Part shown: piece by piece, positions 1-64,000 of the stretch
Position numbering within the stretch: position 1 is the stretch's first letter
Layout: the number at the start of each line of letters is the position of its first letter
Assembly (NCBI GenBank): GCA_019244415.1
Contig: JAFASN010000084.1
Span: 1-64,000 of the forward strand
Length of the DNA: 64,000 nucleotides
From: Verrucomicrobiota bacterium
Lineage (GTDB): Bacteria; Verrucomicrobiota; Verrucomicrobiia; Chthoniobacterales; UBA10450
Direction of reading: 5' to 3'
Translations under genes and position numbers: made by a program
Notes under the pieces: generated by a model
What the model saw: the letters and a program-made list of their open reading frames with translations, nothing else
The model's database searches: none
Told to the model about the DNA's origin: nothing

Positions 1-1
1 C

Positions 2-253
2 ACGGTGTACAAAGACAAAAGCTTCACCTTCATCACGAAAAGCCCGCCGGCTGCGGTACTCTTGAAGAAAGCAGCCAATATCGCCGCCGGTTCGAAGGAA
101 CCTAACAAGACAAAGGTAGGTAAAGTCACGCGCAAACAGGTGATGGACATTGTGAACACGAAGCGCAAAGATTTGAATTCGCGCAGTGATGAAGCTGCCT
201 TTCGCGTGATCGCCGGTACGGCGCGGCAAATGGGACTGGAGATCGTCGAGTAG
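2..253 (+). CDS. rplK: 50S ribosomal protein L11, C-terminal part (5' truncated by window edge)
   Basis: Translation [23 protein letters not shown]...[12 protein letters not shown] matches the L11 C-terminal domain pattern. Confidence 0.95.
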
Positions 254-347
254 TTACTCGATCTCGATTTTAATACCAGCTATCCAGCGCGCGAACAGAT
301 TATAGCGCGGCGCGTTATCGCTGATACGCGGGTAATCGGGCGTTTGC

Positions 348-2057
348 TCACGGTTTAGTTTCGCCAGCATTTAAGTACTCCCACCGTTGCAGCGCAATAG
401 GCACGTTGCCGTTTTTCCACACGAAATCGTGAAAGGCGCGCAAGCTAAACTGATCTCGCTGCTTGAGCCTAGCTTCGGCCAGGAACTTCATGATCTGTAG
501 TTTGCCGATCTGGTAGGTCATCGCCTGCCCCGGAGCGGTAGAAAACGCGATCGCTTCCTGCCGTGCCGTTTGTGCATCCATCGGCACGTTTTCCTCGAGG
601 TACTTTGCTGCCTGATCTAACGAGAACTCGCCGAGCGCGAGTTTGACATCCACTTCCACACGCAGCGCGCGCAAACGCATGAAGTTGTAGATGATCTCGC
701 GGGTGTGCGGGCTGTTGTCGAATAGCCCAGCCTGCAACATCATCTCCTCGGCATAGAACCCGATTCCTTCGTTGGCGCCGGAGTCATAGTAATGTCGCCG
801 GATCGGATCGTCCTGCTTCCAGGAAAGACAAAGCTGCAAGTAGTGCCCCGGAATTCCTTCGTGGACGCAGATCGGGCGAGTGTCCATGGCACTCGCGCGC
901 CAGAAGTAGCCGAGGTTGGGCGAAGGCTCAGTCAGATAACGAATGCAGTTCTGGTTCAGGCGCGAAGGCGAAGTAAAATCGTCCGTCTCAGTAAAGCCGA
1001 GCGCGCGCAGGTACTCAGGCGTGACTCGAAAGGTGTAATGTTGCACCCAATCGGGGACGCTCAGGATCCCGCGATTCACGAGAAACTTCCGGATTTGCTC
1101 TTCGTTCGCCGCGTTCTCCGCGATCCACTTGTCGAGGTTGTCCACCATCTTCAGCGGCGCGAGGTCTTTGTTCCGGTTCTTCTCGTAAGTTTCGAAGGCG
1201 ACAGCGCGATTCCATTCCTGCCGGCCCATGGCGAGCAGCTCTTCCGGCGCGAACGGCATCAGGGCAACATTGCGCAGGAACCAGACATAAGCGTCACGGC
1301 CGAGTGCGGTTTGTTTCGGCAAAGAGGGCAGCCTTTGCTTGAGCTGCTGTTGGAATTTTGCGAGCGCGTCTGCGGCGCGATCGACTGCCGCAGTTAACGT
1401 CTGCTGCTCAAGAGTAGTCAACGGCCGAAGTGCAACTGCCATTCTGCCAAGGCGCTCGCGAATCCCATCAAGCGACTGCACCGCCACTTCGGCGAAAGGC
1501 GCGGGCGGATTCTTCAGGTTCTCCGAGCCCTCTTGAAGGATCGATGGAATGTTTTCGATGCGGGTCAGGATTTCACGGCTTTGCGCTTGATCGTAAGGTC
1601 CGGGGACGGTGAGCGCTTCAGCCAGCGCGGTGAGCGTTTGTTCGATGTAGAAGTTTGGATCGCGTTTCCAGCGCGGGTTGAAGTCAAGCTCATATTTCAC
1701 GCGTGATAAGGCCGAGCCGATCAGGCGGTAATCTACTTGTTGCGGGATTGTCCATCCTTGGAATTCGATCTTTGCGTAACGATCTTCGAATGCTCTCAGC
1801 TGTCGATCGCGTGCATCCATGGAAGCACGCGACCAGTTACGCGTGCCGCCCGGGCGTTCCATGCGGTTTACGTCGTCGCCCGTGAACGGTGCGTACTCAG
1901 CCCGCCACTTCCAGAAATCGGCGGCGAGTTGTTGTAGATCCGGGTGCGCAGTGTTTTCCGGCGGCGGCGTAGCTGCGATGAGAAGGAGAGATAATGGGAG
2001 AAGGAGCCGAAGGTTCACGGCGCGAGTTTTGTAAAGGCGGTTTCGCGGTAAAAGCAA
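348..2057 (-). CDS. DUF885 family secreted protein (predicted metallo-hydrolase)
   Basis: 569 aa ORF with N-terminal signal-like segment; HEGIPGHYLQ motif typical of DUF885. Confidence 0.8.
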   Translation of the reverse strand: MLLPRNRLYKTRAVNLRLLLPLSLLLIAATPPPENTAHPDLQQLAADFWKWRAEYAPFTGDDVNRMERPGGTRNWSRASMDARDRQLRAFEDRYAKIEFQGWTIPQQVDYRLIGSALSRVKYELDFNPRWKRDPNFYIEQTLTALAEALTVPGPYDQAQSREILTRIENIPSILQEGSENLKNPPAPFAEVAVQSLDGIRERLGRMAVALRPLTTLEQQTLTAAVDRAADALAKFQQQLKQRLPSLPKQTALGRDAYVWFLRNVALMPFAPEELLAMGRQEWNRAVAFETYEKNRNKDLAPLKMVDNLDKWIAENAANEEQIRKFLVNRGILSVPDWVQHYTFRVTPEYLRALGFTETDDFTSPSRLNQNCIRYLTEPSPNLGYFWRASAMDTRPICVHEGIPGHYLQLCLSWKQDDPIRRHYYDSGANEGIGFYAEEMMLQAGLFDNSPHTREIIYNFMRLRALRVEVDVKLALGEFSLDQAAKYLEENVPMDAQTARQEAIAFSTAPGQAMTYQIGKLQIMKFLAEARLKQRDQFSLRAFHDFVWKNGNVPIALQRWEYLNAGETKP

Positions 2058-2103
2058 AATCGCGCCTTACTCCTGAGTACGACAGACAAGTACCGTAAAT
2101 TTT

Positions 2104-3177
2104 CTACTTTGACGGGATGGCCGTGGCCTGGAGTTTTGTCGCGTTTTCGCTGAACTGGTCGCGAAAGACGTTCTCCAGCTCGCGATCGTGCGAGATGATC
2201 ATGTCGGTGTTGTGCCTTTTAACGTCGTCATTCTGCCAGCCTTCGTTCCACCAGCAGAACCCGATGAGCCCCGGCCATTTGCCCGAGAAGATTTCGTCCA
2301 GTGCGCCGCGCGCCCAGCTTGCAGCGACGCAATGCTTGTTGTGCAGGTCGCAGCCAAATTCGGCGATGACGAGGGGCTTGCCCGGCGCAACGTGAGTGAT
2401 GCGCGAGTAGGCGTGGTTTAGCTTCGAGGCGAAGCTTTCGCAGTCATCTTTCGCCTGCGGTGTAAGTGGGCCGTAGATACTAAGGGCGACCCAATCGCAG
2501 TACTTATCTCCGGGGTAGTAATCCTCGAACCGGTTCCACTGCGCATCAGGGTCGTCGTCCCAGTTCACGTGCCAGACCCATTGCAGGTTGTGCGCGCCTT
2601 CGCTACGCGTTAGGTCAACGATGTGCCGGTATGCTGAAATGTACGTAGCCGGTCCGCGAGCAGCACCGCCGTTCCATTTACCATTCCAGCTAAACCATTT
2701 CCCGTTAGGTTCTGTGCCCCACTCGATAAGTACGGGTGAGGCAAAATCCTTAGCTTGTCGCGCCCATTGGCGCAGGTCGGCGTCGAAGTCGCCTTGAATG
2801 ATTCTCGTTAGGGCAAACATCTTTTCAGCACGCATCTGATCCACTCCGGAGCGCAACATCAAACGAATGTATGGAATTTTTCCCAAGTGCCGAATCCACG
2901 CGCAGGTGCTTGCCGGAAAGGCACGCGATTCAAACCAGTTGTCTGAAAAATAGACCCAGGTCGCTTTCGATCCGACTGTACTCTCGTACTTTATGACGTC
3001 AGCAGCGGTGACGTCGTGTTCCGTCGGATCGTGCGTGTCGGTGCCGACACCATCGTAATAGACGCCCTGGTAAAGTTTGCCCGCGGGCGGGGGAGCGATC
3101 GGCGCCGCGCAACAACTCGCCGCGAGGACAACGGCAGCGCCGGAAAGCTGACAGCCGTTGAGCGTTAACCTTCCCAA
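2104..3177 (-). CDS. Secreted glycoside hydrolase, GH26-like (TIM barrel)
   Basis: YISAYRHIVDLTRSEGAHNLQWVWHVNWD and PLVIAEFGCD segments resemble GH26. The ORF extends to 3420, but the upstream part overlaps osmC; a TTG start near 3177 is more likely. Confidence 0.65.
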   Translation of the reverse strand: MGRLTLNGCQLSGAAVVLAASCCAAPIAPPPAGKLYQGVYYDGVGTDTHDPTEHDVTAADVIKYESTVGSKATWVYFSDNWFESRAFPASTCAWIRHLGKIPYIRLMLRSGVDQMRAEKMFALTRIIQGDFDADLRQWARQAKDFASPVLIEWGTEPNGKWFSWNGKWNGGAARGPATYISAYRHIVDLTRSEGAHNLQWVWHVNWDDDPDAQWNRFEDYYPGDKYCDWVALSIYGPLTPQAKDDCESFASKLNHAYSRITHVAPGKPLVIAEFGCDLHNKHCVAASWARGALDEIFSGKWPGLIGFCWWNEGWQNDDVKRHNTDMIISHDRELENVFRDQFSENATKLQATAIPSK

Positions 3178-3575
3178 AAGAACTTTGTCGGGCGCTCGAT
3201 CTCTGCCGGAAGACTTTTGTGCACCGGGCAGTTGAGCGCAGCTTTTTCGAGCGCGGCGCGGTGCTCCGAATCCGGTGGCAACGGTACATGAACTTCTGAG
3301 GGCAATCCAACAATGCGCCGCGGCGCGTCGCTGGACATTTGCTTTTGCACAGAGACTTTCATGCCGCGCAGGTCGAGCCCGAGTTCTTCGGCTTTCATTC
3401 CCATGATCGTACTCATGCAAGTGCCGAGGGCGGTGGCCACAAGATCGGTCGGTGAAAACGCTTCGCCCTTGCCTTTGTTATCACTCGGCGCGTCAGTGTC
3501 GATGCGCGATTGGGAAGGGCCGTGTGTCGCCTCGCAATGGAGGTCGCCGGTGTACTCAACGGAAACGTTGACCAT
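3165..3575 (-). CDS. OsmC family protein
   Basis: SPTDLVATALGTCMSTIMGMKAEELGLDL and NCPVHKSL are OsmC-type peroxidase motifs. Confidence 0.85.
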   Translation of the reverse strand: MVNVSVEYTGDLHCEATHGPSQSRIDTDAPSDNKGKGEAFSPTDLVATALGTCMSTIMGMKAEELGLDLRGMKVSVQKQMSSDAPRRIVGLPSEVHVPLPPDSEHRAALEKAALNCPVHKSLPAEIERPTKFFWEG

Positions 3576-3642
3576 CCGGCAGTATGGCGTCTGCCTTGCG
3601 AGTTGTCATGCGCGCGAACAACGCGCGCGCGCCGTACTCTCA

Positions 3643-3978
3643 TCAGTGATCGAGTGGATGCCCTTTCGCCAGCAATTCGACCACGCTGATCACCATGTAG
3701 ACGACCGGCCATGCGGCCGCGAGTACGACGAGGCCGAAGACAATCATCTCGGTCTTGCGTTCGCGCGCAGAGGCAAGGAGGAACTCGCGTGTGAATTCAT
3801 TGAAGCGGCGGCCCTCCGGTTCGCCTTCATCACCTGAAGCCGACCAGAAGTCGTGCCACCGTCCAATTCCTGAGTGGAAGAAACACTCGGTGTGTGGAAA
3901 TCTCCTGCGGCCGTTCTCGCGCGGGCAGGTCGGTTTCATCGGTTTCGATGCGTAGCTTGGACAGTGCCAAGATGCCAC
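3643..3978 (-). CDS. Small hypothetical membrane protein
   Basis: ORF with C-terminal hydrophobic segment IVFGLVVLAAAWPVVYMVISVVELL; start uncertain. Confidence 0.5.
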   Translation of the reverse strand: MASWHCPSYASKPMKPTCPRENGRRRFPHTECFFHSGIGRWHDFWSASGDEGEPEGRRFNEFTREFLLASARERKTEMIVFGLVVLAAAWPVVYMVISVVELLAKGHPLDH

Positions 3979-4020
3979 AACGCGGCGAAACCGAAAGCGC
4001 CAGTTAGTGCGGCGCGGCTT

Positions 4021-4785
4021 TTATCGAGTCACGATGGCAAGCCGCACTACGTCGTCGCTCACGCGGCCGACGAAGTACAACGCCGTCCTGCCGGAAAAGT
4101 ACAGCGGGTAAAGCACGTACGGCACGTCATCAACGCGAACGGGGTTGCGCCAATCGATTCGGATCGGTCGCGCGAACGTATGCGCCACAATGGACGTGTA
4201 CTCCGGGTCAACAGGTTCCCATCCGGGAACGCGCACTCCACGGTAGGTGGCATAGTGAACGCCACTGCCGGTCGGCTGGATTAGCTCTGCTTCCGCCCGG
4301 CCGGTCTCGACAATATCGCGCGGGCGAAAAGCGAGCTCCAGATCAGGGCCGCCCCAGTAGCTAAGGTTGATCGGCTGATCCACGCTCACGTCGATGATGT
4401 CGAATTTCGTCCGCTGAGGCGGTGGTTGCGCAGCTCGCGGGCTTGTCATCGCCCCGGGCGAATTCGCATTTTCATACACGGCAGCTTCCGCGGGTGAGAG
4501 CGTCAGCTTCGGATCGTGGAGCGAGCGGATGAGAGAATCGGAAGCGCCTTGTGCGCGCAAAACGGCGTCCTGCGATGCGTCGAGCGGATGAGCGATTTTG
4601 CGCTCCGATGCGATGGAAACGATGGATGACTCCGGCTCATGTGCGCGGACGAGCAGGGAGAGCTCGCGGAAGTCGATTGGGCGAGCAAAGGCGGGAATCG
4701 CGGCAGCGCAGGTGAGTAGCGCGATTGTGATTGTTAGTAGTTTGTGGGGTTTCACACTTCTATTTCTAGCAATTTTAGGCGGCAA
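4021..4785 (-). CDS. Hypothetical secreted protein
   Basis: 254 aa ORF with signal-like N-terminus (LLTITIALLTCAAAIPAFA). Confidence 0.55.
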   Translation of the reverse strand: MPPKIARNRSVKPHKLLTITIALLTCAAAIPAFARPIDFRELSLLVRAHEPESSIVSIASERKIAHPLDASQDAVLRAQGASDSLIRSLHDPKLTLSPAEAAVYENANSPGAMTSPRAAQPPPQRTKFDIIDVSVDQPINLSYWGGPDLELAFRPRDIVETGRAEAELIQPTGSGVHYATYRGVRVPGWEPVDPEYTSIVAHTFARPIRIDWRNPVRVDDVPYVLYPLYFSGRTALYFVGRVSDDVVRLAIVTR

Positions 4786-4845
4786 ATTGCGAGCATAAAA
4801 TGTTGTCAGCCACTTTCCGCGTTACCGCGAACTGTCGTTGCGGTC

Positions 4846-5625
<780 letters not shown>

Positions 5626-5679
5626 TTACCGGCCTTTTCGCCGCAGGAGAGCTGGGGCTCGCTTGAACTGCACAAACGT

Positions 5680-6381
5680 ATGTCACAAAACCGCAGTAAA
5701 CGTTACCGCGCGTCCGCCGAGCAGGTGGACCGAAAAAAGGCTTACAGCCTGAACGACGCCGTCGCGACGTTGAAGAAGTTTCAGCCGACGAAGTTCGATC
5801 AGACTGTGACGGTATCCTTCCGCCTCGGCGTTGATCCGAAACAATCAGATCAAATGGTGCGTGGCACATGCCCCCTTCCGCATGGCAGCGGCAAACAGGT
5901 GCGCGTGCTCGTTTTCGCCGAAGGCGCGCCGGCCACTGCCGCGAAGAACGCGGGCGCTGAGTACGTGGGCTTCAAAGACTTGATTCAAAAAGTACAAGAG
6001 GGTTTCCAGGATTTCGATGTGGCGGTGGCGACTCCAGCGGCGATGGCCGAAGTACGCAAACTCGGCAAGGTGCTTGGCCCGCGCGGTCTGATGCCGAACC
6101 CAAAAACTGGTACGGTGACTGACGATACGGCAAAGGCAGTGCAGGAAGTGAAAGCCGGCCGCGTGGAATTTAAACTGGACAAGAATGGCAACGTCGCCGT
6201 GCCGGTGGGAAAGTTTTCCTTCGCTGAAAACCAGCTGGTAGAGAATGGCAACGCGGTCATCGAAGCGGTGGTGCGTGCGCGCCCAGCGACGGCGAAAGGA
6301 CGTTACCTTGAGGGAATGACGTTGAGCGCGACAATGTCGCCCGGTGTGCACGTCGATCCTACGCCGTACTTAAGTGTTTAA
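5680..6381 (+). CDS. rplA: 50S ribosomal protein L1
   Basis: GPRGLMPNPKTGTVTDD motif; start ATGTCACAAAACCGC internal to the longer ORF. Confidence 0.97.
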   Translation: MSQNRSKRYRASAEQVDRKKAYSLNDAVATLKKFQPTKFDQTVTVSFRLGVDPKQSDQMVRGTCPLPHGSGKQVRVLVFAEGAPATAAKNAGAEYVGFKDLIQKVQEGFQDFDVAVATPAAMAEVRKLGKVLGPRGLMPNPKTGTVTDDTAKAVQEVKAGRVEFKLDKNGNVAVPVGKFSFAENQLVENGNAVIEAVVRARPATAKGRYLEGMTLSATMSPGVHVDPTPYLSV

Positions 6382-6396
6382 CGAGGAGCATAACCA

Positions 6397-6537
6397 ATGT
6401 CTAAGTACCAAGCACGAAAATCTGACCAAACAGGAAAGTACGGAACGGACCCGTTAGGACTAACTCGGAGTAAAGCGAGCTTAAGTACGGTTGCAGAGTG
6501 TGCGTCTCTCGACTATCAACTCTCAACGATCAACTAA
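6397..6537 (+). CDS. Candidate small protein (46 aa) between rplA and rplJ
   Basis: GAGGAG upstream of ATG; reading frame MSKYQARKSDQTGKYGTDPLGLTRSKASLSTVAECASLDYQLSTIN* ends 6 nt before the rplJ ATG. Below the ORF-track length cutoff. Confidence 0.4.
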   Translation: MSKYQARKSDQTGKYGTDPLGLTRSKASLSTVAECASLDYQLSTIN

Positions 6538-6543
6538 CTACCG

Positions 6544-7077
6544 ATGCGTCCCGAAAAAGCGAACATCGTTTCTGATTTAAGCGAGAAACTGAATCGCTCG
6601 CCTTTTCTCCTCGTCGCCGATTACCAGCGCATGAAGGTGGGTCAGTTTGGCGAGCTGCGAAATCGCCTTGCGCCGGCCGGGGCCGAAGTACGCGTGGTGA
6701 AGAACAGCTTTCTCAAGCGCGCGATGAGCGACTCCGGATTACCCGAGGTCGCTGCGAACTTAAGCGGTCAGACCGCGATCGTTGTAGGCGAGAACGATGT
6801 TGCGCCGGTGGCCAAAATCCTGAAGGCGTTCGCGGCTGAATTCAAGATCGCGTCGCTGAAGGTGGGTGTGGTGGACAAGTCAGTCATGTCCACCGAGCAG
6901 ATCGAGACGCTGGCGGATTTGCCGTCGCGCGAGGTTTTGCTTGGCCAATTACTCGGCCTGCTTATGTCGCCGATGACGCAACTCGCGCGTTTGCTCAATG
7001 AGCCAGGCGCGTCATTAGCGAGATTACTCAATGCGAAAGCAGACAAGGAGGGCAAACCCGCGGAAGCTGCGGGGTGA
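6544..7077 (+). CDS. rplJ: 50S ribosomal protein L10
   Basis: MRPEKANIVSDLSEKLNRSPFLLVADYQRMKV...; located just before rplL. Confidence 0.95.
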   Translation: MRPEKANIVSDLSEKLNRSPFLLVADYQRMKVGQFGELRNRLAPAGAEVRVVKNSFLKRAMSDSGLPEVAANLSGQTAIVVGENDVAPVAKILKAFAAEFKIASLKVGVVDKSVMSTEQIETLADLPSREVLLGQLLGLLMSPMTQLARLLNEPGASLARLLNAKADKEGKPAEAAG

Positions 7078-7087
7078 GAGACAGCTA

Positions 7088-7141
7088 AGGAAAGCAGGAA
7101 CGCAGGAAATAAAATTAACTATCCTGCTTTCCTGCGTTCCT
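7088..7141 (+). repeat. 20-bp imperfect hairpin built of 8-nt tandem units between rplJ and rplL
   Basis: AGGAAAGCAGGAACGCAGGA (7088-7107) pairs with TCCTGCTTTCCTGCGTTCCT (7122-7141) with 2 mismatches; two perfect shorter registers also exist. Confidence 0.8.
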
Positions 7142-7250
7142 AAGAGATACAGGGGCGCAGCGAATAACAACAGAACAACCTGTCCGACCCGGTGGCTGTC
7201 GGGTTTAATTCCGCGGAAGCTTCTGCGGGCGGCGATTGGAGGAAACTAAA

Positions 7251-7637
7251 ATGGCAGATACAAATGCAATTGTGGAGCAACTCAGCGGACTGACTGTCCT
7301 CGAAATTGCTGGACTCGTAAAACAACTCGAAGAGAAATGGGGCGTAAGCGCAGCCGCGCCAGTAGCAATGGCCGCAGCGCCGGCTGCTGGCGGAGCAGCC
7401 GCAGCACCCGCGGCTGAAGAGAAAACCACCTTCGATGTTATCCTGAAGGAAATGGGCGGGAACAAAATCGGCGTCATCAAGGAAGTACGCGGCGCAGTCC
7501 CGGGACTAGGCCTCGCTGAAGCGAAAGCGCTCGTAGAAGGCGCGCCCAAGACAATCAAGGAAGGTGTGACCAAAGCCGAAGCCGAAGAGATGAAGAAGAA
7601 GATCGAAGCGGCCGGCGCGAAGGTTGAAATAAAGTGA
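7251..7637 (+). CDS. rplL: 50S ribosomal protein L7/L12
   Basis: Ala-rich hinge and [24 protein letters not shown]...[26 protein letters not shown] upstream of ATG. Confidence 0.97.
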
Positions 7638-7694
7638 CGCGCTAGCGCCATCCTGGGGCGAAGTCGAAGGATCTCTTTTTTAGCGACGGATAAA

Positions 7695-7772
7695 CACAGA
7701 TTGACACGGATGCCGAGGCCGGTCGTTGACCGCAGCGAGATGCGATCTGTATTAGATCTGTGTAAGTCTGTG
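7695..7772. repeat. Imperfect inverted repeat, CACAGATTGACACGGAT / ATCTGTGTAAGTCTGTG
   Basis: Arms 7695-7711 and 7756-7772, 14/17 complementary, in the gap after rplL. Confidence 0.65.
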
Positions 7773-7921
7773 GCTGGCATGGCTTCCTGCGTTCGTTTCT
7801 GCACCCGATGTGACCGGCTGACCGCATAGCGGATTCGCCCGCGAGAAGCGCTACCCCTTTCCCGAGTTCGCCCAAAAAATAGAGCTTGTCTTTTTAAGAT
7901 TATTCTGGGCTTACTCAGATT

Positions 7922-10900
7922 GTGCACTGTGCACATAGGCGCGTTTGTGCCGTCCTGAGCTTCGCTGTTATCGGGATCGTTTCAGGCTACGCACAAACGC
8001 CAGGCACGGTTGATCTCAGCTTCAATGCATCGCTGGGAGTTTTGCCCGGCTTCCCCGTTTCAGGTGATTCACTTGCAATCCAGCCCGACGGACGCGTGTT
8101 GATCGGCGGTATGTTCCAGAATGGAACTGGAAATAATATCTCGACAAGCTTCGCCAGACTCTTCGCAGATGGCAGCCTGGACCCAACCTTCAATGTGGGC
8201 AGCGGCACTGATGGTGATGTGGTGTCAATTGCTTTACAGCCCGACGGCAAGGCGGTCGTTGGGGGATGGTTTTCGCATGTTAATGGCACGGCACGGAACT
8301 TCGTCGCGAGAATTACCCCGGAGGGAACTCTCGATACGACATTCAACGCGCTCAGCGGTATTACGGAAAGCGGGCCCGATTTTAGCGGGAATTCCGGCAC
8401 CGTCAGCGCCATCGCGGAGCAACCCGACGGCAAACTGATCATTGGCGGCCAGTTCGACCAAATAAATGGAGTGGCCCACGGAAATATCGCACGGCTCAAC
8501 ATCGACGGGACGGTAGATGATGCTTTCGGCGCAAGTGTCACGGGCGGGACTTACACCGTGAATTCCGTCGCTGTACAATCGGACGGGAAGATTCTGGTCG
8601 GCGGCGACTTCACTGAAGTCGATGGTGTAGCGTGCAATTACATCGCGCGGTTGAACTCGGATGGGAGCCTCGATGCGACTTTTCGGCCGACTATCGCTGG
8701 GGCTGGCGCTGTTGTTTTGTATAGCATTGCTGTTGAAATCGACGGCAAGATATTGTTGGGTGGAAATTTCACGGTACTAAACGGTGTTACGCGTTATGGG
8801 TTCGCGCGACTGAATAGCGACGGTAGCCTCGATACTACCTTCAATAGAAACAGCTCGGCAACTGATACAGTTTTTACAATCTTGCCGCTGCCTACCGGCG
8901 AATATTTGATCGGCGGGAACTTCACTGTCGTAAATGGCACTCAACGCAATTACGTGGCCAGACTCAATGCTGATGGGAGCGTTGATCCATTGTTCGATCC
9001 AGGAACCGGCCCTGATAACGCGGTCTGGACGGTTGCGCCTTCGCCGGGCGGGAAAGTACTTGTCGGGGGACGGTTTTCACAAGTGGACGGGGCCGCGCGC
9101 TTCCGCGTCGCGAGGTTGAACTCCGACGGCACGCTCGATACCACCTTCGTTCCTCCCTCGGGAGACATAACGAATCCGGAGTACAATCTGTGGTCGCTGG
9201 CTGTGCAAAGTGATGGCGAGGTGATCGTGGGCGGGGAATTCGGCGGAAGTACCGGCCCAGTTCGCTGCCTGGAAAGATTGAAGGCCGACGGTAGCTTGGA
9301 CAACGCGTTCACCGGTGATGCCACAAACGATGTTCTGGCGCTAGCGCTTACCCCCGACGGTAAGATTTTGCTCGGCGGCTACTTCTACGGAGTGGACGGA
9401 ATTGCACGAACCGCCATCGCGCGAATTAATTCCACCGGCGCTTTAGATATAAGCTTCAATGTCGGCAGTGGTCCAGATAGTGACGTAGAAAGCGTCGCAA
9501 TCCAGGGTGACGGTAAGATCCTTATCGGCGGGTTTTTCAACCAGGTAAACGCAATCTCACGTTCCGGAATTGCCCGGTTAAATGGCGACGGGAGCCTCGA
9601 CACTACGTTTCAGCCGGGTAGCGGTGCAGGCTCGTTGGCAGTTGGGAAGATAATCATTCAACCAGACGGAAAAGTGATTGCCGCCGGACACTTCACTCAC
9701 TTTGACGGAGTTGTCGAAGCTCATCTCGTGCGACTGAACGCAGACGGAAGCGTTGATCGTACATTCAGCGCAGCTATCGGCGCGTTGAATGAAATCGACA
9801 GCATAGCTTTGCAGCCAGATGGCGGGATCGTCCTTGGCGGGTGCGTTCGGGCCGACAACGGCGCCGCGTCGGATTTCGCCGTACTCAGGCTCAAGAGTGA
9901 CGGCAGCCTTGACGGCACATTCAACCGCGCCGCGGCGGACGGATTCGTCTTCGGAGTTGCCGTGCAGAGCGACGGCAAGATCGTAATTGGTGGTTATTTT
10001 GCCAACGTGAATGGCGCGCCGTTGAGCGGTATCGCCCGATTAAATGCGGATGGGACAATCGACGGTAGCTTTCCGGGTCAAGTAGGCACCGATCAGTTTG
10101 ATGGCGTCAATTGTGCTGCTGTTAAATCCGACGGCAAGCTAGTTATCGGAGGCAACTTCACTCAAGTCGGCTCCCTGACACGCAACGGGATTGCGCAAAT
10201 CAACGGTTCGATGGGTAACTCTGGGATCCTTGGCAATATCTCAACCCGCGTTTGGGCAGGCAGTGGCAATGATGTGCCGATCGCGGGGATGGTGATTGGC
10301 GGGAGCAGCACGAAGCCCGTGTTGTTTCGCGCGTTGGGACCTACGCTGACACGTTTCGGCGTTTCTGGGGCGCTAGCGAATCCCACACTTGAGCTGCATG
10401 ATTCCTCGGGAGCTGAGATCGCGTTCAATGATGATTGGGCGAACGCTGCGAACGCGAGCTCGATCCCTCCGAAGTACCGTCCGCCCAACCCGCTCGAGTC
10501 GGCGATCTACACCAGCCTCAATCCAGGCGCATACACCGCAATCGGGCGCGGCGTCGCTAACAGTACAGGTGTCACGTTGATGGAGGCGTACGATATGGCC
10601 CCGAGTGCGCCCGGTAGCGCGCGCTTGATTAATATCTCCACCCGGGGGTTTGTCGGCACAGGCGACAACGTCATGATCGCTGGCCTGGTGATTCAATCCA
10701 ACAGCGAGAGTGTGCTGTTGCGGGCACTGGGTCCGACGCTGGCGCAGTTTGGCATCAACAACCCGCTACCGAGTACAACGCTCGAGCTGCATAATGCAAA
10801 CGGCATGCTGCTCAGCTCGAACACCGGCTGGAAAAGTACGCAGGAAGTGGAGATTGCGGCCAGCGGCAAGGCGCCGGCCAACGACACTGAGTCGGCCATG

Positions 10901-10996
10901 ATCGTGACACTCGCGCCGGGCAATTACACAGCCGTTGTCCGGGGAGTGAACAACGCCACCGGCATTGCCCTTGCCGAGGTTTATGGTCTGAACTGA
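7922..10996 (+). CDS. Secreted delta-60 repeat protein with duplicated C-terminal 'RALGPTL' domain
   Basis: About 14 copies of DGSLDxTFxxG / xDGKILxGGxFxxVNG repeats; two ~120 aa C-terminal repeats (FRALGPTLTRFGV..., LRALGPTLAQFGI...); GTG start plus signal-like N-terminus. Confidence 0.85.
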   Translation: MHCAHRRVCAVLSFAVIGIVSGYAQTPGTVDLSFNASLGVLPGFPVSGDSLAIQPDGRVLIGGMFQNGTGNNISTSFARLFADGSLDPTFNVGSGTDGDVVSIALQPDGKAVVGGWFSHVNGTARNFVARITPEGTLDTTFNALSGITESGPDFSGNSGTVSAIAEQPDGKLIIGGQFDQINGVAHGNIARLNIDGTVDDAFGASVTGGTYTVNSVAVQSDGKILVGGDFTEVDGVACNYIARLNSDGSLDATFRPTIAGAGAVVLYSIAVEIDGKILLGGNFTVLNGVTRYGFARLNSDGSLDTTFNRNSSATDTVFTILPLPTGEYLIGGNFTVVNGTQRNYVARLNADGSVDPLFDPGTGPDNAVWTVAPSPGGKVLVGGRFSQVDGAARFRVARLNSDGTLDTTFVPPSGDITNPEYNLWSLAVQSDGEVIVGGEFGGSTGPVRCLERLKADGSLDNAFTGDATNDVLALALTPDGKILLGGYFYGVDGIARTAIARINSTGALDISFNVGSGPDSDVESVAIQGDGKILIGGFFNQVNAISRSGIARLNGDGSLDTTFQPGSGAGSLAVGKIIIQPDGKVIAAGHFTHFDGVVEAHLVRLNADGSVDRTFSAAIGALNEIDSIALQPDGGIVLGGCVRADNGAASDFAVLRLKSDGSLDGTFNRAAADGFVFGVAVQSDGKIVIGGYFANVNGAPLSGIARLNADGTIDGSFPGQVGTDQFDGVNCAAVKSDGKLVIGGNFTQVGSLTRNGIAQINGSMGNSGILGNISTRVWAGSGNDVPIAGMVIGGSSTKPVLFRALGPTLTRFGVSGALANPTLELHDSSGAEIAFNDDWANAANASSIPPKYRPPNPLESAIYTSLNPGAYTAIGRGVANSTGVTLMEAYDMAPSAPGSARLINISTRGFVGTGDNVMIAGLVIQSNSESVLLRALGPTLAQFGINNPLPSTTLELHNANGMLLSSNTGWKSTQEVEIAASGKAPANDTESAMIVTLAPGNYTAVVRGVNNATGIALAEVYGLN

Positions 10997-11193
10997 GACC
11001 CGCAGCTTGGCACGGAATGGGCCCGACAACTCGCCGGTCGCGCAAATTCAGTCATCCACCGAAAAACATTTGGTTGCGCTATCGGCTTGTTCGTGGCATA
11101 GATTCCGCTCGTTAAGAATAAGGAAGTTTATTTTTAACCCGGCGGAGAACGGAGAACATCTAAACTGGCAACGAAACGGTGGCTTTGTCGAAT

Positions 11194-11222
11194 TTGACAT
11201 GCTGCTGATTCGCTGCCATTTT
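11194..11222 (+). promoter_or_regulatory. Candidate sigma70-like promoter upstream of rpoB
   Basis: TTGACA, 17-nt spacer, CATTTT; -10 box is a weak match. Confidence 0.25.
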
Positions 11223-11358
11223 TGTCGTCTTCGCCGGAAGCCGTACCGTCGCGATCACCCTCGTCCGGAAAGCTGGCTGGAGACGTAACTTTCCCCCCGG
11301 AAACTCACCGCGTTCCCCCTGACGCTGTCGAGTGGCCACCCTTAGCAATAATTTATTT

Positions 11359-15165
<3,807 letters not shown>

Positions 15166-15207
15166 CGAACTAATCAATTTCAGCAGCTAACGAGAAATAA
15201 TTAATTA

Positions 15208-18200
15208 ATGAACGAACATTCCTGGCGAGAGCTGGTAGGTGAAGAAAGAGCGGTCGGTTTTGATCAGGTCGCAATCGGTGTGGCTTCGAGCGATACCATG
15301 CGCTCGTGGAGCAAGGGCGAAGTAAAGAACCCGGAGACGATTAACTATCGCACCTTTAAGCCGGAGAAAGGTGGATTGTTTTGCGAGCGCATTTTCGGGC
15401 CGACTCGCGATTGGGAATGTTCTTGCGGAAAGTACAAGCGAATCAAGCACAAGGGCGTTATTTGCGATCGCTGTGGCGTGGAGGTGACGCTGGCGCGAGT
15501 ACGCCGCGAACGCATGGGCCACATCGAATTGGCGGTGCCTGTGTCTCACATCTGGTTCTATAAGTGCATGCCCTCGCGGCTTGGATTGATGCTGGACATG
15601 AGCGCGCGGCAACTTGAGCGCGTGATCTACTACGAGGATTACATTGTGGTTGATCCAGGCCAGACGCCACTACAGAAAACCCAGCTACTTAATGAGGTAG
15701 AGTACCGCGAAGCGCAGGAGCAGTACGGTGAAGCTTTTGTTGCTGGGATGGGCGCGGAAGCGGTCAAGAAGCTGCTGGCGGAAATAGACCTGCACAAGCT
15801 CAATAAGGAACTGGAGCAGGCCATGGGTAACACCAAGAGCAAACAGATTCGCAAGAAGCTGGCGAAACGCCTGAAGTTGGTGCAGGGCTTCATCTCTTCG
15901 CACGCGCGTCCTGAGTGGATGGTGCTTGAGGTACTGCCGGTCATTCCGCCGGACTTGCGCCCGCTTGTGCCACTCGAAGGCGGACGTTTCGCTACCTCGG
16001 ATCTGAATGACCTCTATCGCCGCGTCATTAACCGCAATAACCGCCTGAAGAACCTGCTTCAGCTTAAGACGCCCGACGTCATCATCCGCAATGAGAAGCG
16101 CATGCTCCAGGAAGCGGTCGATGCGTTGTTTGATAATGGGCGGCATGGGCGGGCTGTCACCGGCGCAGGCAACCGGCCGCTGAAGTCACTCAGCGATATG
16201 CTGAAGGGGAAAGGGGGCCGCTTCCGCCAGAACTTGCTCGGTAAACGTGTCGATTACTCCGGCCGTTCGGTCATCGTGATCGGTCCGGAACTAAAGCTAC
16301 ATCAGTGCGGTTTGCCGAAGAAAATGGCTCTGGTGTTGTTCGAGCCTTTCATTATCCGGCGACTGAAAGACCTGGGTTACGTACACACGGTGCGCAGCGC
16401 GAAAAAGATGATCGAGCGGCAAACGCCGGAAGTGTGGGACATTCTCGATGAAGTGACGCGCGGGCATCCGGTGCTGCTCAATCGCGCGCCGACGCTGCAT
16501 CGTCTTTCAATCCAGGCGTTCGAGCCGCAACTGATCGAAGGTGAAGCGATCCGCATTCACCCGCTCGTTTGCACGGCCTACAACGCTGACTTCGATGGCG
16601 ACCAGATGGCGGTGCATGTTCCGCTATCGGTCGAAGCACAGATGGAAGCGCGCATGCTCATGCTCGCTCCGAATAACATTTTTTCGCCGTCGAGCGGCAA
16701 ACCGATCACCACGCCCTCGCAGGACATCACGCTGGGTTGCTATTACCTCACGCAGCAGCCGCGTCGTGCTGCCGGAGCGGACGGCGAGGGGCGGTTGCCA
16801 CTGTTTTCTGATCCAGTCGAGGTGGAGTTCGCGATGGCCGAAGGCTCGGTTAAAACTCACGACCGCATCCGTTTTCAGAATCCGGATTTCGGTCGCGACA
16901 CAATTTACGGCAGCAAGGATTCGCGCGTGATCGAGACGACGGCGGGGCGTGTCATTTTCAATCAGATTTGGCCGAAGAACATGGGCTTTTTCAATAAGCC
17001 GGCAGGCAAAAAGCAGCTCAGCGACATTATTTGGCGTTGTTACCAGGTCGCGGGGCCTGAAGGGACGGTCGAGACGCTCGATCGGTTAAAGGAGCTCGGC
17101 TTCCGCGAAGCGACGAAGGCAGGTGTCTCGATCGGCATTTCGGACATGATCATCCCGAAAGAGAAGGAGATCGAGTTGCAGAATGCCTACAAACAAATCC
17201 GCACGGTCGAGCAGCAGTATCGCAAAGGCATTATCACTGATGGCGAGCGCTACAATAAGATTATCGACATCTGGACACATGCGGGCGACGAGATCTCAAA
17301 CGTCATGTTCCGGACGCTGGAGCATAATGACGGGCGCAAGGAGCTGAATCCTGTTTATCTAATGGTTGATTCAGGGGCGCGCGGAAACCGGCAGCAGGTG
17401 CGCCAGCTTGCCGGGATGCGTGGATTGATGGCGAAACCGAGCGGCGAAATCATCGAGCGACCGATTACTTCGAACTTCCGTGAAGGTCTCACCGTACTTG
17501 AGTACTTCATCTCCACGCACGGCGCGCGCAAGGGTCTGGCTGACACCGCGCTGAAAACGGCAGATTCAGGCTACCTCACGCGCAAGCTGGTCGATGCTGC
17601 ACAGGACGTAATCATTAATGAAGAAGACTGCGGCACGGTGAACGGCATCACTGTTCGTTCTATCTACGAAGGTGACGAAGAAGTGGTTGACCTGGCTCAA
17701 CGCATTATCGGGCGGGTAAGCTGCGAGACGATCGCTGATCCAGTGGATAAGAAAAAGAAAATAGTGAAAGCGAACCAGCTCATCGATGAAAAGATCGCGG
17801 CAGATTTGCAGCGCATTGGGGTGGAGAGCCTGAAAATTCGCTCTGTACTCACCTGCGAATGTGGCCGTGGTGTTTGCGCGATGTGTTACGGCCGTAATCT
17901 GGCCACAGGTCAGTTTGTCAAGCTGGGCGAAGCGGTGGGAATCATCGCCGCGCAATCGATTGGCGAACCGGGCACGCAGTTAACGATGCGCACCTTCCAC
18001 ATCGGCGGCACAGCGAGCCAGACTTTCAAGCAGCCGATCGTGAAGGCAAAGAACGACGGCCACATTCAGTTCAATGATTTACGGACAGTACAGGCGCTCG
18101 ATGGCAGCTGGATTGTATTGAATAAGAACGGCTCGATCAGCGTGCACAATGCCGAAGGCCGTGAGCTCGAGCGCTACAATGTGGTGATCGGCTCAGTTGT

Positions 18201-19332
18201 TTCCAAAGCCGACAACGCCGAGGTCAAGAAAGGTGAAACTTTCGTGCAATGGGATCCATACAACGTGCCCATCCTGACCGAGCAGTCCGGCACTGTCGAG
18301 TTCCGCGACATGATCGCGGGTGTCACGATCAAGCGTGACGTTGACGAAGCGACCGGCCTGATGGGAACGGTCATCATCGAGCACAAGGAAGATTTGCATC
18401 CGCAGATCGTAGTTGTCGGTGAGAAGAAGGAAGTGGTTGCCAGCTACTCGATTCCAGCGGGCGCACACGTCGTTGTTGAAGAAGGCGACAAGGTGCGTGC
18501 TGGTGCCTTGTTAGCCAAGACACCGCGCAAGGTGGCGAAGACGAAAGATATCACCGGCGGTCTGCCACGCGTGGCGGAGTTATTTGAAGCGCGGCGTCCG
18601 AAGGATGCGGCCGAGATCGCGAAGATCGATGGAATTGTGGAAATGGGCGGTACTGTACGCGGAAAACGGCGGCTGATTCTTAAGGACGTGGACACCGGGT
18701 CGGAGGAGGAGCACCTCATTCCGCTCACCAAGCACGTGATTGTTTTCAAGGGCGACTTCGTCCGGAAAGGCCAGCAGCTCACGGAAGGACCTGTTGTGCC
18801 GCACGAGATCCTGGAGATTTGCGGGCCGCAGGATTTGCAGGAGCACCTCGTGAACGAAGTACAGGAAGTTTACCGGCTCCAAGGTGTTGAGATTAACGAC
18901 AAACATATTGAAATCATCGTGCGGCAGATGCTGCGCAAGGTGAAGATTACCGATCCGGGCGACACGACACTGTTATGGGGTGACCAGGTCGATAAGCTGG
19001 AGTTTGAGGAAGAGAACAAGCGTGTCACTGAACAAGGTGGTAAACCGGCGGAAGCAGTGCCGGTATTGCTCGGAATCACCAAGGCTTCGCTCGAGACCGA
19101 CAGCTTCATCTCGGCTGCATCGTTCCAGGATACCACGCGGGTGCTGACGGAAGCCGCGACACTTGGCAAAGTGGACAGGTTGCGCGGATTCAAGGAAAAC
19201 GTGATTATGGGTCATCTGATTCCCGCGGGGACGGGATTCCCGCGTCACCGCGAGATTCGTCTGGTCGAGAAAGGCGAGCCGGTAGGCGCAGCGGTGATGG
19301 AAGAAAACGAACCGCAGCCGGCGATCGGATAG
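15208..19332 (+). CDS. rpoC: DNA-directed RNA polymerase subunit beta'
   Basis: [16 protein letters not shown] catalytic motif; zinc-binding [24 protein letters not shown]. Confidence 0.98.
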
Positions 19333-19359
19333 TTATTTGCGGCTGAGTTGAATTGTGAG

Positions 19360-19399
19360 ACGTCGAACCGGTTTTGCGCTGGTTCGACGTTTTGCTTTT
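19360..19399 (+). terminator. Rho-independent terminator after rpoC
   Basis: ACGTCGAACC ... GGTTCGACGT 10-bp perfect stem followed by TTTGCTTTT. Confidence 0.85.
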
Positions 19400-19460
19400 A
19401 TAAGTACGAGCATCGTAGGTATGGGCAGAGCGTAGTACAATCGCCACGGAGTTTTGTATA

Positions 19461-19985
19461 GTGTCCATCGCAACCAAGACCGGCGACAAAGGCGAGACAT
19501 CGCTGATGTATGGGCGCCGTGTGCCCAAGGAGGATTTGCGCGTGGAGAGCTACGGGAGTGTTGATGAGCTGAACAGCGCACTCGGGCTGGCGCGGGCGGC
19601 AGCACAAAGCGAGTTCGTTCGGGAAGAACTTCTTGCGGTGCAAAAAGAGTTGATCACCGTGATGGGCGAGCTCGCGACCTCCCCGGAAGACCTCGAGCGG
19701 TATCACAGCGACAATTTCCCCGCGACAAGCAGTGCGATGGTCGATCGGGTGACGGCGGTGATCGACGACATTGAATCGCATCACACCATAAAGAAAGGCT
19801 GGGTAATTCCCGGTGCATCATTCGGGCCGGCGTGCCTGGACCTGGCGCGAACCGCGTGCCGGCGAGCGGAGCGTCGTGTCGCCTCGCTGCAACATCCCAA
19901 CGCTGAAATTCTGCGCTATCTCAACAGAGTGTCGGATCTGTGCTGGCTACTTGCGCTGTCGGAGGGAGGCGCGGCGCAGAGTTAA
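19461..19985 (+). CDS. Cob(I)yrinic acid a,c-diamide adenosyltransferase, PduO/MMAB type
   Basis: TKTGDKGETSLMYGRRVPKEDLRVESYGSVDELNSALG; GTG start. Confidence 0.92.
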   Translation: MSIATKTGDKGETSLMYGRRVPKEDLRVESYGSVDELNSALGLARAAAQSEFVREELLAVQKELITVMGELATSPEDLERYHSDNFPATSSAMVDRVTAVIDDIESHHTIKKGWVIPGASFGPACLDLARTACRRAERRVASLQHPNAEILRYLNRVSDLCWLLALSEGGAAQS

Positions 19986-20956
19986 TCAAGAAAGATTTTC
20001 CGTGCACGCCGACGGGCATGCCTGTTTCCGGGCAAATTGACTTTCGCAACTTGCGCATCAGGCGATGCAAGCGCGCGAATTTGCTCGACCACATCAAAAC
20101 TAAGATTCGGAATATTTTGTGTGCGCAACCAGCGCATAATCGCACGGCGTTGAAGGGCGACCGGCAGTGCACGCAACCATTGCAGCTCGAGTTGAGTTGA
20201 GTACAAGCCGTTCGGCGCAAGCATCGATTCGAGCAGCACATCTTCTTCCGCCCAGATTTGGGTTGTGCGCCTGATGGTCGGCCGAACGTTGCGCCCGAAC
20301 TGTTTTTCAATGTAGGGAAGGACTCTATGCCGAATTCGGTTTCGCGTGGCATCGAGCAGGGCGTTGCTCGCGTCTTCGCGGAAGCGCACGCAATGTGCGG
20401 TGGTGTACTCAGCGATTTCGCTCCGCCAGAAATGCAGCAGCGGGCGGACGACAGTCAGGTTTGTGCTGCCAACACGCTGCTCGGAAACGCTGCGCATCGC
20501 CGCGACGCCAGCCGGGCTCGCGCCCCGCACGAAATTCATCAATGCCGTTTCCACGAGATCGTCAGCGTGATGGGCGAGAAAGAGGGTGGTGCAGCGGCGG
20601 CGGCGGGCGACCGCGGCGAAAAACTCCATCCGCGACTGCCGTCCGGCTGTCTCAATTGAGACGTTTGTCTGCCGCGCGCGCAGCCGAACATCAGTGACTG
20701 CGATTTCCGCATGCAGGCCGGCGGAACGCGCTGCCTCAGCCACAAAGCGCGCATCGCGCTTCGAAGCCCGGCTGCGCAGCTGATGATCCAAATGACAAAC
20801 AATGAGGCGAAGGTAACCCTGCTCGAGTAACCCGTGCAGCAGAGCCATCGAATCGCGCCCGCCAGAAACGCCGACGAGATATCGGCGCTCTGGCGGAAAC
20901 TCACGGGCGATGCCTTCCGGCAACGTGATGCGGGATATTTGTCGCCTGCCGCTCAA
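19982..20956 (-). CDS. tilS: tRNA(Ile)-lysidine synthase
   Basis: PP-loop SGGRDSMALL; CHLDHQLR; LAHHADDLVETALMNFVRG; RNRIRHRVLP. Confidence 0.9.
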   Translation of the reverse strand: MSGRRQISRITLPEGIAREFPPERRYLVGVSGGRDSMALLHGLLEQGYLRLIVCHLDHQLRSRASKRDARFVAEAARSAGLHAEIAVTDVRLRARQTNVSIETAGRQSRMEFFAAVARRRRCTTLFLAHHADDLVETALMNFVRGASPAGVAAMRSVSEQRVGSTNLTVVRPLLHFWRSEIAEYTTAHCVRFREDASNALLDATRNRIRHRVLPYIEKQFGRNVRPTIRRTTQIWAEEDVLLESMLAPNGLYSTQLELQWLRALPVALQRRAIMRWLRTQNIPNLSFDVVEQIRALASPDAQVAKVNLPGNRHARRRARKIFLD

Positions 20957-23235
20957 TGTTTCGGCTCTTCGAAGAACTTACGGTCTGCTCCGTAGGACGG
21001 CTTCAGCGCGCAAGCGGCGTCGAAGAGTTTGTTCGCGGCGCTCGTCTGCCCGATTAGCCACCCAAAAACCGCGCAACGCCATTTACGATCAGCGTCGCTG
21101 GCGAAGGCTGATGATGCCTCGAGTAATGTCGTCGGCGGAATTTTCAACCAATCGACTTCCGTGAAGCCGTAGGGATTGCGCAGCTTCAACCCCGTCGCGC
21201 TCGCGCCGGCGATGCCGCTATATTGCAGGTTGTTCACTTGGAGCGCGACGTTGTACCCATGAGCATTGAGGTCCGTGATCAAGTCGCGTTTCCATAGTAC
21301 GAGCGAATCGGCTGCGCGTTGATAGGCGTCGCGAGTGGATTTGAGCGACGGCTCGGTCACGTTCGCAGTGCGCACGGCCTTCGACGCAGATTCGAAGTCG
21401 TAAACAGCGGCCGCGCGGCGAAATGCTTCGAGCCCGGCGTTCCACTGCGGCATTTCGCGGGCTAGGAGCGCGCGTTGCTGTTCCTCGCGCTGCGTTTGCT
21501 CGAGCGATTGCGCATCACTCACGCGCGCGGCAAGGGTTTTTTCCTCCAGGCTCGCTTCGCGCGCGATTGTCGCGCTTCGCAGCTTCGGCAACAAGCTTCG
21601 CAGATCGCTCAGCGCGGTGTTGAGTTGCGCTGGAGTTTTGGCATCGGACCGCCGCTCACGCCAGCTCAGCCAGGCACAAGAGTCGTTGAGAAACTGCTGC
21701 GCGAGCGGCTTGTACTCGGCCATCCACGCGAAGTCGTTCTTCGGTTGCCTGTGCAGATATTTTTCCAGCAAATCGATCGCCGAATCGAAGCGCTCGAGAT
21801 CGATGTCCACTAAACCTGCGAAGAAGAGCGAGAACGCCTGCCCGCCGTGCTCCGGCAGATCTGCAACGGTGATGCTCGTGCGAGTATTCGCGCGGCGCGC
21901 GGTCTCCAGCAGAAGCGCGCCGAGCTGCGGGTCTTTGAAACCGCGCGTCCCGGCGTTCTCGATTGCCTGAAGCGCTTGTTGCATTTGCGACGGCTCATGG
22001 TCGAGCAACGCCGCCAATGCCTGATTCAGCTTCGCCCAATCGTAAAGCGGTTGTTTGTTCTGAGCATCAGCAGCGAGACGAGCGAACGCAGCGCGCGCTT
22101 CGGTGTACTTACCCTGGACAAGCTGCCGGCGAGCGTCTGCAAAGTTGCGGTCGAGATCGATCGCTGGCGCGTTGGCACTTTTCTTTTGGACCGGTTGCGG
22201 CAGAGCCGCAGGATGATGTGATCGATGCGAAATCAACCAGCCACCAATCGCCACCGCCGCCAGGAGCAAGGCGCCGCCGACCAGCACTGGTTTGGCACGC
22301 GACGGCCTGATCTCGCCGAGTAACCTGCCGCGCGCTTTTTCCAGCGCGGCGATCACCCCCTCGTAGGAGTGGTAACGCAGACGCGGATCGGGCGCGATCA
22401 TGCGGTTAATCGCCGTCGCTGTACCCGGCGAAATCTCCGGCGCAACAACGTTCAACTTCAGCGGACGATCCTTCAGTGCGCGAAGTTCGCCGGCCGAAGC
22501 TGTTTCTCCTTCGAAAGGAGGGCGGCCCGCCGCGGCGTGAAAGAGCGTGGCGCCGAGGCTGTAGATGTCGCTGCGAAAATCTTCCGGCGCATTATTCAGC
22601 CGCTCGGGCGCGACGTAGTACGGCGTTCCCCAGATCGCGCCCGCGGTTTGACCGTGCGGCTCGGCTAAACCAGCCAGGCCGAAGTCGCTGATTTTCGCCG
22701 TTCCTTCATTGTTAAACAAAATGTTCGCCGGCTTCACGTCGCGATGAATCAAGCCCTTGTGGAATGCCGCGCGCAGTCCGCGTGCGACTTCGATCCCGGC
22801 GCGCAACACTTTTTCCTCGGGAATCTTGCCCTTCTCCTGGATCAGATCGTCGAGCGTTCCGCGATCGACTAATTCCATGACAAGGTAGTATTGCTCATGG
22901 GCGCGGCCAAAGGAGAAGACCTGCACCACATTCGGGTGATTCACGGACGCAGTGACGCGTGCCTCGTGCTGGAGCTCGTTCACGTACTCAGGCCCAAGAT
23001 CCTTGCGCAGAACTTTCAAGGCAACATCGCGGTCGAGTTGCGTGTCGCGCGCGCGGTAAACCGTCCCCATCCCGCCGGTGCCAAGTGTCTCCAGCAGTTC
23101 GAAGTGATCGAATGACAGCGCGGATCTCACGCGTTCACCGCAATGTGGGCACGGCACGCGCGCGAGCGGCTCCGCTTCCTCGGCAGCGATGGAACCGCCG
23201 CAGTTTGGACACGAAAGCGTGTTCGCGTCACCCAT
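20953..23235 (-). CDS. Zinc-ribbon Ser/Thr protein kinase with TM segment and C-terminal extracytoplasmic region
   Basis: CPNCGGSI...CPHCGERV ribbon; GTGGMGTVYRARD, HRDVKPANIL, DFGLAG kinase motifs; TM PVLVGGALLLAAVAIGGWLI. Confidence 0.9.
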   Translation of the reverse strand: MGDANTLSCPNCGGSIAAEEAEPLARVPCPHCGERVRSALSFDHFELLETLGTGGMGTVYRARDTQLDRDVALKVLRKDLGPEYVNELQHEARVTASVNHPNVVQVFSFGRAHEQYYLVMELVDRGTLDDLIQEKGKIPEEKVLRAGIEVARGLRAAFHKGLIHRDVKPANILFNNEGTAKISDFGLAGLAEPHGQTAGAIWGTPYYVAPERLNNAPEDFRSDIYSLGATLFHAAAGRPPFEGETASAGELRALKDRPLKLNVVAPEISPGTATAINRMIAPDPRLRYHSYEGVIAALEKARGRLLGEIRPSRAKPVLVGGALLLAAVAIGGWLISHRSHHPAALPQPVQKKSANAPAIDLDRNFADARRQLVQGKYTEARAAFARLAADAQNKQPLYDWAKLNQALAALLDHEPSQMQQALQAIENAGTRGFKDPQLGALLLETARRANTRTSITVADLPEHGGQAFSLFFAGLVDIDLERFDSAIDLLEKYLHRQPKNDFAWMAEYKPLAQQFLNDSCAWLSWRERRSDAKTPAQLNTALSDLRSLLPKLRSATIAREASLEEKTLAARVSDAQSLEQTQREEQQRALLAREMPQWNAGLEAFRRAAAVYDFESASKAVRTANVTEPSLKSTRDAYQRAADSLVLWKRDLITDLNAHGYNVALQVNNLQYSGIAGASATGLKLRNPYGFTEVDWLKIPPTTLLEASSAFASDADRKWRCAVFGWLIGQTSAANKLFDAACALKPSYGADRKFFEEPKH

Positions 23236-23272
23236 TTTCCGCGATAGTAGCATTCGCGATTTTCCTGCGCCA

Positions 23273-24205
23273 ATGAACGCGCCATTGTCTGCTCTGCGCA
23301 AATTTGTCGTCCAAGCCAAGCACGCGCGCCTGCGGCTGGATCAATTTCTCGCGCGCGAAATTCCGGACGTTTCGCGCATGCGAGTACAGGCGCTGATTCG
23401 CGACCGCGCTGTTTTGTTGAATGGAAACACGCCGCGGCCGCGCGACATCGTAAAACGGGGAGATCGCATCACGGTGGCGTCTCTGCGGGAGGAATCCGAC
23501 GCGCAGCCAACTCCCGCGTCGGGAACAACTGTGCCGCTGGCCATCCTCCATGAAGATGACGATCTGATCGTGTTGAACAAAGCGGCGGGCGTTTCGGTGC
23601 ATCCTGGCGCGGGTCACAGTACCGGCACATTGGTTGATGCGCTGCTCGCGCACTCGGCCAGTCTCTCTGCTGTTGGCGGCGAAATGAGGCGCGGCATCGT
23701 TCATCGGCTTGATAAAGAGACGAGCGGTTGCCTTGTCGTCGCGAAGAACGATTTCACCCATTTAAAGCTCGCGAGACAGTTCGCCGCGCGCAGCGTGGAG
23801 AAAATCTACCTCGCGCTTGTCTGTGGGAAACCGCGGCGCGATTCCGGAACGATCGATGCATCGATCACGCGCCACCGTGTTCACCGCACGAAAATGGCCG
23901 TAGCACGCGAGGGTGGACGCGCTGCTCGCACTGATTTCCGCGTGGTGCGCAGCGGAGCCGAAGCGAGCTTGATCGAGTGTCGCCTGCACAGCGGGCGCAC
24001 GCACCAAATCCGAGTGCATTTGCAGCACCTCGGTCATCCGGTTTTGGGCGACAAGGTTTACGCTGGCCGGCGCGGCGGAAATTTTCCTAGACAGATGTTG
24101 CACGCTTGGAAACTGGCGTTCGATCATCCGCGCACAGACGAACGCGTTCATTTCACTGCGCCATTTCCGGAAGACTTCGAGGCGGCGATGCGGGCAGTTT
24201 TATAG
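23273..24205 (+). CDS. RluD-family 23S rRNA pseudouridine synthase
   Basis: S4 domain plus GIVHRLDKETSGCLVVAK and GRTHQIRVHLQHLGHPVLGD. Confidence 0.93.
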   Translation: MNAPLSALRKFVVQAKHARLRLDQFLAREIPDVSRMRVQALIRDRAVLLNGNTPRPRDIVKRGDRITVASLREESDAQPTPASGTTVPLAILHEDDDLIVLNKAAGVSVHPGAGHSTGTLVDALLAHSASLSAVGGEMRRGIVHRLDKETSGCLVVAKNDFTHLKLARQFAARSVEKIYLALVCGKPRRDSGTIDASITRHRVHRTKMAVAREGGRAARTDFRVVRSGAEASLIECRLHSGRTHQIRVHLQHLGHPVLGDKVYAGRRGGNFPRQMLHAWKLAFDHPRTDERVHFTAPFPEDFEAAMRAVL

Positions 24206-24229
24206 GGCGCAGCTCACTTCTGTATCGCG

Positions 24230-25519
24230 CTACGTGCGATCAATCGACGGCCTTGTGGCGGCGTTTTCGCGCGATCTTTGGAATGCCAGCATGATGATCG
24301 CGAACAACACCGGCAGAATGATCATTCCTCGCATCCACGGTTCTGCATGCCACGGCAGCGCGAACAGTCGTTCGTCGAAGAAGAGGTAGTACGCAAAAAT
24401 GGTGACACTAAGGAAGTGCCAGGCAAACGCGCGTCGCCAGGTCGCTACCGGCAGGATCCAGGTGACGTACCAGGCGTGCAAAACGGGAGCGAGAATCAGC
24501 GCAACCCCGAGCGACCATAGCAGTCCGCGCCGCCAATTTCGCAGGAAAATCACGGCGACGACTGCTGCTATGATGAGAATCACGGTGTCGTAGCGGTAAT
24601 GCTGTTGATGCCAGTTTGGCAGCACGGTGTCTTCCACGATCCACCAGAAGAGATCGTTGAGCCGGCTCACGGCCGCGAAATCACCAAAGAGATTTCCGAG
24701 CATTCGCGCGTGCAGAGCAACCGAGGCACCGCACGGAACCGCGACGGCGGCGGCAAGCATGAGAAAGTACCGGCGCATAGCGAAGGCGCAGGGCAGCAGC
24801 AGCACGATCATGACCGAGCGGATTGCGATTGCGATTCCCAGCGCGAACGCGGCGGAAAGCGCAAACATCCAACGCAGCTTGCCCGGTTCCTCGAAACGCA
24901 CGAGGCAGAAGATCACCGTGATAACGGCGAGCAGAACGACACTATCGAAATGGGCCGCACCAGCAAAACTGTAGGCGAGCAGCGGATTGAAGGCGTACCA
25001 AGCCGCGGTACTCAGGTCAGTACAGCGGAGCAACAACGCGATCCCAAGTAAATCAGCGCCGGCAAACAGCAGCTTGTAGATCAGCGGATTGCCGGTGCCC
25101 GGAATTATGCGGAACAAAATTTCCGCGCCGGGCGCAAACGCAGTAGGCTCATCGTTGCGCGGCACGCGCGCAAGCTCAGGCTCGGCGCCGGCAAGATGCG
25201 GGTGATCAGGCGCGAGCTGGTAGGGATCGAACCCGATGCGTTGAATGGCGCCGTCGGATTGATAACGCCACACTTCGTTGCTCGGCAGAAGCGGCAGCGC
25301 CAATAGCCGCAGCACCACTGTTGCGCACCAGAAAACCAGGAGCGCTGATCTGCCACGCCCGCGGAATTCGGTTGCCGCCAAGAGGTAGGCGAGCCCGCAG
25401 AGGATTGCGCAGGCAACGAACTTCACCGGCATGATTTCGAGCGTCCAATCATCAAAGCGATGAAGCGCGGCGAAGAGCGCTAATTCCGCAGCAAGCGCGA
25501 GCCAGAAGCGTGCGCTCAC
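24230..25519 (-). CDS. Polytopic membrane protein, GT87/DUF2029-like glycosyltransferase
   Basis: Multiple hydrophobic segments; 4-nt overlap with the upstream GT2 fusion gene. Confidence 0.5.
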   Translation of the reverse strand: MSARFWLALAAELALFAALHRFDDWTLEIMPVKFVACAILCGLAYLLAATEFRGRGRSALLVFWCATVVLRLLALPLLPSNEVWRYQSDGAIQRIGFDPYQLAPDHPHLAGAEPELARVPRNDEPTAFAPGAEILFRIIPGTGNPLIYKLLFAGADLLGIALLLRCTDLSTAAWYAFNPLLAYSFAGAAHFDSVVLLAVITVIFCLVRFEEPGKLRWMFALSAAFALGIAIAIRSVMIVLLLPCAFAMRRYFLMLAAAVAVPCGASVALHARMLGNLFGDFAAVSRLNDLFWWIVEDTVLPNWHQQHYRYDTVILIIAAVVAVIFLRNWRRGLLWSLGVALILAPVLHAWYVTWILPVATWRRAFAWHFLSVTIFAYYLFFDERLFALPWHAEPWMRGMIILPVLFAIIMLAFQRSRENAATRPSIDRT

Positions 25520-28038
25520 TTCGGAGTACGGCGTGAAAGGATGCGCGTCATACCGGCACGGTGCGCCGCCAAATCGACCAGCTCAGCCACGCGCAGCCGC
25601 AGCCGCCGCGCGCGCGTGGCAAGGAACAGAACGAAAAGCGCGTAGAGTACGATGACGAAATCCGGCACGCGCCCGCTGTTCAGGAAGTGGTAAATGGTGA
25701 CGCTGAGTACCGCGAGATTCACCACGATAGTGGTCGTGACGTAACGAGAGCGGAGGCGTGCGCGGGTGAGGCACTTCGGGCCGCCGTGATATTCCGTGAC
25801 GGTCTGCAGGATGATGCTCCACCAGAAGTTCCCGTAAATTTGCAGGTCCCACTCCTGCCAGCCGGTGTCCACGGAGTAGCGCCAGTTTTCCGCTTGGAGC
25901 AGTGCGATAATTTCGTGCAACAACGCGTGCCGGTCCTTCCCGGCGTCGCTCCAGTAAACGCGCGAGCGTTGACCTCGTGCGCGCTTCTCCGCAGTGGGAA
26001 GAGTCTCGTGCGTCGCGATAACCGCCGCCGGTGTGCGTTTAAAATGCAGCCAGGTAAAATACCGCGACCAGCCGCGGACCAGTGGTTGCAGGAACGCAAG
26101 TACCATCACGAGCAGACGCGCTGGCACAGTATCGAAACGCGGCTCGATCCGTGCCCGTACCATGTAGGAAAGCGCCACGCATAACGTGCCGCCGAGCATG
26201 AGGTAAGGGACAATGCGCAGCGCCGGCAAAAAAACGCCCAAACCGAATAAAAACAGCGTGAGGACAAACCATTCGATGCTGCTGAGGTAGGCCGCGACCT
26301 CGGACTGCGGAGTGGGGTAGATCGATTGGAAAAACCCGTCGGCGAAGATGCCATGGTAAATGATCGGGCGATTGATGAACCAGCTGAACCGCGGTGTGCC
26401 GTAGATTTGCCCGCGCCATTTGGCCGTGCCCGTCGGGCCGAAAAAGACGAGATGCTTGAAACGGAGCAGCGATTCCGCTTCTCCATAACCCTGTTGTTGT
26501 TTCCGAAATGCACGCAAAGTAAAACGACGATAATGCCACACCACCGCGGTGGGACTGAATGCGATGACACCGCCGCCCTGCTGCAAACGCCAGCAGAAAT
26601 CGACGTCATCCCCTGCGGCGTGATATTCCGGATCAAAACCGCCGACGTTTTCAAACGCCCAGCGCCAGAATGCCATGTTACATCCCGGTACATGTTCCGC
26701 GACAGTATCGGTCAACAACACGTGACTCGGACCACCGGGCGCAGCGGCGACACACGCCTGGATCCAATTTTGAGCCGGCGGCGGAAAATTCGGGCCGCCC
26801 ACGCCGACGAAATCGCCACTCGTTAGGGTACTAACCAAATAATAGAGCCAGTCCGAATCGGCCATGCAGTCGGAGTCGGTGTAGGCAAAAACTTCGCCGC
26901 GAGCCGCGGCTGCGCCGGTATTGCGCGCCGCGCTCAAGCCGCGATTTGGCTGATGAATGTAGCGGACGCTGGGAAACTCAGCTGCGATCTGCGCCGTATC
27001 ATCGATTGAGCCATCATCGACGAGTACGACTTCGTACTTAGGATAATTCAAATGCGCCAGTGAGTTGAGGCACGAGCGCAGAGTCGCGCCGCCGTTGTAG
27101 GAGCAGACGATAATCGATACAAACGGCTGCCGCGGCAGCTCGCGATGTGGCAGAACGCTATCGTTCTGGCCCAGCTTGTCGCGCAACGTGAAGTACGACT
27201 TCTTCGGCTGCCGCTCGCGCGTGACAATTCCGAATGCCCAGTCGGTAACTTCCTGATCGCCGGTGTACCATTCATCAGTCCAGGAAAAGAAAACAGTTCC
27301 GGCCAGCCCGCATTTGACCACGCTGTCGATGTGCCAGCTGAGCATCTCGGCCTGTTCCTCCTGCGAGTGGCGGATCGTGTCCATGCCGAACTCGCCAAGA
27401 ATGAGCGGGCGGTCTTCGGTCAGGTTTTGCAGACGCAGCAGGTAGCGCTCGAAGGCGCGCTGATCGTGGAGGTAAACATTGAAGCAGGAGAAATCGACGT
27501 TTTGCGGGAGAAGAAATTCCGTCGGCGGAAAACTCGCGTAGGAATAAAGCGGGCGCGCATCGATGCTGCGTGCTCGCGTGATCAGCTCCTCGATGAATTC
27601 CGTCACGCGTTGCACGCCGAGCCAGCGGACCATCTGCGGCGCGATTTCGTTGCCCACGAGGTATCCAAAAATCGCGCGATGACCGGCGTGTGACTTGGCG
27701 GCGACCTCTACCGAACGCCTGATCTCGCGGCGCGCTTTTCGCTCGCGCAGAAACTCGATGTGTTTAGCCCACGGCAGCGTGATCAGGACGCGCAGACGGG
27801 TTGCTTCGCATAAGTCGAGAAACCAGGCGGGCGGCGAGTGATAAACGCGCACAACATTTAGCCCAAGCTCGCGAATCTCCGCAAGGTCGCGCGCGGCTCG
27901 TTCCGGAGTGCCGAGATAATCCCCTCCAGCATCCGGTTTGAACGGGCCGTAAGTTACGCCCTTGACGAAAAATTTGCGGTCGCCTTCGAAGAAAAATTTC
28001 CCGACCGCCCGGATTCGCTCGGCGGAAGCGGTGCTCAC
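25516..28038 (-). CDS. Fusion of clan-A TIM-barrel glycosidase-like domain and family 2 glycosyltransferase with C-terminal membrane region
   Basis: N-terminal VKGVTYGPF...GLNVVRVYHSPP...LVGNEI...LILGEFGMD; then VSIIVCSYNGGATLRSCL...VDDGSIDDT...GCNMAFWRWAFENVGGFDPEY. The ORF extends to 28095, but its first 19 codons lie in a heptad repeat; GTG at 28038 is preferred. Confidence 0.8.
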   Translation of the reverse strand: MSTASAERIRAVGKFFFEGDRKFFVKGVTYGPFKPDAGGDYLGTPERAARDLAEIRELGLNVVRVYHSPPAWFLDLCEATRLRVLITLPWAKHIEFLRERKARREIRRSVEVAAKSHAGHRAIFGYLVGNEIAPQMVRWLGVQRVTEFIEELITRARSIDARPLYSYASFPPTEFLLPQNVDFSCFNVYLHDQRAFERYLLRLQNLTEDRPLILGEFGMDTIRHSQEEQAEMLSWHIDSVVKCGLAGTVFFSWTDEWYTGDQEVTDWAFGIVTRERQPKKSYFTLRDKLGQNDSVLPHRELPRQPFVSIIVCSYNGGATLRSCLNSLAHLNYPKYEVVLVDDGSIDDTAQIAAEFPSVRYIHQPNRGLSAARNTGAAAARGEVFAYTDSDCMADSDWLYYLVSTLTSGDFVGVGGPNFPPPAQNWIQACVAAAPGGPSHVLLTDTVAEHVPGCNMAFWRWAFENVGGFDPEYHAAGDDVDFCWRLQQGGGVIAFSPTAVVWHYRRFTLRAFRKQQQGYGEAESLLRFKHLVFFGPTGTAKWRGQIYGTPRFSWFINRPIIYHGIFADGFFQSIYPTPQSEVAAYLSSIEWFVLTLFLFGLGVFLPALRIVPYLMLGGTLCVALSYMVRARIEPRFDTVPARLLVMVLAFLQPLVRGWSRYFTWLHFKRTPAAVIATHETLPTAEKRARGQRSRVYWSDAGKDRHALLHEIIALLQAENWRYSVDTGWQEWDLQIYGNFWWSIILQTVTEYHGGPKCLTRARLRSRYVTTTIVVNLAVLSVTIYHFLNSGRVPDFVIVLYALFVLFLATRARRLRLRVAELVDLAAHRAGMTRILSRRTPK

Positions 28039-28040
28039 CG

Positions 28041-28082
28041 AATGAACTGACGAGTCATCGGTGACGACTAACGAGTCACAGT
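28041..28082. repeat. 7-nt-period array (TGACGAG TCATCGG TGACGAC TAACGAG TCACAGT)
   Basis: Five consecutive 7-mers from 28048, partially degenerate. Confidence 0.55.
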
Positions 28083-28103
28083 CTTCTACTCGCATTGATC
28101 ACG

Positions 28104-29369
28104 CTAACGGAGTGCTTCGCGCATAATCCGCGCGGTATCTTCGATGTCGCCGTTTGTGTGCGCGGTCGATATGAACGCCGTTTCGAATTGCGACGGCGGA
28201 AAGTACAGGCCGCGCTCAAGACAACGGTGGAAAAACCGGGCGAAGCGTTTCGTATCGCTGCGCTGAGCTGAGGCGAGGTCGAATACCGGGCCGGGCGTGA
28301 AGAAAAGGCAGAACATCGAACCGATTCTGTGGAAGGTAAGCTGCTGTTTCACGAGGACTTCACCGATCGCAGCTCCCAATCTCGCGCCGCTTTCTTCTAA
28401 CGACTTCCAGCCATCGATTCGGCCAAGTTCGCGCAATTGCGCCAGGCCGGCAGCCATCGCGATCGGATTTCCCGAGAGCGTTCCAGCCTGGTAAACGGCG
28501 CCGTCTGGAGAAAGCTGGTCCATGATTTCGGCGCGGCCGCCAAACGCGCCGACGGGTAAACCGCCGCCGATGATTTTGCCGAGCGCGGTCAGGTCCGGCA
28601 GCACGCCGTAAAGCTGCTGCGCACCGCCGCGCGCGACTCGAAAACCGGTCATGACTTCATCGAAGATGAGTACGGTGTTGTGCTCAGTGCATAGGGCGCG
28701 CAGTTCCTGCAAAAAATTTTCGCGCGGCAAAAACAAGCCGGCGTTGGCTGGAACCGGTTCTAGAATCACCGCGGCGACGTCGCCAGGATTTTGCTGGAAT
28801 GCCGCGCGCACCGTTTCGATGTTGTTGAATGGCAACACGACCGTTTGATCGGCGAATGAGTACGGAATGCCAGCGCTGTCGGGGCAACCATGGGTAAGTG
28901 CGCCGCTGCCCGCATTGACCAAGAGCGAATCGACGTGGCCGTGATAACAGCCGGAGAACTTGATGATCTTGTCCCGTTTTGTAAATCCGCGCGCCAGCCG
29001 TATGCACGACATGGTCGCTTCCGTGCCGCTGTTGACCATCCGGACTTTCTCGAGAGACGGCACCCAGGCGCAGATGAGCTCTGCCATCTCCACTTCAAAC
29101 GGGTTCGGTACTCCGAAACTCGCACCTTGCTTTGCCGCCTCGACAATGGCATCGATGACCACTTGCGGCGCGTGACCGAGAATTGCCGGTCCCCACGTGC
29201 CGACGTAATCGATCAATTCGCGACCATCGATTGTCCAGAGACGCGACCCCTTGGCCCGATCGACGAAGAACGGCTCCCCGCCGACGCCGCGAAAAGCGCG
29301 GACGGGCGAGTTCACGCCGCCGGGAATCCGCGTGCGTGCGCGGGCAAAAAGCGATGCTGACGAAGTCAT
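28104..29369 (-). CDS. hemL: Glutamate-1-semialdehyde 2,1-aminomutase
   Basis: IPGGVNSPVRAFRGVGGEPFF; LIFDEVMTGFRVARGGAQ; LGKIIGGGLPVGAFGGRAEIM. Confidence 0.96.
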   Translation of the reverse strand: MTSSASLFARARTRIPGGVNSPVRAFRGVGGEPFFVDRAKGSRLWTIDGRELIDYVGTWGPAILGHAPQVVIDAIVEAAKQGASFGVPNPFEVEMAELICAWVPSLEKVRMVNSGTEATMSCIRLARGFTKRDKIIKFSGCYHGHVDSLLVNAGSGALTHGCPDSAGIPYSFADQTVVLPFNNIETVRAAFQQNPGDVAAVILEPVPANAGLFLPRENFLQELRALCTEHNTVLIFDEVMTGFRVARGGAQQLYGVLPDLTALGKIIGGGLPVGAFGGRAEIMDQLSPDGAVYQAGTLSGNPIAMAAGLAQLRELGRIDGWKSLEESGARLGAAIGEVLVKQQLTFHRIGSMFCLFFTPGPVFDLASAQRSDTKRFARFFHRCLERGLYFPPSQFETAFISTAHTNGDIEDTARIMREALR

Positions 29370-29523
29370 GCTCACTGACGCGATCTCTTAGTCATACTTC
29401 GAATCCTACTCTTAAGCTGTCGGGGAGATTAATCATGCGAGGACGACTTCGTGCATCAGCATGGCAGCATTGACACCGTCCTGCTGCACCCGAATAGTTC
29501 CGCGCGCTTCACACGGCCGACAC

Positions 29524-29595
29524 GGCGGGGTAGCCAAGTGGTAAGGTCGCGGTCTGCAAAACCGCTATTCGCGGGTTCGATTCCCGCCCCCGCCT
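29524..29595 (+). tRNA. tRNA-Cys (anticodon GCA)
   Basis: Cloverleaf GGCGGGG...CTGCAAA...GCGGGTTCGATTCCCGC CCCCGCC T; 7-bp acceptor stem; CCA not encoded. Confidence 0.96.
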
Positions 29596-29596
29596 C

Positions 29597-30217
29597 TCAA
29601 TGCTTTTCGGAATTCTCGAAGAGTGGCAGGAATTGGCCGTAGCCTTCTTCCTTCAGCTTCTCGACCGGGATAAACCGCAGCGCGGCGGAGTTGATGCAAT
29701 AACGCAGGCCGCCTTTGTCCGCGGGCCCGTCGTCAAATACATGCCCCAGGTGCGCATCGCTTTTCGCGCCGCGCACTTCGGTGCGGTCCATTCCGTAGGT
29801 GCGATCACTTTTCTCCGTTACCTTGCCTTTCGCGATCGGTTTCGTGAAACTCGGCCAGCCGGTGCCGCTATCGAATTTGTCGAGCGAAGTAAAGAGCGGC
29901 TCACCTGTCACCACGTCCACGTAGATGCCCGGCTTGTGGTTATTCCAATAGGCGTTATTGAACGCGGGCTCGGTGCCGCATTGTTGTGTCACGTAATATT
30001 GCTGCGGGGTGAGCTTCTGTTTTAACTCGCCAGTCTTCGCTTCAGTAGCAGCCGGCGTGGCGCTTGGTTTTGATGTTGCCATCGATTTCTCCTCCTGTTT
30101 TTGCGCTCCCGCGCGACTTAGAAACATTTGCGCGCCGATTAGCCCCACCAAGACCATGAAACAAAAGACCAGCATCGTGCGCGAACGAGGCGGCGGTCTT
30201 TGCGGAAGCTTCAGCAT
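29597..30217 (-). CDS. msrB: Peptide-methionine (R)-S-oxide reductase, membrane-anchored or secreted
   Basis: [38 protein letters not shown]-terminal hydrophobic segment. Confidence 0.94.
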
Positions 30218-30247
30218 GCCCGACTATCGAGTAGCAACGCTGAAGTC

Positions 30248-31735
30248 TCAACTCTCGCGTCCTGCTTCCGGCACCCGGATGTAAGGCATGAAAACGAGTA
30301 AGCCGATGGGCGCAACTGCCGCAGCGCAGGCGAAGATTAACCACATTTGGCCAGGATGTTTCGTGCCCTGCTCCGGGCAAAATGCGGCGAGCAACCAGCC
30401 GCCAGTGCCAACAAGCAGCTTGCCGACAAGGAACGGCAGGTAGGCGAGCGAAGCGTAAGAGGCTTCCTGGCCGGCCGGGGCAATGGCGGCGGCGTACTCA
30501 TACACGCGGGGCGAATAGAGTGCTTCACCGACCGAGAAGATGGTGAGATAAACCGCCGACATGATGTAGTACGGATGAACGCTGCCGCTGAGGCGCAGGT
30601 ATTCATGCCCCAGCCACTGACCAGTCGGACTATTAGCCGCGCCGACAAACCAATTCGCCGGCAACGCCATGACAAACACGCTCGCTGCGCAAACGATGCT
30701 GCCGATGACGACGATGCGATACGAAGCGATCCGCTGTGTCAACGCGCCCACAATCGGCGCGAGGAAAATGATGATCCACGAATTGATCGCGGAGAGTTTG
30801 CCAACCGGCGCATGTAAACCCATCACGCGGTCGCCAAATTTCGGAAAGACGTAATCCATTTGTAGAAAAATCGCCTTTAGGAAACCGATGAAGAGAAAGA
30901 AAAGGAGCAGCCGGTAAAAGGCCGATTGGCGCATGAGACGGCTAAACAGCGCGACGATATCAGCAGCGCTTTGCCGCACGGTTCGCGCAGCCTTCAGCCA
31001 CACCGAAGTCTGAAACGTAGCGGCGCGGTTAGTGATCGCGCGTACTTCAGCGTCTTGCCGCAGGAAGTAAATCACTGGGAACAAAACGATTTCGAAACCC
31101 AGACTTACACAGAAGAGCTGTTGATGCGGGCTGGGCGCAAAACCCCCGATGTGGACGTGCAGATCGAGCGATCGCACATAATCGAATATGTAACCGGCGG
31201 CGAGATAGCCCACGTTCATGATCGCGTAGATGATCGAGAACGCGATCGAGCGCTGTGCTGCGGTCGAGTACACGCGAGTCGCGGCCAGCAACACAGGAGT
31301 ACCAAGCGCTTCGCCCACCGCCAGCGGCAATACGCCGCAGAGAAGCGCGAGCGACGGATTCGTCGCAACAATCATTACACTGCGGGCGACGGTGCAAATT
31401 GCCACACCGATAAAAAAAATACGACGCAGGCCAATAGCGTCCGTGACTGAGCCGGCCAGCAGGGTGAAAACAGTCATGGCTGGCGCCCAAACCCATCCCA
31501 CCAGCGCGCCGGCCGCTTGATCGCTGAACCCAAGGTCCTTCGACAGCCACAGGACCATCGTTTTGTTCGTGACGGAGTACGCCGTGTAGATGAGGAACTT
31601 GATCAGAAACGTCAACCACAATTCCCGCCGAGCACCTCGCAAGACCGCGAACTTCGCGACGAATCCGTGCAATCCGCCTTCCGGGTGTGCACCGGCACGT
31701 TGGTCCATTAGGCCTGTGGTTGTGAGCTGTGGCAC
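30248..31735 (-). CDS. MFS transporter
   Basis: 495 aa with about 12 hydrophobic segments; GSVTDAIGLRRIFFIG loop. Confidence 0.8.
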   Translation of the reverse strand: MPQLTTTGLMDQRAGAHPEGGLHGFVAKFAVLRGARRELWLTFLIKFLIYTAYSVTNKTMVLWLSKDLGFSDQAAGALVGWVWAPAMTVFTLLAGSVTDAIGLRRIFFIGVAICTVARSVMIVATNPSLALLCGVLPLAVGEALGTPVLLAATRVYSTAAQRSIAFSIIYAIMNVGYLAAGYIFDYVRSLDLHVHIGGFAPSPHQQLFCVSLGFEIVLFPVIYFLRQDAEVRAITNRAATFQTSVWLKAARTVRQSAADIVALFSRLMRQSAFYRLLLFFLFIGFLKAIFLQMDYVFPKFGDRVMGLHAPVGKLSAINSWIIIFLAPIVGALTQRIASYRIVVIGSIVCAASVFVMALPANWFVGAANSPTGQWLGHEYLRLSGSVHPYYIMSAVYLTIFSVGEALYSPRVYEYAAAIAPAGQEASYASLAYLPFLVGKLLVGTGGWLLAAFCPEQGTKHPGQMWLIFACAAAVAPIGLLVFMPYIRVPEAGRES

Positions 31736-31887
31736 CGGAGCAGTTTGCAGTTGGTAAATGCGATGTCGAGCGGCTGCTATGCCATCCGTTCCACGCGTGA
31801 CTCTCTGCCCGTAGGTGATTTGAAGTTTCGGCGATACCCCAGCGAGCTGAAATCACGCTTTCACAAGGCGAATGAGCCGGGCATGTT

Positions 31888-32970
31888 GTGCAGCGTTTGG
31901 ACCAGCTTTCGGTTTTCTTTCTAAGCGAAGGGGAACAGTCCGCCACTGATGTGATGGCGCGGCTGGCGGACTTCATCGGAAAGGCGCAGCGGTCACTTGA
32001 TCTCGCGATTTATGACCTGCGATTGAGCGAGGGATTAAAAGCGCAACTGCAAGGAGCTCTGAGCGAGCGCGCAAGAGCGGGCGTCGCGGTGAGGATTTGC
32101 TTCGATGGCGACAAGCCGCTCCAGCCCGACCTCGCGGCAGGACAGGACCCTGCGCCACCGGGAACGGGTGCGATGGTTCGATCCCTGGGTTTCCCGTCGA
32201 GGGGCGTCGGCGGAATGAAGTTGATGCATCACAAGTTTATTGCGCGCGATGCGGCGGCAGTCTGGACCGGCTCGCTTAATCTCACCGATGACGCGTTCAC
32301 GTTGATGGAAAACAACGTGGTCGTACTCGAGTCGGCCCAGCTCGCGAGCTTCTATGCCCGCGATTTCGAGGAAATCTGGACGCGCGGGAATTTCGAAGGC
32401 ACCGGCGAAATGGCTAGCTCGGACGTGCAGTTGATGTTCGGTGGGGCGCCGGCGGCGGTGCGAGTGATGTTTTCGCCCGGATGCGGGCTTTCCATCGATC
32501 AGGAAGTCGCACAGCGTGTTCGCGCCGCGCAACGCCGTGTCAGGATTTGCAGTCTGCTTATTAATTCAGGAACGCTGATCGGTGCGCTGCTCGATCTGCT
32601 ACACGCCGGGCGAGTGAAGGTCGATGGCATCTACGATCGCACGCAAATGGAAGATGTGTACCGGCAATGGAATGACGTGCCCTCGAATCGCTGGAAGGTG
32701 CCGGCCGTGCAGGAGATTGTCGCGCGCGCCGGTCTGGTGGGAAAGAATTCCACGCCGTACGCGCCGGACGGCCGGCACGATTTCATGCACAACAAGGTGC
32801 TGGTGATCGATGAAACTGTGATCACCGGGTCGTATAACTTCTCGCGCAGCGCCGAGCTTAACGCGGAGAATATTCTATTCATTGAAAGCGGAACGCTGGC
32901 GCAGCAGTACAGCACATACATCGATCACTTGCGGGCGAAGTACGGTTCGGGCGGTCAAGTAATCAGTTAG
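31888..32970 (+). CDS. Phospholipase D-like (HKD) domain protein
   Basis: HHKFIARDAAAVWTGSLNLTDD and HNKVLVIDETVITGSYNFSRSAELNAEN. Confidence 0.9.
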   Translation: MQRLDQLSVFFLSEGEQSATDVMARLADFIGKAQRSLDLAIYDLRLSEGLKAQLQGALSERARAGVAVRICFDGDKPLQPDLAAGQDPAPPGTGAMVRSLGFPSRGVGGMKLMHHKFIARDAAAVWTGSLNLTDDAFTLMENNVVVLESAQLASFYARDFEEIWTRGNFEGTGEMASSDVQLMFGGAPAAVRVMFSPGCGLSIDQEVAQRVRAAQRRVRICSLLINSGTLIGALLDLLHAGRVKVDGIYDRTQMEDVYRQWNDVPSNRWKVPAVQEIVARAGLVGKNSTPYAPDGRHDFMHNKVLVIDETVITGSYNFSRSAELNAENILFIESGTLAQQYSTYIDHLRAKYGSGGQVIS

Positions 32971-33036
32971 CCGACAATCTGAGCATGTACTTTTCGAGTG
33001 CCGATTCCCTGCCTCGTGTGAGAAGCTTCGCGTCGC

Positions 33037-33381
33037 TTATTTCGATTCCGGCATCTCGCGTCCAACTGCGCCCGTGATATGCGGCAAGTTCCCGTCGCCG
33101 TAGGAGCGAATAACTTCCGAGATAACAATCTGGTAGCCTCTGTACCAGCGAGCGTACTGTTGTTTTGCCTCGTGGTGAGTGGGATGGATTGAGAACGCTT
33201 TCAGCGTTTCCAGATCGCTCCAGTAGTAGTTTGCACAGCGCCGAGTACCATCCGGAGATTGCCACGAATCCGAGCCGAGGAATCCGCTGGAAGACTGCGC
33301 AACTGCGGCGATCAATCCGTTCAGTCTGTGAAACTCGGCATCGTAAGTACCCGGTTCCCATATGAAAGATGCGCAGTACAT
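33037..33381 (-). CDS. Antibiotic biosynthesis monooxygenase (ABM) domain-like protein
   Basis: Small ORF with GFLGSDSWQSPDGTRRCANYYWSDLETLKAF...HHEAKQQYARWYRGYQI. Confidence 0.65.
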   Translation of the reverse strand: MYCASFIWEPGTYDAEFHRLNGLIAAVAQSSSGFLGSDSWQSPDGTRRCANYYWSDLETLKAFSIHPTHHEAKQQYARWYRGYQIVISEVIRSYGDGNLPHITGAVGREMPESK

Positions 33382-33524
33382 TGGTTTTTCTAACGAGATT
33401 AAGGGAAGTCGCAGCTACTCAGAGGTTCTGCTGCTGAAACAGTAACATCATGGTTCAAATAGCGAAACGAAACCTCGCGCTCGCTCGGCAACGCGGTGTC
33501 AGATTAAGCCATAGGGCACCTCAG

Positions 33525-34004
33525 CTATGGGCGTCCTCGTGGGCCTCCTACCATCGAAGTCGGAATGTGTAGAAAAGGATTCGCTGCTTTTCCCGGTGAG
33601 GATCCTCCCATGCTATATGTAATTGGCAGATCGATCTGTTTCCAGATGCCAGGCTTCCACCGCCACTGCCGCAAAGCTGCCACCGCACTCGCGTCCAAGC
33701 CTCGGTACCCGGCAGTAATCAGCGTACTCACCGATGTTACCATCCCTGTCGCGGGATCCAATTTCACACGATAAAGTCCGCCGCCGTAATGGTGCGCGGC
33801 GCGCTCCTCATCAGGATATTCCGGAGCAATGCGGTTTGTTATGTCCTGAACCCAAGGAGGCGTTGTTCCGCGATAATGACTCGCGAAATAACGCTTGCCG
33901 CTGACACTGATAGCTTCCGCGAATGTGTAAGCTGGCGCTTGTGCGGAGCCTGTCGTCGGCAAAATCACAGTCGCGAGAACTGCAATCGCGTTTAGCACCT
34001 TCAT
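33525..34004 (-). CDS. Secreted TonB C-terminal-like protein
   Basis: GGGLYRVKLDPATGMVTSVSTLITAGYRGLDASAVAALRQWRWKPG resembles TonB C-terminal domain. Confidence 0.7.
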   Translation of the reverse strand: MKVLNAIAVLATVILPTTGSAQAPAYTFAEAISVSGKRYFASHYRGTTPPWVQDITNRIAPEYPDEERAAHHYGGGLYRVKLDPATGMVTSVSTLITAGYRGLDASAVAALRQWRWKPGIWKQIDLPITYSMGGSSPGKAANPFLHIPTSMVGGPRGRP

Positions 34005-34027
34005 TCGAGTATCAGTCCCGAGAAAGC

Positions 34028-34528
34028 TCAGCGAAACAAATCGTGCCTCTCCGATTTCCTCAACTCGTACTCAAGCTGACGAGCGGAGAGCTTCAGGTAC
34101 TCTGGCGTGGAGAACAGGTCGTCGTCGGGTGACACTGGCGAATTAAGCGTGTGCGCCGGGTCGGCTGGTAAGTAACGCCAGAACGCGAGATCCCACATCG
34201 GAGCGAGCTGCGAGCGCGCGGTTTCACTTGCGCGTTTCGCGTCGATCTGTTGGCCGATGTCTCGCAGCGCCCGCTCCACTGCACCGGAACCGAGCGGCGC
34301 ATCGAGACGCGCACCTAGCGTGATCTGCGAAGCGTGCAGAAGTATTTCCCCCGGAGAAGGCCTTGCCGTCTGCGCATCGGCGCAAACAGAGAAGAGCGCG
34401 CTCACAACCGACAACATCGCTCCTGATTTGTTCATCACAATGCTTCGAACAAACGCCTGTAAAACACTCATTGTACTTAAGTACCGCATGTTGGAGTCAA
34501 GAGAACAAACATTCGCGCGACACGGCAA
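34028..34528 (-). CDS. Hypothetical protein
   Basis: 166 aa ORF with hydrophobic N-terminal part; start uncertain. Confidence 0.4.
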   Translation of the reverse strand: MPCRANVCSLDSNMRYLSTMSVLQAFVRSIVMNKSGAMLSVVSALFSVCADAQTARPSPGEILLHASQITLGARLDAPLGSGAVERALRDIGQQIDAKRASETARSQLAPMWDLAFWRYLPADPAHTLNSPVSPDDDLFSTPEYLKLSARQLEYELRKSERHDLFR

Positions 34529-35008
34529 AGACTAACGTCGGGAAACCTCGAAACGTTGTCTCTTTCTCGAGGTGCATGCCATTTTTCTCCGCCACCCGTC
34601 GCGAGGCGTGATTCTCCGGATAATGAGCGAAATCACGCGATCGAGTTGAAGATCGCCAAAGGCATGATCACGCACCGCTTGCGCTGCTTCGCTGGCATAT
34701 CCGCGGTTCCAAAAACGCGAGTCAAGCCGGTAGCCGATCTCGATTTCATTTACCCCATCGATTTCCTGCGGCAGAAAACCGCAATAGCCGATGAGCTGGT
34801 CCGAAGCGCGCTCGATCACCGCGAAAGGCGCAAACGCGTTCTCGTTCGGCGCTGCGACCCAACGTTCAAGAAGCGCGCGCGATTCCGCTGGTGTTTTTGG
34901 GCCGAGCGAGAAGCGCATGAAGAGCGGATCGGCGAAAAGCTCGGTCATGCGATCGAGGTCAGCCGGATGAAAGGGTCGCAGAATCAGGCGCGCGGTTTCG
35001 ATTCTCAT
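34497..35008 (-). pseudogene. GNAT N-acetyltransferase with apparent frameshift near 34620
   Basis: Frame 1 gives ...LDRVISLI then unrelated residues; another frame continues PENHASRRVAEKNGMHLEKETTFRGFPTLVFAVSRECLFS*. Confidence 0.65.
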
Positions 35009-35048
35009 GCATCTATTGCGGTATGTTCACGCGAACGTAAGTTAATCG

Positions 35049-36311
35049 ATGGAACTCGCGCGCAAGCTCGCCATTCTCGCTGACGCTGCCAAGTACGACG
35101 CTTCCTGTGCCAGCAGCGGCACGGTCAAACGCGATTCGCGGCATGGCAAAGGCATCGGCTCAAGTACGGGCATGGGCATTTGTCATTCTTACACTCCGGA
35201 TGGCCGCTGCGTTTCGCTGCTGAAAATTCTGCTCACGAACTACTGCATTTTCGATTGCCTGTACTGCATCAATCGCGCGTCGAGCAATGTGCAGCGCGCG
35301 CGTTTTACCGCGAAGGAAGTGGTGCAGCTCACCCTCGATTTTTACCGGCGCAATTACATCGAAGGCTTGTTTCTCAGTTCCGGCATTATTCGCTCACCCG
35401 ATTACACCATGGAACAAGTGGTGGCGGTCGCGCGCACGCTGCGCCTCGAGCACGAATTCCGAGGTTACATTCACCTCAAGACAATTCCGGAAGCGGCGCC
35501 GGAGCTGATCACGGAAGCGGGACGTTATGCTGATCGAATTTCCATCAACATCGAACTGCCGTCAGCCGCCGATGTGGCGAAGCTCGCGCCGCAAAAAAAT
35601 TTCGAGAAGACGCAGATCGCGATGAACGAAATTCGCAATCGCATCGAGGAAGCAAAGGCAGCGCGGAGCGAAAACAGAAAAGTACCGCTGTTTGCGCCCG
35701 CTGGTCAGAGTACACAAATGATCGTGGGCGCGACCGCGGCGAGCGACGCGACGATTTTGCGGCAGGCGTCGTCACTTTACACGAAGCAGAGATTACGGCG
35801 CGTGTACTACTCCGCGTTTAGTCCTATTCCGGACTCATCCAGCAAGCTGCCGCTCGTCGCGCCGCCGCTGGTGCGCGAGCACCGCCTGTACCAAGCCGAC
35901 TGGCTGATGCGCTTCTACGGATTCAACGTGGAGGAGATCACGACATCGGCAGCGCCAAACCTTGACCTAAACATTGACCCGAAGCTCGCGTGGGCGCTCC
36001 GCAACCGCGACATCTTTCCCGTCGATTTGAACCGCTCGCCACGCGAATTGCTGTTGCGCGTTCCGGGCCTCGGGACCCGATCGGTCGAACGCATTCTGCA
36101 AGTACGCCGCTGGCACCGATTGCGGCTCGACGATCTGCCGCGCTTGCATCTGCCGCTGAACAAAGTGCTGCCGTTTGTAACCACCGCTGATTACAACGCA
36201 AAGGCGCTCACGATCGACGGGGACGAAGTCCTTGCGCAATTCCGAGCTGCCGATGCGCAGATGGAACTCTTCGCTGAAGGCGCGGCGTCTGCGATACACG
36301 GGCAGTTCTAA
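35049..36311 (+). CDS. Putative DNA modification/repair radical SAM protein (rSAM_link_UDG type)
   Basis: CIFDCLYC Cx3Cx2C cluster motif; C-terminal HhH-like LLLRVPGLGTRSVERILQVRRW; next to UDG fusion. Confidence 0.88.
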   Translation: MELARKLAILADAAKYDASCASSGTVKRDSRHGKGIGSSTGMGICHSYTPDGRCVSLLKILLTNYCIFDCLYCINRASSNVQRARFTAKEVVQLTLDFYRRNYIEGLFLSSGIIRSPDYTMEQVVAVARTLRLEHEFRGYIHLKTIPEAAPELITEAGRYADRISINIELPSAADVAKLAPQKNFEKTQIAMNEIRNRIEEAKAARSENRKVPLFAPAGQSTQMIVGATAASDATILRQASSLYTKQRLRRVYYSAFSPIPDSSSKLPLVAPPLVREHRLYQADWLMRFYGFNVEEITTSAAPNLDLNIDPKLAWALRNRDIFPVDLNRSPRELLLRVPGLGTRSVERILQVRRWHRLRLDDLPRLHLPLNKVLPFVTTADYNAKALTIDGDEVLAQFRAADAQMELFAEGAASAIHGQF

Positions 36312-36341
36312 CAGGGCGAGAGGGTAGCGCACGCGTGCATC

Positions 36342-37772
36342 ATGATTGAGATCACGTTTGTTCCCACCTTCGCCCACTGGCAGCGCGCGGCGCGAGAGGC
36401 GCTGCAACAGGAGCTCGCGCCGGAGGAGATCGCGTGGCAGGAACTGAGCTCCCATACGCCGTCGCTGCCGATCTTCGAGGAAAGCACCGACGCAAGCACC
36501 GGCGCAAGTACCAGCACGAAACAGTTTTTAGTGCCGAAGAAATTTGTCGAGCTCGCGAAACAAATCGCGTTGCACTCGGACGAGCAGCGCTGGGCTTTGC
36601 TTTATCGTATTCTGTGGCGGCTCACGCACGGCGAGCCAAAGCTGCTCGAGATTTTCGTCGATGCGAATGTCGCGCTCGCCCACGAGATGGCCAAATCAGT
36701 GCGTCACGACATTCACAAAATGCGCGCCTTCGTTCGCTTCCGTGAGATCAAGAACGAAGACGGCAGCTGGTTCGTCGCCTGGTTTGAGCCGCAACATCAC
36801 ATTGTTGAGCAGAACGCGCAGTTCTTCGTGGACCGTTTTGCTTCGATGCGCTGGTCGATCCTGACCCCGGAGCGTTGCGCGCACTGGAATGGAAGCGAGC
36901 TGAGTTTTACGTCCGGGCTGGACAAATCGCATGCGCCCAAAGACGACGCGATTGAAGGTCTCTGGCTCACTTATTATAAAAATATTTTCAATCCTGCGCG
37001 TGTGAAGGTGCACGCGATGCAGGCCGAGATGCCGAAGAAGTACTGGAAAAACCTGCCGGAAACAGCCGTCATTCCGGCGCTCTTGAATGAAGCGCCGGCG
37101 CGGGTGGAAACGATGATGAAATCGAGCGGAGACAAAATCGCGCAAGACAACGGCGACGTCTGGATGCGTGCGCCTGTGCCCGAGACCGCCAGTTTGAGCA
37201 AAGTGGCCGCGGCCTCTAAATCATGCACCGCCTGCCCGCTGTACAAACACGCAACGCAGACGGTGTTCGGCGAAGGCCCCAAGCACGCGACCGTAATGAT
37301 GATCGGTGAGCAGCCGGGCGATTACGAAGATGTCGCCGGGAAACCGTTCGTCGGGCCCGCGGGAAAAATGCTCGACCGCGCGCTTGAAGAGGCCGAGTTC
37401 GATCGCGCCGAGGTTTACGTCACCAACGCGGTGAAACATTTCAAATGGGAGCCGCGCGGAAAACGGCGCATTCACCAGAAACCAAGTGCGCGCGACATAG
37501 CGGCCTGCCGTCCCTGGCTGGAAGCGGAGCTGCGGTTGGTTCAGCCGAAGGTGGTTGTTTGCCTTGGATCGACTGCGGCACAGACAGTTTTCGGTCCGGC
37601 ATTTCGGGTGACGAAACAGCGAGGACAATTGCTCGAATCGCCGCTGGCCAAACGCGTCGTCGCCACGGTCCATCCTTCATCGCTGCTGCGGCAGCCGGAC
37701 GAAGAATCGCGCGAGCGTGAGTACAAGTTATTTGTGAACGATCTGCGCGTGGCGCTAAAGGCGGCGCGTTGA
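36342..37772 (+). CDS. DUF4130 (TIGR03915-type) domain fused to UdgX-family uracil-DNA glycosylase
   Basis: C-terminal GEQPGDYEDVAGKPFVGPAGKMLDRAL and KRRIHQKPSARD; N-terminal FVRFREIKNEDGSWFVAWFEPQHHIVE. Confidence 0.88.
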   Translation: MIEITFVPTFAHWQRAAREALQQELAPEEIAWQELSSHTPSLPIFEESTDASTGASTSTKQFLVPKKFVELAKQIALHSDEQRWALLYRILWRLTHGEPKLLEIFVDANVALAHEMAKSVRHDIHKMRAFVRFREIKNEDGSWFVAWFEPQHHIVEQNAQFFVDRFASMRWSILTPERCAHWNGSELSFTSGLDKSHAPKDDAIEGLWLTYYKNIFNPARVKVHAMQAEMPKKYWKNLPETAVIPALLNEAPARVETMMKSSGDKIAQDNGDVWMRAPVPETASLSKVAAASKSCTACPLYKHATQTVFGEGPKHATVMMIGEQPGDYEDVAGKPFVGPAGKMLDRALEEAEFDRAEVYVTNAVKHFKWEPRGKRRIHQKPSARDIAACRPWLEAELRLVQPKVVVCLGSTAAQTVFGPAFRVTKQRGQLLESPLAKRVVATVHPSSLLRQPDEESREREYKLFVNDLRVALKAAR

Positions 37773-37839
37773 CGGTTGCGCAATCGTCCCAAGTGCGGGG
37801 CAAGCGGGACGCATGCGCCACAAACGAATCACCGGCAGG

Positions 37840-39663
37840 ATGAAGATCGAAGATTACGCTTTTCTCAGCGATACCCAGACCGGCGCGGTCGTTTCGCGCG
37901 ACGGATCAATTGACTGGCTTTGCTTTCCGCGATTCGACTCAGGCGCGTGTTTCGCGGCCTTGCTGGGCACGGCGAAGAATGGCCGCTGGCTCATCACGCC
38001 GAGCGCCCAAGTCACTCGCGCGACGCGCCGCTATCGCGGCGATACTTTGATCCTAGAGACAACGCTTGAAACGGCGGATGGCGCGGTGCGATTGATCGAT
38101 TTCATGCCGCCGCGCGGCACGAACCCCGACATCGTGCGCCTCATCGAGGGCGTGCGCGGAAAAGTGCCGATGCGAATGGAACTGATCATCCGTTTTGATT
38201 ACGGTGACATGGTGCCGTGGGTACGAAAACGCGGCGACGGGCTCGAGGCGATTGCTGGACCGGACGCGCTGATCCTGCGTACCGCGGTGGAAACGCACGG
38301 CGAAAATCTTACCACCGTGGCTGAATTCGATGTCGCCGAAGGCCAGCGTGTACCGTTTGTACTCACGTGGTTCGCGTCGCACCAAAAAGCGCCGCGGCGA
38401 GTTGATCCAGAGCAGGCGCTACGCGACACGGAGAAGTATTGGAACGATTGGACCGGCCGCTGCGAACATCGCGGCGAGTGGCGCGAGGCGGTGGTGCGTT
38501 CGCTCGTAACCCTGAAAGGGCTGACGTTTGCGCCAACCGGCGGCATTGTTGCCGCTGCGACAACATCGTTGCCGGAGGAGATCGGCGGCGTGCGCAACTG
38601 GGATTACCGGTACTGCTGGCTGCGCGACGCCACCTTCACGCTATTCGCATTCATCCGATCCGGCTACCTCGATGAAGCGCGCTCGTGGCGCGAATGGTTG
38701 TTGCGCGCGATCGCCGGCAGTCCGTCGCAAATGCAAATCATGTACGCCGTTCGCGGTGAACGCCGCCTGCCTGAGTACGAGCTGTCCTGGCTTGCAGGCT
38801 ATGAAAACTCCAGGCCGGTGCGTGTGGGCAACGCTGCCTCGAACCAGTTCCAGCTCGACGTTTATGGGGAGGTGATGAGCTCGCTCTACCACGCGCATCG
38901 CGCCGGCATCACGACCGACATGCCGGCCTGGGCGTTGCAAAAAGCGCTGATGAACTTCCTTGAATCACACTGGGACAAGCCGGACGAAGGAATCTGGGAA
39001 GTACGCGGCGGGCGCAAGGATTTCACGCATTCAAAAGTCATGGCCTGGCTCGCCTTTCATCGGGCGGTGCAAATGGTCGAGGAAGAAGGATTGAACGCGA
39101 ATGATCATCTCGCGCGCTGGAAACAGATTCGCGACGAAATTCACCGGCAGGTTTGCGAACGTGGTTACAACCCGAAAGTGAAAGCTTTCACGCAGTACTA
39201 CGGCTCGAATGCGCTCGACGCGAGCATTCTCATGCTGCCGATCGTCGGTTTCCTCCCGCCCAATGATCCGCGTGTACTTTCCACCATCGCGGCCATCGAG
39301 CGCGACCTGATGGTCGATGGTTTTGTGCTTCGTTACCGGCCGCAGAAAGAAAACGTGGATGGTTTGCCCGGGACTGAAGGCGTTTTCCTGCCATGTTCAT
39401 TCTGGCTTGCGACTTGCCTCAAACTGGTCGGTCGCGAAAAAGACGCGCGCGATTTGTTCGAGCGGCTCCTCGGCTTGCGCAACGATCTCGGCTTGCTTTC
39501 GGAAGAGTACGATCCACACGCGAAACGTCAGCTCGGCAATTTCCCGCAGGCGTTTTCTCATCTCGCGCTGGTGACCACAGGGTACGTGCTCGAACACGGA
39601 CTCGATGCGATTCGTGGGAAAAAGAACACAATACAACCTGAGAGCCACGCGCGGAAGACATGA
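37840..39663 (+). CDS. Glycoside hydrolase family 15 (glucoamylase/trehalase-like)
   Basis: MKIEDYAFLSDTQTGAVVSRDGSIDWLCFPRFDSGACFAALLG; RNWDYRYCWLRDATFTL. Confidence 0.93.
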   Translation: MKIEDYAFLSDTQTGAVVSRDGSIDWLCFPRFDSGACFAALLGTAKNGRWLITPSAQVTRATRRYRGDTLILETTLETADGAVRLIDFMPPRGTNPDIVRLIEGVRGKVPMRMELIIRFDYGDMVPWVRKRGDGLEAIAGPDALILRTAVETHGENLTTVAEFDVAEGQRVPFVLTWFASHQKAPRRVDPEQALRDTEKYWNDWTGRCEHRGEWREAVVRSLVTLKGLTFAPTGGIVAAATTSLPEEIGGVRNWDYRYCWLRDATFTLFAFIRSGYLDEARSWREWLLRAIAGSPSQMQIMYAVRGERRLPEYELSWLAGYENSRPVRVGNAASNQFQLDVYGEVMSSLYHAHRAGITTDMPAWALQKALMNFLESHWDKPDEGIWEVRGGRKDFTHSKVMAWLAFHRAVQMVEEEGLNANDHLARWKQIRDEIHRQVCERGYNPKVKAFTQYYGSNALDASILMLPIVGFLPPNDPRVLSTIAAIERDLMVDGFVLRYRPQKENVDGLPGTEGVFLPCSFWLATCLKLVGREKDARDLFERLLGLRNDLGLLSEEYDPHAKRQLGNFPQAFSHLALVTTGYVLEHGLDAIRGKKNTIQPESHARKT

Positions 39664-39748
39664 TGCGAGCGCAACTCAACTCCGTGGAATTGGCCGCTCA
39701 CGGCCTAACGGCGCTTGCCCACCGGCACCGCGCGACTTCTCAGGCGCT

Positions 39749-40084
39749 TTGAAGAGCGAGGGTGGCATTCACAATCCGGCGGTGATCGACCTTTTTGCGG
39801 TCGATTCCAAGACGGGTGAGGTGTTGCTGGTGATGAATGAAACGCGGGCGTGGGACGGCGGGGACGAACAGTTGTTTCAGCTCCAGGAAAAATTTAACGC
39901 TTACACCTCGTTCATTTTGGATGGCGAAATGGCCACGAGCCATCCCGAGCTGGCGGGACGACCGGTGCGCATCGAGTTGCGCTCGGCCGAAATGCCGAGC
40001 GCACGAGCCGTTGCGCTGCTCGCGACCATTCACGATCAGCTCGAGCTTCAGGAGATAAAGCTGGAAGTAATCGTCAGGCGATGA
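39749..40084 (+). CDS. Small conserved hypothetical protein (DUF6572-like)
   Basis: NPAVIDLFAVDSKTGEVLLVMNETRAWDG...; the upstream ORF extension overlaps GH15; start uncertain. Confidence 0.6.
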   Translation: MKSEGGIHNPAVIDLFAVDSKTGEVLLVMNETRAWDGGDEQLFQLQEKFNAYTSFILDGEMATSHPELAGRPVRIELRSAEMPSARAVALLATIHDQLELQEIKLEVIVRR

Positions 40085-41064
40085 GTGGAGAAAACATGCA
40101 GGAATTACCGCCGGTGCGGCCTATCGCGCTCGACGAGATTCGCGCGGCCGCGAAACGCATCGCGGGCACAATCGTGCGCACGCCGCTGGTGCGCCTCGAT
40201 CTCGGCCCAAACGCGCCCGACATCCGGCTAAAGCTGGAAAATCTGCAACCAATCAACGCCTACAAACTGCGCGGTGCGGCAAACGCCGTGGCGATGTTGC
40301 CGGAAGAATTACGCCGCCGTGGCGTTTGGACGATCAGCGCCGGGAATGCAGGCCAGGGCGTCGCTTATGCCGCGCGTCAAGCAGGCGTGCCGTGCGCGGT
40401 CGTTGTCATCGAAACCGCCCCGGATTCGAAAGTACAACGCATGCGGGCACTCGGTGCGAAGTTGATCCCGGTACCGTTTGATGTGGCCTGGCAAGCGATG
40501 GAAAACCGCACCTACGACGCAGTAGAAGGCACGTTCATTCATCCGTTTGATGACCACGATTTCATCGCCGGCAACGCCACGATGGCGCTCGAGATTTTAG
40601 AAGACGCGCCTGACGTGCAAGCTGTCATTGCCGCGATCGGCGGCGGCGGGTTAATCGCCGGCCTGGGCAGCGCAATCAAGTCACTGAAGCCGGACGTAAA
40701 AGTGTGGGGAGCTGAGCCCGAGACAGCATCGCCCGGCGCGCTCTCGTTCGCCGCGCGCTCGCCTCAGGTGTTCTCGGATTGGCAGTACTCGTTCGTCGAT
40801 GGCGCCGGCGGAAAAAGTATCTTCCCGCGCATGTGGGAGCGCATGAAGGATGTTGTCGGTGGCTCGATTGTCGTTAGCCTGGAACAAACGCGGCGTGCCA
40901 TGCGACTGATGGCGGAAAAGACGCGCGTGATTGCAGAAGGTGCCGGTGCATTGGCGCTCGCGGCGGCGCTAACTGGGCGCGCTGGAGATGGCCCACTGGT
41001 CGCCGTAGTCTCAGGCGGAAACATTGATCTGGCGAAGTTCTGCGAATTGATCGCCGAAGATTGA
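40081..41064 (+). CDS. PLP-dependent threonine/serine dehydratase family protein
   Basis: LKLENLQPINAYKLRGAANAV PLP-lysine region; AAIGGGGLIAGLGSAIK. Confidence 0.9.
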   Translation: MSGENMQELPPVRPIALDEIRAAAKRIAGTIVRTPLVRLDLGPNAPDIRLKLENLQPINAYKLRGAANAVAMLPEELRRRGVWTISAGNAGQGVAYAARQAGVPCAVVVIETAPDSKVQRMRALGAKLIPVPFDVAWQAMENRTYDAVEGTFIHPFDDHDFIAGNATMALEILEDAPDVQAVIAAIGGGGLIAGLGSAIKSLKPDVKVWGAEPETASPGALSFAARSPQVFSDWQYSFVDGAGGKSIFPRMWERMKDVVGGSIVVSLEQTRRAMRLMAEKTRVIAEGAGALALAAALTGRAGDGPLVAVVSGGNIDLAKFCELIAED

Positions 41065-42012
41065 TCAGCGGTTGGGGCGCGGTTCGGGCCTTGAGACTTT
41101 GGCATCCGGTTGTGGCTTGTAAGCGCGCCCTCGCGTGACCGCCGCCGTCTTTCGTTTTCTACTCGGTCGAAGAACACAGAAATAATCCGCGCCGAGGTTA
41201 CGAATATGGTAGTCGTTCAGGAAAGCCCGTGCTTCCTCCTTGGCCTTCTCATCGAGATGCAGGTGCTCGACCAGGATGGCAGCGGGTTGATACCTCGCGA
41301 GGTCGAGCTGACGCAGAATCAGCCAGTCATAACCTTCCGCATCAATGTGAAGAAAATCGATTCGTTCTACATTGTTGCGCTCGAGTAGCTCGCGCAAAGT
41401 GATTGCTGGGATATCCACCGTCTCGACGTACGGAAGTACCTGTTCATCGAGATGTTTTTTGATGTGTCCTTCCTTAAACGAGCCAAGTTGATCATACCAG
41501 AACGGTAAATTAGGTATATGCCGCTTGGCCGCTTCCGAGATGTAGTAGAACGGCATGTTCCCGGCACTATCCGCGACAGCTACATTTTCGAAGCGAAAGC
41601 GCGGATCAGCGCCGTAGTTATCGCACAGCCTCTTAAATAGGAATGGAACTGGCTCGACGAAAAGGGCCCGCCAATTCTTGTTCTTAACTATCAAATCGTG
41701 CAACGGATCGACTGTCTTGCCGTCGTTCGAGCCGATCTGGACTATCGATAACGGCTGTGCCGGATCGAGCACGCGACGGATTCGCCGCACCGGATCGCGC
41801 AGGTAAACCCACGCGCGGATCAGGATTGGACCGAAAAACGGGTTGTGTTTGAGCCATCGTTTCGTCCGCCGCAGCCGAAGGATTCGGGCAATAGTACGGC
41901 GGCTGAGTTGAGGGGGGAATAAGAACATAGGCGGACTGGTGAAAGAACGGCCAATTTCGGCTTGCCGGACGCGAAATGCGCCTGGGTGTGCCGGAGTGGC
42001 CTGCTTAAACAC
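41065..42012 (-). CDS. FkbM family methyltransferase
   Basis: VQIGSNDGKTVDPLHDLI...VDIPAITLRELLERNNVERIDFLHIDAEGYDWLIL. Confidence 0.88.
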   Translation of the reverse strand: MFKQATPAHPGAFRVRQAEIGRSFTSPPMFLFPPQLSRRTIARILRLRRTKRWLKHNPFFGPILIRAWVYLRDPVRRIRRVLDPAQPLSIVQIGSNDGKTVDPLHDLIVKNKNWRALFVEPVPFLFKRLCDNYGADPRFRFENVAVADSAGNMPFYYISEAAKRHIPNLPFWYDQLGSFKEGHIKKHLDEQVLPYVETVDIPAITLRELLERNNVERIDFLHIDAEGYDWLILRQLDLARYQPAAILVEHLHLDEKAKEEARAFLNDYHIRNLGADYFCVLRPSRKRKTAAVTRGRAYKPQPDAKVSRPEPRPNR

Positions 42013-42107
42013 GCAGCGAGAACCGCGCCAGTCGCGCGATATTCCTCGCCCGCGGGTTTGACCGTTGCGGCTGATTGCGTCGGTGCCCGGCTGCGCTACT
42101 TTGAATT

Positions 42108-43109
42108 ATGAGTACCGCCGTCACCGAACCGCCACAAACCACGACACAGCTGAATCAGCTCGAGCAGCTCAAGCAGTTCACTAAAGTAGTAGCGGACACG
42201 GGCGACTTTGAATCGATCAGGGTTTTCAAGCCGCAGGATGCCACCACGAATCCGAGCTTGATCTTAGCCGCAGCACAGAAGCCGCAGTACGCTCATCTAC
42301 TGGACGAGGTTCTGCGGGACCGGAAGAACTCCGGGCTAAGTGGAAACGAGCAGATTCAGGACATCATCGATCATCTTCTGGTGCAGTTCGGCTGCGAAAT
42401 TCTCACCATTGTGCCGGGGCGAGTTTCGACTGAAACGGACGCGCGGCTGTCGTTTGACGTAGAAGGTTCTATAGCGAAGGCTCGCCGCTTGATCGCGCTC
42501 TACAAGGAGAGAGGCATAGGTCCCGAACGAGTGTTGATCAAGATTGCTTCTACATGGGAAGGAATCGAGGCGGCCGAGCAATTACAACAGGAAGGTATTC
42601 GCTGTAACATGACGCTGCTGTTTTCACTTCCGCAGGCAGTTCGCTGTGCCGAGGCTAAAGTACAGCTGATTTCGCCTTTTGTCGGCCGTATCTATGATTG
42701 GTATAAGAAAGCGAATAATCGCGACTATACCGGTGCAGAAGACCCGGGCGTGCAATCAGTGGACGAAATCTACTCGTACTATAAGAAGTTTGAGTACAGG
42801 ACGGAAGTGATGGGTGCTAGCTTCCGTAACACCGGCCAGATACTCGAGCTGACTGGCTGTGACCTTTTGACGATTAGCCCTGAATTGATGCAGGAGCTAA
42901 CTGAATCGACCGAGCCGGTCACGCGCAAGCTTAGCCCGGAAAAAGCGAAGACCGCTCAACTAGAACGGATGCGCCTGGACGAAAAAAGCTTCCGATACTT
43001 ACTAAACGACAACGCGATGGCGACCGAGAAAACGGCCGAGGGAATTAGGAAATTTGCGGCCGATATTGTTAAGCTGGAGAAGTTGGTTGCGCAGAAGCTG
43101 CAAAGGTGA
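42108..43109 (+). CDS. tal: Transaldolase
   Basis: [60 protein letters not shown]. Confidence 0.96.
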
Positions 43110-43185
43110 ATCGCGATTATCAGCAGAGCGAGTGGAAATAGTTTGCTCGAACTCCGGTTCCGGCGATTTTAACGAGGTCGTTGCC

Positions 43186-44973
43186 ATGAGAAGAGTGCTC
43201 CAAGCAAGTCGCGCGAAATCGACCAGGCCGATTGTCTTCCGAAAACATCTGTGCCGTTCTGTCTTTTCCTTCATCGTAGCAAGTGCGACCCTGATAGTAC
43301 CGCTCGAAGCGGCTTCCCATAAAGGCTCAGAGGTGGAAGCGAACGAAGCGAAGGCAGATGCTTCCGTAACACCCACGCCGACGGCCACGCCGACGTCTGC
43401 CGATAAATCCGCCCCTGCGCCGGACTTCAAACCCGAATCCAGCAATAGTTCAGGGAGCGTGACTGTGGAGGGTAATCGCATCGATTACCAGGCCGTCGCA
43501 GGGACTCTCGTCGTCCACCCAAAAGGCTGGGATGACGCGGCAGCGGCTGAAGAGAAGAAAACCAAGGAAAGCGAGCAGAGCAAAGAGGAGTCGCAGGGCG
43601 AGGGCGAGGCGAAGAACCCGACGGCGGAAGCGTCGATGTTCTACGTAGCGTACACGAAGCAGCATACCGAGCCAGAAAAACGGCCGATCACGTTTCTTTT
43701 CAACGGCGGCCCGGGCTCTTCAACCGTCTGGCTGCACATGGGTGCGTTCGGACCGCGGCGCGTGATCACGGCGGATAATTCGCATACGCCAGCCGCGCCG
43801 TATCAGGTGGTGAACAACGATTTCAGTTTGCTGGACGCGAGCGATCTTGTCTTCGTCGACGCTCCTGGCACCGGCTTTAGCCGGATCGCCGGCAAGAACA
43901 AGGAAAAGGAGTTCTACGGCGTGGACCAGGACGCGCACGCGTTCGCGGAATTCATCGTTGCGTATCTCACTAAGTACGGGCGCTGGAACTCACCGAAATA
44001 TCTCTTCGGTGAAAGCTACGGCACGCCGCGCTCTGCGGTGCTGTCGAACCTGCTGGAACAGGAGTACGACCTTGATTTGAATGGCGTCATGCTGCTCTCG
44101 CAAATTCTAAACTTCGATCTGAGCGCGGATCGGCCAGAAAGCAATCCCGCAATCGAGCTGCCGTATGTCGTGGCTCTGCCCACCTACGCCGCCAGCGCCT
44201 GGTATCATCACAAGTTGCCCGGCCCGAATGCTCCGGCCGACTTGGAAGCTTTCCTCAAGGAAGTCGAGGATTTCGCGACAACACAGTACGCGCACGCGCT
44301 GGCCGAAGGAGCAACCCTGCCGCAGGCCGAACGTCAGGGCATTGCTGAAAAGCTGCATCAGTACACCGGCCTGCCCGTCAGCTACATCCTGAAGGCAAAT
44401 TTGCGCATCGACGGCGGTGAGTTCGAGAAGAATCTCCAGGACGATGCGGACATGACTACCGGAAGACTCGATACGCGCTTTTCCGGTCCGACGATGGATC
44501 CGCTAAGTAAAGAAGCCGAGTACGATCCGCAGGCCGCCGCCATAAGTTCGGCTTATGTCTCGGCATTCAACGACTACGTCAGGAAGGCTTTGAACTTTGG
44601 TCAGGATAAGATGTATCGGCCGCAAACCTCCTTGTGGAGGAAATGGGATTTCAAACACGAGCCGCCAGGAGCGCGCCAGCCGCTGCAACAGGCGACCAAT
44701 ACCATGCCGGATTTAGCCCGCGCGATGAAGTACAATCCTGATCTGAGGATCTTTCTGGCGGGCGGTTATTTCGATTTGGCGACGCCGTTCTACGAGGGTT
44801 GGGTGGAAATGCACCATCTGCCGATTCCAGCATCGCTTCAGGACCATATTCAATATCACTATTATCAGTCGGGCCACATGGTTTACGCCCACCAGGAGTC
44901 GCTCAAGGCCCTTCACGACGACGCAGCTGCGTTCATCCAAGCGACCGATCACCTCGGCAAGCCGGGAAGTTAG
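43186..44973 (+). CDS. S10 family serine carboxypeptidase-like protein
   Basis: FLFNGGPGSSTVWLHMGAFGPR; GESYGTPRSAVLS nucleophile region; SGHMVYAHQ His region. Confidence 0.9.
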   Translation: MRRVLQASRAKSTRPIVFRKHLCRSVFSFIVASATLIVPLEAASHKGSEVEANEAKADASVTPTPTATPTSADKSAPAPDFKPESSNSSGSVTVEGNRIDYQAVAGTLVVHPKGWDDAAAAEEKKTKESEQSKEESQGEGEAKNPTAEASMFYVAYTKQHTEPEKRPITFLFNGGPGSSTVWLHMGAFGPRRVITADNSHTPAAPYQVVNNDFSLLDASDLVFVDAPGTGFSRIAGKNKEKEFYGVDQDAHAFAEFIVAYLTKYGRWNSPKYLFGESYGTPRSAVLSNLLEQEYDLDLNGVMLLSQILNFDLSADRPESNPAIELPYVVALPTYAASAWYHHKLPGPNAPADLEAFLKEVEDFATTQYAHALAEGATLPQAERQGIAEKLHQYTGLPVSYILKANLRIDGGEFEKNLQDDADMTTGRLDTRFSGPTMDPLSKEAEYDPQAAAISSAYVSAFNDYVRKALNFGQDKMYRPQTSLWRKWDFKHEPPGARQPLQQATNTMPDLARAMKYNPDLRIFLAGGYFDLATPFYEGWVEMHHLPIPASLQDHIQYHYYQSGHMVYAHQESLKALHDDAAAFIQATDHLGKPGS

Positions 44974-45033
44974 AGTGTAGGCAATTCACTTTCGTCAGCT
45001 TCTGTTTGCCCGTGAGCTGGACTAAGCTCAGGA

Positions 45034-46038
45034 ATGCCACGGAAGAACGTGAAGCGGCGGCAAGCGCCTCTTTTGCGCATGGGTTTTCCCGTGAAGGTGG
45101 TCGGGCGCGAAGGATTGAAGAGCAATGACACGCGACGCTGGCAGAAGAAGCCGCATCTCCGCACTTCGATTGAGTACTTGCACGCGATTTTTGATTATCT
45201 CGCGGGGCAGAAGATCACGATGTACCGCATTTCGAGCGATATTGCTCCGTACTTAACGCATCCGGAAAAGCCTGAGTTTCGCAACCAGATTACCGAAGCG
45301 CGGCGCGAGCTGGCCGCATTGGGCAAGGTGGCGCGCCAACGCGACCTGCGGCTTTCTTTTCATCCTTCGCAGTACATCATCCTGAACACAGCGGATGAGC
45401 GCCTGCTTCGGCAAAGCCTCCATGACATCGAGGCTCAGGCGGAGATGCTCGATGTGATGGAACTCGGGCCGGAAGCTTGTGTGGTGATTCACGTCGGCGG
45501 GGCGTATGAGGACCGTGTGGCGGCACGAGATCGCTGGATGCAAACTTATGAAAGGCGCCTCTCGGCACGCGCAAGAGCGCGTTTGGTGCTGGAGAACGAC
45601 GATGTCTCGTTTAGCGCCGCAGATGTGCTCGCGATCCATCGCCGTGTCGGTGTTCCGCTGGTGTTCGATCATCATCACTTCTGGTGTCTGAACCCGGAAA
45701 AGCTGGAGCTCCGAAGTACGATGGAAAAGTTCGTCCGCACCTGGCCCGCCGGCGTCCGTCCGAAGGTGCATTTCTCGTCGCCGCGTACAGAAATGCGGGA
45801 GTGCATTGAACGGGACCGTAAAAGCCGCCGCCGTCGTAAGGTGCTAAAGCCGCCGCTGCTGACCAGCCACGCCGACTTCGTGAATCCGTTCGAGTTCGCT
45901 ACCTTCATGCGTACGATGGCAGACTTAGAGTTCGATGTGATGCTGGAAGCGAAAATGAAAGACGTAGCCTTGTTGCGACTGCGGCGCGACCTGACACGTT
46001 GCGCGCCTGAGGTTGCGGCGCGTTTCGCTATAGAATGA
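45034..46038 (+). CDS. uvsE: UV DNA damage endonuclease (UvsE/UVDE)
   Basis: MYRISSDIAPYLTHPE, RLSFHPSQYIILNT, VVIHVGGAY, LENDD, KVHFSSPR. Confidence 0.93.
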   Translation: MPRKNVKRRQAPLLRMGFPVKVVGREGLKSNDTRRWQKKPHLRTSIEYLHAIFDYLAGQKITMYRISSDIAPYLTHPEKPEFRNQITEARRELAALGKVARQRDLRLSFHPSQYIILNTADERLLRQSLHDIEAQAEMLDVMELGPEACVVIHVGGAYEDRVAARDRWMQTYERRLSARARARLVLENDDVSFSAADVLAIHRRVGVPLVFDHHHFWCLNPEKLELRSTMEKFVRTWPAGVRPKVHFSSPRTEMRECIERDRKSRRRRKVLKPPLLTSHADFVNPFEFATFMRTMADLEFDVMLEAKMKDVALLRLRRDLTRCAPEVAARFAIE

Positions 46039-46041
46039 AGT

Positions 46042-46605
46042 ATGAGTCAGAAGAAGAACGTACTAGGTTCGAAAGAGCGCGAGCAGCTACTGGAAACGTT
46101 GCAGCGCCGCTTCGAAAAGAACATGCCACGTCACGAGGCATTTGACTGGCACAAGGTAAAGGCGCGTCTCGAGGCTCATCCTGAAAAACTCTGGTCGGTG
46201 CACGAGATGGAAGCAACCGGCGGTGAACCTGACGTGATCGGACAGGATAAGTACGGCGCATACATCTTCGTGGATTGCTCGGCGCAAAGTCCCGAAAGAC
46301 GAGTTAGCCTTTGCTACGATGATGCAGCGCTCGCAGCGAGAAAGGAACATAAGCCGAAGGGCAGCGCTGTAGCCACGGCGGAACAGATGGGTGTCGAACT
46401 CCTCACCGAAGATGAATATTTCGCGCTACAGAAGCTGGGCGAGTTCGATACAAAAAGATCAAGCTGGATCAAGACGCCGCCGGAGATCAGGAAGCAAGGT
46501 GGTGCCCTGTGGTGCGGCCGCAGCTACGGCCGTGTCTTCGTCGGTTCAAACGGCGCGGATTCCTACTTCCGCGGTAGAGGATTCCGCGCCTCGGTCCGAG
46601 TCTAA
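46042..46605 (+). CDS. DUF4256 family protein
   Basis: RFEKNMPRHEAFDWHKVKARLEAHPEKLWSVHEMEATGGEPDVIG...FRGRGFRASVRV. Confidence 0.85.
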   Translation: MSQKKNVLGSKEREQLLETLQRRFEKNMPRHEAFDWHKVKARLEAHPEKLWSVHEMEATGGEPDVIGQDKYGAYIFVDCSAQSPERRVSLCYDDAALAARKEHKPKGSAVATAEQMGVELLTEDEYFALQKLGEFDTKRSSWIKTPPEIRKQGGALWCGRSYGRVFVGSNGADSYFRGRGFRASVRV

Positions 46606-46699
46606 GAACATCTCTTTGGATACCCCGAAGTAGGAATTTTGTTGCGATGCATCTCCTGCGTTCCTGAGATATCTCTGCGTCTGAAGTGGCGCGAGCTCG

Positions 46700-47425
46700 T
46701 TAGAAATCGTGCCCGACATATTCCCACATCTGGTGATGCCAGTAAGGCCAGTCGTGACCGCCTTGCGCACCCCAGTCGTCCAGATGATGAGCTATCCCCC
46801 GATAGCTGAGTACTTCAGACATTCGATAGGTGGGGCCAGGCACTTCCCATGGCCCGCAGCCGGTCGCAAGGTGGATATCACAACTGCGGTACTGATCGAG
46901 GAACCATGGGTCGCTTTGGTTGGCCATGTAATCGACCGGGTTATTGAAGTAGAAATTGTCATCATACATGCCGCTCATCGAATCGCGCAGATCGTAAACG
47001 CCGGAGAGGGCGTAGCAACGTTTCACGCGATCGGGATGTTTGAAGAGTGTGTTGGCGGCATGATAAGCGCCAAGCGAAGCACCGTAGGTGGTGATGGCGA
47101 TGCCGGGACTCTGGCATTGTGATTCGATGAATGGAATAACTTCGCGAGCTACGTAGGCATCGTATTGTGCCTGGAGCCAGCTGCGATGGAACGGGTGGGC
47201 GCTCTTGTTACTGAACGAATCGCTTTGTACTCCGTTGATGCAGAAGATCCTGATCCGTCCGGCCTCGAGGTAAGGAGAAAGCGTACGGATCATGCCCTGG
47301 CCTTGCTGTTCATGTTCATCGCCCATGCTGGTAGGGAATGCGAGAATGGGCATGCCGTAGTGGCCGTAAACAGCGATGCCCATGTCGCGGCTGAGCCGAT
47401 CTGAGTACCAATGGTAATGCTGCAT
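46700..47425 (-). CDS. Putative esterase, alpha/beta hydrolase
   Basis: YGASLGAYHAANTLFKHPDRVKRCYALSG nucleophile elbow; GGHDWPYWHHQ. Confidence 0.85.
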   Translation of the reverse strand: MQHYHWYSDRLSRDMGIAVYGHYGMPILAFPTSMGDEHEQQGQGMIRTLSPYLEAGRIRIFCINGVQSDSFSNKSAHPFHRSWLQAQYDAYVAREVIPFIESQCQSPGIAITTYGASLGAYHAANTLFKHPDRVKRCYALSGVYDLRDSMSGMYDDNFYFNNPVDYMANQSDPWFLDQYRSCDIHLATGCGPWEVPGPTYRMSEVLSYRGIAHHLDDWGAQGGHDWPYWHHQMWEYVGHDF

Positions 47426-47581
47426 ATCTCCCGAACTTATGAGGTTAGAAGCTCGGGCTCAAGGGTGCTCGAGGATTAATCGGCCAGGTAAGTTGCCGGC
47501 TGCCAAGCGCGGAACTGCGCTGACGAGCGCACATCGTATGCTCTTGCTAGCGAACCCGAGCACGCTACATCTACTGCGCTG

Positions 47582-48511
47582 ATGCTGAATGAAGCGGTCA
47601 TTGCGGTAACAGAATTGCGCAAGTCGTACGGTGAGGTTGCCGCAGTGCGCGGCATTACTTTTGAAGTCGCAGCCGGCGAAGTGTTTGGATTACTCGGACC
47701 CAATGGCGCCGGTAAGACGACCACGGTCGAGATACTTGAGGGCTTGCGGCCGCGTAGCGGAGGTGACGTGCGCGTGATGGGGCTCGATCCCGACCGGCAG
47801 AAAAACGCGCTCAAGGATCGCATCGGAGTTTGTCTTCAGGCGACGAATCTGCCGGATAAAATCCGTGTCTATGAAGCGCTTCGGCTTTTTGCCGCGTTCT
47901 ACTCGCGAGCGGCAGACGGCGAAGCGCTGCTGAAGCGGCTCCAGCTTTGGGATAAACGGGACGCCGCTTATGCGACGCTGTCCGGCGGTCAAAAGCAGCG
48001 CCTCGCGATCGCGCTCGCCCTGATTAACGAGCCGCAGCTGCTTTTCCTGGATGAACCGACGACAGGGCTCGACCCACAGGTGCGGCTCGAGATTCGCGAT
48101 CTCATCGAAGAATTGCGCGCGGAAAAGCGCACGATCCTCATGACGACGCACTACATCGAGGAAGCGGAACGGCTTTGCGATCGGGTGGCAATTGTTGACG
48201 CCGGCAAAATTATCGCGCTCGGCTCGCCGCGCGAGTTGCAGGAGAAAAGCGCGGAACAGAGCGGGATCGAGTTGACGCTCACCCGACCGCTTGATCACGG
48301 CGCCATACCAGGGTTTCCGGACGCCCTGAGTACGGCGATTTCAGATGATCGGCGGACGTTAAATGTCCGGTCCGCGCGGCCGGCGCGCACACTGGTCGAG
48401 CTGGTGAAATGGATCGATGGCAACCGCTATGAAATCGAAGACGTGCGCCTGAAACGGCCGACGCTTGAAGATGTGTTCATCGAGATCACCGGGAAAAAAC
48501 TTCGGGACTAG
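47582..48511 (+). CDS. ABC transporter ATP-binding protein
   Basis: Walker A GPNGAGKTTT; LSGGQKQRLAIA; LLFLDEPTTGLDP. Confidence 0.96.
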   Translation: MLNEAVIAVTELRKSYGEVAAVRGITFEVAAGEVFGLLGPNGAGKTTTVEILEGLRPRSGGDVRVMGLDPDRQKNALKDRIGVCLQATNLPDKIRVYEALRLFAAFYSRAADGEALLKRLQLWDKRDAAYATLSGGQKQRLAIALALINEPQLLFLDEPTTGLDPQVRLEIRDLIEELRAEKRTILMTTHYIEEAERLCDRVAIVDAGKIIALGSPRELQEKSAEQSGIELTLTRPLDHGAIPGFPDALSTAISDDRRTLNVRSARPARTLVELVKWIDGNRYEIEDVRLKRPTLEDVFIEITGKKLRD

Positions 48512-48520
48512 CCATCACGA

Positions 48521-50719
48521 GTGAAAGCTTTCCTCGCGCTTTTTAAAATCGACTTCAAGCTCGCGGCACGGAATCGCGCGGTGTTGTTCTTCAACTACCT
48601 CTTTCCGCTGATTTTCTTCTTCACCTTCGCGCAGATGTACCACGCCAGCGAAGGCAAGATCATTCTGCTCGTGGTGACGATGGTCACGGTCATCGGTGTT
48701 CTCGGAAACGGGCTCTGGGGGGCGGGCATGCGCGCGGTGCAGGAACGCGAAGAGAACATCCTTCGCCGTTTCAAAGTGACGCCGATCTCGCCGGTGCCAC
48801 TGCTCGGCGCATCAATGCTCACCGGCGTGATTGTTTACCTGCCGAGCGTACTGCTCATGCTGCTGCTGGCGAATCGTATTTACGGAATGGCGTTCCCGCC
48901 GACGCTGATCTCGTATCTCGTATTTGTCTGCATCGGCGCGGTCGCGCTGCGATCGATCGGGCTGATCATCGCCGCGGTGGTGAACTCAACACAGGAAGCG
49001 CAGATGCTGATCAACATCGTTTACCTGCCGATGCTGCTGCTCAGCGGTGCGACTATTCCTCTCACCTTCATGCCGTCATGGCTGCAAACGGTAGCGCAAT
49101 TCATTCCCGCCACCTACGTGACGACCGGAGTGTCGCGCATTTTACAGGGCGGCGAAACGATGCTGCAGAATTGGCGTGCTGTCCTTGCGCTGGCCATCTC
49201 TGCCGCGGTGGGGCTCTTCATCGCCACGAAACTCTTTCGCTGGGAAAAAGAAGAGAAGCTGCGTCCGCGGGCGAAGCTATGGGTCGCGGCGGTACTACTG
49301 CCGTTTCTGTTTCTCGGCGCTTACCAGGCGTGGAGCAAACAGGAAATTACCAAGGCCAAAATACTCGATCGCCAGCTCGAACGCGGGCGAGCGTGGCTGG
49401 TGCAAAACGCGCGCATTTTCGTCGGCAACGGCAAAGTTATCGAAAGCGGCGCGGTGCTGATCAAGGAGGGGAACATCGCCCAGGTTTACGACGGCGCTGC
49501 ACCAAGCGCTGAATCTCTTCACGCCAAGGCAATTGACGCCGCAGGCAAGACGTTGCTCCCGGGGTTGATCGACGTGCACGTGCACCTCGGCGCGCCGGGT
49601 GGCTTTTACAGCGATACAACTAAGTACGCGAACCCGAAAAACGCGGACCGCGCGCTGGAGGCTTATCTCTACTGCGGTGTAACGGCGGTGCGGAGCGTTG
49701 GCGACCTGCTTAACGAAATGCTGCGGCTGCGCAAGGTGTTCGGCGGGGGCGAACGGCTCGGTTCGGAGCTGCTATTTTGCGGCCCGCTTTTCACTGCGGA
49801 AGGCGGCCACGGCACTGAGTACTTCAAGAACCTTCCTCAGCCCTTGCGTGACCGCCTCATGTCGCAATTCGTGCGCCTGCCGAAGACTCCAGAAGAAGCG
49901 CGGCAGCAGGTGGATGAACTTGCGCGGCAGGGAGTGGACGCGATCAAAATAATTTTTGAAGCTGGTGTGCCCGGTTACAGCTTCAATCGCTTCGACGTGA
50001 ACATCGCGCGTGCGGTCGCGGATGAAGCGCACGCGCGGCACCTGCCGGTGGCAGTCCACACTGGCAGCGCGCACGATGTGGACGATGCCATCAGCATTGG
50101 GGCTAATTCGATCGAGCACGGCTCCTTGAGAGACGAAATTTCTGACGCCGCATTCGCTGAAATGAAGGCGAAGAACATCGCCTACGATCCGACGTTGAGC
50201 GTGGGAGAAGGGTTCACTGACTTTGCCAAAGGCGATACCTCGTTGCTCAAGCGATCGCTTGTCCAGCAGGTAACGCCGAAAGATTTGATCGAAGGAACAG
50301 AAAACGCCGCGCGCAGTGAGCAATTCAAATCGGTGCGCGAGAACATCAGTCATTTTCCGTTATCCGTGGCAATCGGCGCACAGAACCTGCAAAAAGCGTG
50401 GCACGCCGGGCTGCTGCTGGTGACAGGATCCGACGCGGGAAACTTTCTCGTCATGCACGGACCGACGGTGCAACGCGAAGTGGAGTTGTGGGTGCAGGCT
50501 GGAATACCGATCGAGGTTGCCCTTCAGGCCGCAACAATGAACGCAGCGAAACTGCTGCGCATCGATCAGCGGGTCGGCACGGTGGAGAAGGGAAAGGAAG
50601 CGACGCTGCTTATCGTCGACGGCAATCCGTTACAGGATGTAAAGGCGCTCTCGTCCGTTTCGACTGTGTTCTTTAAGGGCGAACGTGTGTCACGTTCGGA
50701 TTTGTTCGACCAGAAATAA
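48521..50719 (+). CDS. Fusion: ABC-2 type permease plus amidohydrolase (imidazolonepropionase-like)
   Basis: N-terminal 6-TM ABC-2 pattern (RRFKVTPISPVPLLGASML...LLSGATIPLTFMP); C-terminal LLPGLIDVHVHLG, HTGSAHDVDDAI, GSDAGNF amidohydrolase motifs in one ORF. Confidence 0.88.
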   Translation: MKAFLALFKIDFKLAARNRAVLFFNYLFPLIFFFTFAQMYHASEGKIILLVVTMVTVIGVLGNGLWGAGMRAVQEREENILRRFKVTPISPVPLLGASMLTGVIVYLPSVLLMLLLANRIYGMAFPPTLISYLVFVCIGAVALRSIGLIIAAVVNSTQEAQMLINIVYLPMLLLSGATIPLTFMPSWLQTVAQFIPATYVTTGVSRILQGGETMLQNWRAVLALAISAAVGLFIATKLFRWEKEEKLRPRAKLWVAAVLLPFLFLGAYQAWSKQEITKAKILDRQLERGRAWLVQNARIFVGNGKVIESGAVLIKEGNIAQVYDGAAPSAESLHAKAIDAAGKTLLPGLIDVHVHLGAPGGFYSDTTKYANPKNADRALEAYLYCGVTAVRSVGDLLNEMLRLRKVFGGGERLGSELLFCGPLFTAEGGHGTEYFKNLPQPLRDRLMSQFVRLPKTPEEARQQVDELARQGVDAIKIIFEAGVPGYSFNRFDVNIARAVADEAHARHLPVAVHTGSAHDVDDAISIGANSIEHGSLRDEISDAAFAEMKAKNIAYDPTLSVGEGFTDFAKGDTSLLKRSLVQQVTPKDLIEGTENAARSEQFKSVRENISHFPLSVAIGAQNLQKAWHAGLLLVTGSDAGNFLVMHGPTVQREVELWVQAGIPIEVALQAATMNAAKLLRIDQRVGTVEKGKEATLLIVDGNPLQDVKALSSVSTVFFKGERVSRSDLFDQK

Positions 50720-50733
50720 TCAGCAGGCCGAGC

Positions 50734-51162
50734 TTATCGTTTCGTGAAGGTGTAAAAACCGAGCCGCCCGCCGACGCGACTGCCTTTTCCTTCCGTCGAG
50801 GTAAAGTGCGCTTTCACATCGTACTCATACGGCAGGCCGGTGCGCACGTGGCCGAGGTTGTACTCGCGCCGGCCGGTGATGCCGTTCACGTGCAACATCG
50901 CGTCGCCGTTCGCTTCGATGCGGCCTTCGATTTGTAACCAGGCAGGCTGACCTCGGGTGCCGCGTTCACCGTGCAGTAATCCATCCTTCACTTCAGCTGG
51001 AAAATCGAACGTGTAAGCCTGGGCGACGACACCTGTCGGGTCTTTGTACTCAGGCGTATGTAGGTTCACTTGCCATTCGCCGTCGAAGCTTGAGGAAGCC
51101 CGTACCGGAAGCGCCAAACCAACGCCGACAGTAACCAAAATGAGCAAACGAATCATTTTCAT
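50734..51162 (-). CDS. Hypothetical secreted protein
   Basis: Signal-like N-terminus LLILVTVGVGLALPVRASS. Confidence 0.6.
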   Translation of the reverse strand: MKMIRLLILVTVGVGLALPVRASSSFDGEWQVNLHTPEYKDPTGVVAQAYTFDFPAEVKDGLLHGERGTRGQPAWLQIEGRIEANGDAMLHVNGITGRREYNLGHVRTGLPYEYDVKAHFTSTEGKGSRVGGRLGFYTFTKR

Positions 51163-51217
51163 GACTCTGCTCTATCAGAGCGATCGTGCGAAAACGAGCG
51201 CGACGAAGTGGCTGAAA

Positions 51218-51952
51218 TCATGAGCGACGACGTGTGAATCGGTAGGTGAGGAAGCACTCGTTGCCCACTACTTTCATGTCGCGCAAGCTGCCCCTGACAC
51301 TCCGCGGCAGGAAATCGAAGTTCGCGCCGGTGAGTGTGGGGGCCATTCTCCCGCCGAAGACCAGTGGTGCGACCGTAAGGTTGAGTTGATCGACGAGCTC
51401 GAGCTCGAGCAGCGAACGAAAGAGAGACGGGCCGCCCTCACAGGCCACGTACTTCACGCCGTAATCGCAGCGCAATTGCTGAAGCATCCAGCACAGATCG
51501 ACCTCCGGCGAATCGCTCAGGTGCAGCGTCGCTTTCTCGCGCAACTGTTTCTGTACGGGTCCCGGCATGCGCGTCGTCGAAAAAATGAGAATGGGCGCGA
51601 AGTCAGTCTGGAAAATATTCAGCGCTGGTGTGAATCGCCCCGCATTCGAGACGATGACGCGCAGTGGATATTCGCTTTGGCCGCGCGCGCGACGCTCTTT
51701 TCGTAATTCTTCGCGCGGAATCCCGAGGCGGACATTATCGCGCTCGAGTGTACTATGGCCGATAAGTACGGCGTCGCCGAGCGCGCGCTGGCGGATGAGA
51801 TGCGCCTTGTCTTCGCGCGAGGTGAAATCGACCGCAGTGTACTTTTTCGTCGTAATTTTACCATCAGCTGTCATGGCAAAGGTGACGGCGACGAATGGCC
51901 GTGGCATCCGGCTGCCGCCGCGCCGTTCACGTTTCACGCGCGCCGATCTCAT
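51218..51952 (-). CDS. RibD C-terminal domain (DHFR-fold) reductase
   Basis: PFVAVTFAMTADGKI; VKYVACEGGPSLFRSLLELELVDQLNLTVAPLVFGG. Confidence 0.88.
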   Translation of the reverse strand: MRSARVKRERRGGSRMPRPFVAVTFAMTADGKITTKKYTAVDFTSREDKAHLIRQRALGDAVLIGHSTLERDNVRLGIPREELRKERRARGQSEYPLRVIVSNAGRFTPALNIFQTDFAPILIFSTTRMPGPVQKQLREKATLHLSDSPEVDLCWMLQQLRCDYGVKYVACEGGPSLFRSLLELELVDQLNLTVAPLVFGGRMAPTLTGANFDFLPRSVRGSLRDMKVVGNECFLTYRFTRRRS

Positions 51953-52959
51953 GCTCGAGCGTGGCGACTTCGCTTTGCATTTCGCGCAGTTTCACATGGC
52001 GAGTTTCGCCGCTCGGTTTGTAGAAAAAGTACACCAGACCGCCGGGCGCGGAGCAGAGCAGCATGACGAGAAAACTCATCGAACCGATTAGGACAGCCAC
52101 GGCCTCGGGCACGCCGCACAAGCCGTGCAACATTACTTGCAAGACATGCTCGCGTAGCCCGACGCCGGCAAAGGAAATCGGAATCGCCGAGATGGTGCGT
52201 TCGACCGGCATCACGGCGAAGAAATCGATGAGAGGAACGTGGGCGCCGAAACCATAGGCGACAAAAAGGAAGGTGGTGAAGGTGGATAAGTGCGCCACGA
52301 GCGAGACCGCAAACGCGAGGAGACTCGCCGGCCAATGATGGGCGTAGAGATGATAGGCCGCTGAGACTTCGACCAGTTTCTCGCGCCCGGGAAAGTGTTC
52401 CGGCAGATGGTTGAAAAGTTTGAAGCCGCTGATGACGAAGGTAGCGCCGAGCGCGGTAATCGAGATGCCCAGAGTGATAACCAGAAAATAGAGATAAGCG
52501 CGTGTATCCGGCTTTTGCGCGAGCCAGTCATACCGCAACAAGACGAGCACGCTCGTAATGGTGACGAGTGCGACCAAACCGATCAGCCGATCGAAAAGTA
52601 CTGCGAGCAGCGCGCCGGCTTTCTTGTCGCGTACTTCCTTGAGCAGCAGGTAGCTTTTGATGATGTCGCCGCCAGTACCGCCGGGTAGGAATTGATTAAA
52701 GAACATGCCGATTAGAAAAAGGCTGCCGAGTCTCGGCCACGGCAAGCGAATGTCCTGCACGCGCAGCAGAATCTGCCACCGCACAGCCGCGGCAAGCTCG
52801 ACGATGATGTAAGCGATGATGGCGGCGGCAACCCAAAAATAATTGGCGGTACGCAGTGCCACGCCCATCTGGGCGCGCTTGTGCGGGTCGTGGAAGACCC
52901 AGTAGAGTACGGCAACGGTGACGACGATCTGGAGAATGCTAAGCGCGATTTTTTTCATC
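51927..52959 (-). CDS. Lysylphosphatidylglycerol synthase TM region / flippase-like membrane protein
   Basis: GMFFNQFLPGGTGGDIIKSYLL...AVLFDRLIGLVAL; start MKKIALSIL. Confidence 0.85.
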
Positions 52960-53884
52960 GGCGGAAGCGTTCGTTCCAGATCGCCCGCGATTGCGCAATC
53001 TCTTCCGCCGTGCGGCGCGGGCTCAATTCCCAGACGATTTGGCAGTCTGCCGGCAACATGCGCGTGAGTGTCTCCAGATTTTTCATGTCGCCGAGAAATG
53101 GCGGCTGATGATCCTGCGCCGGCCACTTCACGTCCTGCATGTGGCAGCCGATCGTGCGCGGTGCTATTTCGCGCAGCCATTCGGCGTGCTCGAGAAACCC
53201 GAGGTTTTCTTTCACCTGAATGTGACCCATGTCGTGCCAGTAACCTGCATGCGGCGAAGCCAGTTCATCCAGCAACGCCGGCAGCTCGCGCTCGCTCGGA
53301 ATTTCTTCGTAGCCGCGCCGGCCTTCGATGCCGAGTCGAATCTTCTTTTCCGCGGTGCGCTCGAGAATCGGTTTGAGGCATTCCTTCACGCGCTCCAAGT
53401 ACATAGGAGCGCGCTGCTCGCGCGTTTTTACCGCGTTCACTTTTTTGCGCACGTACTTACGCGAGAGCAGTTGATCAGTCTTTGCCAGCTCAACCAGTTC
53501 ATCCGTGATCGGGCTCATGCGCACCGACCCACAATGCAGCACGACGAATTGCGCTTGCAGCCGCTCGGCGAAATCAATCGTCTGCAACGTTTGTTTTATC
53601 GCGCGCTCGCGTTCGCGCCTGTCGGCCGAGGACATCTCGTAGCAATCAGGCGACGCGGTCATCACTTCCACCGGCAACGGACAGAAGTTATGCAAACTAC
53701 TGAAGCGTACTTCGCCGGCTTCAAACATTTTTTGAATGCCAGGCATCAAGGAAATGCGAATGCCGTGGCCGAGCTCAACAAGATCGAAGCCGAGGGCTTT
53801 GATCTCGCGCAACATCTCGTCGCCGGAAGTGTGGCGGCCGGAATTCCACGACGTGGAAAAAGCAATCGGTCGCGCAAAGCTCAC
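52955..53884 (-). CDS. Sugar phosphate isomerase/epimerase (xylose isomerase-like TIM barrel)
   Basis: IKALGFDLVELGHGIR...KIRLGIEGRRGY...YWHDMGHIQVKE. Confidence 0.82.
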   Translation of the reverse strand: MSFARPIAFSTSWNSGRHTSGDEMLREIKALGFDLVELGHGIRISLMPGIQKMFEAGEVRFSSLHNFCPLPVEVMTASPDCYEMSSADRRERERAIKQTLQTIDFAERLQAQFVVLHCGSVRMSPITDELVELAKTDQLLSRKYVRKKVNAVKTREQRAPMYLERVKECLKPILERTAEKKIRLGIEGRRGYEEIPSERELPALLDELASPHAGYWHDMGHIQVKENLGFLEHAEWLREIAPRTIGCHMQDVKWPAQDHQPPFLGDMKNLETLTRMLPADCQIVWELSPRRTAEEIAQSRAIWNERFRR

Positions 53885-55161
53885 GCGACGGCAGCTGGTT
53901 CTGCTTCCCGCTCGACTTCAGGAATGGTCGCGCCGGTTCTTTCACACCCGCGCCGTCCCGCCATTTGCAAAACAACAACGCCAATCAGGCCAAACGCTAT
54001 CGCGGAAATGGACAACGTGAGCCGCATGCCGATGGCATCAGCAAGCGCGGGAATACCGAGACCGGCGAGCGGCATCAACCCAAAAAAGCTCAGGCCGAAC
54101 ACGGCCGAAATGCGCCCGCGCAACGCCGCCGGCGCGCGCTCCTGCACGATGGTATTCGCAAGACCGAAGTTCATGGAAAGTCCAACGGCGAGAATGCCCA
54201 TGGCGACGGCTGTGATTGTGAAACTGTTGAATCGCGACAAACAAAACAGCGCCGCGCCGACGACGATGACGCCGCCGGTCATAAAATGAAATCGATGATC
54301 GCGCGCGATGCTGAGGAGCCCGAGCGCGCCCATGAGCGAGCCGGTGCCGGAAAACGCCATCAGCGTGCCGAGTTGCTCCGGGCCGAGGTGGAGCACGTTC
54401 TTGACGTAAAGTGGCAACATCACTCCAATCACCGGATAGACGAAGAGCGTCACGGAAGCGATGAGCACGATGAGCAAAAGAATTACCCGGTCCTGCCGTA
54501 CATAACGAAATCCTTCCGCAAAACCGCTTTGGCGTTGCTCTTCCTCTTCGGCTGAGCCGCGGGCGCGCGGCGGCAATGTCAACATCGCGGTGATCATCGC
54601 GACAAATGAAATCGCGTTCGCGAAAAAGGCGGAGGCCGCACCCCACATGGCTACGGCGATTCCCGCCAGGGAAGGGCCGACGAGGCGTGAACCGTGAAAG
54701 ACGGAGCGGTCAAGCGCGATGGCAGTGGCGATTTCGTCCCGCTTCACCAGTTCGGGCACGAGTGCATTAAGTGCTGGCATTTCAAACGCGATGCAAACGC
54801 CCAGAAACGCGGCCAGCGCGCCGATGTGCCAGATCTGAATGCGCCCGGTGAGAACGAGCGTGCCGAGAATCGAGGCGGACACGATCTGCGCGAGATTCGT
54901 GCTGATGAGAATCTTGCGTTTGTCGTAGCGATCCGCGACCGAGCCGCCGAACATGGTGAGCGCGAGACTCGGCAGGCCGGAAGCTAAACCGATGAGCCCG
55001 AGATACAGGTTGCGATTCGTCAGCGTACTCATGACAAATCCCTGCGCCATCACCTGCATCCATGTGCCGGTATCGGAAATGGCCGAGCCGATGATGTAAC
55101 GGCGAAACGGCCCGGCATGCAGCAGCTTGAGCATGCCGCGATGTGATGCAGGTGAACTCAT
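53881..55161 (-). CDS. MFS transporter (MFS_3/EntS-like)
   Basis: GTWMQVMAQGFVMSTLT; FGGSVADRYDKRKILI; about 12 TM. Confidence 0.9.
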   Translation of the reverse strand: MSSPASHRGMLKLLHAGPFRRYIIGSAISDTGTWMQVMAQGFVMSTLTNRNLYLGLIGLASGLPSLALTMFGGSVADRYDKRKILISTNLAQIVSASILGTLVLTGRIQIWHIGALAAFLGVCIAFEMPALNALVPELVKRDEIATAIALDRSVFHGSRLVGPSLAGIAVAMWGAASAFFANAISFVAMITAMLTLPPRARGSAEEEEQRQSGFAEGFRYVRQDRVILLLIVLIASVTLFVYPVIGVMLPLYVKNVLHLGPEQLGTLMAFSGTGSLMGALGLLSIARDHRFHFMTGGVIVVGAALFCLSRFNSFTITAVAMGILAVGLSMNFGLANTIVQERAPAALRGRISAVFGLSFFGLMPLAGLGIPALADAIGMRLTLSISAIAFGLIGVVVLQMAGRRGCERTGATIPEVEREAEPAAVA

Positions 55162-55233
55162 CTGAGGTGTGACTCATACGCGCGGGGCGATGAGCTGGCA
55201 ATGCGAGTCACTACACGGGCCGAATCCGCATGT

Positions 55234-55308
55234 TGTAGAGGCGGGTGTCCTCACCCGCAACTTCTTCGACGCGCCGTTCTGGTGCGGCTGAGGACAACCG
55301 CCCCTACA
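55234..55308. repeat. REP-like inverted repeat with 26-nt arms
   Basis: TGTAGAGGCGGGTGTCCTCACCCGCA (55234-55259) and TGCGGCTGAGGACAACCGCCCCTACA (55283-55308), 23/26 complementary. Confidence 0.85.
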
Positions 55309-55341
55309 CCCTGGCCATTCCGGCGCAGCGAGAGGCGAAGG

Positions 55342-55446
55342 CTAAATTCCGTGGGGCCGGAGGTAATTCGCCCAGAGCAATAGCGCCACCAATACAAGTA
55401 GCGCGCCGATGATCACCGCGATCGCCTTTTGCGTATCTTTTTCCAT
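55342..55446 (-). CDS. Candidate 34-aa single-TM small protein
   Basis: MEKDTQKAIAVIIGALLVLVALLLWANYLRPHGI*; below the ORF-track cutoff. Confidence 0.45.
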   Translation of the reverse strand: MEKDTQKAIAVIIGALLVLVALLLWANYLRPHGI

Positions 55447-55524
55447 TCTCAAACGGGGATGCTCGGATGAGATCGAGTCCGCGTCCAGCATTAATGGTGC
55501 GCCGGACTACGCAGTTGAACAGGC

Positions 55525-55881
55525 TCATTTATCCAACCCGAAAAATACGAGAGCCAGTCCGAACGTATCGATTAAGCCATGCGCGAGCACTGGAGCCCAA
55601 ACGATGCGCCACCAAAAATGCGGGCATTTGAATCCGATTGCGCTCCAGCGTCCGTCACGAATCCTGACTGAGAGTAGACCCAGGACGAAAAGTATTGGGA
55701 CCTCATTTGGCAGAACGTGGAAGACGTTGTGTCGGATCACGATCGCAGTTCCGAGCAGGAACTCGCACGCGCTGATCACTCGCGGAACACTATCGCACGG
55801 CTGGAATTCCGTATGATTGCTTTTCACGCCAAGCTGACGTTCGATTAGCACGGCACTCTCGTCGAGAGCCGTTTGCCGCAT
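55525..55881 (-). pseudogene. CPBP (CAAX-like) intramembrane protease remnant with internal deletion
   Basis: N-terminal FLLGTAIVIRHNVFHVLPNEVPILFVLGLLSVRIRDGRWSAIGFK runs directly into C-terminal VWAPVLAHGLIDTFGLALVFFGLD; EExxxR motif absent. Confidence 0.55.
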
Positions 55882-55913
55882 TCCGCGGCGTGTTGTTGAG
55901 CATCCGCGGGATT

Positions 55914-55930
55914 ACAGGCTCGCAGCCTGT
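55914..55930. repeat. Short palindrome ACAGGCT-CGC-AGCCTGT
   Basis: Perfect 7-bp arms with 3-nt loop in the gap before clpB. Confidence 0.6.
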
Positions 55931-55996
55931 GCTCACTGGAACAGATCCACACGATGCATCGCGTTGCCGGGCGAGCAGCGATTGTTATTTTGAACC

Positions 55997-58573
<2,577 letters not shown>

Positions 58574-58821
58574 CGCGACATCGCGTACTCGCGATCGCTC
58601 TCCTTGACTGTTTTCGCACAAATGTGGGAGCATGAATCCGCTTTCGCACGACAGCGCTTTGCCTGCGTACTTGTTTCACAAGTTGCAGGCCGGTGCCGTC
58701 GAAAAAGTTTTCCAGAATGCCACACGCTCCATCACTTACAGATTTTGTCGCGGTGCTGATCATGTTTAGCACCATGTCGAGCGCTGCCGTTGTCGGCGGC
58801 CGCCAGCTTGCACGCCAGCAA

Positions 58822-59024
58822 CGACGCCGGCGTCGCAGACGCCGCTCGCAGCTGCACGTGGTGTAAGTACGGGCGGCTTTTTCAGGCGCTTCCTATTCTT
58901 CGTCTAAACGAAGCGGCGTCTCCGGACGGACGAATTTCGGTTGCCAAGTTATCGCTTTCCGGCATCTTAGCCGTTCGGCCGCCACGTGGCGCGAGCTTCC
59001 AGCTTGCGGCCCAGCTTCGCTGGC
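58822..59024. repeat. Cluster of palindromes in the clpB-rpsB intergenic region
   Basis: CGACGCCGGCGTCG (58822-58835); CTTCGT-CTAA-ACGAAG (58898-58913); GCCACGTGGC (58981-58990); GCGAGCT-TCC-AGCTTGC (58991-59007); CCAGC-TTC-GCTGG (59011-59023). Confidence 0.65.
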
Positions 59025-59076
59025 AAAAGGCAATCTCCTGGAGGTTGCTCTACCATCACGCGGGCGATTCTTACTT

Positions 59077-59808
59077 ATGGCGGAAACGACTGAACTTGTG
59101 CCGGAGTTGCTGGAAGCGGGCGTGCATTTCGGGCATCAGACCAAGCGCTGGAACCCGAAGATGCGGCCTTACATCTTCGAGCAGAAAAACCAGATTTACA
59201 TCATCAACCTGGATGAAACCGTGCGGCAGTTGCGGCGCGCAACCGAGTTTCTCCAGGAAGTGACACGGCGCGGCGGCAAGATTTTGTTCGTCGGCTGCAA
59301 AAAGCAGGCGCAGGAAGCCGTGAAAGAAGCGGCGCTCGCGTGCGGCCAGTTCTACGTGAACCAACGGTGGCTGGGCGGGACATTGACGAATTTGACGACG
59401 ATCCGGAAGAGCATCGGCCGGCTGAAGTATATCGAGGAGATTGAGCAATCGCCTGAGTACCGGAAAATGGGAAAGCAGGAGATCGCGGCCCTCAATCGCG
59501 AAGGAGCCAAGCTGCGGCGCAATCTCGATGGGATTCTCGACATGGCGCAGTTACCGGATGCGCTCGTGATTGTGGACACGACGCGCGAGCAGAACGCGGT
59601 GAACGAAGCGCGCCGGCTGAATATTCCGACGGTGGCAATTGTAGATACCAACGCCGACCCGGATATCATTGATTACCCGATCGCCGGCAACGACGACGCG
59701 ATCCGTGCCATCCGCGTGGTTTTGCAGAAGCTGGTGGACGCGATTGTTTCGGCCAAGGCGGATTCGCCGGTGGCCGGACAAGCCGAGATGGCGGGTGTAT
59801 CGGCGTAG
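59077..59808 (+). CDS. rpsB: 30S ribosomal protein S2
   Basis: LLEAGVHFGHQTKRWNPKMRPYIFEQKNQIYIINLDET; QRWLGGTLTNLTTIRKSI. Confidence 0.97.
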   Translation: MAETTELVPELLEAGVHFGHQTKRWNPKMRPYIFEQKNQIYIINLDETVRQLRRATEFLQEVTRRGGKILFVGCKKQAQEAVKEAALACGQFYVNQRWLGGTLTNLTTIRKSIGRLKYIEEIEQSPEYRKMGKQEIAALNREGAKLRRNLDGILDMAQLPDALVIVDTTREQNAVNEARRLNIPTVAIVDTNADPDIIDYPIAGNDDAIRAIRVVLQKLVDAIVSAKADSPVAGQAEMAGVSA

Positions 59809-59816
59809 CGCGACGC

Positions 59817-59897
59817 GTCGAGAGTTGATGGTTGAGGTTTGAGAGACTCTCAATCAGCCACTGCGCGGCTCTCAACTTTCAACTAACGACACTCAAC
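59817..59897. repeat. Inverted pair of 7-nt-period arrays between rpsB and tsf
   Basis: GTCGAGA GTTGATG GTTGAGG TTTGAGA (59817-59844) and TCTCAAC TTTCAAC TAACGAC ACTCAAC (59870-59897). Confidence 0.75.
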
Positions 59898-59905
59898 TAT
59901 TTTTC

Positions 59906-60523
59906 ATGCAAATTGATCCAAAACTCGTAAAAGAACTCCGCGAAAAAACGAACGCGGGCATGATGGATTGCAAGCGCGCGCTGACGGAGGCCAACGGCGA
60001 TCTTGGGAGGGCGGAACAGATTTTGCGCACAAAAGGCATCGCAAGCGCGAGTAAGAAGGCTTCGCGGGCAACGAAGGAAGGCATCGTGGCCAGTTACATC
60101 CACCTGCAAGGCAAAGTGGGCGTGCTCGTCGAGGTAAACTGCGAGACGGATTTTGTGGCGAAAAATGAGAATTTCAGGGCGTTTGTGAAGGACATCACGC
60201 TGCACATCGCCGCGGCGCATCCGTTGTACGTCAGCCGCGAAGACGTACCCGGCGCCTTGGTGGAAGCCGAGCGCGAGATTTACAAAGCGCAGGTCAAGGG
60301 AAAGCCGGAGCCGGTGATCAGCAAGATTGTGGAGGGGAAGCTGGAAAAATTTTACAGCACCGTTTGCCTGTTGGAGCAGGGGTTCATCAAGAATCCAGAC
60401 CAGACGATCAAGGAGTTGGTGAGTACTAAGATCGCGGAGCTGGGCGAGAACATTGTGGTGCGGCGTTTTACGCGTTATTTGGTGGGCGAGCCGCTGGGGC
60501 ACGATGAAAATAGTGATGAGTGA
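59906..60523 (+). CDS. tsf: Translation elongation factor Ts
   Basis: LVKELREKTNAGMMDCKRALTEANGDLGRAEQILRTKG; GVLVEVNCETDFVAKNENF. Confidence 0.97.
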   Translation: MQIDPKLVKELREKTNAGMMDCKRALTEANGDLGRAEQILRTKGIASASKKASRATKEGIVASYIHLQGKVGVLVEVNCETDFVAKNENFRAFVKDITLHIAAAHPLYVSREDVPGALVEAEREIYKAQVKGKPEPVISKIVEGKLEKFYSTVCLLEQGFIKNPDQTIKELVSTKIAELGENIVVRRFTRYLVGEPLGHDENSDE

Positions 60524-60571
60524 CGCACTTCCGGGCGATGTTCCGGCTCGCTGAGACTCATCACGCGTCAC
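60513..60571. repeat. Inverted heptad pair overlapping the tsf stop region
   Basis: GTGATGA-GTGACGC (60513-60526) and TCATCAC-GCGTCAC (60558-60571): each unit has its exact reverse complement. Confidence 0.7.
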
Positions 60572-60696
60572 TGTTTCCCGACACGCGCATTCGCTCGTCC
60601 GCGTGCGTTTCCTTTTAGCGCGGCAGGCGATTGCGCGCGCCGGGCTTTCAGGTGTTCTGGGGCCTGAAACACGGAACTCAACCTTAGGAAGAAAAA

Positions 60697-61194
60697 ATGA
60701 AACTTGATTCGCTGGAACCGCTGTTCGTCGAGGAACTGCGGGACATCTACAACGCTGAAAACCAACTCACGAAAGCGCTGCCGAAAATGGCTAAAGCGGC
60801 CAGCTCGGAAGAACTAAAGAGCGCTTTTCAGGAGCATCTCGAGCAGACGAAGGAGCACATGGAGCGATTGGAGGAAATCTTCGAGGAGCTCGGCAAAAAG
60901 CCGACGGGAAAAACCTGCAAGGCGATGAAGGGGCTCATCGAAGAAGGCTCCGAGATGATGCAGGAAGATGGCGAGGACTCGGTTATTGACGCGGCGATTA
61001 TCGCGGCAGCGCAAAAGATCGAGCACTACGAGATCGCCAGCTATGGCACGGTGCGGGCATGGGCAGAGCAACTGGGGAAAGACGATGCCGTTGATCTGCT
61101 CCAGCAAACGCTCGACGAGGAATCGGAGACGAACGAAAAGCTGACGGAACTCGCGGAAAGCTCGATCAACGTCGAAGCGAAAGCGGGAGAGTAG
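60697..61194 (+). CDS. DUF892 / YciE-YciF ferritin-like protein
   Basis: LFVEELRDIYNAENQLTKALPKMAKAASSEELKSAFQEHLEQTKEH; IEHYEIASYGTVRAWAEQLG. Confidence 0.93.
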   Translation: MKLDSLEPLFVEELRDIYNAENQLTKALPKMAKAASSEELKSAFQEHLEQTKEHMERLEEIFEELGKKPTGKTCKAMKGLIEEGSEMMQEDGEDSVIDAAIIAAAQKIEHYEIASYGTVRAWAEQLGKDDAVDLLQQTLDEESETNEKLTELAESSINVEAKAGE

Positions 61195-61212
61195 GGTCGT
61201 CTTAAGTACGGG

Positions 61213-61257
61213 AAAGCCGCCGGCGGGTTCTTGCACCGGTGCGGCGGCTTTTGTTTT
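61213..61257 (+). terminator. Rho-independent terminator after the DUF892 gene
   Basis: AAAGCCGCCG ... CGGCGGCTTT 10-bp stem followed by TTTTGTTTT. Confidence 0.85.
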
Positions 61258-61324
61258 CGCGCTGATGCCACCGCATTGTCGCCGTGTTGCATGCGCGTGA
61301 CACAAGGCGCACCCTTCAACCGCA

Positions 61325-63034
61325 ATGGGCTTGACCACCTACCGTCGCAAGCGCGACTTCGATGTCACGGCCGAGCCGGCCGGTACGTCGCAGCCAAAGG
61401 CGAAAACGAAGGCGGCGCGATTTGTCATTCAAAAGCATGATGCCACACGCTTGCACTACGATTTCCGCCTCGAGATGGAAGGTGTACTCAAGTCTTGGGC
61501 AATACCAAAAGGGTTGCCGTGGGCGCAGGCGGAAAAACATCTCGCCGTCGAGGTGGAAGATCATCCGATCGAGTACGGCGACTTCGAAGGGATCATTCCC
61601 GAGGGGCAATATGGCGGCGGCACGGTGATGTTATGGGACCGTGGGACGTATGAAGTGACTCACGCCGACAGCCCGCTGGCGGGTCTTCGCGCCGGCAAGT
61701 TCCACGTGATTTTGCACGGCAAAAAAGCGCAGGGCGAATGGGCGATGATCCGTATTCGCCCCCAAGGCGACAAGAACCAGTGGCTCCTCATGAAAACGGG
61801 CGGCAGCGTGAAGCCGCTCTCAAGCAAGCGCGATGATGAGTCAGTGAAAACCGGCCGGACGATGAAGCAGATCGCGGCGCAGGCGGATGCGGAGTGGCAA
61901 TCGAACCGGGTGGAACAACAAAGTACGGGCTCCGAGTTCAAGTCGCGCATTCGTGCCGCGATCAAAAGGAAAACAGCGGGGGTGGCGGAGCCAAGCCGGT
62001 CGGTGTCCGACAAGAAGGAAGCTGGCAGTTTGCTCCAGCTCCCGAAAGCCAAAGCGCAATTCATCGAGCCGATGAAGCCGCGGCTGGTTGAGCAACTGCC
62101 GGCGGGCGGCAATCGGAGCTACGAGTTGAAGTTCGATGGCATCCGCGCGCTGGCGGTGAAGAGCAGCGGCCGTCGCGTGCAACTCATTTCGCGCAACGAG
62201 AAAGAACTTAACAAACGATTTCCCGAGATCGCGGCGGCGTGTGAGGAGATTGCGGCCGAGCAATTCGTCATCGACGGCGAAGTCGTCGCGGTGGACGAGG
62301 AGGGTCGCTCGTCATTCCAGCTTTTGCAGCGGGGCGAACTTGATGCGCAAGATGCGCCGCTGCTGTTTTACGCTTTTGATCTTCTGCAAATGAACGGCCG
62401 CAGTCTGCTGTCGTTACCGCTGACGGAGCGCAAACAGTTGCTTGGGGCGATGCTGCCGAAAACGAGTAACGCGATCCGTTTTTCCGGTGAACTTCCGGGT
62501 GAACCGCAAACGTTGCTTGAGGAAGTGAAGCGCCGCGGGCTCGAAGGTTTGATCGGTAAACAGCGCGATTCAGTGTACGAGCCGGGGCGGCGGAGCGGCG
62601 CATGGATCAAAATCAAGTGTGTCAACGAACAGGAATTCGTCATCGGTGGGTACACGCCGCCAGCCGGCTCACGTAAATTCTTCGGAGCGCTGCTCGTGGG
62701 GTACTACGACCGGAAGCGGTTGCTCTTTGCCGGCAAAGTCGGAACCGGATTTGACGCGAAATCGCTGGCTGAGCTGTACCAGAAAATGCGCTCCGAAAAA
62801 GCCGAGGCATGCCCATTTGCCGATCTGCCGTCGAAGCAAAACGGGCAATGGGTGCAGGGCATTACGCCCGGCGAAATGCGCAGGTGCACCTGGGTGAAAC
62901 CAAAGTTCGTGTGCCAGATTAAATTCGCCGAGTGGACCCGCGATTTGAAATTGCGTCAGCCGGTATTTCTCGGATTGCGCGAGGACAAGGCCGCGCGCGA
63001 AGTGGTGAGGGAAAACGGATCAGCGGGCGCGTGA
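61325..63034 (+). CDS. LigD-like ATP-dependent DNA ligase (3'-phosphoesterase + ligase domains, no polymerase domain)
   Basis: PE domain KHDATRLHYDFRLEMEGVLKSWAIPKG...EGQYGGGTVMLWDRGTYE; ligase YELKFDGIRALA motif I. Confidence 0.93.
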   Translation: MGLTTYRRKRDFDVTAEPAGTSQPKAKTKAARFVIQKHDATRLHYDFRLEMEGVLKSWAIPKGLPWAQAEKHLAVEVEDHPIEYGDFEGIIPEGQYGGGTVMLWDRGTYEVTHADSPLAGLRAGKFHVILHGKKAQGEWAMIRIRPQGDKNQWLLMKTGGSVKPLSSKRDDESVKTGRTMKQIAAQADAEWQSNRVEQQSTGSEFKSRIRAAIKRKTAGVAEPSRSVSDKKEAGSLLQLPKAKAQFIEPMKPRLVEQLPAGGNRSYELKFDGIRALAVKSSGRRVQLISRNEKELNKRFPEIAAACEEIAAEQFVIDGEVVAVDEEGRSSFQLLQRGELDAQDAPLLFYAFDLLQMNGRSLLSLPLTERKQLLGAMLPKTSNAIRFSGELPGEPQTLLEEVKRRGLEGLIGKQRDSVYEPGRRSGAWIKIKCVNEQEFVIGGYTPPAGSRKFFGALLVGYYDRKRLLFAGKVGTGFDAKSLAELYQKMRSEKAEACPFADLPSKQNGQWVQGITPGEMRRCTWVKPKFVCQIKFAEWTRDLKLRQPVFLGLREDKAAREVVRENGSAGA

Positions 63035-63838
63035 GCGCAGCGCGACCGACGCAATTGATATGACGAACAATAGTACGCCGAAGGTGCAGACAATCGCCGC
63101 GCCCGATGGAAAGTCGCCGTAAAACGACCAGAAAAGCCCGATGATTCCGCCGAGTAATGAGATGATCCAACCGAGCAAGAGGCGCAGCGGCGTGGAGCGG
63201 GCGAGTGTCACTGCGCACACAGCGGGCACGATTAAGTAGCTGAAAACGAGCAGTACGCCAGCGACGCGCACGAACACCGTCACGACCACACCGAAGGTGG
63301 CGTAGAAAAGAAAATCCCAGAGCCGAACCTTGAGCCCGCGCTCGTAGGCCGACGCCCGGTCGAACGACACAAGCATGAAGTTCCGCCGCAACAGGAAGTG
63401 AAGTACGCCGACGGCAACAAAGACGGCGAAACATTTCCAGACTTCCACCGCGCTCACGACCGTGATGTCGCCTACCAGCATGTTGCGGATTTCCTCGTTG
63501 CCGTGCGGTGACTTCGACAATAAAAGTACCGCGGCAGCGGCGGCCACGACGTACGCGATGCCGATGATCGCTTCCTGCGGGATCTCGCTTTCGCGTTTCC
63601 CTGTCGTCGCAAACAGGGCCGCGCCGACCAGCGTAAGAGCAAGCCCGATCGCGTAGGAGATGAAGCTCTCCGGCTCGAAGTTCAAAAGTACGGCGATGCA
63701 GATGCCGAGCGACGCCATTTGCGCCATGGCGATGTCGATAAAAATAATGCCGCGCTGGACCACGTGCAGCCCGAGGTAAACCAGCAGCCACGGCAAAAGA
63801 ATGCAAGCCGCAATGGGCCAGAACATCACGTCAAACAT
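63020..63838 (-). CDS. Zn/Mn-type metal ABC transporter permease (ZnuB/MntB family)
   Basis: GIIFIDIAMAQMASLGICIAVLL; GVLLVFSYLIVPAVCAV; about 8 TM. Confidence 0.9.
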   Translation of the reverse strand: MFDVMFWPIAACILLPWLLVYLGLHVVQRGIIFIDIAMAQMASLGICIAVLLNFEPESFISYAIGLALTLVGAALFATTGKRESEIPQEAIIGIAYVVAAAAAVLLLSKSPHGNEEIRNMLVGDITVVSAVEVWKCFAVFVAVGVLHFLLRRNFMLVSFDRASAYERGLKVRLWDFLFYATFGVVVTVFVRVAGVLLVFSYLIVPAVCAVTLARSTPLRLLLGWIISLLGGIIGLFWSFYGDFPSGAAIVCTFGVLLFVISIASVALRSRAR

Positions 63839-63911
63839 GTGAATGGTGACGGGTGATCAGCGAACGGGTAAACGCGCTTGGTCTATTCACAGTTCACCGG
63901 TCGGTATTCAG
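63839..63911. repeat. Inverted 7-nt-period arrays in metal ABC transporter gap
   Basis: GTGAATG GTGACGG GTGATCA (63839-63859) versus TATTCAC AGTTCAC (63884-63897) and TATTCAG (63905-63911). Confidence 0.6.
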
Positions 63912-63914
63912 ATA

Positions 63915-64000
63915 CTACCTCAGGGCCGCGGCCAATCGCGAGACCAGCGTGTCGATAAGTTCAATGTAAGTACCAGTGTTCGGCAGCGCGCCGGGATATT
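63915..64000 (-). CDS. C-terminal end of a metal ABC transporter substrate-binding protein (ZnuA-like), truncated by window edge
   Basis: Minus-strand frame YPGALPNTGTYIELIDTLVSRLAAALR*; located upstream of the ZnuB-like permease. Confidence 0.5.
   Translation of the reverse strand, partial: YPGALPNTGTYIELIDTLVSRLAAALR

Follow-up and report, generated by a model that had tools for sequence, protein, structure and literature searches.

A radical-SAM and DUF4130 gene pair with an optional UdgX domain, a predicted LexA box and a clamp-binding-like tail in a Verrucomicrobiota bacterium

The window analysed here, a stretch of 64,000 nucleotides, contains two adjacent genes that lie on one strand and are separated by 30 nt (Table 1). 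The upstream gene encodes a radical-SAM protein of the TIGR03916 family, a radical-SAM/helix-hairpin-helix (HhH) family which we take to be the same as COG4277, and the downstream gene encodes a DUF4130 domain fused to a UdgX-type uracil-DNA glycosylase (UDG). Scans of the intergenic gap for sigma-70 promoters and terminators returned chance-level results, and the genes on either side (GNAT, PLD-like protein, GH15/trehalase-like, DUF6572) appear unremarkable. An earlier sequence-only reading had recognised the pair as one annotated in databases as rSAM_link_UDG and had considered its substrate chemistry not to be established. We concur on both points: the upstream protein matches TIGR03916 with 578 bits against a cut-off of 343.5, across model positions 1-402 of 415. 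Missing from that reading were the LexA box, the clamp-like tail, the insertion between imuB and dnaE2 and the prior papers.

Table 1 Features of the radical-SAM and DUF4130-UdgX gene pair in the window.
Feature	Position	Strand	Evidence
LexA box TGTTCACGCGAACG (TGTTC-ACGC-GAACG)	35024-35037	.	exact match to Verrucomicrobia-type motif
Radical-SAM protein, TIGR03916 (rSAM_link_UDG / COG4277), 420 aa	35049-36311	+	578 bits; AF2 model
N-terminal region with three extra invariant Cys and invariant H46	35106-35210	+	61/61 aligned sequences
Extra Cys codons C20, C45 and C54	35106-35108, 35181-35183, 35208-35210	+	
CIFDCLYC, CX3CX2C [4Fe-4S]/SAM motif	35244-35267	+	C66, C70 and C73 invariant in 61 sequences
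Helix-hairpin-helix DNA-binding motif, residues 325-354	36021-36110	+	Pfam HHH_3, below cut-off
Beta-clamp-binding-like pentapeptide QMELF, residues 404-408	36258-36272	+	pattern in disordered C-terminal tail
DUF4130-UdgX fusion protein, 476 aa	36342-37772	+	TIGR03915, Pfam DUF4130 and TIGR03914 matches
TIGR03915/DUF4130 domain, residues 8-241	36363-37064	+	profile match; 71-sequence alignment
UdgX-type uracil-DNA glycosylase domain, residues 243-470	37068-37751	+	TIGR03914, 300 bits; PDB 6AJO
Motif A GEQPG, with UdgX-specific Gln (instead of Ala/Gly)	37305-37319	+	67/67 fused UDG domains
R-loop KRRIH; cross-linking His378 = codon 37473-37475	37461-37475	+	67/67 fused domains
Motif B HPSSLLR	37671-37691	+	alignment with UdgX

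The radical-SAM protein carries both features that the sequence-only reading had noticed in it, the CIFDCLYC motif and a C-terminal HhH, the latter now placed at around residues 325-354, where it gives weak profile matches to the HhH regions of ComEA and RuvA. The invariance of the CX3CX2C cysteines among relatives argues for an active-type radical enzyme. The additional invariant residues C20, C45, H46 and C54 are all N-terminal to this motif, and the extra cysteines could possibly form a second cluster or a metal site. The AF2 model (mean pLDDT 88.9) shows a partial TIM barrel, and the closest of its best 50 PDB folds are HydE, HydG, biotin synthase (BioB), lipoyl synthase and MiaB. Spore photoproduct lyase was considered as an identity and rejected, as it appears neither among the NCBIfam matches nor in these best 50 folds. 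The nearest named relative, at 68%, comes from a Chthoniobacteraceae MAG, which together with the Verrucomicrobia-type LexA motif of the genome suggests a Chthoniobacterales-like verrucomicrobium as host. Many of the radical-SAM proteins end in a short tail of the [ST]G[EQ][LIF] type, which reads HGQF in the window protein.

The composition that the sequence-only reading had given for the second gene, a DUF4130/TIGR03915 domain joined to a UDG, also stands: the N-terminal domain scores 223 bits with TIGR03915 (cut-off 112) and 141 bits with Pfam DUF4130 (cut-off 27), and the C-terminal domain matches TIGR03914. As judged from the sequences, the E-values of the family matches rule out chance. 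The AF2 model of the DUF4130 domain, which covers 36342-37115, has a pLDDT of 91.2. A Foldseek search of PDB and BFVD with this model gave no match with E ≤ 0.001, and a profile search of PDB sequences found no relative. A recurrent likeness to DHH/RecJ-type phosphoesterases in PDB and BFVD was dismissed as insignificant (E about 0.01, TM about 0.2-0.3). The residues that are invariant in the 71-sequence alignment (H125, R132, F133, P150, F162, R165, W208 and R220) resemble a basic-aromatic surface that has no acidic metal-binding set, and the conserved residues contain no recognisable catalytic motif.

The UDG domain is highly similar to UdgX from Mycobacterium smegmatis (E 1.8e-65, PDB code 6AJO), with the GEQPG, KRRIH and HPSSLLR motifs identical in both. 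The GEQPG motif, the R-loop Arg (equivalent to R107) and His, and the Asn of the TN motif are present in all 67 fused UDG domains, and the motif B His and Arg in 65 of them. The other two UDG-superfamily genes of this genome differ in these motifs, one being family-4-like (GEAPG, without the R-loop) and the other carrying GQAPG, which tells the UdgX domain apart from its superfamily neighbours. In M. smegmatis UdgX, His109, activated by Glu52, forms a bond to C1' of the AP-site sugar (PMC10359453); the authors suggested AP-site protection and described the physiological role of UdgX as largely unknown. The fusion protein likely performs a similar cross-linking reaction through His378, which is encoded by exactly the codon that the sequence-only reading had assigned to it.

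The association between the two genes is close. The DUF4130 gene is located 3' of the radical-SAM gene and on the same strand in all 78 non-truncated named relatives; the two genes usually lie a few bases apart or overlap slightly, and in some cases a few hundred to ~1000 bases separate them. Co-occurrence is nearly perfect: among 388 genomes of the same phylum, the radical-SAM protein scored over cut-off in 34, TIGR03915 in 35 and both in 34 (hypergeometric P about 4e-48, a value that ignores phylogeny). The linkage and co-occurrence that the sequence-only reading had presumed are thus both borne out, and radical-SAM and DUF4130 form an obligate core (34/34 and 34/35 genomes), which we found in Proteobacteria, Verrucomicrobiota, Planctomycetota and Myxococcota. 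Roughly 50 genomes of the same phylum encode proteins of a sister radical-SAM/HhH family, whose scores with TIGR03916 are about 230-300 bits; in these genomes, no DUF4130 over cut-off was detected with TIGR03915. In six of the sister proteins (L183-L188; genomes G282, G150, G142, G040, G090 and G019), C45 and C54 are missing, as is the QxxLF tail at the C-terminus. TIGR03916-like matches of ~280 bits were therefore not accepted as family members.

UdgX is a different matter. It is fused to DUF4130 in 66 of the 78 named loci and absent from the other 12, and in a search that covered 376 of the 388 same-phylum genomes it was found over cut-off in 9 of the 34 that bear the pair and not in the remaining 25. 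A quick tree of 61 radical-SAM proteins requires 11 changes of the fused/split label, of which well-supported branches force at least 5, and contains a separate 14-member clade that is entirely without UDG. A close stand-alone UdgX is also encoded by a genome of the same family (G167, L115) that has neither the radical-SAM nor the DUF4130 gene. The label changes, the UDG-free clade and the stand-alone copies indicate that UdgX is an accessory that has been repeatedly gained or lost, and its absence from so many loci and genomes means that the core chemistry cannot need it. The proposal of the sequence-only reading that the radical enzyme and a suicide-type glycosylase form one necessary combination finds no support in this result.

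The LexA box upstream of the pair ends 11 nt before the radical-SAM ATG. The genome (3.15 Mb in 134 contigs) contains 29 matches to TGTTCN4GAAC, representing 24 distinct sites, versus 3 for a reversed-pattern control; at this frequency, any given stretch of 40 nt would contain a site with a probability of about 3e-4. The same motif precedes the genes for LexA, RecA-like/ImuA, IMS_C/ImuB-type and RmuC proteins in this genome, and the contig that carries lexA also has a DnaE-type polymerase gene a few kb away from it. The alphaproteobacterial LexA motif is not enriched here (66 matches vs 56 in the control). Relatives show the same arrangement, with 67 of 107 carrying the LexA box of their own clade: GAACN7GAAC is present in 55 of 78 named loci (mostly alphaproteobacteria; mostly ~25-60 nt upstream; shuffled mean 0.5 of 107) and 12 Verrucomicrobiota loci have boxes of the Verrucomicrobia type (shuffled mean 0.4 of 107). 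The type of box varies by clade and its position upstream of the radical-SAM gene is kept. The UDG-free basal clade is mostly without a LexA box of the tested types. A COG1573-COG4277 operon has been described as SOS-regulated in Bacteroidetes (PMC8565304), and Verrucomicrobia and Alphaproteobacteria are referred to in that paper for the same SOS operon, with citations to Erill 2016 and Paes da Rocha 2008. SOS control is hence already known for the family, and for this copy it is indicated by the sequence of the box.

Two observations on other genes concern the same regulon. The divergent GNAT acetyltransferase gene (34532-35008, minus strand) has its start 15 nt away from the LexA box of the pair and may therefore share SOS control. 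LexA-type boxes are also located 5' of genes for an HD-domain protein and a ~102-aa ORF elsewhere in the genome (L153 and L161; G000:C51:176 and G000:C84:20054), possibly further SOS genes.

The beta sliding clamp is bound by partner proteins through the motif QL[SD]LF. The window protein displays a variant of it, QMELF, in a C-terminal tail which AF2 predicts to be disordered (pLDDT about 42-54). This observation also holds for relatives: 70 of 110 have a match to Q[LMIV]x[LM][FLWY] within their final 60 aa, compared with a mean of 2.1 and a maximum of 6 for shuffled tails, and none was found in the protein bodies. The commonest forms are QLELF (18), QLSLF (15) and QMELF (7). The other 40 relatives have looser forms or none, many of them QLELDF, QLELNF, QADLF or similar. 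The motif is missing from the six sister-family proteins that we inspected (which have no DUF4130 partner). The radical-SAM protein is thus probably recruited to the beta clamp by its tail; our literature search found no paper linking radical SAM to a clamp-binding motif.

A minority of the named loci (11 of 80) lie close to imuA, imuB or dnaE2. In five sphingomonad loci (L069, L075, L083, L103 and L109) the pair is situated between imuB and dnaE2 with all genes on one strand, and in L084 dnaE2 is directly downstream of it. Apparent carriage by phages was rejected: in 'Acinetobacter phage MD-2021a' (L190, CAKLQH020000003.1) the pair lies beside glyS/glyQ and the record looks like bacterial chromosomal DNA, and unannotated faecal scaffolds labelled 'Bacteriophage sp.' were not accepted as phages.

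Several known systems resemble the pair in part. The imuA-imuB-dnaE2 mutasome is LexA-controlled too, and the pair is located within or next to it in some loci, but it is a polymerase cassette rather than a radical enzyme. SRAP proteins (YedK/HMCES) are SOS-associated and form a covalent AP-site adduct that shields the site. Their fold and chemistry are unrelated to those of UdgX, and we liken the two only in how UdgX may work. The solved structures of M. smegmatis UdgX (PDB codes 6AIL and 6AJO) have in common with the window protein the domain itself, GEQPG, KRRIH with the cross-linking His and HPS(S/A)(L/V)(L/V)R; however, these chains are UDG domains of ~210 aa, whereas in the window UdgX follows DUF4130 in a fusion and is linked with a radical-SAM gene. 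SplB is likewise a radical-SAM enzyme linked to DNA damage, and the present family has been called associated with SplB-like enzymes (PMC3765255, also a source on SRAP proteins). Unlike SplB, the window protein has an HhH region, extra cysteines and a clamp-like tail. The COG4277-COG1573 SOS operon consists of the same two families with the same adjacency and LexA control. It was framed as UDG-based repair (PMC8565304), whereas here UdgX is optional, DUF4130 is constant and a clamp-like tail is present. The naming of the pair and the SOS regulation of the family were therefore already known; new here are the finding that UdgX is optional, the LexA box upstream of this copy, the clamp-like tail and the placement between imuB and dnaE2 in some lineages.

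We considered three alternative explanations. Ordinary SOS-induced base-excision repair, in which the UDG would remove uracil arising from error-prone polymerases and the radical-SAM/HhH protein would be an accessory DNA-binding factor, is close to the reading of PMC8565304 and agrees with the LexA control and with the sharing of one operon by a UDG and an HhH protein. Yet UdgX over cut-off is missing from many of the loci and same-phylum genomes, as counted above; all fused UDGs carry the residues of UdgX, which point to a suicide cross-link and not to turnover (PMC10359453); and the invariant CX3CX2C marks an active-type radical enzyme. We regard this explanation as unlikely, although it is the foremost of the three. 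Next to it we would place the possibility that the target of the radical-SAM enzyme is RNA or a protein, such as DUF4130, UdgX, a polymerase or the clamp, and that DNA is affected only indirectly. Its fold resembles those of HydE, biotin synthase and MiaB most closely, and not that of an enzyme working on DNA, and DUF4130, being without a recognisable catalytic motif, might serve as substrate or carrier; the HhH region and the clamp-motif tail, however, indicate a location at DNA and the replisome, and we doubt this explanation too.

Least probable to us is programmed base modification or removal, the idea of the sequence-only reading, where the radical-SAM enzyme would make or erase a specific modified base that UdgX caps or removes. 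The family name, the HhH region and the association with DUF4130 could be accommodated by it, and it has been suggested that such radical-SAM enzymes may modify thymines (PMC3765255). Against it, SOS control suits a damage response better than constitutive modification, UdgX is dispensable, and the neighbour clusters that were listed include no recurrent methylase or restriction genes.

The optional UdgX, the LexA box, the clamp-like tail and the imuB-dnaE2 placement together point to a replication-associated damage response, and we think it rather probable that the pair is induced by the SOS response, is recruited to the clamp and acts on damaged template DNA, UdgX serving as an optional trap for uracil and AP sites. 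LexA would repress the pair through the upstream box, and DNA damage would free it together with lexA and the mutagenic imuA-imuB-dnaE2 cassette. The HhH region of the radical-SAM protein would hold the DNA while the QMELF tail tethers the protein to the beta sliding clamp, and with its obligate DUF4130 partner it would perform radical chemistry on damaged template DNA, presumably at or behind stalled or translesion-synthesising forks. Where fused, UdgX would remove uracil and then stay covalently on the AP site through His378, and the adduct would shield the site from cleavage, by analogy with the M. smegmatis UdgX reaction and in a role that we transfer to the fork. A more specific version, in which this replisome radical-SAM enzyme repairs a template lesion or readies it for bypass with DUF4130, an orphan fold, and UdgX, on one polypeptide with DUF4130, covalently seals uracil or AP sites, is one we put forward only tentatively.

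If this is true, the pair would constitute a new damage-tolerance pathway alongside the ImuB/DnaE2 mutasome. The clamp-like tail, the DUF4130 partner and the linkage to imuB-dnaE2 make its function open to specific tests, and the fusion of UdgX in an SOS operon provides a concrete setting for the physiology of UdgX.
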